Source of the DNA: Tubulanus polymorphus | Taxonomy: Eukaryota; Nemertea; Palaeonemertea; Tubulaniformes; Tubulanidae | Direction of reading: 5' to 3' | NCBI RefSeq assembly: GCF_964204645.1 | Contig: NC_134027.1 | Coordinates: 27,702,485-27,766,484 of the forward strand | Length of the DNA: 64,000 bases | In this document: in pieces, positions 1 through 64,000 of the stretch | How positions within the stretch are numbered: the first letter of the stretch is position 1 | Layout: each line of letters starts with the position of its first letter | The notes under the pieces: generated by a model | What the model was told of the DNA's origin: nothing | Databases searched by the model: none | Seen by the model: only the letters and a program-made list of their open reading frames with translations | Made by a program: the position numbers and the translations under genes

Positions 1-100
1 CTGTGAGTTTTAGCCAGTATTTTATAGCTCTTAGCTGAAAATGTAAATAAAGAGGGAATCTCCCCAAATCATCCTATCTCAAAATACATTCTTGAAAAAG

Positions 101-943
101 GGTTTGTTTCGTTGTTTAATAGGTTTGTTTCGTTGTTTAATAGGTTTGTTTCGTTGTTTAATAGGTTTGTTCCGTTGTTTAATAGGTTTGTTTCGTTGTT
201 TAATAGGTTTGTTTCGTTGTTTAAAAGGTTTGTTTCGTTGTTTAATAGGTTTGTTTCGTTGTTTAATAGGTTTGTTCCGTTGTTTAATAGGTTTGTTTCG
301 TTGTTTAATAGGTTTGTTTCGTTGTTTAAAAGGTTTGTTTCGTTGTTTAATAGGTTTGTTTCGTTGTTTAAAAGGTTTGTTTCGTTGTATAAAAGGTTTG
401 TTTCGTTGTTTAATAGGTTTGTTCCGTTGTTTAATAGGTTTGTTTCGTTGTTTAATAGGTTTGTTTCGTTGTTTAAAAGGTTTGTTTCGTTGTTTAATAG
501 GTTTGTTTCGTTGTTTAAAAGGTTTGTTTCGTTGTATAAAAAGGTTTGTTTTGTTGTATAAAAAGGTTTGTTTCGTTGTTTAAAAGGTTTGTTTCGTTGT
601 TTAAAAGGTTTGTTTCGTTGTTTAAAAGGTTTGTTTCGTTGTTTAAAAGGTTTGTTTCGTTGTTTAATAGGTTTGTTTCGTTGTTTAATTTGTTTGTTTC
701 GTTGTTTAATAGGTTTGTTTCGTTGTTTAATAGGTTTGTTTCGTTGCTTAATAGGTTTGTTTCGTTGTTTAAAAGGTTTGTTTCGTTGTTTAATAGGTTT
801 GTTTCGTTGTTTAATAGGTTTGTTTCGTTGTTTAATAGGTTTGTTTCGTTGTTTAATAGGTTTGTTTCGTTGTTTAATAGGTTTGTTTCGTTGTTTAATA
901 GGTTTGTTTCGTTGTTTAATAAGTTTGTTTCGTTGTTTAATAG
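101..943 (+). repeat. 21-bp minisatellite forming the 3' part of creatinase-1 intron 1
   Basis: About 40 near-identical 21-bp units (consensus GGTTTGTTTCGTTGTTTAAT plus A). Variants TTTAAAAGG, TATAAAAAGG and TTCCG are interspersed. Each TTTAATAG unit looks like a weak pyrimidine-rich tract plus AG, and the last AG (942-943) is the acceptor of the following creatinase exon. Because 21 is a multiple of three, long spurious ORFs run through it on both strands. The flank at 75-95 resembles the flank of the second array at about 5370, so the two arrays descend from one duplicated intron. Confidence 0.95.
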
Positions 944-2821
944 GCGAGCGTGTTCTCAACAACTGAAATCGAAAATAGAATATCGAAATTACGATCCAAC
1001 ATGAGTCAGAATGATATCGGCGGAATTGTGTTAACGTCATACCACAATATAAACTACTACACTGGGGGCTTCCTTTACTGTTATTTCGGGAGAAACTATG
1101 GTTTACTGGTTACACAGGACCAATGTTTACCCATATGCCCCAGTATTGATGCGGGTCAGCCCTGGAGGAGGTCACTCATAGCCGATAATGTCGTCACTTA
1201 TACAGATTGGCAGCGTGATAATTATTTCCATGCAGTACAGAATTGTCTGAAAGACACAAAAGGTAAAATAGGTCTCGAATTCGACCATGTCAGTTTGGAT
1301 AATTTCAAGAAGTTCGATAAAGCTTTACCGAACGGCTCAGAGAAGGTCGATATCGGTGAGCCGACTATGAGAATGAGGATGGTGAAATCCGCTGAAGAAA
1401 TCGACGTCATTAAATCTGGAACTGCTATAGCTGAAATAGGTGGCGCTGCACAGATCGATGCGTTACACGAAGGCGTACCCGAGCACGAGGTGGCGCTGGC
1501 GTCGACTCAAGCTATGATTCGTGAAATTGCTCACAGATATCCGCAATGTGAAATTATGGACAGTAAGTCTATAAACTACAGGACTCCAGTTTAACAGTTG
1601 TGAGTTCAAATTCACTCATTGATTTTGAGGAACTGTGAAACCGGCTCCATTTGTTGCTGTCTTTATCCCAGTTTAAAATGTTAAATTGTTTCTAATTGTT
1701 TTAATGATATTATTCTGAAGCTTGGAGTTGGTTCATGTCTGGAGTAAACACAGATGGCGCTCATAATCCAGTAACTACTCGTAAAGTGGAGAAAGGTGAT
1801 ATACTCAGTCTGAACTGCTTCCCGAATATTGCTGGGTAGGTATGACGTCACGATTATTTCTTCGTAAAACCGCTAGGGGGCAGCACTATTACTAGTTTGT
1901 TTATTTGAACAAGTTTATTGTGTTTCACAGTTTGTAATGTTTCTATTGAGTCATCTAATTTGTAATTTAGAGTCTCTGATCGAGTCGAGAAGAAACACAT
2001 CCGTGATTGATTCGTCAGATGATCGCCTGATGATGGCTAATATTCAATACTACTTTTTGCACAGGTATCATATGGCTTTGGAGAGGACGCTATTTCTCGA
2101 TCACGCTTCGGACAAACATCTGGAACTGTTTGAAAAGAACTGCGCCGTCCATCGTCGCGGTTTAGAACTAATAAAACCGGGCGTTAGATGTAAAGATATA
2201 GCTCTTGAATTGAATGAAATGTATCGTCAGTTTGGGCTGTTACAATATCGTAGTTTTGGTTATGGTCATTCGTTTGGGTCATTGAGTCATTATTACGGAC
2301 GAGAGGCCGGTAAGAACAGAAATACATCGTAGATATCCTATAGTTTCCAGGTGTTGAATATTAATTAGCATTAATTAGCATAATTTTGCATATATTTGCA
2401 TAAATTATTCAGTGAAAAATAGATAATTACATTATCTCATTCGTTCTTCATTATTGAAGTCTCGACTGTAAGACGGTGTTTACACAAATTTACATAAATC
2501 TGCATAAATTATCATATTTTAATATAGTAAAGATATTTATATTAATTTGCACGAATCTACATTAATTATCCTTAAAAAAATTCTAAAAATGAATGGGTTG
2601 GAATAATTCTTTCAATTTTAGCTCTAGAATTACGGGAAGATATTGAGACTGTATTGGAACCAAATATGGTAATATCGATGGAGCCTATGATAACAGTACC
2701 GGAAGGAGAGGCTGGAGCTGGTGGTTACAGAGAACATCACATTGTAGTCATTACTGAAACAGGTGCTGATATTGTTACCAAATTTCCATTTGGTCCCGAA
2801 CACAATATCATTAAAAAATAA
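944..2821 (+). CDS. Creatinase (creatine amidinohydrolase), copy 1, 5'-truncated by window edge
   Basis: Hydrolyses creatine to sarcosine and urea; M24/pita-bread fold without metal. Exons 944-1562, 1721-1835, 2065-2309 and 2622-2821 join with consistent phases (0/1/2/1) to 392 codons plus stop, all GT-AG. The product is collinear with bacterial creatinase: FTSYHNINYY-like start, FGR, IDxGQPWRR, YTDWQRDNYF, TDGAHNPVTTRKV, LERTLFLDH, FGYGHSFG, YYGRE, SMEPM and the end NIIKK. The residues corresponding to Pseudomonas R64, H232, E262, R335 and E358 are all present. The first exon lies left of the window (compare 4803-4952). Copy 1 differs from copy 2 mainly around FLYCYFGRNY, LPICPSIDAG and the W-S-W-F-M segment before TDGAH, where copy 2 is closer to the bacterial sequence. 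Poly(A) signal at 2923. The family call is strong; substrate is inferred from the conserved site. Confidence 0.93.
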
Positions 2822-2922
2822 TCCACTTTCGAATAACATTATTCAATCACGTATTATTTTCTAATGTGATTTTATTCGTATATAGAATAATAACCTCTCA
2901 TCAATTATTATGAAAAGTCTTA

Positions 2923-2928
2923 AATAAA
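2923..2928 (+). promoter_or_regulatory. poly(A) signal of creatinase copy 1
   Basis: AATAAA about 100 bases after the stop codon, in AT-rich DNA. Confidence 0.6.
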
Positions 2929-3269
2929 TTCATCTTTTAATTCAGTTTAATTGTTTTTTATTTATCTGCTGGGTCGCTCAACTGTAGTCTGGATTCGAAC
3001 CTGAGTCCACCGGCCCACTGGGTCACCGGCCCGAACTCCTGAGTGATCACTATCAACATGACCCACATCAACATGAAACAATCTTCGGAATCTTGGGCGC
3101 TAAAGTTTACAAGAAGTGTTAATTCAAAGATTCTCCGATTAACGAGATAACTAATTTTCCTATCGGAATGATTGGAGATGTTTTGAAATTATCAAGCCTA
3201 AGCGAGCCTGGGGCTGACCTCTCTGATGCAGTCGTCCTAGTGAGAGACTTGACCTCGGATCTCTCTGGC

Positions 3270-3740
3270 TGTAGTGGCCCATCACTCGAGTGAGGCCCGG
3301 TCTCGCGTGTCTCAGGCTGTGGCCCATCACTCGAGTGAGGCCCGGTCTCGCGTGTCTCCAGCTGTGGCCAGTGACTCTTTCTCACATTTTATATTGAGCT
3401 TGTTGAAAATTTATCAAATCTTATTGCTGTTTGTTTGTTTGTTTCTCTTAATATCTCAGTGTTATACGCTCTGTGTGAGATATATTTGAACTCGGTGAGG
3501 CCCGACCTCAGATATCTCCAGTTGTGGCCAGTCACTCAGCGAGGTTCGACCTCAGATATCACCAGTTGTGGACAGTCACTCAGCGAGGTTCGACCTCAGA
3601 TATCTCCAGTTGTGACCAGTCACTCAACGAGGTTCGACCTCAGATATCTCCAGTTGTGACCAGTCACTCAACGAGGCTCAACCTCAAATATCTCCAGTTG
3701 CGGCCAGTCTCTCAGCGAGGCTCGACCTCAGATCTTGTGG
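3270..3740. repeat. two related tandem repeats of about 45 bp between the creatinase genes
   Basis: Two copies of a unit with GTGGCCCATCACTCGAGTGA (3274-3372), then six copies of a diverged unit with TCAGATATCTCCAGTTGTG and CAGTCACTCA (3490-3735). The shared core GAGGCCCG/GAGGTTCGACCTC suggests one origin. No coding potential recognised. Confidence 0.8.
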
Positions 3741-4104
3741 TCTCCTTTGAGAGACTGAAACAGTTTGATATCTGCTATATTGGAATGTACTGTAGGGCCG
3801 AGTGCCATTAGATCTCCGCTGATCACCTGATTTCAACATTCTCGCCCGAATAATCATTGAAACAATTGGCTACAAATTTAAAACGTGACTAGCAAATCTA
3901 GAACGCGACTGTTGTTCAACACAACTGTTCACAGTATAAACTGATAGTCGATTACTGATCAATTGATACTAGAGTCACACTTAAAACTTTTGTTGTACTT
4001 TGTTCAAGTGTCGATTTTCTGATATGCGAGAAATTGATAATATTTACTGGATCAATCTGGTGGAGCCCGGCTCAAACTGATAAAGGAAGGTGTCGCCACT
4101 GTAA

Positions 4105-4548
4105 TCTCCGACTGGTAAACCGTGCCTTTCATTAGATAAGCAGCTCTCCGACTGGTAAAAGCTCTCTATTGTCAGGATTATCAGCTCTCCGACTGGTAAA
4201 ACTTCTCTATTGTCAGGATTATCAGCTCTCCGACTGGTAAAACCTCACTATTGTCAGGATTATCAGCTCTCCGACTGGTAAAACTTCTCTATTGTCAGGA
4301 TTATCAGCTCTCCGACTGGTAAAACTTCTCTATTGTCAGGATTATCAGCTCTCCGACTGGTAAAACTTCTCTATTGTCAGAATTATCAGCTCTCCGACTG
4401 GTAAAACTTCTCTATTGTCAGGATTATCAGCTCTCCGTCTGGTAAAACTTCTCTATTGTCAGGATTATCAGCTCTCCGACTGGTAAAACCTCACTATTGT
4501 CAGGATTATCAGCTCTCCGACTGGTAAAACTCACTATTGTCAGGTACG
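4105..4548. repeat. 41-bp minisatellite upstream of creatinase copy 2
   Basis: About ten units containing CAGCTCTCCGACTGGTAAAA followed by a CTTCTCTATTGTCAGGATTAT-like stretch. It ends about 250 bp before the first coding exon of copy 2. Confidence 0.9.
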
Positions 4549-4802
4549 TTTAAACTGCTGTATAAGTATGTTGCATAAACTTGTGCACAGGTTGTTTTAG
4601 ATGTATCTAGGCACCAGATGAAAATATTCTGCGGGTTTTTTTCATGCGGTTTACAGGATCCACGATTTCTTCTTACGTGTGCGGGGATTAAAACAATCAA
4701 GGTATAATAAACAATGTAGAACCTGAATGTAGGACTATTTGTGTGTATTTGTATTTCCAGCTATTGTACTGTGTATTTAAATGTGTATTTGTATTTTCAG
4801 CG

Positions 4803-7800
4803 ATGGCTCTGCAATTATTTCTGAGGAATGTCAGAAACCTGAAGCCGAAGACCGGCGTTAGTTTCAGTGCTTTAAACCGTTATACGACTTCGTCACAAAC
4901 TGCAGACGATAGTAGACCTCGTTTGATAGCAACCATGAAACAGGGTGAAAAGGTATCTATATTCCAGTTTGTTCCTGTCAAATTTTGCGAGTGTCATTTG
5001 GCTTTTAACCAAGTTACGTAACACATAGTGAATAATTGTCTAGACAATTATCTAGACTCATATAAAAGATCTCTGACACAGTTTGATAAAGGCCCTCGTG
5101 ATACGAGTAGAACAAGGACATATAATATAATCGCGGTCAATTGATTTCTTATATAGAATTTAAAAGTTTTAGAACTGAATTTATCGATTTAACAATTTGG
5201 ACTAGAAATAGCTCTGACTAAAGATCGTACCTGATGATCGTTCAAATACCTGAATAATTTCTGTTTTAGACACGTGATTTGTTTCAACTCATACAAGGAT
5301 ACGTGTCTAATAAACAACCATTTTCCTGACGAGAATAAATTCTTATCTACAGATCCGTATATAGAATCACCCCTATCTCAAGATAGCGTTTGTTTCGTTG
5401 TTTGATAGGTTTGTTTCGTTGTATAAAAAGGTTTGTTCCGTTGTTTAATAGGTTTGTTTCGTTGTTTAATAGGTTTGTTTCGTTGTTTAATAGGTTTGTT
5501 TCGTTGTTTAAAAGGTTTGTTCCGTTGTTTAATAGGTTTGTTTCGTTGTTTAATAGGTTTGTTTCGTTGTTTAATAGGTTTGTTTCGTTGTTTAAAAGGT
5601 TTGTTTCGTTGTTTAATAGGTTTATTTCATTGTTTAAAAGGTTTGTTTCGTTGTTTGATGGGTTTGTTTCGTTGTAAAAAAAGGTTTGTTTCGTTGTTTA
5701 ATGGGTTTGTTTCGTTGTATAAAAAGGTTTGTTTCGTTGTTTAATAGGTTTGTTTCGTTGTTTAATAGGTTTGTTTCGTTGTTCAAAAGGTTTGTTTCGT
5801 TGTTTAATAAGTTTATTTTCGTTGTTTAATAAGTTTGTTTCGTTGTTTAATAGGTTTGTTTCGTTGTTTAATAGGTTTGTTTCGTTGTTTAAAAGGTTTG
5901 TTTCGTTGTTTAATAAGTTTGTTTCGTTGTTTAATAAGTTTGTTTCGTTGTTTAATAGGTTTGTTTCGTTGTTTAATAGGTTTGTTTCGTTGTTTAAAAG
6001 GTTTGTTTCGTTGTTTAATAAGTTTGTTTCGTTGTATAAAAAAGTTTGTTTCGTTGTTTAATAGGTTTGTTTCGTTGTATAAAAAGGTTTGTTTCGTTGT
6101 ATAAAAAGGTTTGTTTCGTTGTTTAATAGGTTTATTTCGTTGTATAAAAAGGTTTGTTTCGTTGTTTAATAGGTTTATTTCGTTGTATAAAAAGGTTTGT
6201 TTCGTTGTTTAATAGGTTTGTTTCGTTGTATAAAAAGGTTTGTTTTGTTGTTTAATAGGTTTGTTTCGTTGTATAAAAAGGTTTGTTTCGTTGTTTAATA
6301 GGTTTGTTTCGTTGTATAAAAAGGTTTGTTTCGTTGTTTAATAGGTTTGTTTCGTTGTTTAATAAGTTTGTTTCGTTGTATAAAAAGGTTTGTTTCGTTG
6401 TTTAATAGGTTTGTTTCGTTGTATAAAAAGGTTTGTTTCGTTGTTTAATAGGTTTGTTTCGTTGTTTAAAAGGTTTGTTTCGTTGTTTAATAGGTTTGTT
6501 TCGTTGTTTAATAGGTTTGTTTCGTTGTTTAATAGGTTTGTTTCGATGTTTAAAAGGTTTGTTTCGTTGTTTAATAGGTTTGTTTCGTTGTTTAATAGGC
6601 GAGCGTGTTCTCAACAACTGAAATCGAAAATAGAATATCGAAATTACGATCCTACATGAGTCAGAATGATATCGGCGGAATTGTGTTAACGTCATACCAC
6701 AATATAAACTACTACACTGGTGGCTTCGTTTACTGTGCTTTCGGGAGAAACTATGGTTTACTGGTTACACACGATCAGTGTACGACAGTTTGTCACGGTA
6801 TTGATGGGGGTCAGCCCTGGAGGAGATCACTCATAGCCGATAATGTCGTCACTTATACAGATTGGCAGCGTGATAATTATTTCCATGCAGTACAGAATTG
6901 TCTGAAAGACACAAAAGGTAAAATAGGTCTCGAATTCGACCATGTCAGTTTGGATAATTTCAAGAAGTTCGATAAAGCTTTACCGAACGGCTCAGAGAAG
7001 GTCGATATCGGTGAGCCGACTATGAGAATGAGGATGGTGAAATCCGCTGAAGAAATCGACGTCATTAAATCCGGGGCTGCTGTAGCCGATATAGGTGGCG
7101 CTGCAGGAGTCGACGCGTTACGTGATGGCGTACCCGAGCACGAGGTGGCGCTGGCGTCGACTCAAGCTATGATTCGTGAAATTTCTCACAGATACCCGCA
7201 ATGTGAAATTATGGACAGTAAGTCTATAAACTACAGGACTCCAGTTTAACAGTTGTGAGTTCAAATTCACTCATTGATTTTGAGTCAAATTTGAACTCAC
7301 AACTGTGAAACCGGCTCCAGTTGTTGCCATCTTTATCCCAGTTTAAAATGTTAAATTGTTTCTAATTGTTTCAATGACATTATTCTAAAGCTTGGACTTG
7401 GTTCCAGTCTGGAATGAACACAGATGGCGCTCATAATCCAGTAACTACTCGTAAAGTGCAGAAAGGTGATATACTCAGTCTGAACTGCTTCCCGATGATA
7501 TCTGGGTATGTATGACGTCACGATATTTTCGTCGTAAAACCGCTAGGGGGCAGCACCATCGCCGCACGCTGTATTTTTTCAAGATGTTGTGAACGGTCGA
7601 AATTTGATCCTTATTGAACTTACTTAAGCTCTTGAGAGCGTTTGTCGGTTTCAACAAAGTGTACACAAGTTTGTCTTATACCTCTAATACCTGCCAGGGA
7701 TTTGAGTGTAAATAAAATAAGATTTAAAAAGATACTCTTCACTTTGCACAGGTATTATACGGCTTTAGAGAGGACGCTATTTCTCGATCACGCTTCGGAC

Positions 7801-8492
7801 AAACATCTGGAACTGTTTGAAAAGAACTGCGCCGTCCATCGACGCGGTTTAGAACTAATAAAACCGGGCGTTAGATGTAAAGATATAGCTCTTGAATTGA
7901 ATGAAATGTATCGTCAGTTTGGGCTGTTACAATATCGTAGTTTTGGTTATGGTCATTCGTTTGGGTCATTGAGTCATTATTACGGACGAGAGGCCGGTAA
8001 GAACAGAAATACATCGTAGATATCCTTTAGTTTCCAATTGTTAAACATAAATTTGCATGAATTAGCATATTTTTGCATAAATTATTCTGAAGAAAAATAG
8101 ATAATTACACGATTTCATTCTTTCTTCATTATTGAGGTCTCGACTGTAAGAAGGTTTTTTACGCCAATTTACATAAATCTGCATAAATTATTGTATTTTA
8201 GTAAAGATACTACATAAATTAACATATATCTGCATTAATTATCTTACAAGACTTCCAAAATGAATGGGTTGGAATAATTTTTTCGATTTTAGCTCTAGAA
8301 TTACGGGAAGATATTGAGACAGTATTGGAACCAAATATGGTAATATCGATGGAGCCTATGATAACAGTACCGGAAGGAGAGGCTGGAGCTGGTGGTTATA
8401 GAGAACATGATATACTAGTCATTACTGAAACAGGTGCTGAAAATATTACTAAATTTCCGTTCGGTCCCGAACACAATATCATTAAAAAATAA
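4803..8492 (+). CDS. Creatinase, copy 2, complete, with mitochondrial-type presequence
   Basis: Exons 4803-4952, 6599-7217, 7391-7505, 7752-7996 and 8293-8492 give 1,329 nt (442 aa plus stop); bacterial creatinase is about 400 aa. The extra length is the N-terminus: residues 1-30 (MALQLFLRNVRNLKPK...) are rich in R/K and S/T with no acidic residue, as in a matrix-targeting peptide. The creatinase domain then starts near RLIATMKQGEK, matching the bacterial RNGDKV region. The active-site set (FGR, DGAH, LERT, YYGRE, SMEP) is intact, and TWTWFQSG is nearly bacterial. A possible 5' UTR exon precedes, with an acceptor CAG at 4798-4800 three bases before the ATG. Intron 1 is mostly minisatellite. 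Poly(A) signal at 8597. Animal creatinase may reflect an old bacterial transfer; the introns show it is long resident. Confidence 0.95.
5388..6598 (+). repeat. 21-bp minisatellite forming most of creatinase-2 intron 1
   Basis: About 57 units of the same 21-22 bp family as 101-943, with many TATAAAAAGG variants in the middle (5680-6430). The last unit's AG (6597-6598) is the splice acceptor of exon 2. Confidence 0.95.
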
Positions 8493-8596
8493 ACTCGCTG
8501 TCTCATCAATTATCAATAATAATAATATACTCTTATAGCGTCGCCATTGCTTTAATGCTTTCCCGGTTATTTAATTGAATTTTATATACTGTGTTC

Positions 8597-8602
8597 AATA
8601 AA
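8597..8602 (+). promoter_or_regulatory. poly(A) signal of creatinase copy 2
   Basis: AATAAA about 105 bases after the stop. Confidence 0.6.
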
Positions 8603-8609
8603 ATTATCT

Positions 8610-9811
8610 CAAATAAAAAAATGTGATTTTTTTGCTACTATCCGTCATTCTGGAACCCACGTTGCTCGTACATCTTTCGAAATTGTCATTGAATTTTTCT
8701 GGCGTCAGTGACAGTTTCGCACCGAGATAAGTAAAGAGCGGAAAACGCGTGTAAATAGATCGCATAAATCACTAAGTTTATAATTTCTTATAAAAACGAA
8801 CGATTTTACTACAAATAAATATGAATCACAATCAGCTGAACAGGAAAATATTTATACATTAAATCTACACAATGAATTTATACGTGAAACATGATTAAAC
8901 GTTACGTATTTTATACTTATTTACACAAATATTGCATCTTGTGAAAGGAAATACAGGGATCTAATGAGAGAAAATTAATGGGGATTGTTTTATCTATTCT
9001 TAACTTATTGGATCCAGTTCTTCGATTGTGGGATAAAAATGTGAGAAAATATTAGTTAATATCAGATGAGTAAAATCTAAAGTCGTAAACAACTATAGAC
9101 GCTGGTTTAATATACTGAACTCGGTTCAGCAGTTCAAACAGCAGTTATTAAACAAATTCGAGCTTTTTTAGTCTAACTGAACCGACCACTGCAACTGTTA
9201 AACTGGTCGCAGGACCTCCTGACACTGGTTGCATGACCTGACAGGTTATCGGTTTATCTCTAAGAGTTCGAACATCGTAAATTAACTAATTTTACCCCTA
9301 CGATGAAACTGAACCAAGAACTGTAGAATTGGATCTGGTTGGGTATCAAACAATTAAACCGACTAATTTTACTGCAATAAATTAAATGATTCCAAATCGA
9401 ATGAATTCCTGATTGGACGGAAATGAAATTCTACACTAAATTCTAATCAACGATTCATAGAAATATGTCATCCTAGAGTCACGATCATATTTTACAGTAA
9501 TTTAACTTTTTAAAACTTGTTGTATAGAGATTTTAACAATTGTAGAATAAGGCTGAGTTTTACAGAGAATTCTATAAACATTTCTAAACAACTATTTCAT
9601 AGTTTAAACTATTTCTACAAATCTATTTTTTACATTTCTACGACTAAATTTATTTGCAAAAATATCATTCGCAAGTTTAAGAAATTCTGATATTTCTGTA
9701 ACACTCAGTGGCGCGCTCTGCTGGGCTCGGTTTTACAAAAACTCAAATTTTTGGTTTAGTTGCTGTTGGATACTTCATGTTTCAATGAGGACAACAATTC
9801 TAACTTAATAA
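8610..9811. other. intergenic AT-rich stretch, nothing recognised
   Basis: No ORF, repeat array or splice-linked frame found between the creatinase poly(A) site and the MITE at 9817. Confidence 0.5.
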
Positions 9812-9816
9812 GGCTG

Positions 9817-10298
9817 CAGGGTTTCCAGTGGTAAGGCCAGGGTAAAAAGAAGTACTAAGGACTTTTTTCGCAATTTTAGACCCAGATCCAAAAGGAAGGA
9901 CTTTTTGACTCTGAAATGTATACTTTCCAGTAAAATGAGGGTCCATAAAGGAGCATTTTTGCAATGCCTTTGCCCGAATTCTAGTCATGTAGACCAATCA
10001 TATATTTTATGGTAATTCCATAACACTTTTCTGTAGATTCAATCTTACCAAAAATACATAAAGAGGAGTGTTTGATTTTACTGATAATTGAATTACCAGT
10101 TACTGAGTAATAAAATACTTCAACGATCGAATTTGTGACAAAATTGCCCACAAAAAAATACATAAAAATCAAATTTGGAAGGACTTTTTTATCAAAAGGA
10201 AGGACTTAGAGTCAAATAGAAGACCAAAGATGATGTTCGTCCAAACGTCTTCCAAAAGAATGACAAAGAAGGACTTGGAAGGACCGCTGGAAACCCTG
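9817..10298. mobile_element. hAT-like non-autonomous DNA transposon (MITE), about 482 bp
   Basis: Imperfect terminal inverted repeats: left CAGGGTTTCCAGTGGT, right end the complement of CAGGGTTTCCAGCGGT. Both sides carry the direct repeat GGCTG (9812-9816 and 10299-10303), read as a 5-bp target-site duplication. Subterminal AAGGACTTTTT motifs also occur inverted. The CAGGG tip is typical of hAT elements, but the 5-bp duplication is shorter than the usual 8, so the superfamily is provisional. A 65-codon antisense frame inside could be a transposase remnant. It ends 47 bp beyond the spire stop codon, so spire's 3' UTR probably runs into it. Confidence 0.75.
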
Positions 10299-10344
10299 GG
10301 CTGTAACTTTTTCGTGAAACCGGGCTGTGTTGAGTTTTAGAGAT

Positions 10345-13300
10345 TCATTTGTAAACTGGTTTTAAATTCAGATGGAAATTACGACTTGGTTTCGCCGGTG
10401 CCGCTGATGAGTCATCAATTGTTGGTCGTTTTCGACGTTGTTTATGAACAGACGTACGACTTGCTCGTACTATACTCACTATCATCGATTTACACTCTTT
10501 ACAAATCGTCATCTGAGGACCTTTTAAATTAGGATTGATTTGTTGTGGTTTTGTGGAGACAGTAGTTTGAGCTCGTTGGAACCGGGTACGCCTGTGTTCT
10601 GCTCCTCCTCCTCCTGCTCCTCCTCCTCCGGTTGGTGTACTCGTTTTAGGCGGTGTTTTATTTTGAACTGTTTTCAATGCTATCACAGGAGAAGATGGAC
10701 ACGAACCAGTCCTAGAAAATACAACAACTCTGTGCAGTTTACTGTGGCAAGTGAGGTGTCGCTAGTGTGCAGTAGGACATCAACTAAAAATGCAGCAAAA
10801 GAAGATTCCGCTTGTGGCAATAGAGGATCCTCCAGGTGTCATTAGTGTGAAGTAGGACATTCTATTCCATCTCTGTTGAATGTGCACTCCTTCCCCTCCC
10901 CAAACACAAATTCTAAATTGATTAAATTTCCCATAAACTTCATGATAAGCGCTCCTGAGTGTTTGTTAAAATACTCACATATCATTCAATAATTGCTGTT
11001 CGGTGTTTGGTGACATCGGACTCGGACTCAATGTGTAAACAGGAATATTCTCAAAATGTTCAGTCGGTATGTGCATCTAAAATAAACAGTATTCCGGTGA
11101 AGCTCTCAGTCAGTCAGACCGATATAATCAACAGAAATAGGAAATACTGATCTTACCTTCCTGCAGCATCGATTACAAATAGTTCTCTTACAGAATTTAC
11201 ATTTAGTTCCCCATTCTCCGAACAAAGTGAATCGAGTCAATTTACAATTAAAACAGATCTAGAAAAATAACGAATCATTAAATAAACTCAATGTCATTCT
11301 GATAAATAGATAATATTGATTGATTATCGTTGAGCTACCTTTGATTTTTCCACTAGTTTATACAACTCTGCGTCTACTATTAAACTTTCCAACTCTGCTT
11401 TAGTTAAAACGTTTCTGATATGCATAACTTCCTCGACTGTTAGAGACAAACACTGTAGCGGATCTTTAAATTTAGACTACAAGAAACAAAACAAAACGAC
11501 ACCAAATTTTAAAACATTTTATCAAATTGTTCAGCCTTTTGTTCTAACGCGATATTCATGCAATAGAAACAAGCTGACATCAGATCTGATCAATTCAAAG
11601 ATATTTGTTTAACACAAAATGCCATCCCTCGAAGAATTTAGGACCAAAAAGATCTGACTTGAGAGGAGTCAACAGCCAAAGTCTGTTATAACGATGCTAT
11701 CTATTTCAATGCCAGTGTTTAGTTCAAGCTAACATTCCTCTGGGAACAAATCATGCAAAATCTCACTCAAATTCTATGAAAATATTATTCATCGGCGATC
11801 ATTATAATCCAGTGTCCCAGGTACTCGTAATAATGAGGTTCCATCGTCAATTTCTCTAAAACTTGTTATAATTCCATATTTATCTTGAACTCGATTGCGA
11901 GTATTACTGCTGTATAGTTTATAAAACTGAACTAATTTCATTAATAAAACTCACACAAACAATCATTAATAAATAAAGATATTAGTAATAAACGAACATA
12001 CTTACATTAGGAGAGGATGAGATATTGAGAATGTTAGGTGGTGAATGTTTAGCAGTCCACGGAACTCCATGCGGATCAATAAAATCATCGGTTTCATCAC
12101 GTTTTGTTTCACCGAATAATAATAAAGGACTCAATACCTTATATGGGTATGAAGCAGCAGCAGCAGATACAGGTGATTGACAAACTGTTATACTGTGCCT
12201 GCGTTCTGGGCCACTGTTCAATTTTCTCTCTTCGGTAGCTAAATCTAAAGTGACTGCAAACAGAGAAATTAAAGAATCTACAATCAGTCATCACAGGAGT
12301 CATGTAGCTGCCAGTCAGTCATCACAGGAGTCATGTAGCTGCCAGTCAGTCATCACAGGAGTCATGTATCTACAATCAGTCATCAGGGGAGTCATGTATC
12401 TACAATCAGTCATCAGGGGAGTCATGTATCTACAATCAGTCATCAGGGGAGTCATGTATCTACAATCAGTCATCAGGGGAGTCATGTATCTACAATCAGT
12501 CATCAGGGGAGTCATGTATCTGCAGTCAGTCATCAGGGGAGTCATGTATCTGCAGTCAGTCATCAGGGGAGTCATGTATCTGCAGTCAGTCATCAGGGGA
12601 GTCATGTATCTACAATCAGTCATCAGGGAGTCATGTATCTGCAGTCAGTCATCAAGGGATTCATTTATCTGCAGTCAGTCATTAGGGGAGTCATGTATCT
12701 GCAGTCAGTCATCAGGGGAGTCATGTATCTGCAGTCAGTCATCAGGGGAGTCATGTATCTGCAGTCAGTCATCACGAAAGTCCTGTGAAATACCCTATTA
12801 TTGAGGCATTAACTCAACACAGAAATCATTGCTATTTTTGAGTCTCAATTTATACTGCTAATTCAATTAACTATTAGTATAAGTCATTATTTGGATCAGA
12901 TATTAACACAATGATTGACTTAAACAGTCAATGATTTTCTCAGTATTTCATCGAATTATGATTAACGAGATTTAGTTGAGGTAAAAATTATATGATTGAT
13001 TGTGATATACCTCGTTTTTGCCAGGATTGTAAATGTTGTTGATTTGTATCTGGTGTTATCGGTGATAACTGTACAACATTAGCGGGTGACACGTGAACGC
13101 GATTCTTTATTTCCTCATCTTCATCTTCAGACATTTCATCATCATCCTGAAATAAACCACGCATACAATTTAAACACGTGTTCTCAAACGGATGAAATTA
13201 ACCATAGACAATTTAAACACACCTTCTAAAACGGAGGAAATTAACCATACACAATTTAAACACGTGTTCTAAAACGGATGAAATTAACCATAGACAATTT

Positions 13301-16300
13301 AAACACGCGTTCTCAAACGGATTAAATTAACCATACACAATTTAAACACGTGTTCTCAAACGGATGAAATTAACCATACACAATTTAAACACGTGTTCTC
13401 AAACGGATGAAATTAACCATACACAATTTAAACACGTGTTCTCAAACGGATGAAATTAACCATACACAATTTAAACACGCGTTCTATAACGGATGAAATT
13501 AACCATACACAATTTAAACACGCGTTCTCAAACGGATGAAATTAACCATACACAATTTAAACACGCGTTCTAAAACGAATGAATGACGTGTAAAACATGA
13601 ATCTCACTTACGCTGTAACTACTCAACAAATTGAAATCAGCTTTGATTAATTTTCTCGTCGGTGTCGGCGTTAAACCGTCCTCAAATAGTTTCGTCCTCG
13701 ACGTTTCAACTGAAATATATAAATAAAACTTCTGAATGAATTTACATGGAAGAAACAGAGCTGTTTATGAGAACAAGGATTAAAGAGACAGTAACAGATT
13801 CTACAGTTCATTTCTAAATCAAATAGTATTCATTTCAAGTTATATTCAGTGATTACTGGTGAGCAGCGATACCGTACTGGTAGCAGCGATACCGTACTGG
13901 TACTGCAGCAGCGATACCGTACTGGTACTGCAGCAGCGATACCGTACTGGTACTGCAGCAGCGATACTGTACTGGTACTGCAGCAGCGATACCGTACTGG
14001 TACTGCAGCAGCGATACCGTACTGGTACTGCAGCAGCGATACTGTACTGGTACTGCAGCAGCGATACTGTACTGGTACTGCAGCAGCGATACTGTACTGG
14101 TACTGCAGCAGCGATACCGTACTGGTACTGCAGCAGCGATACCGTACTGGTAGCAGCGATACCGTACTGGTACTGCAGCAGCGATACCGTACTGGTACTG
14201 CAGCAGCGATACCGTACTGGTACTGCAGCAGCGATACTGTACTGGTACTGCAGCAGCGATACTGTACTGGTACTGCAGCAGCGATACTGTACTGGTACTG
14301 CAGCAGCGATACTGTACTGGTACTGTAGCAGCGATACCGTACTGGTACTGCAGCAGCGATACCGTACTGGTACTGCAGCAGCGATACCGTACTGGTACTG
14401 CAGCAGCGATACCGTACTGGTACTGCAGCAGCGATACTGTACTGGTACTGCAGCAGCGATACTGTACTGGTACTGCAGCAGCGATACTGTACTGGTACTG
14501 CAGCAGCGATACTGTACTGGTACTGCAGCAGCGATACTGTTACATGTATAGTATTATAGCAGACACAGTCAGGGTTTATAGTCGTACAGGCTGAGACAAA
14601 GTAAACCGTTTTAACGCTCTTTTTGATTGTAAAAGTCAGCACTTTTTAAGCATCTTGTAGACTGACTATGAACCCTGTCGGTAGAGTGTAGAGTTAAATT
14701 GTTAATTCTTACTACTAAAATTAGATGATTAACACCATGAACCCAGGGGAAGGTGTACAGTGCTCGAACCTCTCCGATTAAAGTCAGGGGAAGGTGTACA
14801 ATACTCTAACCTCTCTGATTAAAGTCAGGGGAAGGTGTACAATACTGTAACCTCTCCGATTAAAGTCAGGGGAAGGTGAACAGTCGGCTATTGAAACCAA
14901 AACCCGATTATATAGTAGAAATTAAAATAGAAACTGTTTTAATTAATAATCATAAATCACCCGAGCTTTTTACAGGTTCTCGCAGGCCTGAAATGGAATA
15001 ATTATCACTGTATATATGAAACACTAGTGACAGACGTGATAAATCTCTCATCATTACCTCCTGATATTGTATTCCTTCTTTGTAAATCACCTTTATAAAT
15101 TACATACAAATAAACATTAAAATATTGAAACAAAAATAAATGAATTCACAACAAAAACTGAATCAAGAGAATCTTGAGATTTTACCGTAAGCGGTCGGTT
15201 TGAGTTGACGATGTTCACCGGCTGACCCTCGAATAGCTTCCATTAACTCCTCGCGAGGATCAAAATCACGTTTTGGAGGAGACTTCAACACTCGGTCTTT
15301 AGCCTGACAAAATATCATGACTCATCGTCAAAATAAAAGCCATGATTTATAGGTGTGTGATTGATACCGGTTCTTACTGGATGTAACGGAGGTCTAGTAC
15401 TTACCGGATGTAACGGAGGTCTAGATCTTATAAACTCTAATATCACTGCGTGCGCATCTTCTTTTACTTTAGCCGGCAATTTACTAGTTTCAATCTGTAG
15501 AATAAATCAGTAAGATTATTCTTTATTCAGAGGGAAGGAAGGAGGTAGAAGGGGAGGTAGGGAGGAGGGCATCCTCCCGTGGCAGGGATTTGATGGCATC
15601 GAGACTCATCACGGTATGAAACCCTGCCACTCTAGACCGAGTGCGCAGCTACATGCACAGCTTAGATGATGTCATTATTTGCAATCAGATATCCCGCTTT
15701 ATTTCAGCACAGGTTTTCCCATTTATAGTTCTTTTGTGAAATTTGCACAAGCGATTATACAACGAGCAATCTGATTGGTGCCGCAAGTTTTCGTGCGGTA
15801 AAGCTGCGCATGTACCTGCGCACCCGGTCTAGTGTGGCAGGGGCCTTCATGCCGTGGCTGAGTGTAGCAAGTGATGTCATCAGGTTGGAATCCCTGCCAT
15901 GGAGGATGGATAGGGAGGTAGGGTGGTAGGATGGATAGGGAGGTAGTAGGGAGGGTGCCAGGATGGATAGGGAGGTAGGATAGATAGGGAGGTAGGAGGG
16001 AAGGTAGTAGGGAGGGTGGTAGGATGGATAGGGAGGTAGAAGGGAGGGTGGTAGTAGGGAGGGTGGTAAAATGGATAGGGAGGTAGTAGGGAGGGTGGTA
16101 GGATGGATAGGGAGGTAGAAGGGAGGGTGGGAGGGAGGGTGGTAGGATGGATAGGGAGGTAGGAGGGAAGGTGGAAGGAGGGTTGTAGGATGGATAGGGA
16201 GGTAGTAGGGAGGGTGGTAAAATGGATAGGGAGGTAGTAGGGAGGGAGGTGGGAGGTAGGTATAATTTACCTGTACTTTATTCAGTCTATATCTCCTGTA

Positions 16301-19300
16301 TCTAATATCCTCCATTAACATCTCATAAGGCGTTAACTCATACTCTATAGACTGTGAATAATGATTTTGAGTTTTTTTGAGTTGAATTCCGGTTCTCATC
16401 TGTTTCAATACTTGAATCCATATTCGAGCCTATAATTAATCATCATAATTATAATTAACTAATCATAGATAACAGTGATGATGATGATGAACTCAATATC
16501 TGTATATTGATTGACTAATTATGTCTATTTCAACTCGGTTTGAAGGGACATCAAGTGGCCTAACTCATGTCAGTTTCAGTAGTACATATACCTGATATAG
16601 CTCGGTTTGAAGGGACATCAAGTGGCCTAACTCATGTCAGTTTCAGTAGTACATATACCTGATATAGCTCGGTTTGAAGGGACATCAAGTGGCCTAACTC
16701 ATGTCAGTTTCAGTAGTATATATACCTGATATAGCTCGGTTTGAAGGGACATCAAGTGGCCTAACTCATGTCAGTTTCAGTAGTACATATACCTGATATA
16801 GCTCGGTTTGAAGGGACATCAAGTGGCCTAACTCATGTCAGTTTCAGTAGTACATATACCTGATATAGCTCGGTTTGAAGGGACATCAAGTGGCCTAACT
16901 CATGTCAGTTTCAGTAGTACATATACCTGATATAGCTCGGTTTGAAGGGACATCAAGTGGCCTAACTCATGTCAGTTTCAGTAGTACATACCTGTAGCTA
17001 TCGGGTCTGGTATGTTGTACTCATAAAACTGACTGTTATATTGAAATAGAATAAGGACTATTGAGTCCACTGGGAGTCATGACCGGTATAATCATATTGA
17101 TTGAGTATTTTAAGATCCGATGATTGGACTTTATTGATTGATTCTTTAAGATCTGATGATCTATGATGTGACTCTATTGATTGAGTCTGTACCCTGTAAT
17201 CAAATTCTTACCCAATCAACTCTTTCCAGATCTTCTAATTGTTTTTCCTCGTCTCGAACTTTTTCTTCGTTAAACGATATTTTCTCGAGGAACGTCACTA
17301 ATTCCTCAGCCTCGCTCACTAACGCTCGACATACAGCTCTATAGTGTGAATCACTGTCATCAGGTAAATGTCTACGACAAACCTATAATAGATACACATA
17401 GACAGTGACAACAGACACCACAGGGAGGGAGGGGTCTCGAGGAAACTGCTGCAGCACTCACAGAAAACATACTTTTTAAAACTGATCTATTTTTGAAGTA
17501 TTATTCTACTAGCTGCAGACTGCACACAGATATATTCAGCCAGATGAGTCCTCCCATCCCCCGTCTAGCTGATATAATACTGTATCAGTGATTGAATAGA
17601 TATAATAGTAAATTCTCCCGGGGACCCCCCCCCCTGTTAATGATATATGTAATACAGTATCTAATAGAAAACAGTAATTTCTAGTAATTGATCAGCAAAA
17701 CAACAATCGCTATAATTACACATCTATCAACAGTATTTATATATCACATGACCAGTAAAATAATGTATAAAATTACTCTCAATTACGGACAACAAACAAC
17801 GCAAAAATAGATCAGATAAAAACATCGCGCAGTTGTTTTACCGTAACAGAACACCAGTCCAAAGTTAGTTAGGTTTATATAGAACCGAAATGAGCTTAGA
17901 CTGGTCTTAAGTTGTTAGATTGTTTATAGAACAAGAATGTGACTGTGAAACTGGAACCAATTAATTTTACCTTCAAAACATCATTTAAAGTGAATGAATT
18001 CTGATTAATTGAATCATTTTCGATTCCTTCATCGTCGATTCCATCCGTTGATTCAGAGTGTTTCGACGAATCGGTCATTTTTAAGATGATTTCCTCGAGT
18101 TGTGAACTCAGTGAATGTTCCTCAGTCGCTTGTAAACCGTAGTCTAAAGCTCTGTATATCACAACTCCGAGAGATTCCAATAACTGAAATAAACACGACT
18201 CCACATCATCCACCAGGTGTCACTAGTGTGCAGTAGGCACTAGAACATCAACAGTTTATGATCACGCCACAAGTGGAATCCACTATTGTCGCAGTAGTTG
18301 ACAATAGAGGATTCCACATTTGTGGTATGAAAATCCACCAGGTGTCGCTAGTGTGCAGTAGGCCCACAATGCCGGATTTTTACTCAGATTCAATTAAAAT
18401 CAACCCATAATTTTCTAAAATTCAATTGAATGAATGGATTGGGAATGAGAAACCAGTGAAGGGGGGGGGGGGGGGGTAGAGAAGGTTGTTTCCGCGGAGA
18501 GAAGTAAAACTTAACCATTCAAATCATTTCTCAATTCTCTGATTTATAAACTATCATAGTATAATGAACTTGAGGAGGTAAGTTGTAATAGTTCATGTTA
18601 ATAAAACTGTCTCTCACCAAATCATTATACAAACACTCTGAAAATATATCAGACTTATGAATCAATCTCAAACATCTCTGACAGAGAAACAGGACCCGAT
18701 ACCGATCTTACATATGCTCCCTCCCTGTAGCCTCTCTCACACCCTCCCCCACAGTAGCCTCTCTCACACCCTCCCCCCACAGTAGCCTCTCAACCCCCTC
18801 AAGCCTGTAGCCTCTCTCACCCTCTCCCCCCACAGTAGCCTCTCTCACCCGCTACACACTTTGTAGCTAATTTACCTGTGATTCTGTCTCTGCCAAATCT
18901 GAAAATACAAAACAGAACAATAGAAAAACAAAAAAAGAAATGAATTTAGGCCTACAAGTGGAATGAACAGTGATAAACTGTGTCTGTTGTGAAGAATGCG
19001 TGTCTGGTGTATCGTCTGGGGGGGTCAGAAGCTCAGCTCATTATCAATCCTGCACATTTGTTATCATGAAACACAATTACCCATGAATTTGATGGAAGGG
19101 ATCTAATGTTTTTGTAATCAATCAACTTGTTGTTCATAAAAATGAAATCAGTCAGACACAAACACAGATGAGTCACCACACAGGAATTGTACGGTACTCC
19201 TCCCTGTTGTGTTGTTACCCTACTCAGCCCTCCTCTAACCCTGTATCCCTCACTGACCTCTCTCTACCCCTCCCTACCTCCTCTTAACCTCTACCGATAT

Positions 19301-19581
19301 ACCATCTTACCTGTACAATCTCGAGCAGTCGTAGAAATGTGTCCATCTTTATGAATAAAAACTGATTGTAATCCGTTTAAACAGTAACACTGACTGGCGC
19401 CCTGTTCCACACCGTCCTCCCCGCTCCCTCCGCCCTTCACACAGTTCCATCTGTCTGATAAATAATACGCGCACTCGTAACAAACAGCCCAGGCCTGTTC
19501 CTCATTGATAGGAGCATTAAATACTTCAACTATCTCACTTAAAAGTCTTCCATCAGTATCATTACCGCTACCGGCCGCCAT
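10345..19581 (-). CDS. spire: Protein spire: actin nucleation factor (KIND, WH2 cluster, Spir-box, FYVE-like zinc finger)
   Basis: Nucleates unbranched actin filaments, with formins, on vesicle membranes. Exons in gene order: 19311-19581, 18876-18898, 17971-18183, 17212-17382, 16271-16429, 15405-15494, 15186-15303, 13612-13709, 13011-13146, 12006-12253, 11339-11476, 11157-11258, 10979-11076, 10345-10711. Total 2,232 nt, 743 aa plus stop, all phases consistent; close to vertebrate SPIRE1. KIND domain about residues 15-200 ([39 protein letters not shown]). WH2 region about 227-400 ([47 protein letters not shown]). Spir-box [17 protein letters not shown] near 525. Zinc finger with CFNC, CKFC, CNRCC and C-terminal CKECK. 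Start: first ATG in the KIND exon, MAAGSG. Introns carry at least six minisatellites. Very secure family call. Confidence 0.97.
11477..12005. other. spire intron, no further feature seen
   Basis: Ordinary AT-rich intron between the Spir-box exon and the exon upstream of it; no repeat array or alternative exon recognised. Confidence 0.5.
12290..12775. repeat. 30-bp minisatellite in a spire intron
   Basis: About 16 units with GTCATGTATCTACAATCAGT followed by CATCAGGGGA, lying just upstream (gene sense) of the exon with acceptor at 12254. The array creates spurious ORFs on both strands. Confidence 0.93.
13150..13576. repeat. about 44-bp minisatellite abutting a spire splice acceptor
   Basis: About ten units (CACAATTTAAACACGTGTTC, then AAACGGATGAAATTAACCATA). 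The end nearest the exon (13147) reads as a diverged unit that includes the acceptor region: TCCTGAAATAAACCA against GGATGAAATTAACCA in the units. Confidence 0.9.
13862..14541. repeat. 25-bp minisatellite in a spire intron
   Basis: About 27 units of ACTGCAGCAGCGATACCGTA plus CTGGT, with a CCG/CTG variant that comes in blocks. Two short units lack ACTGC. It yields overlapping long ORFs in several frames that are artefacts. Confidence 0.95.
14738..14885. repeat. 41-bp tandem repeat, 4 copies, spire intron
   Basis: Units contain CAGGGGAAGGTGTACA and AACCTCTCCGATTAAAGT. Confidence 0.85.
15570..15909. mobile_element. foldback (MITE-like) element in a spire intron
   Basis: About 340 bp with long inverted arms of roughly 95 bp. 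The left arm has GGCAGGGATT, CGGTATGAAACCCTGCCACT, CTAGACCGAGTGCGCAG and ACATGCACAGCTT. The right arm carries the complement of all of these in order, starting AAGCTGCGCATGTACCTGCG. The arms end in CATCCTCC/GGAGGATG. It interrupts a purine-rich GGTAGGGAGG array, which hides any target duplication. Confidence 0.75.
15910..16260. repeat. GGATGGATAGGGAGGTAG-type minisatellite in a spire intron
   Basis: Irregular 30-45 bp units of GGATGGATAGGGAGGTAG and GGGAGGGTGGTA right beside the splice donor at 16270. A similar stretch at 15530-15568 lies on the other side of the foldback element. Confidence 0.88.
16535..16992. repeat. 67-bp tandem repeat, 7 copies, spire intron
   Basis: Nearly identical units containing CTCGGTTTGAAGGGACATCA, AGTGGCCTAACTCATGTCAG and TTTCAGTAGTACATATACCT. 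The very low divergence suggests recent expansion. Confidence 0.95.
18210..18364. mobile_element. palindromic element flanked by direct repeats, spire intron
   Basis: A palindrome with about 24-bp arms (18267-18326: CCACAAGTGGAATCCACTAT and the complementary arm ending TCCACATTTGTGG) lies between two direct copies of CACCAGGTGTCACTAGTGTG (18211 and 18336). Related half copies occur at 10750-10857 within the last spire intron. Confidence 0.65.
18715..18850. repeat. tandem repeat CAGTAGCCTCTCTCACACCC, spire intron
   Basis: Five irregular copies of a C-rich unit of about 26 bp. It lies on the donor side of the 23-nt microexon (donor at 18875). Confidence 0.75.
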
Positions 19582-19699
19582 CTTTATTATTATTTCAATA
19601 CATACGACATACAACGTACGACTTACAACATACACTAAACCGACATACAACTTACAACATACAACAAATTCAAAATTACTTTATTTAATTCAATTAATA

Positions 19700-21790
19700 A
19701 TTTATTGATGTGCCGTCCGGCGTGGTGCCGATTCAAAGATGTGTAAAATAAAGGGATCAACTTGATCCAAACCCAAAACATTCAAACCCGCAGTGTGTGT
19801 CATCATCAGGTAGGCCAAGACTATTAGGGCTCACTAATCAGATGCCGCAACGGGTGTCCCGGGACGCATTTCAGGGGTCCATCCCTTCATTTTTCCCTTC
19901 ATGTGGAAAATGCAGTGAAATTGACTCATTCTGAAACTGAGGGCCGAGAACCCCTCATGCGTCGCCCGCATCGCGGCCTGCGAGCCAACCCGGCACAAAT
20001 TTTTCCCGGCACCACTCCCTGAACGATATTCTATTTTCATCTTTTGAACTGAATGACGAAAATAGGTCAGTGCGTTTTAAGGCTACACCAGAAATTCTGA
20101 ATTTTTGGCCTAAGTCGAAGTGACCTGCATTTACTGGCGACAATTCAATAGTGGATTTAAATATTGTATAAAGTTAATAGTGAATATTGTAAGTTTGACG
20201 GAAATCCTCCAATGACCTGTTTCGGTTATAATAGACGAATAATGCGTAATATGAAACGCATCACTATGTGACAGATACTTGGTCGATATCAGAGGTGCAT
20301 CCAGCGTGAGCCCCGTCATTCCGCAGTAGACAGACCAGCAGTGCGCCGTGGTGTCTACAGTAGAGAGAGAGGAGTGTCGCGGAGACCAGCAGTGCACGTG
20401 GTGCCTATAGTACAGAGAGGAGTCTCGTGGAAGATATCGTCAAAAACAAGGCAGAAAAAAGGAACTCACAATATCTGAACTTGACAGCCGCAGTTTTGAA
20501 ACCAGGAGACGAGATGGAAAGATACAATGATAGTCGTTACCCGAGACATCACTTCTTGGGTATGTTAATATTATAGGTATACGATACTTGTTACTGTTGG
20601 TTTATTTTCTCGAGTCGGCTGATATAAATTCACGTAAAAACCAATTAGTAAATCAATGAAAAGAGCGTCCTGTGAAATCATTTGGATACCCGGTATTCAT
20701 TAGATACCGGTATCGGATTTTCTAAGTTTTCTAACCTTTTCACTCGTGTTTCTGGATTGGTAAATATTAGAATATGGAGAACAAGAAACCAACATTTCAT
20801 CACCGGTAGTTACTAAGTATCACAGTTGTATAGGTAAAACAATTATCGATTCTCCTATTCTTTCAGGGAGGTTATCTTCAGAAGGACCGAGCAACTGAAA
20901 ATCTCTTCAACACAGCACCGAAATTTCAGAGAGTTTGAAACCAGGCAGCAAGAAGAAGATACTAAACCCCGGCCCGCTTAGACGTCACTTCTGAGGTTTG
21001 TTATACATGTACTATATTATATATTGTGGATACCGTGAATAGAATATAAAATGCATTATTAGGAAATCAATGAAATAACGTATTGATATTGTTTATTTCT
21101 GGATGAATTGAAGTTACCTAAATGAACATTATACATAGAAAAAATAATTTACAATATATAATAGTCTATAATGAGTTATTAACATTTCCAATACAACAGC
21201 AAGGATGCCAAAAGAAACCTAAAGCTTGTAAAAATGATAACATTAGATAGATTATGAAAAAATGAATATAACTGCCTGATTCATTCATCCATATCATCAT
21301 GATGATCTTTTCTCCTTATAACCTGACTTGGAACAGATGCTGCACGAATTTCTCTGCGCTGCATTTCTAGTTAAACGGTGATATTCTTGTAAATGTTCTT
21401 CGAATCTTCCCTGAATTTCGATCTCGCAAAATACAGAAAATCCCATCATATTTGGTATCACTGCTGACTTGCTAGTACGCGGGATATTTCACTTGGAGGA
21501 GGAGTTAATACACTTTATTTGTATCCTTAATTAATCTTCCTTGACTCTTGTAGCCAGGTACCCTTATAGTTTTACCAATATAGGCTGTGTTTATAAAACG
21601 AGATAAATCCCACAATAATGAAGCCAAAATTGTAAAGTTCTATATTAAAATGATTATATTTGAGGAGCAACGTTTCGGCTAAATGCTATTAGGCATCATC
21701 AGGCGTACTGTGTTTATTCAGTCACGGGGTGGTTTTCTGAGGTATAAAAATATATCAATAGTAAATGAATAAATGAAACATCAGCTTCAT

Positions 21791-21831
<41 letters not shown>

Positions 21832-22480
21832 CTGCGTGATTCATTCGACCACTAGTTTCCATTGCTTTACTTTATTTAAGCTTTAATAAATAATTATTTA
21901 CTTAAAATTTGACAAACTCTTAGTTTTTACCGCGCGTCTCGGACACGTGTTTATACAATATATAGTTATATCTCATATAGACACAGAAATGCGTATTAAC
22001 GCAGAAGTTACAGAGGATGATCAGTTGATTCGTCTCTAATTCATTACTTTCAACGGTTTTTATCTCGTACTGTTTATATATAGAGTAATACAGACTATTG
22101 ATGACGATTGAGTTTTTATACGATCGCATCACATTTTGCGTATCGCAGAGTCTGATAGATATGAATTTGAAGAACAATTTTACCTCATTTTACTTTCTCC
22201 GGCTGAAAACAGCGTGAAACTCGCCAACGACTTCTAACTCGTTTTTCTTGGTGGTATATCTGGCATCATTTCGATGCAGTCCATGTTTGTAGATATTCAA
22301 TCGCAGTTCCTTCAGGTGCCTGGTTTAAGCATCTAGTCAATATGAATCGATGCGGTTAAGACTGGAATATTGAACTTCTGATGAACGCTAGAAATAAGAT
22401 ATATAAATATATTATTTAAAACCACATTCATTCAACCAACCACACCGTCTATTGATTTACTTTCACTTGGCTTTGCTAGA
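19700..22480. other. intergenic region with possible weak + strand exons, (TA)n and a ribozyme-like motif
   Basis: At 20515-20562 and 20868-20998 two stretches end in donor-like GG|GTATGTT and GAG|GTTTGTT, the second preceded by TTTCTTTCAG. They share GTTTGAAACCAGG and GTCACTTCT segments, so they look like duplicated, probably untranslated exons. A spliced 33-codon frame can be drawn but has no support. A pure TA microsatellite lies at 21797-21832. A hammerhead-core-like motif lies at 21672-21702 on the minus strand. The rest shows no recognisable gene. Confidence 0.35.
21797..21832. repeat. (TA)n microsatellite
   Basis: About 18 uninterrupted TA dinucleotides. Confidence 0.95.
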
Positions 22481-22482
22481 CT

Positions 22483-23127
22483 TAATTTAGTTTAAACATT
22501 CGGCTCCTCGGCGCTCTGTGTGAAATTAGATTGGGTAGTGGGTGGATTAGACAAGACATTTCTGAGTTTGTCAGACAGTCTGACCGCGGAATTTCGACCG
22601 GAGATCGAGCGCGATATTGAAAAGCCGGATCGTTCCGGGGCTCAAACGGGAGCCGAAATTCTTCCGGGCCCATGTCAGGGCGACATCCTGTCCTGACAGT
22701 CCGGCAGAGGATCACCCATTAGCTCAACAAATGTGCCGGCATAATGAATGGTCAGCTCTTTCGAAACTGTCTCATCCAGTTGTCCGCGGCAGCGTGCAGC
22801 TGCACCGTCACTGCTTCAGTGCAGGCAGCTGGTCGCAGGAACGTCTTGAGGTGCTCCCCCTTCCTCCGCATCGCTTTCGGTACAACGCTCAGCTGGACAA
22901 AGTGGTGCGCCACTTGAAGAGCTCTATAGTAAGTTTTCGGCGACATCCCGGGTTGCTGGTGTCGCTGGGGGTGTCCTCCACCCGTGCTAGAAAATCCGCG
23001 ACATCATCAAGCATTTCATCAACGATTTCCTCTAATTCATCTTCTGCCGGCAAATCATCGACAGCGGCAAGCTCATCAACCATTGGTTCCTTCTTCTAAT
23101 GGATCTGCGACTGGTCGCTTTTCCATC
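22483..23127 (-). pseudogene. degenerate copy of the SPKTYYRALQVAHH-domain gene
   Basis: Closely related to the exon at 25596-26309: shared MSPKTYYRALQVAHH, FLRPAACTEAVTVQLHAAAD, KELTIHYA, FVELM, DPLPDC and LSPGTIRLFNIALD segments. They fall in three frames. The acidic leader (VDELAAVDDLPAEDELEEIV) is out of frame with the SPKTYY part. A 4-base deletion after DPLPDC shifts the rest, and a TAG interrupts the start. I read it as a pseudogene or dead terminal exon of the same locus. No known function for the family is recognised. Confidence 0.6.
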
Positions 23128-23276
23128 TAATAATAATAAAGATATAAAGATTATAAAGCGCGCACCTGTTTACCCTTGCGGTTTCATTTCCCAGTGTTCG
23201 CTAAATCTCTCTTTACTCGAGAAATAGATGCCACATTGATAAAGGTTATTCCCCTTGGAATTAGAAAAAAATCTAC

Positions 23277-23317
23277 CTCGTTAATTTCGTCGACAGCCGG
23301 CTCTGCTGCAGCTTCAT
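23277..23317 (-). CDS. possible 41-nt acidic exon of the unknown locus
   Basis: Reads DEAAAEPAVDEINE after acceptor TTAG with donor GTAGAT. Phase 2 start and zero-phase end match the larger acidic exon at 23708-23967. Confidence 0.35.
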
Positions 23318-23707
23318 CTAACTATTAACAATAAAAATTGATTATTTTTTCTTTATCATACATTCATACTTCATTTTTTACATATTACATTTATTTTATC
23401 TATTTATTTTTTCTATCATACATTAATCTCAATTAATTATGCATCTCCCGGCAGGCGCCACCGCATCTACCTAATAACGATAGAAATTGATTATTATTTC
23501 GGATGAAAATAAACAGTGGGATTAAAGGGTTTGATAATTTCTGTGACAAAGAAATCATTTTTCTTAACAAAAATAATCGATGATATAATTCGCTTATATT
23601 GCGAAGAACTTAAGAAATAATTGCCATGATTTACATTAAAAAACACAATAGATGCAAAATTAATAAAAAATGGTTATTTCCATTGGAATTACAAGAAAAT
23701 CTCCTAC

Positions 23708-23967
23708 CTCATGAACCACTGGTTCCGCCTCCGGTTCATCCGCCGGTTCCGCCTCCGGTTCATCCGCCGGTTCCGCCTCCGGTTCCGCCTCCGGTTCCGC
23801 CTCCGGTTCCGCCTCCGGTTCATCCGCCGGTTACGCCGCCGGTTACGCCTCCGGTTCATCCGCCGGTTCCGCCTCCGGTTCCGCCTCCGGTTCATCCGCC
23901 GGTTCCGCCTCCGGTTCATCCGCCGGTTCCGCCTCCGGTTCATCCGCCGGTTCCGCCATTTCTCCAT
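23708..23967 (-). CDS. acidic repeat exon (EPADEPEAEPAD...) of the unknown locus
   Basis: A tandem array of 6-bp and 12-bp units (complement of GGTTCCGCCTCC and GGTTCATCCGCC) reads, in the frame fixed by acceptor TTAG at 23968 and donor GTAGGAG at 23707, as about 86 residues of E-P-A-D/E-P-E-A repeats ending VVHE. The other frames give Arg-rich or Pro-rich nonsense. A low-complexity acidic linker is the likely product if the locus is transcribed; it may be part of a decaying gene. Confidence 0.4.
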
Positions 23968-24058
23968 CTAACTAATAACAATAAACATGAATTATTATTC
24001 CGGATGAAAATAAACAGTGGGATTAATGGGTTTGATTATTTCTTTAAAAATCTCTTAC

Positions 24059-24211
24059 CACAACTTCTTTATTTGATAAGAATTCGCGATAACGCGCGTC
24101 GTTCGGCCGCAGGCCATGTAATTGCGTTTTGAGGTGGTGGTCCAGCCGTTGGACCACTGCCCGGCACCCGCCAATCGGGCAACGATACCTTCGTGGTATT
24201 AAAGCGAGTCG
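24059..24211 (-). pseudogene. zinc-finger exon copy A (acceptor lost)
   Basis: Reads RLALIPRRYRCPIGGC, then VVQRLDHHLKTQLHG and LRPNDARYREFLSNKEVV, a C-x4-C...H-x5-H finger with an intact donor (GTAAGAG). The acceptor position reads TTTTCAACG where copy C has TTTTCAGCG, so the AG is lost. Confidence 0.55.
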
Positions 24212-24371
24212 TTGAAAATAAAACATTCGGTATCATTAGTTTGTTTAGCTGTAGTTATAGTGGGATTTCTCTTGTTATTCATCATACATCGGGTAGTGAG
24301 GGTCGAGTGAGGGTCGAATGAGGGTCGAATGAGGATTAATGGGTTTGATAATTTCTTTAAAAATCTCTTAC

Positions 24372-24520
24372 CACAACTTCTTTATTTAATAAGAATTCCC
24401 GATAGCGCGGGTCGTTCGGCTGCAGGCCATGCCTGTTTGTAGGTGGCGGTCCAATCGCTTAACCACTGCCCGGCACCCGCCAATCGGGCAACGATACCTT
24501 CGTGGTATTAAAGCGAGTCG
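24372..24520 (-). pseudogene. zinc-finger exon copy B (acceptor lost and frameshifted)
   Basis: Same RYRCPIGGC...RLDRHLQT start as copy A, with the CAA-for-CAG acceptor change. A length change after RLDRHLQ puts the HGLxPND part out of frame. Confidence 0.55.
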
Positions 24521-25021
24521 TTGAAAATAAAACATTCGGTATCATTAGTTTGTTTAGCTGTAGTTATAGTGGGATTTCTCTTGTTATTCATCATACGTCG
24601 GGTAGTGAGGGTCGAGTGAGGGTCGAGTGAGGGTTGAATGAGGGTCGAGTGAGGGTCGAGTGAGGGTCGAGTGAGGGTCGAGTGAGGGTCGAGTGAGGGT
24701 CGAGTGAGGGTCGAGTGAGGGTCGAGTGAGGGTCGAGTGAGGGTCGAGTGAGGGTCGAGTGAGGGTCGAGTGAGGGTCGAGTGAGGGTCGAGTGAGGGTC
24801 GAGTGAGGGTCGAGTGAGGGTCGAGTGAGGGTCGAGTGAGGGTCGAGTGAGGGTCGAGTGAGGGTCGAGTGAGGGTCGAGTGAGGGTCGAGTGAGGGTCG
24901 AGTGAGGGTCGAGTGAGGGTCGAGTGAGGGTCGAGTGAGGGTCGAGTGAGGGTCGAGTGAGGGTTGAATGAGGGTCGAATGAGGATTAATGGGTTTGATA
25001 ATTTCTTTAAAAATCTCTTAC

Positions 25022-25169
25022 CACAACTTCTTTATTTAATAAGAATTCCCGATAGCGCGGGTCGTTCGGCTGCAGGCCATGCTCGTTGTAGGTGGCGGTC
25101 CAATCGCTTAACCACAGCGCGGCACCCGCCAATCGGGCAACGATACCTTCGTGGTATTAAAGCGAGTCG
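25022..25169 (-). pseudogene. zinc-finger exon copy C (splice sites intact, frameshifted)
   Basis: Acceptor TTTTCAG and donor GTAAGAG are both present, and RYRCPIGGC...VKRLDRHLQ is readable, but the segment before HGLQPNDPRYREF is shifted out of frame. Confidence 0.55.
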
Positions 25170-25369
25170 CTGAAAATAAAACATTCGGTATCATTAGTTT
25201 GTTTAGCTGTAGTTATAGTGGGATTTCTCTTGTTATTCATCATACATCGGGTAGTGAGGGTTGAGTGAGGGTCGAGTGAGGGTTGAATGAGGGTCGAGTG
25301 AGGGTCGAGTGAGGGTCGAATGAGGATTAATGGGTTTGGGTTCGTTCGGCCGCAGGCCATGCAATAGAT

Positions 25370-25486
25370 TTCTATGAATGCCGTGTATGTTTTTGTCTGC
25401 AGGTGGCGGTCTAACCTTCTTACTTTCGCCGGACAACCGCCAATAGGGCAACGATAACGGCTTGCGGCGAGCACCAAAGCTAGTCT
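25370..25486 (-). pseudogene. zinc-finger exon copy D, 3' end replaced by satellite flank
   Basis: Follows the 25596-26309 exon in phase 0: RLALVLAASRYRCPIGGC, then KVRRLDRHLQTK. After this an insertion of about 25 bp breaks the frame, and the sequence runs into the 11-bp satellite without the usual donor. Confidence 0.5.
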
Positions 25487-25595
25487 CTGAAAATGTAATA
25501 TTCGGAATCATTCCAGTGGAGAATTGAAACAATTGAAACAAATGCCATATTAATAAAAAAGGTTATTTCCATTGAAATTAGTGAAAATCTTACAC

Positions 25596-26309
25596 CTCGT
25601 TCGTTGCGAGAAAGTCGGCGACATCTTCTTCGGCTGATGCATCTGCGATATCTGCTGCATGTACGGTATCTGCGACAGCGGACATTGCATCTACGACTAG
25701 CAGCTGTTTTGCCAACTGGGCCGTCATTATTCGGTGCAGGCAGCTGGTCGTCTCCAGATGGTCCTTCTGATGGTTCGCGGTACATCGCTCAGCTGTGCAA
25801 AGTGGTGCGCAGAATTTCGACCGGAAATCGAGCGCGATATTGAAAAGCCGGATTGTTCCGGGGCTCAGACGGGAGCCGAAATTCCTCCGGGCCCATGTCA
25901 GGGCGACATCCTGTGCTGACAGACAGTCCGGCAGAGGATCACTCATAAGCTCAACAAATGTGGCAGCATAATGGATGGTCAGCTCTTTCGAAACTGTCTC
26001 CATCCAGACGTCCGCGGCAGCGTGCAGCTGCACCGTCACTGCTTCGGTGCAAGCCGCCGGCCGCAGGAACATCTTCAGATGGTCCTTCTTCCTCCGAATC
26101 GCTTTCGGACCAGAGCTCAACTGGGCAAGGTGGTGCGCCACTTGAAGAGCTCTATAATAAGTTTTCGGCGACATCCCGGGTTGCTGGTGTCGCTCAGGGC
26201 GTCCTCCGCCCTTGCTGGTCTTCTCAGCTGGTGGTCGTTTCTTCTTAGATCGCTCCGTTGACAGATATTTCGGCGAGGTTGCCTTCGTCAGTGTCAGTGC
26301 AGGAATCAT
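25596..26309 (-). CDS. first exon of an unrecognised gene (SPKTYYRALQVAHH domain)
   Basis: 238 codons from ATG (MIPALTLTKATSPKYLS) to a donor GAG|GTGTAAG. The start is Lys/Arg-rich (ERSKKKRPPAEKTSKGGG), followed by MSPKTYYRALQVAHHLAQLS, FLRPAACTEAVTVQLHAAAD, FVELMSDPLPDCLSAQDVA, and an acidic-Ala tail ending EEDVADFLATNE. I do not recognise the family. Its association with a C2H2-like finger exon next door and its local duplication suggest a mobile-element-derived or fast-evolving DNA-binding protein, but that is inference. The motif VADFLA recurs in the degenerate copy at 22.9-23.0 kb. The downstream exons are damaged, so even this intact frame may be a relic. Confidence 0.55.
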
Positions 26310-26729
26310 GCTGAACTAGGATTAGACACGGGTTTTTATACACGCAGCGCGCAACAAGTGAACAGTATTTGAGTTAGAAGTTAAGTGACCATATGAGACC
26401 TTGTGATCTAGACTAATTGTACTTCTGTGATCAAGCTTAGGATGCATCAGGTTCAATGGTTTCTCAGTTCAGTGTTTACCGAAGTTTCGCCTCAGTAACC
26501 GATCAGAAAGAAACTGTATAAGACACGTTGTTGCCCTCCATGCAAAACCCAGGTTCTCCGAGCCACTGAACTGTCCCATTACCTACTGTCCCATTCTTGT
26601 CCTAGGCATGACTTAATAACCGCACCATTCTGGATAAACTTAGCACGTTTGAAATGGTTCAGAGTTATTACATTGTAAATGTAATAAAAGAGGTTGCAGT
26701 ATATTAACCATAAGGAGCTGGTGATGCTT

Positions 26730-27055
26730 CGACCGTCCATTCAGGGCAAACCCTAGACCATCTCTGCAGCCCATGGGCAAACCCTAGTCCATCTCTGCAG
26801 CCCATGGGCAAACCCTAGTCCAAACCTAGTCCATCTTTTCAACCCATGGGCAGACTCGAGTCCATCTTTGCAGCCCATGGGCAAACCCTAAGTCAGCTAG
26901 CTGACCCTGCAGCTCATGGGCAACCCTGAATAATTTCTGCAGCCCATGGGCAAACCCTAAGTCAGCTAGCTGACCCTGCAGCTCATGGGCAACCCTGAAT
27001 AATTTTTGCAGCCCATGGGCAAACCCTAAGTCAGCTAGCTGACCCTGCAGCCCAG
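26730..27055. repeat. tandem repeat with GCAGCCCATGGGCAAACCCT units
   Basis: Eight or so GGGCAAACCCTA units, organised in the second half into a 66-bp higher unit that includes AGTCAGCTAGCTGACCCTGC, itself palindromic. Confidence 0.85.
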
Positions 27056-27131
27056 ATGGGCTATGATAATTCTGCTGGCTAACTGTCAGTCTCCGGACTG
27101 TCAGTTAGCCCTGTAATATTGAATATTGCAG

Positions 27132-27339
27132 GTATTTCCCACAGCTGAACAGTGTGGAGAGCATCGTCTCAGTTTACAGAATTGTGTAAGTAATGCGTCT
27201 CATGTCCTGTATCCCTCACTTTTGTCATAATTTCACATGTATATCGGGTTCATATCTAATATTATCTATTTTTCAGTACACAGATCACCACCAACACCAA
27301 TTGACAAAATCCACAAAAACGAAGAAACAAAAAGATTGA
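27132..27339 (+). CDS. 3' terminal exons of a small gene with a Cx9C motif (5' part not found)
   Basis: Exon 27132-27185 (acceptor TTGCAG, donor GTAAGT, 18 codons, phase 0) reads VFPTAEQCGEHRLSLQNC. Exon 27277-27339 continues YTDHHQHQLTKSTKTKKQKD and a stop. C-GEHRLSLQN-C is a Cx9C spacing, as in CHCH-type mitochondrial intermembrane-space proteins, which normally have a second pair upstream. A poly(A) signal (27385) follows the stop by 46 bases. No upstream exon was found within about 700 bp. Low-to-moderate confidence; an untranslated spliced RNA is the alternative. Confidence 0.35.
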
Positions 27340-27384
27340 AAAAAGCTTGAATTATTTGCTCTGTTATTAGATATATATGTTCTA

Positions 27385-27390
27385 AATAAA
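27385..27390 (+). promoter_or_regulatory. poly(A) signal for the + strand gene ending at 27339
   Basis: AATAAA between the + strand stop and the convergent minus-strand gene. Confidence 0.5.
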
Positions 27391-27427
27391 AGAGTTACAG
27401 TTACGTTTTAATTGTTTTGTGTTGTCC

Positions 27428-27570
27428 ATCTCACAATCAGTAGTGGAGGATCTGAGGCACAATCAGTAGTGGAGGATCTGAGGCACAATCAGTAGTGGAG
27501 GATCTGAGGCACAATCAGTAGTGGAGGATCTGAGGCACAATCAGTAGTGGAGGATCTGAGGCACAATCAG
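27428..27570. repeat. 26-bp tandem repeat, 5-6 copies
   Basis: Perfect units of CACAATCAGTAGTGGAGGAT plus CTGAGG between two convergent genes. Confidence 0.95.
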
Positions 27571-27682
27571 TACAATTTTTGACTCTTATAAACCAGATTC
27601 CCAAACCCTACATCCCCATCTATTCTATAGACAATATCAGTAAAGCACATTAAAACAAACCCCGAATCAGACTATGGAATTA

Positions 27683-28782
27683 TCAGTGATGTGGATGCGA
27701 TTTTTTCCCCTTTGTCTCGAAAGTAAACGGATTAAAGGGAATATTTTCCTTTAATTCATCAACTTCCTGAACGTGTAAAACCCGATCATTCAACTTCAGA
27801 GTTTCAATCATTTTACCGTCTAGCCATTTCCTATACACGAACGGTAAATACGGCTTCATGTTTTTACACTCTGTAAAAATCCAATACGTTTTACATAAAC
27901 TCGACGAACCGTATTCATCTATAATAACCTGCACTGGATCTCTCGGGGCTGGTAGCATGAACGCCTCCAGAGGGCGCTTGTGCAGCGGAAACACGTCGCT
28001 CTTTTTAAGTATATGCCTTTTCGAATTCGAAGAACTGAAAATATGCGTTTCGTTTTGTTTGTAAAAGAAAATATCTAAAGATGGCGTGAACCATCGTCCC
28101 ACATTCTTATAAAATGCCGTTCCACGAATATATTTGGCATCGTGAAGGCGTATTTTATCATACAACATTTGTTTGGGAATATATCGCGCTTGCGCCTCCA
28201 TTGTGTTCAGAAGGTCGTGTCTGTGTTTATAATCCATCATCAAATCGATATCTGCGTCAGATGGAACTAGCGCGTGATGTCTCCATGAACCGATTAGAGT
28301 GCCAAATATCATAAAATACGTCCAATTTCTTTGAGTAGCCAAATCATCCAGATATTTCAGTTGTCGCATGTAGGCCTGTCTGTGTGATTCGCTTACTGTT
28401 GCCTTTAACAACCGGCATACACCGCTGTCAACTGTTTTATTCACTGCCGGGTTGCATTTCGGAATATAATATTCCCTTTTAGGGAAGTCATGAGGCGGGT
28501 CCGAATCTAAAAACAAAATGTTAGTTTGATTATTTTTGCGGTCAAATTTTAGAATCTGATTTTATTGAAGATTGAATTCGGAATTATCACCGTAATCGAT
28601 TTTGCTCGGGTTGATAATAACTTCCGGTTCTTCCACGGCATCGACATCCTTCTCAGACGAGATCAACGTCACAATAAGTCCATGAATATCACTTCTTGAC
28701 GTAGATATATACATCAGCGCGTAACACAGCAAACAAACACCGCTGACCAATAAAACAGCGGACACGACGCGACTCGCCGGAT
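27683..28782 (-). CDS. LicD-family (fukutin-related-type) transferase, type II membrane protein, 5' end incomplete
   Basis: Exon 28591-28782 encodes a hydrophobic anchor (VLLVSGVCLLCYALMYI) and an acidic stem. Its donor G|GTGATA joins acceptor TTTTTAG to exon 27683-28506 in phase (DYDSDPPHDFP). The large exon has the LicD hallmark: FMIFGTLIGSW, then HHALVPSDADIDLMMDY with the D-x-D-x-D metal/nucleotide site, then SLDIFFYKQNE and a Cys-containing C-terminus. Relatives transfer phosphocholine, ribitol-phosphate or sugars to glycans in the Golgi; the substrate cannot be told here. No ATG opens the anchor exon: an in-frame TGA lies just upstream and a long T-tract with AAG suggests an acceptor near 28783, so a first exon is missing. 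Confidence 0.8.
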
Positions 28783-28799
28783 AACTTCATTAAAAAAAA

Positions 28800-30255
28800 A
28801 AAACAACATCAAAATAAAGAGAATATCTGTGCGTAATTGAAAGTTCTCTTATAAATAAATCGTTTATCATGTCGTATAAACTCTGATACGCCGCATATCA
28901 AGTCATTCCTGGCGATGCTTTTTAGTGGAAAAACCGAAAATTCAGATTTTAATGAATTTTAACCCATTGATTAATTTAATCCATTATGATATTTTCAGTT
29001 TTTCAGCTGCGTGGGGCATATTTCACTCGAAGTTTTACCACGTCATGAAAATCCTTTACTTGTAATTAATTATTGCCCATTCATAAAATACGTAATGGGA
29101 TATTTCTCATGAAATATCCGATGTATTTCCTATAATGTTCCTAAAATTGTAAAATAACATTACTAACTTCATTCTGATCTGATCAGTACTCTGAATCACA
29201 ACTCACGAATACGAATGAACATTATTGAAACTTCTATCACAAACTGCCTTGTGACTCGATAGGTTACGTAAACCAGCAGCAGCTGCAGCTGCAGGGAAAC
29301 ATGTTTTTCGGTGTTTATTACTAGAGGGGTCGTAAAATTGTTTTCAGCTGGCGAAATCACCATTGCACGGGCAGTTTACTAGAGAATCGGACAACAAAAC
29401 GAAGAGTGACATATTCCACAATATTATATAACCACATGTGTGATAGACCGAACTCTGAAAGCTGATGACAGTCTCTGATACTGATACACTGAGCCTGTCA
29501 ATCAGTTACTGTCCGATCATAATATATCATAAACACGATATTCATTGTTCAAACGTACAAAATACACGTATCTAAAACGATAAACAAATATAATGTTAAC
29601 ACAATTAAACACGTGTTCGATGAAAGAGGGGAACCTACGTCTTCTGGTTATTCTACTACTCAAAAGTAACAACTCTGAAACTGAAATGAAGTCGTTCACG
29701 CGACACAATTAAATACATATATGGATCAATGGACTGCGCTTCTTTGCTTTAAGTTTGTAAAAACTCCAAGATGTATGAATGAATATGATATGATATTTAG
29801 AATAACTGAGTTCAATTAATAAGATACTAGGATTAGGAGAGAGAGCGAGCAGTCTTTTCCAATAAACTACTGATTGTTTTTGCGCGTGTTCTATGTTTCT
29901 TTCAGACGATTAGACACAAGAGAAACGCGGACAGGATAATGCAGTTCCGATTAGCCTGTCTAGGTTCGGTGATGGTAGATTGAAGTATACATATTTATAT
30001 GCCATACACCAGTTGTTCACCTATAAAATCGATCTGTTGCTCTATGTTTTAGTTAACCGTCAAACAGCACAGATTTCTCAGTCTACGTTCATGAATATGA
30101 AGCTGATTAAAGGTGATTAAAACTAAACCCACTTTATAGTGATTTATCAATGCTATTAATCTTTGGGTATTGGATAAAATCGGCCGAAACTGAATGAATG
30201 AATTTCGATACTAAAAGTTCAATCTGTTACCATTATATACAGGGATGAATAAAGT
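28800..30255. other. intergenic AT-rich stretch, nothing recognised
   Basis: It should contain the missing first exon of the LicD-type gene, but I could not identify it. No repeat array seen. Confidence 0.4.
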
Positions 30256-30260
30256 GGTAC

Positions 30261-30410
30261 CATCAGGTGCTGCCTCTATACCCATCATTAGCGGGACTAT
30301 CAAACACTAACGAGAATTGACTGCGGCAGTCGAGTGCGTTGATTGCCACAGTCAACTCGTGTCAGTTCATAAAAATTCCGCTAATGACGAGCATAGCGGC
30401 AGCACCTGAC
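30261..30410. mobile_element. 150-bp MITE with GGTAC target duplication
   Basis: Inverted ends TCAGGTGCTGCCTCTATACC / complement of TCAGGTGCTGCCGCTATGCT, continuing to CATTAGCGG, so arms of about 40 bp; the middle repeats GACTG(C)GGCAGTCG-type inverted motifs. GGTAC flanks both ends (30256-30260, 30411-30415). Confidence 0.75.
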
Positions 30411-30935
30411 GGTACATTGAGCTCGGATCCGCGGCTGTTAGAAAAGATTCGTACTTGTTTCAGTAACTATACGCGAGACTGCGTGCGACTTTTTTACACA
30501 ACCTTACGCTAATAAAAAAGTTCCGTAGTAAAGCAACGTGTTGAGAGTCTCGCGTTGAGAGTTTGCAAATGAAAGAAAAAATAACTCAAACATAAATCAT
30601 ATTTTACAATAAATATACATGTTTATTTGAATATACGTGATTGATATAAGAAGAGATATAACTCTACTAGAAGCCACTACTAACAAATACTATTTCCATT
30701 TTACTGATTCTACACCAGGATGTGGTTAAAACTAGTTCATTTTCGATGAGTGAACTCTGAGTCAAATCTAAACTCACAACATTGAAACCTGGTTTTACGA
30801 GGCTACAACTAAAGTTCATTTGGGAAAACGTCCCCTGATTTTCAAATGGAATATTTACAGCAATCCCAACACGTTATAACTAGTATGGCGCAGTCTAGTG
30901 TTATCTAAACTAACTGTATTTTCTGAAGATGGAAT

Positions 30936-33900
30936 TTAAGCACGTTCATCGATTATTATATCGTATGGTTTAGACATACAAACAAATCCGTTACTTTCAA
31001 ATCGTGATGGAGATATAGGTTTATCTTTAAAGTCGCATCCGTCCGGGAATCGAAATCTGAATTTCTGCATTAAACTAGTGAAGAATACAAAGACTTGATG
31101 TCTGCCAACTGGTTCACCGATACAGGAACGGCGTCCAGCTCCGAATGTTAGCCACGATCTAGGACGAGGCATTATCTTCCCGTCCTTTTGTATGAATCTT
31201 TCGGGTTTAAACTCATCCGGATCGGGCCAAATCTTCTCATCGTGGTGACTAGCGTAGATATTAGCCCAAACCTGAGAACCTTTTGGTACATCGAAATCAA
31301 CTGTAATCAAAAATGTAAAGATAAAACATAATTTGAAATTTCACGATAAATGAAAAAGAAAACATAAATACTAAATAAGATAACAATCCTTTATATTATA
31401 CAAGTTTCAAAGATTAGAAATAATAACTCAATTAACAAAAATTGAAATAAAAGATCAAAGACACAACGTGATGGACTGACTGTAGAGATCATCGTCAGGT
31501 CTGACTGAACGCGCATAAAACGAGGAGTTAAAGATTTATGTTTAGAATTAGATGATTCAATCAGTGAAATAACTTTTAACTAGTGTTTCAAACGACACCA
31601 CAACCGCCTGAGACCACGTGACGTCATATCACATTCGACCGAGGCCCGATACATTAACCATATACACGTCAACTGTACATTAGATAACATCATTACGCTT
31701 CTCTGGTTAAACATTCAAATCTCACAATTATGATTCAATTACATTTGTAAAACTGTTCATACACACATATATAGCTGTATAAAACTGTTTATTCGTAGCT
31801 GAATACATCATACACATATAGCTGATACATAAAACTCATTAAATTCAGTTCAGGAAATATATTGACGATGAATATTCGAAATGAGACGCATTTTGATCAT
31901 TTTTATCTTTATTCCTATGAATATAAAGTGGGTTTAATTCCAGCATATGTTGCACGTATAGACACTTTATGTAAATCATACTTACATAGTTTAGCGTCAG
32001 TTGATGTAGCGTGTAAAGCTAAAGCCCCGTACGGGCAGAATCGCATTGATTCTAACATTACCGCTTCACAATACACTAAATTAGGCTTGTCGCTCATCGA
32101 TGGTAAATTATGTCCTGAAAATAGTTTAAGTAAAAGTTTTGGTAACAATGGCGGATCCAGGGCTGGGTTCCAGAGAAAAATGTATATTCACCAATAATGC
32201 CCTCATAATATTTCGCATCTTAAATATCTTAACATAATTTTTGGCAAGTCGTTTGGGCAATTCCCTTGTTTATCTATTTGAAATCCTCGATTCCTGTTAT
32301 GGCGCCCTGAGTAACTGTATCTACCCTACTGGAAGCAGCTCGTGGTACAAGTGGTGAATAAACTAAACAAATTACGGTAAATTCCAGTTGTATTATCAAT
32401 ACCATTTAATACATGAATACTCAACGTGGATTTATACTGTTAATCCTAATTCTCTGACTATATGATGAATGTTTATGAAAAGCCTCGATAAGGATGAATA
32501 AACCACCTGGTAAATGGCGGGGGGGGGGTACAGAAGCTCGAATGACCATTTACCGCCGAATTAAAGAAATGAAATTGATTTTAAGGGTAAGATATTTTTT
32601 CAACCGGTCCCAGATTGTGACCTGGTGTTACTGTTTATCCTGGTTTTATGTTGAAATAAAATCACATTAAAGCTTTCTTTTCTGTTGGTTGTATTTAACA
32701 AAATCCAGTTCCACAGTTGAGTCCAGAACTGTAGAACTTGGAACAGAACTGTGGAGTTGGATACTGAACTGTGGAAATGGGTGTTTATACCTATCGTATC
32801 GTCTAACTCCGATTGAACACGAGTTTGAATTTCTGGATATTTTGCCATAAAGAATATCATCCAATATAAAGTCTGACTTGATGTTGATGTACCAGCTACA
32901 AAAAACACGGTAAAACATGTATCACACAAACAGCGTCACAAACGCCTTCAACACTTCAAACATTTCATTTATATTGTAATTGTAGCATTGAATATCAGAT
33001 GACGTCACCGAATCCAGTTCCATTAGTTACGAATTAGAATTAACTATGAACTGAATTTGAATTCAGAACTATGGAATTGGATCCTGGTATTTTGAACAGT
33101 TCGAAAGATAACTGACCACTTACCCCCAAATCCATCATTAACAATTTGTACCATGTGACGCTCTGTTAATTTCGCCGCCAGATTCGGATTTTCTATTTCT
33201 AATTTCTTTTTAGCTCGGATTATATAATCAATCAGATCTGAGATGTCATCTACAAATTCAAAGTTCAGATAAATTCAATTTTATTTCAATATCTAAATTG
33301 CTTATTGCTAAAAGCGTTCATTATTATTAAAAAAAAAGTAAAATTATTGCATTGTGTGAAAGAATGTGATTTATAAAAACAGGAGGTTTTACTTCCTCTA
33401 TTTTCGAGTTTATCAATTCGACACCACAAACACAGTTCATGTAAAGAAATGAAATAAAAACGTTTCTCACTTGAAACGGCAGCCATTTTGAATCTCGCAT
33501 CCTCTCGCGCGATTCAATATGGCCGATTTAATGTTAATGAGATAATCATAGGGTTAGTTAGTCATAATTTACCCGGATCATATTTCTCCTGGTGATCAGT
33601 GACGTATTTTCCCAGTATGTCCAGCACATGTGTATCTAACTCTATAGCTTTCCTTGTAGTCGGTGTTTTAAACGGTAGCCATTGTAACGGCGTTATCACA
33701 TCTTCTAATATTACATTACCGAATATCTTATCGACAGCGTCTAGCGATGTGTAGAGATCTTCAAATTCGGCGTCGTCAAATTCAAACCTAGTCACAAATT
33801 AATATTCATTCATATATTCCAGTTGAATTTCTATTTTTAATCAGTATGAAAAGAACTGTATTTGTGTATAGGCCAGTTTTTATGTTAAATCAGTAACAAA

Positions 33901-34983
33901 ATAGCTACCAGTATTGTTTCATTTGACTCGAGACCCAGTTATACAAAATGTTGGGCTAAAAACTTACTAATTTCGGAATGAACTAATTCCAACTGCTTAG
34001 AGTTTTAGCATTCATTTAGTGATCGAAATCGAAACTTACTGCGCATTGAACAACATATCACAAATGACGTTGAATATCATGAGGTTTAAGACTGGTTTAG
34101 TATCGAACGGTTCTCCGAGATGTTGTTTCAATAATGTCACGCCTTTTTCTAACGAAGAATGACATTTATGATCCATACGAGCCCCGCTTAGAAAATTCCT
34201 ATCAAAACATAAAAACAGATGAATTTAATGTAGAGATTTAATAGGCTTGTCAGATCTCAGAACTATAGAAACTTGAGAATGTTGTTTGTACCGGAGTCCT
34301 CCTGAAGTGAGTTTTCTCATTAACATCCAGACAGGATCATCAGGGTCACCCATCATTATATCTCTACCACCATCTGTGAACTTCTCAACTATTCATAATG
34401 GAAAACTTTCGTAAATGAAATGACGAATTGAAACTGAGATTCTCGATTGAGATTCTCAAAAAACTGATAAGTTGAGAAGCAGGGTTTATACTCACGTGAC
34501 CAGGTTTTGGGTCGAGCATCAAAAGGAGATTTCGGTTGTAAAAATGCCTCATTTATACTTTCACCTGAATTTAATACTATGATATTCTCTAGAAAACCAA
34601 ATCCTGAAATAAACCACGTCAAAACCAATTCAAATATTTCCACTGTTTTCAATCGATCGGAAATTTCTCTACGAGAATAAAACTCACCTAATTTAAAGTT
34701 GAAAATATCACCGTAAGTTTTGGTAAGATTATGAAAATGTAACCAAGGTGGACGACCATCCCTCTTGTAGTCTAGAAAATATAGAGATTTCATTAGAATC
34801 GTTTTTAAGTCATGCGCACGACCGTTCGTGGTTCGACAAATATAATATCAACTTACCTAACAAATTACCGATTAAAGGATATCCTTTCGGTCCTGGCGGA
34901 AGATTGAAACATTTACCATTCCTCAAATACAAATAGATTATAACTAACGCACCGGCAATTAGTGTTAACGTTATCGGATCCAT
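30936..34983 (-). CDS. Cytochrome P450, CYP2 clan (CYP1/CYP17-like), complete
   Basis: Haem monooxygenase anchored in the ER. Exons: 34857-34983, 34688-34771, 34496-34603, 34292-34388, 34040-34198, 33573-33787, 33124-33249, 32791-32895, 31986-32114, 30936-31300. Total 1,515 nt, 504 aa plus stop, all phases consistent. Landmarks: N-terminal membrane helix (ITLTLIAGALVIIYLYL), Pro hinge NLPPGPKGYPLIGN, C-helix WMLMR (W-x3-R), I-helix DGFGAGTSTSSQTLYW, K-helix ESMR near residue 362, PERF-type FKPERF, and haem loop FGAGRRSCIG with Cys near 443. The I-helix has AGTSTSS where most family members have AGxDTT, so the usual acidic residue is missing. The tail ends IIIDERA. Substrate unknown. Start: first ATG 45 bp after an in-frame-free leader, directly followed by the anchor. 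Confidence 0.97.
31310..31985. other. P450 last intron, no further feature seen
   Basis: AT-rich, no repeat array or alternative exon recognised. Confidence 0.45.
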
Positions 34984-35210
34984 GTTGAAGAGTGATGTAG
35001 TCAGGAGTGAGCACTCGATGTGAGATTAGTTTTTTATATCAATCAGTTTTATATCTGGTGTGAGATTCAATCTGTGACTGGTGTGAGATTCAATCTGTGA
35101 CGCCCGGGTGTGGTTTAATCTCAGCGAATAATTTAGCATTAGGAGAATATGTAAAATGTACCTGACATCACAGACGAACCAACAATAAGTCTGCGTGTAT
35201 AGTATAACAG

Positions 35211-38200
35211 CATCAGGGATTAATCGATTGATGTCTGTCTGCAGAGTTTCCAGAACACCTGTCATGTCAGTTTTAATGCAGACCTGTCACCACAGGTCCC
35301 GAAGACTCTGCAAAATGGCGCGAGCTGCCGTGTGAGGTCTCGCTTCAAAATTATTGTTTTATAGTAACTTAAGATTACCTATATCCATGGTTAGCAATTT
35401 AATATTATATTCATTACTATAAAGATACCATAAAAAGTGAAGTTTTTTCCATTTCATCAGTTTTAATGCAGACCTGTCACCACAGGTCCCGAGAAGCTCT
35501 GCAAAATGGCGCGAGCTGCCGTGTGAGGTCTCGCTGCATAATTATTGTTTTATAGTAACTTAAGATTAATTCTATCCATGGTTACCAATTTATGTTATAC
35601 TCTTTACTATAAAGAGACCATAAAAATTAAAGTTTTCCTTCATTTCATCAGTTTTAATGCAGACCTGTCACCACAGGTCCCGAAGGCTCTGCAAAATGGC
35701 GCGAGCTGCCGTGTGAGGTCTCGCTTCATAATTATTGTTTTATAGTAACTTAAGATTAACTATATCCATGTTTAGCAATCTATATTATACTCTTTACTAT
35801 AATAGAGACCATAAAAATTAAAGTTTTCCTTCATTTCATCAGTTTTAACGCAGACCTGTCACCACAGGTCCCGAGAAGCTCTGCAAAATGGCGCGAGCTG
35901 CCGTGTGAGGTCTCGCTGCATAATTATTGTTTTATAGTAACTTAAGATTAATTCTATCCATGGTTACCAATTTATGTTATACTCTTTACTATAAAGAGAC
36001 CATAAAAATTAAAGTTTTCCTTCATTTCATCAGTTTTAATGCAGACCTGTCACCACAGGTCCCGAAGGCTCTGCAAAATGGCGCGAGCTGCCGTGTGAGG
36101 TCTCGCTTCAAAATTATTGTTTTATAGTAACTTAAGATTAACTATGTCCATGTTTAGCAATCTATATTATACTCTTTACTATAATAGAGACCATAAAAAT
36201 TAAAGTTTTCCTTCATTTCATCAGTTTTAATGCAGACCTGTCACCACAGGTCCCGAAGACTCTGCAAAATGGTGCGAGCTGCCGTGTGAGGTCTCGCTTC
36301 AAAATTATTGTTTTATAGTAACTTAAGATTACCTATATCCATGGTTAGCAATTTAATATTATATTCATTGCTATAAAGAGACCATAAAAATTAAAGTTTT
36401 CCTTCATTTCATCAGTTTTAATGCAGACCTGTCACCACAGGTCCCGAAGACTCTGCAAAATGGTGCGAGCTGCCGTGTGAGGTCTCGCTTCAAAATTATT
36501 GTTTTATAGTAACTTACGATTACCTATATCCATGGTTAGCAATTTAATATTATATTCATTGCTATAAAGAGACCATAAAAATTAAAGTTTTCCTTCATTT
36601 CATCAGTTTTAATGCAGACCTGTCACCACAGGTCCCGAGAAGCTCTGCAAAATGGCGCGAGCTGCCGTGTGAGGTCTCGCTTCATAATTATTGTTTTATA
36701 GTAACTTAAGATTACCTATATCCATGGTTAGCAATTTAATATTATATTCATTGCTATAAAGAGACCATAAAAATTAAAGTTTTCCTTCATTTCATCAGTT
36801 TTAATGCAGACCTGTCACCACAGGTCCCGAGAAGCTCTGCAAAATGGCGCGAGCTGCCGTGTGAGGTCTCGCTTCATAATTATTGTTTTATAGTAACTTA
36901 AGATTAACTATATCCATGTTTAGCAATCTATATTATACTCTTTACTATAATAGAGACCATAAAAATTAAAGTTTTCCTTCATTTCATCAGTTTTAATGCA
37001 GACCTGTCACCACAGGTCCCGAAGGCTCTGCAAAAAGGCGCGAGCTGCCGTGTGAGGTCTCGCTTCATAATTATTGTTTTATAGTAACTTAAGATTAACT
37101 ATATCCATGTTTAGCAATCTATATTATACTCTTTACTATAATAGAGACCATAAAAATTAAAGTTTTCCTTCATTTCATCAGTTTTAACGCAGACCTGTCA
37201 CCACAGGTCCCGAGAAGCTCTGCAAAATGGCGCGAGCTGCCGTGTGAGGTCTCGCTGCATAATTATTGTTTTATAGTAACTTAAGATTAATTCTATCCAT
37301 GGTTACCAATTTATGTTATACTCTTTACTATAAAGAGACCATAAAAATTAAAGTTTTCCTTCATTTCATCAGTTTTAATGCAGACCTGTCACCACAGGTC
37401 CCGAAGGCTCTGCAAAATGGCGCGAGCTGCCGTGTGAGGTCTCGCTTCATAATTATTGTTTTATAGTAACTTAAGATTAACTATATCCATGTTTAGCAAT
37501 CTATATTATACTCTTTACTATAATAGAGACCATAAAAATTAAAGTTTTCCTTCATTTCATCAGTTTTAACGCAGACCTGTCACCACAGGTCCCGAGAAGC
37601 TCTGCAAAATGGCGCGAGCTGCCGTGTGAGGTCTCGCTGCATAATTATTGTTTTATAGTAACTTAAGATTAATTCTATCCATGGTTACCAATTTATGTTA
37701 TACTCTTTACTATAAAGAGACCATAAAAATTAAAGTTTTCCTTCATTTCATCAGTTTTAATGCAGACCTGTCACCACAGGTCCCGAAGGCTCTGCAAAAT
37801 GGCGCGAGCTGCCGTGTGAGGTCTCGCTTCAAAATTATTGTTTTATAGTAACTTAAGATTAACTATGTCCATGTTTAGCAATCTATATTATACTCTTTAC
37901 TATAATAGAGACCATAAAAATTAAAGTTTTCCTTCATTTCATCAGTTTTAATGCAGACCTGTCACCACAGGTCCCGAAGACTCTGCAAAATGGTGCGAGC
38001 TGCCGTGTGAGGTCTCGCTTCAAAATTATTGTTTTATAGTAACTTAAGATTACCTATATCCATGGTTAGCAATTTAATATTATATTCATTGCTATAAAGA
38101 GACCATAAAAATTAAAGTTTTCCTTCATTTCATCAGTTTTAATGCAGACCTGTCACCACAGGTCCCGAAGACTCTGCAAAATGGTGCGAGCTGCCGTGTG

Positions 38201-40163
38201 AGGTCTCGCTTCAAAATTATTGTTTTATAGTAACTTACGATTACCTATATCCATGGTTAGCAATTTAATATTATATTCATTGCTATAAAGAGACCATAAA
38301 AATTAAAGTTTTCCTTCATTTCATCAGTTTTAATGCAGACCTGTCACCACAGGTCCCGAGAAGCTCTGCAAAATGGCGCGAGCTGCCGTGTGAGGTCTCG
38401 CTTCATAATTATTGTTTTATAGTAACTTAAGATTACCTATATCCATGGTTAGCAATTTATATTATATTCATTACTATAAAGATACCATAAAAAGTGAAGT
38501 TTTTTACATTTCATCAGTTTTAATGCAGACCTGTCACCACAGGTCCCGAAGGCTCTGCAAAATGGCGCGAGCTGCCGTGTGAGGTCTCGCTTCAAAATTA
38601 TTGTTTTATAGTAACTTAAGATTACCTATATCCATGGTTAGCAATTTATATTATATTCATTACTATAAAGATACCATAAAAAGTGAAGTTTTTACATTTC
38701 ATCAGTTTTAATGCAGACCTGTCACCACAGGTCCCGAAGGCTCTGCAAAATGGCGCGAGCTGCCGTGTGAGGTCTCGCTTCAAAATTATTGTTTTATAGT
38801 AACTTAAGATTAACTATGTCCATGTTTAGCAATCTATATTATACTCTTTACTATAATAGAGACCATAAAAATTAAAGTTTTCCTTCATTTCATCAGTTTT
38901 AATGCAGACCTGTCACCACAGGTCCCGAAGACTCTGCAAAATGGTGCGAGCTGCCGTGTGAGGTCTCGCTTCAAAATTATTGTTTTATAGTAACTTAAGA
39001 TTACCTATATCCATGGTTAGCAATTTAATATTATATTCATTGCTATAAAGAGACCATAAAAATTAAAGTTTTCCTTCATTTCATCAGTTTTAATGCAGAC
39101 CTGTCACCACAGGTCCCGAGAAGCTCTGCAAAATGGCGCGAGCTGCCGTGTGAGGTCTCGCTTCATAATTATTGTTTTATAGTAACTTAAGATTACCTAT
39201 ATCCATGGTTAGCAATTTATATTATATTCATTACTATAAAGATACCATAAAAAGTGAAGTTTTTTACATTTCATCAGTTTTAATGCAGACCTGTCACCAC
39301 AGGTCCCGAAGGCTCTGCAAAATGGCGCGAGCTGCCGTGTGAGGTCTCGCTTCAAAATTATTGTTTTATAGTAACTTAAGATTACCTATATCCATGGTTA
39401 GCAATTTAATATTATATTCATTGCTATAAAGAGACCATAAAAATTAAAGTTTTCCTTCATTTCATCAGTTTTAATGCAGACCTGTCACCACAGGTCCCGA
39501 AGCTCTGCAAAATAGCGCGCGTTGCCGTGTGAGGCCTCACTAATTAATCAGTGTTATGTCTAATTTATGTCAACTTATAAGCTTGGACTGAAATGTTTTT
39601 GAATTGTATGTACACTTGGTTAATTAATTATATTGCGAGTAATTAATAATAATATATAATAATATAGGGCCTAATCTTAATGAGTGTTATTAATACTGAT
39701 TATGATTACAAGGCACTACTGGTATCATTTTGCCTGATCTTGATATTTTTATGTTTCGTGTTACAAAAAAATAAATTAATTGTAAACAATTCGTTCAATG
39801 TTCTCCAATAATTCACAATCATTCCATCTTTATTATTATAAGGCGATATAGTTCAACAACTTTTTATAAACGGACAAACATAAATTCTTAAATGAATTTA
39901 TAACACATCATAGTTTGTTTTTTGTTTTTGAATAACATATTCAGAAAGCACTACGATATGTTCTTTGTGTTCTTATCGGCTATCATTTGTTCTAAATCCG
40001 CGCCTATCATATCTTCTAATCGACTATCATCGGTTCAGTCATAACGATTTTCATTTTAGCGAATCGACCTGTCACCTGAGGTCCCACCTGTCATGTCAGG
40101 TCTTGGGCCCTGACATGACAGGTTCTGGAAACTCTGCAGACAGACCTAAATGGATTAATCCTG
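35211..40163. mobile_element. element with about 50-bp inverted ends enclosing a 191-bp satellite array
   Basis: The left end (from CAGGGATTAATCG) reads through TGTCTGTCTGCAGAGTTTCC, AGAAC and CCTGTCATGTCAG. The right end, read on the other strand from 40163, gives CAGGATTAATCC, the same GTCTGTCTGCAGAGTTTCCA and AACCTGTCATGTCAG. So the array is bounded by matching inverted termini, starting CAGG like hAT/TIR elements. Between array and right end (39540-40070) lies AT-rich unique DNA without a transposase. No convincing target duplication is visible. The left end starts about 230 bp upstream of the P450 ATG. Confidence 0.65.
35266..39535. repeat. 191-bp satellite array, about 22 monomers, with higher-order structure
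   Basis: Each monomer contains CAGTTTTAATGCAGACCTGT, CACCACAGGTCCCGA, ATGGCGCGAGCTGCCGTGTG and TTTTATAGTAACTTAAGATT. GACCTGT-CACC-ACAGGTC is a short hairpin in every unit. Monomer types (CGAAGAC/CGAAGGC/CGAGAAGC, GGTGCG/GGCGCG, TATAATAGAG) recur at a spacing of 1,721 bp, nine monomers. The repeated 66-codon ORFs in it are artefacts. Confidence 0.95.
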
Positions 40164-40332
40164 AAATAAGAGCGCGGGCGTCAAGTGGAGTGTTTTCCCA
40201 AAATTCGGACGACAAACTAACTACTAGCGAACCTGGTGGATCCTCGCCTGCCATACGTGGAATCCTCAACTGCCATGAAAGAACTTGTTCGTCGACATTT
40301 CTTAAAGCAGTTTTATTTTTAGTTTTTCGCAT
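40096..40332 (-). other. unassigned 78-codon ORF overlapping the right end of the TIR element
   Basis: MRKTKNKTALRNVDEQVLSW, then IPRMAGEDPPGSLVV and SSEFWENTPLDARALISG. The composition is plausible for a protein but no family is recognised, the last third is the TIR itself, and no splice partner was found. It could be a fragment of the element's own gene. Confidence 0.25.
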
Positions 40333-40369
40333 AGAATTCAGCAGAGAAACCTGCCGCTAGATGGCAGCG

Positions 40370-42330
40370 CAACGTTAGTTTGTTTTTATGCTGCGTTTTG
40401 TGGTGTTGCTATTCAAAATATTTGGTTTTTTGCATTTGAAAGTAGCGGGTGCTTATCCGGAGGTCACGTGGTCTAACTATAAGCTCATTTTCCAACTATA
40501 ACTACCCAAATGATTTATATTTCTGATTTAGACTTGAAATATTTCATTGCCAGCTGTTAGCTGATGCTATTTATGGGTTATCAAATAAATAGATCACCGA
40601 CAATAATTTATTAGCTCATTTCCAAAAGACGTCACTTTTAGTGAGAAAAATTATCACCAAAATTTTCCAAGGGTCATACCCTACAAACGTTTCAATTATC
40701 ATAAAGCTCTATCTCTTACAGTTTTCACTCTACGGAGCTCCAAAAATTCTACTGATTTTCCTACTTTTTAGGTAACAATGATGGGCACTCTGAGGGGTTT
40801 TCTCTAATTACACATGGCCACTGAAAGAATTGATGATGATTTCGACTACATTTTCTCTTTAATAAAAATCACAATTCAACAACTAATTCACCATGACAAA
40901 ATTAGTTCTCTTTAACAATAAATTCACCACGATCCCCAATAATAAATACCGGTAATAATAATTATCATTACTAACTATTGTTATTATTATAACAAAATTA
41001 ATCCAATTGCATTTGAAATTTTTACTAAAATTATTTCATACTTTTCCTGATAAGCGCTAAGGGCGCTAAGATAAGTCAATAAGGGTTCCCTCGCGGCAGT
41101 ATAGATGGCGCTGTCAATGAATATTGAATTTCCACCTCAAAAGCCACCACAAAAACAATATACAAAACATTTTGTTCAAATCAAATGCATTTTTATTGAC
41201 GACAAATGATAACCAGCAGCTAAACATGGACGGATTGATTGACAAGTGGGCGGAGTCTCAGTGTAGTTCGGTCACTGGTCTCAAGTCTCGATATCATACG
41301 AAAAAAAAATCTAAATCCTGAATTTGAAGTTGATCGACAATATGCGATTTATTCATTCTTATTTTCACCGAAAATTAAATCATGATGATAGGCCGTACTG
41401 TGCGTTATATTGGCCGTAATGTGCGTCATATTGGCCTGTTTTTGAATTGAACTACATAAAATCGAAACAAAATTACATCGATGAAGTTACAAACTGAACA
41501 CTGAATTTGAGGAGTGATAAACGTAGTTAAAATGTAGTAGACCAGCTGAGCAGTAATAACCACTGAATACAATAACCTACTAACAATCACTAGAAACATA
41601 AATCAGCATATATTACCATAAATCAGCATATATTAATCAGCATAAACAGTACAATATTCAATATTAATCTAATCTATATTAATACATCTATCTGCTTACA
41701 GTGTCTTACACTACATACAGCATATGTTTATATGGCACTGATAAAATGAAGATTTACAGATATAAACCTCGCTACACCTCGGATAAGTTGGTCAAAATTT
41801 GGTGAAATCTCTGTTTAAGGAGTTGAAGTTAAAAAATGATTTTGTATTTAGAATTCAGCCAAAAGTCCAAGTTGACCACGTCAGAGTGAAGCTGTCAGGT
41901 TTAACTGTATCGTTAATTACAGGTTTTAAAGAATTTAGAACGGAAAATGTTTAATTGAAATGATCAACAACTCGCAACTCAAAATCTATATTAGCGATTA
42001 CAGGATTCACGTCTCCCTAGGATTCCATCTGAACCCAACAAGTTTTTAAAGTTACTTATTGGATTTTTTCACTTTGTTTCTCTATAAAATTCATCTTTTT
42101 CTGTGAAAACTACGTAATTCATCTTCGAAAAAATAAAATCTTTCCAGTAGTGAAACCACTTCACAGCGAGAGGCGAATATATCCGCCTAGTTCCGGTCTA
42201 TCACAGACATCGCTTGACGGACAACAGTAGAAAAATATATAGATTCAATCAGTTCCACTAAACATCGACAGGTGGCGTGCAGTTTCATTTAGTTTCATCT
42301 CATGTCGAAAGGTGGCGTGTTTCGTGTTGG
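40370..42330. other. intergenic AT-rich stretch, nothing recognised
   Basis: No gene, tandem array or clear TIR element seen. Two GATGGCGCT/CTAGATGGCAGCGC words (40358, 41103) recur elsewhere in the window. Confidence 0.4.
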
Positions 42331-42335
42331 TCTCA

Positions 42336-45300
42336 TTAGGGAACATCTAAAAACAAAAATATTATGTTTCAATGTTTCAATGTTACGATGTTTCAATGTT
42401 ACAATGTTTCAATGTTACAATGTTTCAATGTTACAATGTTACAATGTTTCAATGTTACAATGTTTCAATGTTACAAAGTTTCAATGTTACAATGTTTCAA
42501 TGTTACAATGTTTCAATGTTACAATGTTTCAATGTTACAATGTTTCAAAATTTCGATATTTTTCACTGATTAAATTCAACGCCGTTTAAAACACCACAGA
42601 AAGATAAGAATTAAAAAAAAGAGTTTGAAGTTTTCGCAGGAAAGAGAGTTAAAACCATGCTTTCAATAATTGAGAATTTATGAATATGATAAAAAAATTT
42701 AATTTATTGGATATTTTAAATACATATTTATTAGAGCAAAGTTAACAGAGAGAAATGATATAAAGTTTATATATCTTAAATCTAGAAATTGTAACTAAAG
42801 TTTTCGGACTTTTTATATATTAAGAATTTCATGCAAACTAAATGAATATAATAATGTAATACATGAAAGGGAACATTGTATTACAATGTATTTATTACTT
42901 ACAATGAGTTTCTTGTGGGACATTGGGTAACACTAAAATGAGATGGGTTACACTAAAACTAGGGTATAAAATGTTTGGTTTGGAAGAAACGTTTAGAAAG
43001 AAATAACGCCGACAACGGGTATAGGAAAAATAATGATTTCATTTTCATGTTTGAAAATATTTAAACGATTATTAAATGACGGGGTTGATTACTTACTGTT
43101 TTAAACTGCTGTTAATAGTGATCGAGTGATTTAGAGAAGTAATGAGACAGAGAAAGAAAGTAAGAGAAAGAGAGTAAGAGGGAGTGGTTCATGTTAGTAA
43201 GAGGAAACTAGTTACCTAACAATCATCTATATATATATATATATATTAGAGTTTATATTCATATTCTAGTTTTTTTCTCTCAATAATTCACGAGTTTTAG
43301 ATATAGAAAATCTTACTGGAAATTTACACAGATACAGAGAAAGAGAAACCACAATATTTCGGCTGTTGTCACCGGGGTCAAGGTTAACCATCACGTGAAT
43401 ACCACGATAACGATGTAGTTGTAACTGTAACTGTCAGTTCTATCCACTGGTTAACTTTGAACCAACTTTAAAACAACCGCAGCGCCCCCTAATGATGGAA
43501 TTCAACAGCCGAAATGTTATAATCACTGTTTTATGAACTTACAGAATCTCAATAAATGCAAAAATCAAACATTAGAAATGTTTCGTATATTTTTCTAGTA
43601 TTTGATTTTTCATTTATGACATTGCTACAGTCAAACACATGTTGGGAAATTGAGAGGTATAGCGAGAGGTATACTCAATACTTACAGACTGGTGGAGGTG
43701 TAAGAGGAGTATTCGGTTTAGATCGAGGCGTTACAGGGCGACTTCTAGGTTGAGGTTTCACTGGAACATAATCAGTGCTGGTTCCCGCAGTTTGTGAGTC
43801 TTGTAGCACGCATAGCGGCTGAAATACATCACAAATACATCAAAAATACATCAAAAATTAATACACGTCAATCAAGTACAAGTGTCTCTGCACAGTATGT
43901 AAAATCGAATCGAGTCGGAACCGGCGCATTTGTACTTATAAACATTTACGTAACAAATGATACAAATTTACTCGCAGAATATTCATAAAGTGTCTAATAA
44001 TCTCAATTAAAGCGTTAAATGTTTCATTGAGTCATTTCTTTTCATTTCTAGTGCGCCTTATCTGATCGGAGTGTTTCATGTCTGGAATACTCACTAGTTT
44101 TTCAGTACTCGCCGATAGATTCGTTGAATCCGGTGATTCACTGCGTAATGAATTCAGTTTTCTGTGGCGACGACATCGGAACATTTGAATTAAAGCAGCT
44201 CTTAATTCAACACTTCCCAAACAGTAGAATATAAATATATAAACACCCTACAAAATAATATACACACATCAACTATACACGTCTCTGATCTGAAGACTGC
44301 ATCCGAACCCCCTCACACTGGACCCTTCTCAGACTGGCCCCCTCTCAGACTGGACCCTTCTAAGACTGGACCCTTCTCAGACCGGACCCCTCTCAGACCG
44401 GACCCCTCTCAGCCTGAAACCTTTCTCAGACTAGACCCTTCTCAGACTGGACCCTTCTCAGACTGGACCCCTCTCAGCCTGAAACCTTTCTCAGACTAGA
44501 CCCCTTAAAACCTGCACCTCTCTTAGCCTGAACCCCCTTCAGCCCAGACCATGCACTCCATCAGGCTGGACCCTACGGATCCAGGCAATTCATCAGGTCC
44601 GGGAGATGTATCATTATATAATTCATTTATTCATTATTTTACTAATTATCTCTAAAACTGTTATAAATTAGTTTTACTCCGTGAACTGAACCCGTTTTAT
44701 ATTTACCTGTAGCGTGTTGAAAATGACAAAGAAATATTGCACAGTAATCGCCGAGTCGAACACGGAGAACAGACCGAGTAACCACGATATTCCTAACACT
44801 GGTAACAACAATACTCCGTTACACGTCGCCTTTCTATAATATGAAACACGCATTTAGAAAATATCGCCGACAACAAAAACCCGAAGGTCCCAGTTACGAG
44901 TAAGGTTTGAGTGTATTTATGAGAGAACGGGGTAAGATGATTAGTACCTGAGGTCTACTATCAGATCTTCTCGTTTAATCGCTGGTGTTGAGATATTACA
45001 CATAACTATCAATAACACACACATATTGAGCTGAATAGAAACAAAAAATAATAATCAATATTTACAAATTATCCACCTGTTTTTATTTGTTATCTCAATA
45101 AAAAGTTGTTAAGTGATTTTACCACAATGAACATCAGTATCGGACCGATGAACGCGTAGATGTAATTTCCTTGTGTTGAAAGCCAGCATCTAATAGGAGA
45201 ACCATACGCCTCAACATTAACTCCAGCTGTAGCGCAAACTATTATCAACGGTATACCTACAAATATATCATCTCATTTCTAAGTAAAGTTGATTGTCACT

Positions 45301-48300
45301 TTTATTCTAGGACGAAAAAAATTATGTGGCATTATTCCACCTAGGATTAGTAACTCAATCGGACTGTCCTGCCAGTTGTCATGTGGCCTAAGGTCAGAAG
45401 TGGCTGGTCATCCGACTGTCCGCCTAGGGTTAGAGTAACGGGTAACTGTCGCGTCAGTCACCCGGGATTAGTAGCCTCAGGTCGTGCCTAGGGTTAGGGT
45501 AACGGGTAACTGTCGCGTCAGTCACCCGGGATTAGTAGCCTTAGGTCGTGCCTAGGGTTAGAGTTACGGGTAACTGTCGCGTCAGTCACCCGGGATTAGT
45601 AGCCTCAGGTCGTGCCTAGGGTTAGAGTTACGGGTAACTGTCGCGTCAGTCACCCGCGATTAGTAGCCTCAGGTCGTGCCTAGGGTTAGAGTTACGGGTA
45701 ACTGTCGTGTCAGTCACCTGGGATTAGTAGCCTCAGGTCGTGCCTAGGGTTAGAGTTACGGGTAACTGTCGCGTCAGTCACCCGCGATTAGTAGCCTTAG
45801 GTCGTGCCTAGGGTTAGAGTTACGGGTAACTGTCGCGTCAGTCACCTGGGATTAGTAGCCTTAGGTCGTGCCTAGGGTTAGAGTTACGGGTAACTGTCGC
45901 GTCAGTCACCCGGGATTAGTAGCCTCAGGTCGTGCCTAGGGTTAGAGTTACGGGTAACTATCGCGTCAGTCACCTGACCTAGGGATAGGGCTGTGATTGG
46001 CTATGACGTCAACCATGTAAACATTGATGATATCAGCAGTTTTCGAAGTATCGTTTCTTGTAATAACGAAATCTTACCCCAAGCAAACGGAATATAGCAC
46101 TTGATTCGTCCTTTAGTGACACCTGACGTGACGGCGTAGAATATATACAATCCTTCAATCCATAACCAAGCGAATGTCGCCACATAGAAATAGTGAATCA
46201 GCATCGATACTGCTTTACAGAAATTCTATAATAAATCATATTAATTGTAAATTTATACACATGTCTATATAGTTGCCAAACTGCGGGATTAACTGGTATT
46301 CATCCATCTCTCACAATGTGCTGATCGATTTTAAAGGCCTACCTTATTCACTAAAGCAGAATCGCTCAATAAGAAGAAGAAATGAGCAAAAATCATAGCA
46401 ATCACTAAATTCAGATGGATGAAATTTCTCTCACAATACAGGTGTCTGAAAATACACAAAATACAGAAAATACAGGTGTCTGAAAATACACAAAATACAC
46501 AAAATACAGGTGTCTGAAAATACACAAAATACAGGTGTCTGAAAATACACAAAATACAAGTGTATAAAAAACCTACGAATTCCCATAAGAATAAGCATCG
46601 ATTCATCTTGCGTATCAATAGATGATCTTGTTGATTTTAAGTACTATGCATGATTAGCTGCAAGACATGGACCCCTGCTCCATGTATCCCTGCCTCTTGG
46701 ACCCCTGTCTCCTAGATCCCTGCCCCATGGACCCCTGCCTCCTGGACCCCTGTCCCATGGACCCCCCCCCCCCTTGACTCTTTGCCTCCTGGACCCCTGC
46801 CCCGTGGATCCCTGCCTCCTGGACCCCTGTCCAATGGACCCCTGCCCCATGGACTCTGGTTGTGTAAGACAATTCAATACTTACCGATTAGAAACGAGTA
46901 CAGTGAAGAATAACGATAAACACAACAATGAAACGATTAAACCGATATAGGTCAGAATTCTGAGGACTGTTTCATGAACGCTTGGAGTCTATAAAATAAA
47001 ACATCAACATTTCATCCATTAAATTCCAGCTCAGTGGTTAATGAAGACGTGTATTATAGACTTACATGAACAGGAATCGGTTGCATCAAAATGGCGAAAT
47101 TAGTCAAATGATTACATTCACAAGTTGTATGTGTTTTATCAGTAGAGATTACTCTACATCCATCACCGCCCCATTCTATATGTCCGTTCCTACACAAATA
47201 TATATATATACAACATGATGACCACTACTACACAAAACATTATTATCAACGATATAACCGAGTAGAACAGTTTCATTCACTTTTTGGGACCAGAAAGAAT
47301 AGTTATATTCCTTATTACTACAGTTTGTCGCATCCAGAATGAACGAAATTTTCCTATTTAACAAAAAACTAAATTTCTAATAACCGTTAATCTTATTTGG
47401 CTCGAAATTCTAGGTTTGTAATAATCGATAAATCGTTATAACCGAGGTTCCGCTGTATCAATGTAGATTGTAAAAGGCACAGATTGATGATGTCAAGTTG
47501 AACTTACTTTGAAACGCGTTTGACGAATGCGCAATAAACATTCAGTTTAGTTTTACCGCTGTTAACCTGTTGATGCGCTAGTTTGAATTTAACGACTCCT
47601 CCGTTATTAAATCCAGTAGTACGAGATGGATAAACACTGGCTGTGATTATATTACTGTTTACTATTACTACACTATCATTTATTGTGTGAGAACTGTGAA
47701 AATAGAAATCAATATCATTAGTAAAATCAGGCCTAATTCTGAGTATCAATCTTAGAACTTTCACCACTACGTGTGAAGTGTGGACGATCAGTTTGTGAAA
47801 GTGTGCTGATAAAATGTGTAATCTCTGGTGTTTGTAGTTCATTTTCAATTAGAAAAGTCTCAGGCGAAATACTGGACACATGTTGACGATAGCACAAATT
47901 GGAGTAATGAATATCTGTTGGGTTGCAGCAAATTGATACCTTTATAAACGCTATACTTACTTTGGTTCAACTGAAGATGGATAAAAATGTCCGATATTGT
48001 TGTATAAACACATAACTAAATTCGCTTTTATTCCTGAAAATAACATGAAAAACGTGTTAAATAATTTCGTATAGTTCGTATACAAATCGAAGTCGAGAAT
48101 TAAAACCTACCAGAAACAATGTGATCCATTAAAATGTCATTAGGCGGTAGTTCTATAAAATCACTGTAATCTGGACGCCATTTTGTAAGAGTTGTTTTAA
48201 CTGCTGTATCAGTGTAACTAGGGAAACTTATTGTTTCATTTTGACAATCTGTAACCACTAATTTACCAACAGTCATTACTAAAAATAGAAAATAGTTCCT

Positions 48301-51300
48301 GAAGGTTAGAGCTAGGTCTTCAGTTTAATCTGGCAAGAATTGCTTATCTGAAAGTTAGGCGAGATGTAAGTTAGGCGAGATGTAGTACTTACTGGCATTA
48401 TTGGAGTTGAAATTCTTGGTGTAACAATTCGGAATATTTCCCTCAGTAAACTTGTCAACTAATGAACTGACGAATGTCTCTGTATTGTCTGGTATTGAGC
48501 TGATATTAGACTGCAATCAATCAAAATTTATGAATTAGAAATTAATGATAAAAATAACTTATTCTGCCTAAAATCCATAAACAATAAGTTCAATGGCTTT
48601 ACAGCAGATAAAAAACTGAAATTAGTTTGATGAACAATGGGGTGTAAAGATTTCATTTGAAAATATCGATTGATTGACTATATTTGACGGGACAAGCTAA
48701 AGTATACCAGAGTACTAGGATAGAGTATGAGAAGGCTTTATTCTGGGCTGAGAATATATTAACGCGTGGAATTATATTAAAACCGTTATGATTCGAATCT
48801 GGTAGGAATTCGGTTAAATCTGAATTTGAATTTGAAATTTCAGTCAATATGTAACTGTTTATAAGTCTCACCTTATCTACATTTCCCAGATCGTTAGTCG
48901 GGTTCAGAATGTCACTTACTGTTGTGAGATATTTCTAAAAACAAAAATGATTAGGATATAGTGAAAACATTGAATAAACTACACACACTAGCTCAACGAA
49001 ACATTTCCGGCTTTATTTTGATTTCATCATTATGTGATTCTCATTACGGATAAAGTGTCTTATTAATCGTGATCCATATTTTGTTTGTATGAAATAAAAA
49101 CGTTTCTGGAATAAAACTCGATAATTCTACCTGAATTTGATCATCGAACACCGTGTTATTAACAGCAGCAGGCGGAGGAGCAGTAGCGATTAAACCGGTC
49201 CATTTAATAGTCGCGCTCACTTGATTCGAACTCAATCCACCATTTTTAGAAGCTACATTTAACATATTGAGATACGTGTCGACTTCATCCGTCGATACTG
49301 ACGTCACAACTTTAGCGAGTTTAGCCACGTTCTCGGCAGTTTGATCCAAACAAACGCGATCTTTCCAACCGCTGGCGCAAATATCTGAATTAAGAGGAAT
49401 TAGATGAATTATTTAATTCGATGATGTCGGATGATACAGGTATTATAGAAGCGTCTACTTACAAGGAGTAACCCACGGTTGTGTAACTGGTTGTGTTGAT
49501 GTTGGAGGGTAAAATGTAACTGGAGGTCGAGTAAACTCATTTGGATTCACTTCCTCTACAAAATACACAAGAACACATAATTTTTTCCGATTGATATTTT
49601 TATATTTTCCACGTGTTGAGGGTCCAGTACCGCTTATTCTATCGTTATTATTAACTCTTTTTCGAATACAAATATCAATTTGTTGCCTCAAACAACAGTC
49701 TGGAACTTTTACCCCTCAGCCTGTACCCCTCATCCGCTCAGTCAGTTTAGAACACCAAACTGAAGGGGTACAAGGTACGAGGCTGGAGGTGCAGGTACCA
49801 GGTTGAGGGGTGCAGGCTACCAGGCTGATGTGGTGCAGGGTACCGGGAAGTAGATAAATTATATTTACCTATTCCATTACTACAGATTCCCAGTAATGTT
49901 TTAGTAAGGAATGGATCAGTTATAGAAAGTGCATGATCCCAAATAGCTACATCGTCATAAACAACGTAAGCGTTCTGCGGAGGACTGTACGAACTCTTTC
50001 CTAGGAAAACCATCTGTAAACTGTCAATACCTATATTCGCTTTAGCGAATGGGACTGTAGTTGACACTAGAAAATAGAAATATCATTCATATTTCATTTA
50101 GAATACAATCAAATAGTTTATTTTCAAAAAAGAAAATTAATTTTTAATTTTTCTCAAAAAAGACAAGATTTGTAGCCTATTTCATTTAGATTATCATCAA
50201 CTTTTCTATAATTCTTTATTTCTATATAATCAGATACTTACTATTAAGTCTCCCGTTTATGAACAGAAAGAACCCTTTATTAGAACCATCTCCTTTCCAG
50301 ATGAACCCTAAATTAGACCACTCCCTCATGTCAATCATCGCTGACGTTCTCCACGTCTCTTTACCGTCTGTCATATCAAAGAATATCTCCGCTTTCAGCG
50401 TATCGGTCCGACAAGTCGATGACGTCATGTAAATACGGAATCCGCGAGATGCCCGATACCCAGAACTGTGAATTAACCGTAAATAAACCGTTAAAACGTC
50501 GGTAGGGGGCAGCACATTTAAAACTTGGTCATGGTGGTCTAAAACTGGTCTTGAATTTAAGCCATAACGGTGCAGGTGAAACTTTTTGTTAGTTTAGCAT
50601 AGACGATAATTAACTGAATTGATAATGAATTGAGTTAATACCAGTCTATAAAACCGGGCCCAGGTGGCGCGCAATGTTAATACTAACCAGAATATAGTTC
50701 CTTCTTTCTGCTGAGCTGGGGGACAATTTTTGATATTGACCCACATAGAGAACGTTATTCCATTAGTACAAAGAGCTGGATCACTCAAACACCTGCCTTT
50801 AAAATTACCTGTAATAGAATAAAAATATGTTACATTAGCCTGATAACCTGAATAAATAAAACTCCCCTCACGCCCCTCTCCCCCCGGTAATAGGGGGTAG
50901 AATTAATACCTAGTTTGATGTATCCTGCTGTTCCTACGTCATAAGCGCCTTTACTGGAGTTATGACGATCCGTGACGTATTGACCTTGAGTTTTATAAAC
51001 TCCGTCATCTTCACTGATATAGAAAACCTGTTCACTGGATTGGTAACACGATTCTAGAACAGAGTATACAGAAAATATCAAACACCAATTAACTCATGAA
51101 ATCATGAGATATGTAGAACTGATTGTAAAACTCGTTGAGTTGTCACACATTACTGCGGTCGACTCTATTTTCAGGACTCAATTTGTATTTCAAATTCAAT
51201 CATTTTAGATTTTAGTCTTTCATTTGGATTAAATCAACGACGTAATTAATGGTTGTCAGACGACTTTAAAACAGTAGTGAGATCGACTCGATATACTTTA

Positions 51301-54300
51301 CCTTGTAATGAGAAACCTTCAGGGAAATCATTAGCAGTCGGATAATATTTCAATGAAATATCGTCATATGTCGCTTTCAGAAATCCAGAATTATCAATAT
51401 TTGATTTTCCTAAAGTGACTTCAGATAGAACTGAATTCCTCGACTGTTCAGTGCGAGCCACCTGTAAACATTCAAACATTGACTTTACAAGTGGAAACAA
51501 GTGGAAACAAGTGGAAACATAGTAAAAACAAAAAGCGGTGAAATAATCTTCCATGTTAATCATCGATACTTACCGGACTTAATTTCCGTTGGCTGTCCAG
51601 TACAATGCTTATTCCTGATTGGCTCATCCAAATAATTTGAAATTGGAACCATTGGTCAATCGGGACATCGACGGATTTCTTCCAAACCATCGTCCCATTA
51701 GCGACAGTAATATCAATCATCGATTCATTCTGTTCAAAACTGACGCCTTTCGTGCCTGGAAACGAAATCATAAATCATTTTATTGAGGATCATTCACTGA
51801 ATCAAACGCCTCGACTTTTGGTTCTATCATTATTAGATATTTCAGCCAAACAAATAAAAGTTTAATCAGAGATGCAAATAAACAGTCATTTCTGTATTGA
51901 CGCAGATGCCATCTATTTATTACTATACGAACTATCAAATCTACTTACTGTTATCATGAGCTCCCGATGTTAAAATGATTCCTGTTTGTTTTGAGAAGAG
52001 TTTTAGATGCATACTAATCATAAAACCATTGACGCAAAGAGCTGGATCTGTGATACATCCTCGAGAATGATTCCCTAATGATATCCACTGAGTAGCACCA
52101 TCGGTAAATAGGGCTTTCCCCGTCATGAATCTATCTTGGACCTCGGTAGCTCCACCGTGAAGGGTCGGTTGTGTAAACATGTTTACGGTAGGACCTGATA
52201 TCATCCATAGATAAACGCTGTTATTGAATAATGGAGCAGTTTTACCTGAAATAGAGACAAATACATTTCATATAAACCTTTCGCATCCCACACTGAGATC
52301 AGAGGTCCGCAATGGTTCCGTGTAATATTCTTGATGATCTACTCAAGGAAACATTTCAGACTCTTTTTATTCTTATTGTAGAATTGAAATTATCTTTACA
52401 ACACGGGCCCTGATTGTTTCATCAGTTGTTATAATGAGGACAACATCAGTATTCGTGAAGATGACTATTAGGATATAGTGGAAACGTTGAATAAACTACA
52501 CTAGCTAAAAGAAACATTTCAGACTCTTTTTATTCTTAGTGTGCAGGGATTTCATATCTTAAATCTGAATGTTTCATCAATGGTTATTTGTATTCATTAG
52601 ATTTTGTATAATTATTCCATGTTTACTCACTGTCCATTCCCAGGAATTTGTAAGAATGACTCGGATAAATAATCGAGTTCCAAACAGCTACATTAAACAC
52701 ATCTATATCCTCGACCGCAGCGCCACCTATTGTAAGACTGTGAACAGCGCCAGATTCTGAAACTCCGTTAGATGATTCCGAATAGGTTGTACTCAGTTTT
52801 TTACCATTGTAATAAATAGCGGGATCGCTTCCGTCCATGTAGGTGAACGCGACATTCATCCATTTCCCGATTGGAATTTCCTAAAAACAACATTCATTCG
52901 ATTAACTCATTTATTAGAAATCAAGTGCAGGAACTTCCTGAGCAACTTATCAGTACGATTTCATTATGAAATCGTTTTGTGGTAACAATTGTTTTAAAGG
53001 ATCCAGTTCCACAGTTGTGGATCCGTTCCACAGTTGTGGATCCAGTTCTACAGTTGAAGATTCCATCATTGGTGGAACTAACTCTAGAGAACAGTCGACT
53101 GTGAAACTGGGTTCATAATTCTCACCTTCGATGATCTATAAATATGTCGAGTTCCATTATTCTGAATGATAAGTTGAAGCATTTTATTGACTGTTGATAG
53201 TTCACATTTCCAACTATAGGGCAAAGCTTCAGATCTATAAACAAAACACACGTCATTTCATTTATTGTATGATACATTATTCACGATAATTGACGAGTAA
53301 ATACTGGAGACTTACGCGAGGAGAGGGACAACATTTTGAGTGATTCTATTCACTCTGATGTACAGAGCGATACTGAACGCTGATACTGTGAAATTAGATA
53401 GGAAATGATCCGCAGCGAATTGTCCTGTAAATAAAATAAAAACAAATCAGTGAAAAATAGAAGAAATTTTTCTATATAAAGAAATTTTTCAGTAGATGGA
53501 TAAATGTTAGTTGGATAGAAATATCAGACGTGTGTACTAGAAAATAGATTGAGGCCATTCATCAACAGCAAAGTTAGCATCAATAGAATACTGGGGCCAG
53601 TTGCAAAGTCGTGGCTTGAGTTCAAAACTAATCTTAAGACTGGTCTCAAGTTGTTAGATTGGCTATAGAACTAAGTTGGTCTTAGATCGATCTTAAATCT
53701 AAGCCATGACTATGCAACCGGCCCCTGATTTCTACATACAGAATACCAAATCTATCGAATCTTTTTTTAAATTTTCCATAGGGGAGATTGGAGACTGACC
53801 TAGTATAATCTGACCAGCAGGTCCTAGATGAATCCAGTGTTGTCGTGGAGTCGCAGATTGTGATAGTCCCGGTAGAGGTTTAGTTGTTTGTTTACTCTCA
53901 TACAGTAAATCTATTGTACTATCAATAAACTGTTGTTTCTGCCAGTAATAAACACAAGTCGAGTAATAATCATTATCTGAAAAAATTAGCGACGCGAACC
54001 AATCAAACACCTGATCTGATGATAGTCTGAAAAGTTGAGTCTTTTAATTTTAGATTGAATAAATAAATTTCTTTTTTCAATTTTTTCAATTTGTATTTAT
54101 TAGATATTGATTGTATTACGGATCTACGTGTCCTCCTTGTCCGAGTCAGTAAAATGAGACTGATAGAACTTTATACGCGTCACTTGTTTATTTGAAGTAC
54201 CAGTTTTCACTTCATTAGAATCTAATGCATCGACTCATTCACCTGATGAAGCTTTTATACATCAGTAACGAAAACTCGAACTTCAAATAAACAATCTCGC

Positions 54301-57300
54301 ATATTAAGTACAATCTGTCTCGTTTTATTGATTCTACTCCAGGGCCCGGTTTTATAAACTGGTATTACCTTTAACCCGGGGCTTAACTCAATTCATTATC
54401 AATATTGAGCTAACCCCCGGGTTAAAGGTTTAACCAGTCTCTAAAACTGGGCCCTGGTTAACACGGCTCTTTCCACGTCAGAGTGTAGGGGTTATTCTAC
54501 TATTCAGGATCCAGTTCCATAGTGATATAAAATTTCAATGATACCACTCTTAGGTCAAATTTCAACTCGACGATAATCTGGTCGATTATCAGTTGAAAAT
54601 AGTCGACGATGTGCAGTATATATGTTAATGTACATACAGCTGTACATGTACATACAGCTGTACATGTACATACAGCTAGCTGTACATGTAGTTATGTAGT
54701 ACAGGATAGTGATTTACCTGTTATTCCGAATGTCTGCCTGAATTCAAACGGTTCTATGTATTTCTCAGTGTACGCGAACGTATCGAATATAAACGAGGCG
54801 AAATTTTTTACGAATTCGTCATTATTTTCTCGTCCCATAAGAAACATCGTGTATCGGTCTCTGTATCTGACATCAGGACTTCCTTGTTTATTCACTGATA
54901 AAATCTGTCCGTTAATCGCCACATAGAAACCATTCTCGGCGTTCCACGATACAACTAGATGAAGCCACGTGTCTGAAATAGAATAGAGAGTCAAACTCGC
55001 TACTGCTCGAGACTTCGTTATCGTTGAGACGACAAATAGTTACTTACACATAGATATACAAATTAAGACTCGAAGGAATAGATATCTTCAGTAATGTGAC
55101 GACTTATCAGTTTAATAGTACGTTATAATGAAAGTGAAATCCCTGAATGAACAGTTCATTGAGACAGAGGTTCGGGCTATTTTCTAACAGACACCTGATG
55201 ATGGCTGTTAGAAAAGCAACTTCAATGAAAAAACTTTAAAATTCCTCTACTCTAATTGATATCTTTACATCTTTAGATTACGATGATAAAGATTTAGATG
55301 ATAAAGATTTAGATAATTGAGTTGATGTAGGAGTCAGTGTGTAAGGAATTCTCACCAATAGGAAGAAAAGTGCGATCAATTCTACTTTTCCACAATCGTT
55401 TTCCATTCGCCATCCCGACAAACAGCGCGTTATCAGCCAGATACACAGTAAAACCTCGTGAATTATAATCTTGTTCTCCTGTTGTTACTAGATATTTCTG
55501 AGTGGATGCACTTTGTAATTCCGTCAGTTTAAACAGTAACATGAACGACAAGCCCGAGTTACAAGCTTCCAAATTCGTCAAACAATGTCCGGCGATCTTT
55601 CCCATACCCCGAGTTATCTTTACTTTGTGTGGAGCTGAAATTATAGATATTTACAAACTGAAATAAACCCAGCAGTAATGAATTAATTAATTCACTATTC
55701 ATGACACGCAAATATTACTGACTCAATAAAATCCAGCCGTCAGGATTATTGATCACAGAAACTGCTTTTCCTTTGACGTCGTAACCCGCGACAAATCCAC
55801 TGTTTCGACCCCAGTAAGCGGCTCCTATCTTCTGTGCTTTAACATTGAATGTATCAGCGCTCCAGTAGCCAGCTAGATCGTTACGATATATCAGTTCAGA
55901 CGCTACAAATATTCAAATATACGTCAACATCTTGTGAATGAATTCAATAAATCAACTATTCAACAACCATTCAAAATCTTAAAAACCTATTTAAGAGAAG
56001 AGAATCAAATCAAACGACGAGACACTAATGCTCAAGAGACTCTAGAAGATCGTCAACTCAAGGGAACATTTCCGACTTTATTTTTCATTATTATATGGTT
56101 GGTGGGATTCCGGTCCAACATCGGCCAGAGACTGGTCCAGCAGCGAGCAGAGACTGGTCCTGCATCGGCCAGAGACTGGTCCAGCAGCGAGCAGAGACTG
56201 GTCCAGCAGCGAGCAGAGACTGGTCCTGCATCGGCCAGAGACTGGTCCAGCAGCGAGCAGAGACTGGTCCAGCAGCGAGCAGAGACTGGTCCTGCATCGG
56301 CCAGAGACTGGTCCAGCAGCGAGCAGAGACTGGTCCAGCAGCGAGCAGAGACTGGTCCAGCATTAGAGATCGGTCCAGCATCAGCCAGAGACTGGTCCAG
56401 CAGCGAGCAGAGACTGGTCCAGCAGCGAGCAGAGACTGGTCCAGCATCGGCCAGAGACTGGTCCAGCAGCGAGCAGAGACTGGTCCAGCAGCGAGCAGAG
56501 ACTGGTCCAGCAGCGAGCAGAGACTGGTCCAGCACCGGGCATATAGAGACCGGTCCAGCACCGGGCATTAGAGACTTCAGCACCGGGCAGAGACTAGTCT
56601 AGTACCTAGCCGTTGTTCGGAACCGTAACAACGACTGGTATTCAGACCAGGCAGAGACTGGCCCAGCAGGCACTAAACTGAAGTATTATGTGATTCATGT
56701 CCTGGCAAGTGAAGTTATCCGCTGTGGCACTACTTTACGATATATTTCCGATCCTGCTGTGGCAAGTAGGTCTGGTGTAACTCCACGTGCCAGGGTAGAA
56801 ACAGCCTATAGCGAGGTGGCAGCACTATACGACGATATATACCTGTTATTCCTAGAAATCGATGAACTTGAAAATCAAACAACATCTTCCTCCAACAAAC
56901 AAAATGTGCTACAGTAACCCCTGGTAACGTGACGCTGGCAGCACCTACTCTTATATCAGCAGCAGATCCACTGGATCCAATCGGAGTCATCTATAAATAT
57001 ACCGATATTCAAAAACAGTGACCACACCATAAACTGAAGAAACGCTAATTGGCTTTAGGGGAGATACTTACGGAAACAGTTCGCACTGAACCGGTCTGTT
57101 TAACCCCATCCAAATACGCAGATAATTCACCATTCTTATAAACGAATCCAATATTGTGCCAGAAATCTTTTTTAAATGTTGAAGATATCTCGATATCTTT
57201 CGCATTCGTTCCGTCAGAAACTGCAGCAGAGAAATTAATAAATTGTGTATTCTATTCTATTCCCCGTTACTTTATTTGTAACGATCAGATCTTAAAAACA

Positions 57301-60300
57301 ACATTTAATTATTGTTTCTGTGAAGATTGGATTTCGATAAGATTCAGAAGAATGAACTTTACACCATTAATTATAAATGACAGTTTCACAATTTACAAAA
57401 CAAAATCCTCTGATATTTACTAACCTCTGATAATTGGTTTATCGGCTTTCCACAAGATGGCGTAACCTTTCACCTGTGGCCCTCGCATCCCGGCCACGAG
57501 TATGACGGCTTCACCTGGAGCGTGGTTAATAACAGCGGGTACTTTTACCCACAACCCGACACTAAAACCCGTAGAACTACATGACGTCACATCTGAACAA
57601 CAGTTCGGTCCAACAACCTACAAATATTACAAACATGTCGTCAATCGTGCAGAGCTGGTGGCAGAGTTTCCCTCTCGCTCTCTCGCTCCCTCCCATCGAG
57701 ATTAACAAACATCAAGGTTCTCAATAAAAGGAGAGATTAAAATCAAAATGCTCTAGAGGGTCTAGGGAACAATTCCGAATTTATTTTTCATTATCATGTA
57801 GTTGATAGTGAAGCAGCAAGCAGCAAACAGAAATTGGTCCAGCACCGGGCAAACAGAGACTGGTCCAGCACCGGGCAAACAGAGACTGGTCCAGCACCAG
57901 GCAAACAGAGACTGGTCCAGCACCGGGCAAACAGAGACTGGTACAACACCGGGCAAACAGAGACTGGTCCTCCAGCACCGGGCAAACAGAGACTGGTACA
58001 ACACCGGGCAAACAGAGACTGGTCCTCCAGCACCGGGCAAACAGAGACTGGTACAACACCGGGCAAACAGAGACTGGTCCTCCAGCACCGGGCAGACAGA
58101 GATGGGGTTGAGGGGAACCTGCTGTGATGCTCAGTGGGTTCAGAAGTTATCATCAATAAAAAAAGACATCCTTACGAAGTAAGTGTGATATAAACTTACT
58201 GGGATTGAAGCATCGTTCGCTGGTAACATGAACGCCGTATCATTGAAACCTAGTAAACCTTGAGCCGAACTGGGAGACCCCGTATATGCGCCATTACTAC
58301 TAGAATCGATAGGATTTAACTGCCAATAAAAATCAGCTGACGTGTAATATGGATTCAAACCTGAAATAAATAACAATATTAATCATTATCGCAGAGCTAG
58401 TGCTAATAAACATCATAAACATAGAACAGGTTATTGAAAAAAGTGCCGTAATAGAATTCTGTAAAAACGAAACGGCGACGGTTTCACCTGTTGACTAATA
58501 GACATAACCAGATGAATTCATCCCAAACAGAATGGATGAAACACCTATAAACTCATTTCACATATTCATCAATTCCGTTTGAAGATGCTTCCGTTTATGG
58601 TTATTGTATTCTGATGATGGCCGTTTATTCAACAGTCGTCACATTGTGCGGTATCGTTTCAATAAATCTAATCGAATACAGTATATTATTGTGGGACTCT
58701 ATCTGGGATAACAAACCTGCATCTTTATCAATCAACAGTCGACTGGTGTTACCATAGGGATAAGCCGGTTTCGGTGGCGGAGGTTTTACAGTCGTTACTA
58801 AAATAAATGAATAACAGATATCTAAAAATATTCAAATGAAGCCGAAATATGAAATATTGAATAATCGAAAGACGACACTTACACGGTGGCATTGTGGGTA
58901 ATCCATTCAATATGTAATCTGTAAATACATAGAATAAGAGCCATTAAATTATTGTAAATTCACTTGAAAACATTGCAAATTATACTGTCATCGATTTACT
59001 AATTCTGTCATGTTCCATGTATACCTATTGTAATTGTGTATTCTATCTAATTGAGGATGAATAAAGAATTAATAATCGTCGTACTTACTTAAAGCCCCGG
59101 TAACCATCACCAGTTGGTTATCACGTATTGGCCATTCCCAAATTGCGATCTCATCGATTTCCGCGTTAGTGATATCGACATAGTTACCACTAGAGTCTGT
59201 TCTACAACCAACATATAGATACACAGGGCGGCTTGTGATGGGTGTGGTTAATTGTTGACCTAATCGATCTGAACCATAAATCACTCCATTCAACAACATC
59301 TGTATTGAAAAAAAAACATTTTCACTTCCTTGTTTTATGAATATTTCTCAAGGCTGGACTGAAAATTCTATCGATTTGGGAAATTCCCTAAATCCATGAT
59401 GGCGGCTAAGCTAATTAGCATAATATATTCAAATTATGATTAGCATATGCATATTGGAGTTCTCCGAGTGAAATTAGACTCAACAGAACATTAAAATTGA
59501 ACCAATTTAAACTCTTAACAGTTACATCTGACTCTGCGGTCAACTGTGGAGATGGATTCCGATAGTACCGGTAATACAGTTACATCTGACTCTGTGGTCA
59601 ACTGTGGAGATGGATCCCGATAGTACCGGTAATACAGTTACATCTGACTCTGCGGTCAACTGTGGAGATGGATCCCGATAGTCCCGGTAATACAGTTACA
59701 TCTGACTCTGTGGTCAACTGTGGAGATGGATCCCGATAGTACCGGTTTTTACTTGTGGTTCTTATTAACAATCAACAAGAATAAACCCAAACAAAACGAT
59801 TTAAAACTATTTGTTGAATTACTCACATCTAACCCGTTACTTAAACTCCAGCGAATAGCGATATGAATCCAGGTGTGGAGCGGGGAATCCCCGAGATTAT
59901 CAGTCAATGATATTTGTATCGTCCATTTCTTGTTATTGGTAGAAAGTTGAGCGTGTAAATTAGTAGCGTCTTGGTAGACCCAGTAACCCTGATCAGCTCC
60001 TATCGAAATAGTACCAGACAAAAACTGACGACATTTTGCCTCTGAATTACAGTGACAACTACATTGACATAGCCGATATTTAAATGAAAAATCCTGACAC
60101 TGTTAGAACATAATCAAGATATTTCATCAATTGTAGAATTATTTCTAGGGCTGCTTTCTTGTATAAGCTAAATGTTGCTTCAAAGCAGTCCCTCATTTAA
60201 TATTATTACATCTTCAATCCATTTCCTTATTCATTAATTTTGTAAAAATTTTACTTGAAAATATATCATATCATATCATATCATATCATATCATATCATA

Positions 60301-61560
60301 TCATATCATATCATATCATCATATCATATCATTAATCATTTCATCAATTGTAATTTTACCTAAATTAGTTCAGGACGTGAAAATGACCGAAAATTCATTT
60401 TAGAATTTGCAGCTGTTACTTTTATCGTTGGACTTTGATTAAACTAGAGCAGATATTTTCGGAGAAGAAGTTTGATTAGTTTTTACCTGTAGAGAATATA
60501 GTTTTGATGCCGCTATTCCAGTTGAGGAATTTCACCCACATTCCTACAGTCAACCCGCTATAACACCATTCAGGCTGTACTGTACACCGGTGCTCGTTCG
60601 TAGGCGACTGTCCAAACGGATAAACCTTCAGACATGATTTCGTCACCGGATCGATATTGATTCCTTCGCCTAAAAAACTCTCTTTACTCAATTTCAAATT
60701 CGTGACGTCACTGATATCGAAACCGGATATTTGGCCGTCATTTTGAAACGTATAAGAACCGGAAGTCGTCTTAACCGAAGTCAGCGGGTAGTGAAAGTGT
60801 GCGGTCAAGTGATATCTTATATCTGAAAGTAATATTCACAGTTGATCAGTTGAATATTAACGATTAATTATTAATTTATGTAAATAAGATGACTACATAT
60901 ATTACCTGATAAATCTATATCAGGCGGCGGACCGGGACCGGAACCGGAAACTGGAGTTATCGTCACTTCAGTGGTTGTCGATTGCGTAGATGCGGTAGAA
61001 TCTATTGCTGTAGATGTGGAATATATTGCTGTAGTTGTAATACCTGTAGATGAGGAGCCTGTAGATGGAGAGCCTGTAGACGAAGAATCTGTAGATGGAG
61101 AGCCTGTAGACGAAGAGGCTGTAGATGTAGAGTCTGTAGATGAAGAGTCTGTAGATGAAGGCTGTGTAGATGTAGATTCTGTAGATGTAGAAGTTGTCGG
61201 ACAATTTGAACTTCCGGGAGCACATGTCGTAGATGGAACCGTGGATGTTGAAGTAACGGCCAAAGTGGTTGATGTTAAGGTAGTTGTAGTCGGCTCTGGG
61301 GTAGTTGGTACCGTGGTAGTTGTAGTTGGTGGTGCGGTAGTTGCTTCTGTGGTAGTTGTAGTTGGTGGTGCGGTAGTTGCTTCTGTGGTTGTCGTAGTTG
61401 GTGGTGCGGTAGTTGCTTCTGTGGTAGTTGTAGTCGGAGCTGCAGTTGTTGTAGTTGCCTCGGTAGTAGTTGTAGTTGCCTCGGTAGTAGTTGTAGTTGC
61501 CTCTGTAGTAGTTGAAGTAGTTGTAGTTTCTACAAAAGACTCATCAATGACTAACAAATT
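42336..61560 (-). CDS. Adhesion GPCR with mucin-like stalk and six LamG/ConA-like domains
   Basis: Cell-surface receptor with autoproteolytic GAIN/GPS and 7TM. I could join 41 exons in phase from 61560 to 42336: 6,945 nt, 2,314 aa plus stop. Order: Thr/Ser/Pro stalk (about 1-218), six LamG-type domains (about 219-1623), Pro/Thr linker, GAIN (about 1655-1941), GPS with CECNHLTNFAILM (cleavage H-L|T near 1970), 7TM (about 1985-2235), and a cytoplasmic tail rich in Ser and Pro (KPQPRSRPVTPRSKPNTP). The last 11-nt exon (42336-42346, ending YVP) is weakly supported; reading through the previous donor would end CKY. The N-terminus is uncertain: a preceding exon (61701-61715) offers MMKLE in phase, but no signal peptide is seen, so another exon probably exists. 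Introns are full of minisatellites and foldback elements. Confidence 0.92.
42364..42548. repeat. 16-bp minisatellite (TTTCAATGTTACAATG)n in the last GPCR intron
   Basis: About eleven units directly beside the proposed terminal acceptor at 42347. Confidence 0.93.
44318..44560. repeat. 22-bp repeat (TCAGACTGGACCCTTC-type), GPCR intron
   Basis: About ten irregular units CTCAGACTGGACCCTTCTC/CTCAGCCTGAAACCTTTC. Confidence 0.85.
45400..45985. repeat. 64-bp tandem repeat, about 8 copies, GPCR intron
   Basis: Units contain GTCGTGCCTAGGGTTAGAGT, ACGGGTAACTGTCGCGTCAG and TCACCCGGGATTAGTAGCCT. The GGGTTAG word is part of the unit, not telomeric. Confidence 0.95.
46432..46565 (-). repeat. 25-35 bp minisatellite containing the splice acceptor of the TM2 exon
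   Basis: Four copies of (minus strand) TTTTCAGACACCTGTATTTT; the innermost copy's TTTTCAG is the acceptor used for the exon starting at 46445. Confidence 0.88.
46675..46855. repeat. GGACCCCTGCCTCCT-type tandem repeat, GPCR intron
   Basis: About ten 15-bp units GGACCCCTGCCYCMTGG with a poly(C) run near 46760. Confidence 0.85.
47508..49555 (-). other. GAIN-domain part of the adhesion GPCR
   Basis: Exons 49463-49555 (linker TRPPVTFYPPTSTQPVTQP), 49131-49384 (CASGWKDRVCLDQTAENVAK, then helical), 48872-48934, 48393-48510, 48111-48278, 47961-48033, 47508-47693 (beta-rich, VVKFKLAHQQ ... LNVYCAFVKRVS). Helical subdomain A followed by beta-sandwich B leads directly into the GPS exon. Confidence 0.85.
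54143..54335. mobile_element. foldback element with hammerhead-like core, GPCR intron
   Basis: Arms of about 90 bp: left GAGTCAGTAAAATGAGAC...TTGTTTATTTGAAG, right its complement CTTCAAATAAACAA...GTCTCGTTTTATTGATTC. Between the arms lies CTGATGAAGC...ACGAAAAC. Confidence 0.6.
54635..54690. repeat. TGTACATGTACATACAGC tandem repeat
   Basis: Three copies of an 18-bp self-complementary unit. Confidence 0.85.
56115..56665. repeat. 22-bp minisatellite (GAGACTGGTCCAGCAGCGAGCA), GPCR intron
   Basis: About 22 units with CATCGGCC and AGCGAGC variants, decaying to CACCGGGCAT at its right end. It resembles the array at 57835-58105 in the next intron. Spurious long ORFs in all frames. Confidence 0.93.
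57835..58105. repeat. 26-bp minisatellite (AGAGACTGGTCCAGCACCGG), GPCR intron
   Basis: Ten units ending GCAAAC, alternating with GGTACAACACC and GGTCCTCCAGC variants. Confidence 0.93.
59508..59750. repeat. 58-bp tandem repeat, 4 copies, GPCR intron
   Basis: Units contain CAGTTACATCTGACTCTG, GGTCAACTGTGGAGATGGAT and CCGATAGTACCGGTAATA. Confidence 0.92.
60262..60330. repeat. (ATCAT)n microsatellite, GPCR intron
   Basis: About 13 ATCAT units with one interruption. Confidence 0.93.
60906..61560 (-). other. mucin-like Thr/Ser/Pro stalk exon of the adhesion GPCR
   Basis: 655-nt exon coding about 218 residues: TTTTTEATTAPP repeats, then a Cys pair (TTCAPGSSNCPTT), then SSTDSSSTGSPSTGSS repeats, ending GPGPPPDIDLS. 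Expected to be heavily O-glycosylated. The open antisense frame (Val-rich) is a shadow. Confidence 0.88.
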
Positions 61561-61700
61561 CTAAAACGATGAAACAACTGCTGTGAAAAGAAAGTATATT
61601 ATTAGTGCGTTACTCTACGGACCTGGTTTGAAGTTAATGCCTTCTCTGTTTCAATACATCATCACATGGACCAATAAATGAGTTATAAAAATTCACTTAC

Positions 61701-63530
61701 CTCAAGTTTCATCATGAAAACCAACCCCCAAAAATTTCATGTTTTTTTTAAAACCAAATTTCTATGATTTTTAGCGGGGAAATCGCCCTCGTTAAAATCA
61801 ATTTTCGCAGTTTGCGATCGATAATTGAAACCACAGATAACTCTGACTCAAAACGGTGAAATATTGATTATATTCTGGTTGATAATCGAAGTACACCATG
61901 TTCAGGAAAATCGATAAAACCTGAAAATAGAAAATAAATAAAACCATTCTATTTCTATCATAAAGAGTGAGTTTCTTTTTTTCATAGAAAATTCAATTTT
62001 CAATTATAGAAAATCTAATTTCTAATAGAAAGTTAAATTCGTCTAAATTTCGATTTGCCTAATTCAGTGCAATGCTATAGACTCCAATAGACTTTTTATC
62101 TTGATTCTCTACTTTATAATCATCAGTTTTCATAAGTTCATTGATTATTCGATACCGAACTCTTTTTTATGACAAACTCCTATCAATAATAAACGCTTCG
62201 TAGTTTGTTTTAAACATCATTAGATGAACGTACTTTGTATATTTATAATTACATTTTTATGGTGTAAAAATAATGAATTATTTAATTTCTAACAGAAAGA
62301 TTCAATTAAAAAACGTTAATTTCAATCTGATCGAAAACGAAACGTTCTCGGGACAATAGAAAATGTTGTTCAGCAGTTTTCTTTTTCCATCCAGAGGAAA
62401 CTAAAATGAAATTCACATTTTGGCGTCATCCAGATTTATTAAACTTAAATTTGTTCATTAGAATCCAAAGCGGTTTATTTTGAATAAATTCATATTTATC
62501 ACTCCTAATATTTTGTAGCAATTGCATAAACTTGATTTGATGTTTTATCGAGATGAATTTTCATGGTCCGAAGTGGATGAATTTAAAAAAGAGAAAATAT
62601 AATTTTCTAATGGAAAATTTGAATTAGAAAATTTTCGTCTAATCGAAAATGAAACGTTCTCTCTGAACACAATAGAAAATGTTGTTAGCATTATCTGCAG
62701 TTTTCTTTTACCCCAGAGGAACTGAAATGAAATTCATATTTTGGCGTTATGCAGATTTATTTTCTGGCGTCCTGAGGGCATCAAAATACGATTTTTAAAT
62801 TTTCCCAACGAATATTTTCAAAAAACCATGATGCAGATTTCGTCGGGACCTCGGGACAAAGAAAACCTTTTCTAAAGTTTCGTGCACATTCTCCAAAACA
62901 ATAGAAGAAAGTTATTTTTCCACATAATAGAAATTTTTTGACGTTTTAGGATTGTAGACAAATGGAATTTTCTATTTCTGACATCAGGCTGCGCATTTAA
63001 AACAGTTCGAACACATCAAACCTCGAATTATTCTCATTTATTGCTGTCTATAAACATCTTATTAAGAATATCTATTTAATTTGCGATTGAAAAAATTAAC
63101 GAAGGCTCAGATAAAACACGATTTTTAAAACGCAGTATATATATAAAGTTATTTATAAAGTAAAAATTATTTAACCATACAGAAAATTGATTTTGTAAAA
63201 AAAACTAACCTCAATTACAAAATCTCACTTAATATCAAAATCCAATTCAACAGTTCCACAGCTTCTGGATTCCACAGTTACTGGATCCAAGTATTGAAAT
63301 TTTAATCTTTAAAACGTTTGAAATCAACTAATTTTAGTCTTAGATTCAAACTTTATAACTGACAACTGTTGAACTGGATCCAAGAAAAGTTACAAAATTA
63401 TACCGAAAAGAAGACATCGTCCTTTTTACAATAGTTTCTATGATAACCAGGATTAAGAATTGAGAGAATTTATAAATGAACTTACCGACAAAGAGAGAGA
63501 GAGAGAGAGAGAAGTGACGACTACACTTCT
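61701..63530 (-). other. probable 5' region of the GPCR gene (weak leader exons)
   Basis: A potential exon runs from acceptor TTTTCAG (about 61922) to donor GAG|GTAAGT (61700). Most of it is closed by stops, but its last 15 bases read MMKLE in phase with the stalk exon. A further donor TCG|GTAAGTTC at about 63486, preceded by a GA microsatellite (63491-63511), could end a first untranslated exon. No signal peptide was found in any frame. Confidence 0.35.
62315..62770. repeat. dispersed duplication, two copies of about 140 bp
   Basis: Copies at about 62315-62455 and 62630-62765 share AACGAAACGTTCTC, ACAATAGAAAATGTTGTT, CAGTTTTCTTT and TGAAATTCAYATTTTGGCGT. No coding potential. Confidence 0.75.
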
Positions 63531-64000
63531 ATACAGCTGCAACTCTGTTCGCAGACTGAACTGATCGTCCAACACTTGCGCGATTTGCATATTCTATCGT
63601 CACGTGACCGCATCCAACCAATAGAACACCATTAAACCGAATTCTCGCCGCATTTACATAATTCAGCGTCACGTGATCGAACTATCGTTTTGATAAAACC
63701 GGTGCATTGCGCGATTAGCATAAAACGGAATGAGCATTCTCTCGAGAGTAAGCCTTACTGGATCACCGATACCAGTTACTATATCCAGGATCCTACAGTC
63801 ACTGCTGCAGGTGTGGTGTGCGTGGACCGCTTTACGCTGGGAAGTTTAAACTTATACCGCGTTCTGTTTCAAAGCTTCTTAATGAAACAGTTTTCGTTTG
63901 CAACATTTTCAAGAGTCTCTGTCCGTTTAGAAATTAAAATTCACTTTTCAAATTGAATCCATTACGAACAAACAATAACTGCTGCTCGGCTCCGAAATGA
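63530..64000. other. right edge, nothing recognised
   Basis: Short repeated CGCGATT-GCAT/ATCGTCACGTGA words near 63580-63680 occur twice (CACGTGACC / CACGTGATC) and may belong to a promoter; an 88-codon + frame at 63690 has no recognisable product. Confidence 0.3.

Follow-up and report, generated by a model that had tools for sequence, protein, structure and literature searches.

When the 3′ part of an intron is built from a minisatellite, and unit after unit ends in an AG that looks like a proper acceptor, which AG is joined to the exon upstream? This question is raised by two creatinase genes in the 64,000 nucleotide stretch of DNA analysed here, referred to as the window. The genome comprises 267.8 Mb in 77 contigs. 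Some 41 kb separate the window from the end of its contig, C3, and no chromosome-end repeat was found in the final 3 kb of the contig. The best explanation as a whole, to which we assign a probability of about 0.7, is that a minisatellite lies beside the acceptor of intron 1, that its last AG would be the productive site in both genes, and that the remainder of the array would be tolerated. In what follows, positions are those of the window, a slash marks a splice boundary, and all creatinase features are on the + strand.

The creatinase gene pair

The two creatinase genes are arranged head to tail, and a protein search of the genome found only these two. Both are interrupted by intron 1 after MKQGEK, and this intron is 1,294 nt long in copy 1 and 1,646 nt long in copy 2. 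Exon 1 of copy 1 is found just upstream of the window (-500 to -351; L009 4501-4650) and has the donor GTATCT, as in copy 2. Exon 2 of copy 1 (944-1562) begins ASVFSTTE and is followed by exons at 1721-1835, 2065-2309 and 2622-2821, and the protein is intact at 442 aa. In copy 2, exon 1 (4803-4952) encodes MALQLFLRN...MKQGEK and ends at the donor AAG/GTATCT, exon 2 is at 6599-7217 and the later exons are at 7391-7505, 7752-7996 and 8293-8492. Exon 2 of copy 2 is assigned to Creatinase_N and Peptidase_M24, the domains found when the spliced copy 2 protein was scanned.

Identity of the encoded proteins to bacterial creatinases, most of them from proteobacteria, is 60-68 %, and an ancient transfer of the genes from bacteria is possible. 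An extra N-terminus of about 40 aa is possibly a mitochondrial targeting peptide. In exon 2 of copy 1, a cluster of changes (1128-1160) gives LPICPSIDAG where copy 2 has TTVCHGIDGG and bacteria have IDGG, and an altered function of copy 1 is possible.

Acceptor repetition is also present just 5′ of the ATG. In copy 2 (4741-4801), the acceptor TTTGTATTTTCAG/CGATGG is preceded by its own copy, TTTGTATTTCCAG/C, and in copy 1 (L009 about 4360-4500) there are five TTTGTATTT-type copies. This is a small-scale version of the acceptor repetition seen in the intron 1 arrays described below. Upstream of copy 2, a 41-bp array (4141-4544) ends ...TATTGTCAG/GTACGT, a good donor, and copy 1 (L009 3960-4010) has about one 41-bp unit, then AAA/GTAAGT. 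The array upstream of copy 2 is possibly a 5′ UTR exon built from a minisatellite.

Extent and distribution of the intron 1 arrays

The 3′ part of intron 1 is occupied in copy 1 by exactly 40 units of GTTTGTTTCGTTGTTTAATAG (array 1, 102-943, 842 bp) and in copy 2 by exactly 57 units (array 2, 5388-6598, 1,211 bp), each unit being 21 or 22 bp long. TRF reported array 1 at 101-944 (21 bp x 40.1, 95 % match) and array 2 at 5383-6599 (21 bp x 57.2, 89 % match). The last unit, at 923-943 in array 1 and 6578-6598 in array 2, is the exact consensus in both, and homology across the exon junction marks it as the probable 3′ splice site, with the AG at 942-943 and 6597-6598, respectively. The arrays abut exon 2 exactly, as the exon starts at 944 or 6599, immediately 3′ of the final AG. 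The anatomy of the arrays is settled.

A search of the genome (268 Mb), with up to 2 mismatches permitted, recovered 90 matches to the unit GTTTGTTTCGTTGTTTAATAG, 89 of them within the two arrays and one a solitary match elsewhere with 2 mismatches. As 89 of the 90 matches fall there, the unit is private to the two creatinase introns. A dispersed repeat or satellite that inserted at the acceptor is ruled out, as the GTTTGTTTCGTTGTTTAATAG-type unit is found only in these two introns. Rfam identified no RNA family in the window.

The acceptor of intron 1

When exon 1 is joined at 944 or 6599, a stop-free creatinase of 442 aa is obtained from both copies. The nearest solved structures, PDB 7yto (E 5e-171) and 1chm (E 2e-170), align across the junction, and the residues on either side of it are conserved among 80 bacterial creatinases. 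On the exon 1 side, G48 is present in 80/80 and K50 in 76/80, and on the exon 2 side, F54 is present in 79/80, E58 in 79/80 and R62 in 80/80. None of the 80 has an insertion between K50 and A51. Homology thereby establishes the last AG of the array as the predicted acceptor of intron 1 in both copies, and the proposal of the sequence-only reading, that the last unit of the minisatellite supplies the acceptor of the ASVFSTTE exon in both genes, is upheld by the intact products and the conserved junction.

The same reading held that only the last array AG gives an open product, and this too was borne out. Products from the upstream AGs all stop early; they are mostly 55 aa long, ending ...GEKVCFVV, the longest listed is about 125 aa and none exceeds 200 aa. 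One additional in-frame AG is present 66 nt inside exon 2 (420 aa), and is not an array site. Because the last AG is the only one in the array that joins exons 1 and 2 in frame, we infer that it would be the site mainly used in productive mRNA.

Exon 2, at about 619 nt, is long for exon definition. Scanning models prefer the first AG after the branch point (PMC1431707), and use of the last AG would not be automatic, because scanning favours the first AG and a branch-like motif is present in each unit of the common type. This motif, TTAAT, fits yTnAy and places its A 25 nt 5′ of the next acceptor. In array 1, the penultimate unit has TTAAT with its A at -25 of the real AG, and a similar CTAAT is found at -25/-26 in intron 2 of both copies and intron 3 of copy 1. 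Overall, 25/39 AGs in copy 1 and 35/55 in copy 2 have a branch-like motif 14-35 nt upstream, and UUUGUUU is present in most units. A distant branch point with an AG exclusion zone was also considered and rejected, as AGs recur every 21-22 nt upstream of the real site.

The upstream AGs

Counting the real acceptor, there are 39 AGs in array 1 and 55 in array 2. The sequence-only reading had estimated about 40-57 near-identical candidate acceptors; many equal candidates do exist, and it is the counts that need correction. Over -21 to +1, 20/38 upstream AGs in copy 1 and 23/54 in copy 2 are letter-identical to the real site, and hence the core 3′ splice site cannot discriminate between them. Sequence 3′ of the AG, or pairing that involves the exon 2 side, would set the choice of acceptor rather than the core site; any discrimination must be due to position or to features on the exon side.

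There is no sign of selection keeping the upstream AGs. Position 21 of the unit, where the G of the AG falls, belongs to the most variable positions, three unit junctions have no AG (one AATTT, one GATGG and one AATGG), and in units of the AATAA type the AG is displaced by one base (AAG/TT). The earlier statement that each unit has TAA TAG is incorrect, as AAAAG variants have one stop, TTTGATAG has TGA TAG, and a small number of units have no stop.

Nearly all of the upstream AGs are followed by GT (37/38 in copy 1 and 47/54 in copy 2), whereas the real acceptors are followed by GC. The presence of AG/GT at nearly all decoy sites and AG/GC at the real one is a new observation on these arrays. 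Mis-splicing to an upstream AG would consequently recreate a donor, AAG/GTTTGT, which matches U1 at 6/9 positions, equal to the real exon 1 donor AAG/GTATCT, and has mismatches at +3/+4.

Alternative explanations

With so many decoys that share the sequence of the real site from -21 to +1, and nearly all of them leading to a stop after five codons, a sizeable share of transcripts could be spliced to upstream units, end after VCFVV and be lost to nonsense-mediated decay, and the length of the array would then tune creatinase output. A precedent for the use of alternative units is human IFI6, where downstream minisatellite units serve as alternative donors (PMC4526556). However, the decoy AGs are not conserved, and amphioxus mirages (repeats discussed below) leave regular splicing undisturbed by RT-PCR (PMC3087553). 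Leakage on this scale is compatible with the main explanation, and we consider it unlikely. The recreated donor leads to a different suggestion, namely that wrong choices are intermediates rather than dead ends. A splice to an upstream unit would rebuild AAG/GTTTGT, which is then joined to another unit further on, and the process would end at the last AG, which is followed by GC and cannot act as a donor. The GT after nearly every upstream AG, the GC after the real acceptors and the equal U1 match of the exon 1 donor all favour this self-correcting ladder. However, units less than about 60 nt from the end of the array cannot re-splice, given the minimum length of an intron, GTTTGT has no match at +3/+4, and AG/GT may merely be where the unit repeats. 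Tandem AGGT sites in UBC do serve as both donor and acceptor (PMC10809524), but in Drosophila the donors restored at ratchet points are mostly strong ones, a cryptic exon is required for recursive splicing, and sites that have been regenerated are suppressed by the exon junction complex (PMC8605326). Re-splicing from decoy units is possible but not likely, and a ladder of this kind appears distinctly improbable.

A U-rich unit, repeated and kept long in both copies, might instead bind many U-rich RNA-binding proteins and so regulate the splicing or export of both genes. Such a role seems very doubtful, given that neither the length of the array nor the order of its units is constrained. As tandem arrays are hard to assemble, an assembly error, or an exon 1 that is not joined to the exon 2 given here, must also be weighed. 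However, the arrays are at two separate loci with different lengths and different unit variants, open genes flank both, and the junction residues are conserved, making an artefact extremely improbable.

Origin of the arrays

According to the main explanation, the minisatellite would have arisen next to the acceptor of intron 1, the most probable mechanism being slippage during replication, or an unequal exchange, that involved the last ~21 bases of the intron. Each unit approximates a complete 3′ splice site, the common type having the branch-point-like TTAAT, with its A about 25 nt before the AG of the next unit, a U-rich tract and AG/G. Otherwise, the array would be tolerated intron sequence, its length free to vary while the last unit stays intact. 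Growth of the minisatellite from the acceptor itself is plausible, judging by position only.

The array would have formed before the tandem duplication of the creatinase gene, or spread afterwards by conversion. The sequence-only reading favoured presence before the duplication, and in part the comparison agrees, as both arrays contain the five most frequent unit types. However, the order of units is shared no better than in shuffled arrays, the observed score for array 1 against array 2 being reached by 166/1000 shuffles with SW and 774/1000 with NW, and retention of an ancestral unit order in both copies is unsupported. Short matching stretches are present immediately 5′ of both arrays. The creatinase copies differ by dS 0.094 and dN 0.037, and the 300 bp around exon 1 (-561 to -262 against 4742 to 5041) are 97.3 % identical, with adjoining non-coding sequence that can be aligned only in patches. 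There are hints in these sequences of gene conversion between the copies. Because gene conversion could give the same picture of shared units, an array that predates the gene duplication is likely, and not proved.

Comparison with known repeats at splice sites

Tandem repeats known as mirages have been described in the amphioxus genes Adh3, the globins BflGb6 and BflGb9, TnC and PGBD5 (PMC3087553; PMC3902484). Like the creatinase arrays, they are minisatellite-like, lie in tandem at the boundary of an exon and an intron and present real splice signals in several copies; their copy number varies between copies, their clusters hold AG/GT signals, and RT-PCR shows normal splicing (PMC3087553). 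The creatinase arrays likewise are tandem repeats that include a real splice signal of the gene in which they lie. However, mirage units cover both intron and exon, whereas the creatinase unit is intron-only; the last unit ends at the AG, and exon 2 begins GCGAGCGTGTTC where the unit has GTTTGTTTCGTT. The BflGb6 mirage has 3 and 6 units compared to 40 and 57 in the creatinase arrays, and, unlike the amphioxus mirages, the creatinase arrays occupy both genes of a tandem pair. The genome analysed here is probably not that of an amphioxus, though this is not proof: at 268 Mb it is smaller than the known lancelet genomes, and it gave no GFP-family match in a search whose control likewise gave no signal. 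Models for COX1, mollusc haemocyanin and annelid linker also had no match in it, which carries no weight as evidence.

Other systems share single features. In the dual-specific AGGT arrays of UBC and VCX3A, the unit boundary is AG/GT and each copy is a possible acceptor and donor, as in the creatinase arrays, where AGGT is found at the boundary for 37/38 and 47/54 of the upstream AGs. However, the UBC and VCX3A repeats are coding and their isoforms differ in monomer number, whereas the creatinase units are intronic and stop-bearing, with a last site of AG/GC (PMC10809524). The IFI6 (6-16) minisatellite is also short, located at a splice junction and provides several equal sites, but these are donors, few in number, and alter the coding product, whereas the creatinase sites are acceptors leading to dead frames (PMC4526556, citing Turri 1995). 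Among human internal tandem repeats in segmental duplications, boundary minisatellites occur in recently duplicated paralogues, as here, but they create new introns or change proteins, whereas in the creatinase genes the position of the intron is old and the protein has not been altered (PMC2812944). Recursive splicing (ratchet) points share the juxtaposed AG/GT inside an intron, but usually lie in long introns, restore a strong donor and are accompanied by a cryptic exon, in contrast to an intron of 1.3-1.6 kb and the weak GTTTGT (PMC8605326). A small literature search, in which absence proves little, yielded no earlier case of acceptors supplied by the dozen from a minisatellite. The creatinase arrays are of a known repeat type, set apart by the intron-only unit and the very many acceptor copies.

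Other repeats in the window and genome

Minisatellites number 3.3 per 10 kb in the window; across fifteen samples of 10 kb, taken from six contigs, the figure is 0.47. Further arrays of the window also adjoin acceptors. One, in a gene for a receptor of the adhesion type (7tm_2, PF00002, E 2e-42; 46435-46570, - strand), has TTTTGTGTATTTTCAG/ACACCTGTA four times before the exon HLYCERNFIHLNL, with spacings of 25, 34 and 34. Its unit includes exon bases, and the first and last copies keep one open frame; this array is a mirage of the classic kind.

Two further arrays are in a Spire-like gene on the - strand, identified by a KIND domain match and otherwise by eye. The first, of 43-bp units (13165-13583), fills almost the whole of an intron and runs into the acceptor TGGTTTATTTCAG/G. 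Its units read TGGTTAATTTCAT, without an AG, having TTTCAT where the real site has TTTCAG. The second, of 30-bp units (12276-12774), stops about 20 nt short of the next acceptor, TTTGCAG/TCACTTTAG. The window also contains a large tandem array of 22 copies of 191 bp (35267-39538), and one sampled 10-kb piece (L124, C5:12000001-12010000) is tandem satellite from end to end.

Implications

Choice of a 3′ splice site among equals is usually studied with few engineered copies. The creatinase introns offer 38 and 54 natural upstream AGs, many of them identical in the core site, in one tandem pair of genes, and a wrong choice would be easily recognized in cDNA. Clean use of the last AG would be beyond what the core 3′ splice site sequence and simple first-AG scanning can account for; if use is not clean, the ladder of units measures the error rate. 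Minisatellites that repeat a splice boundary have been described mainly from amphioxus, and the window suggests that they are also common in another animal-like genome. The creatinase pair is a real and clean natural experiment on acceptor choice.
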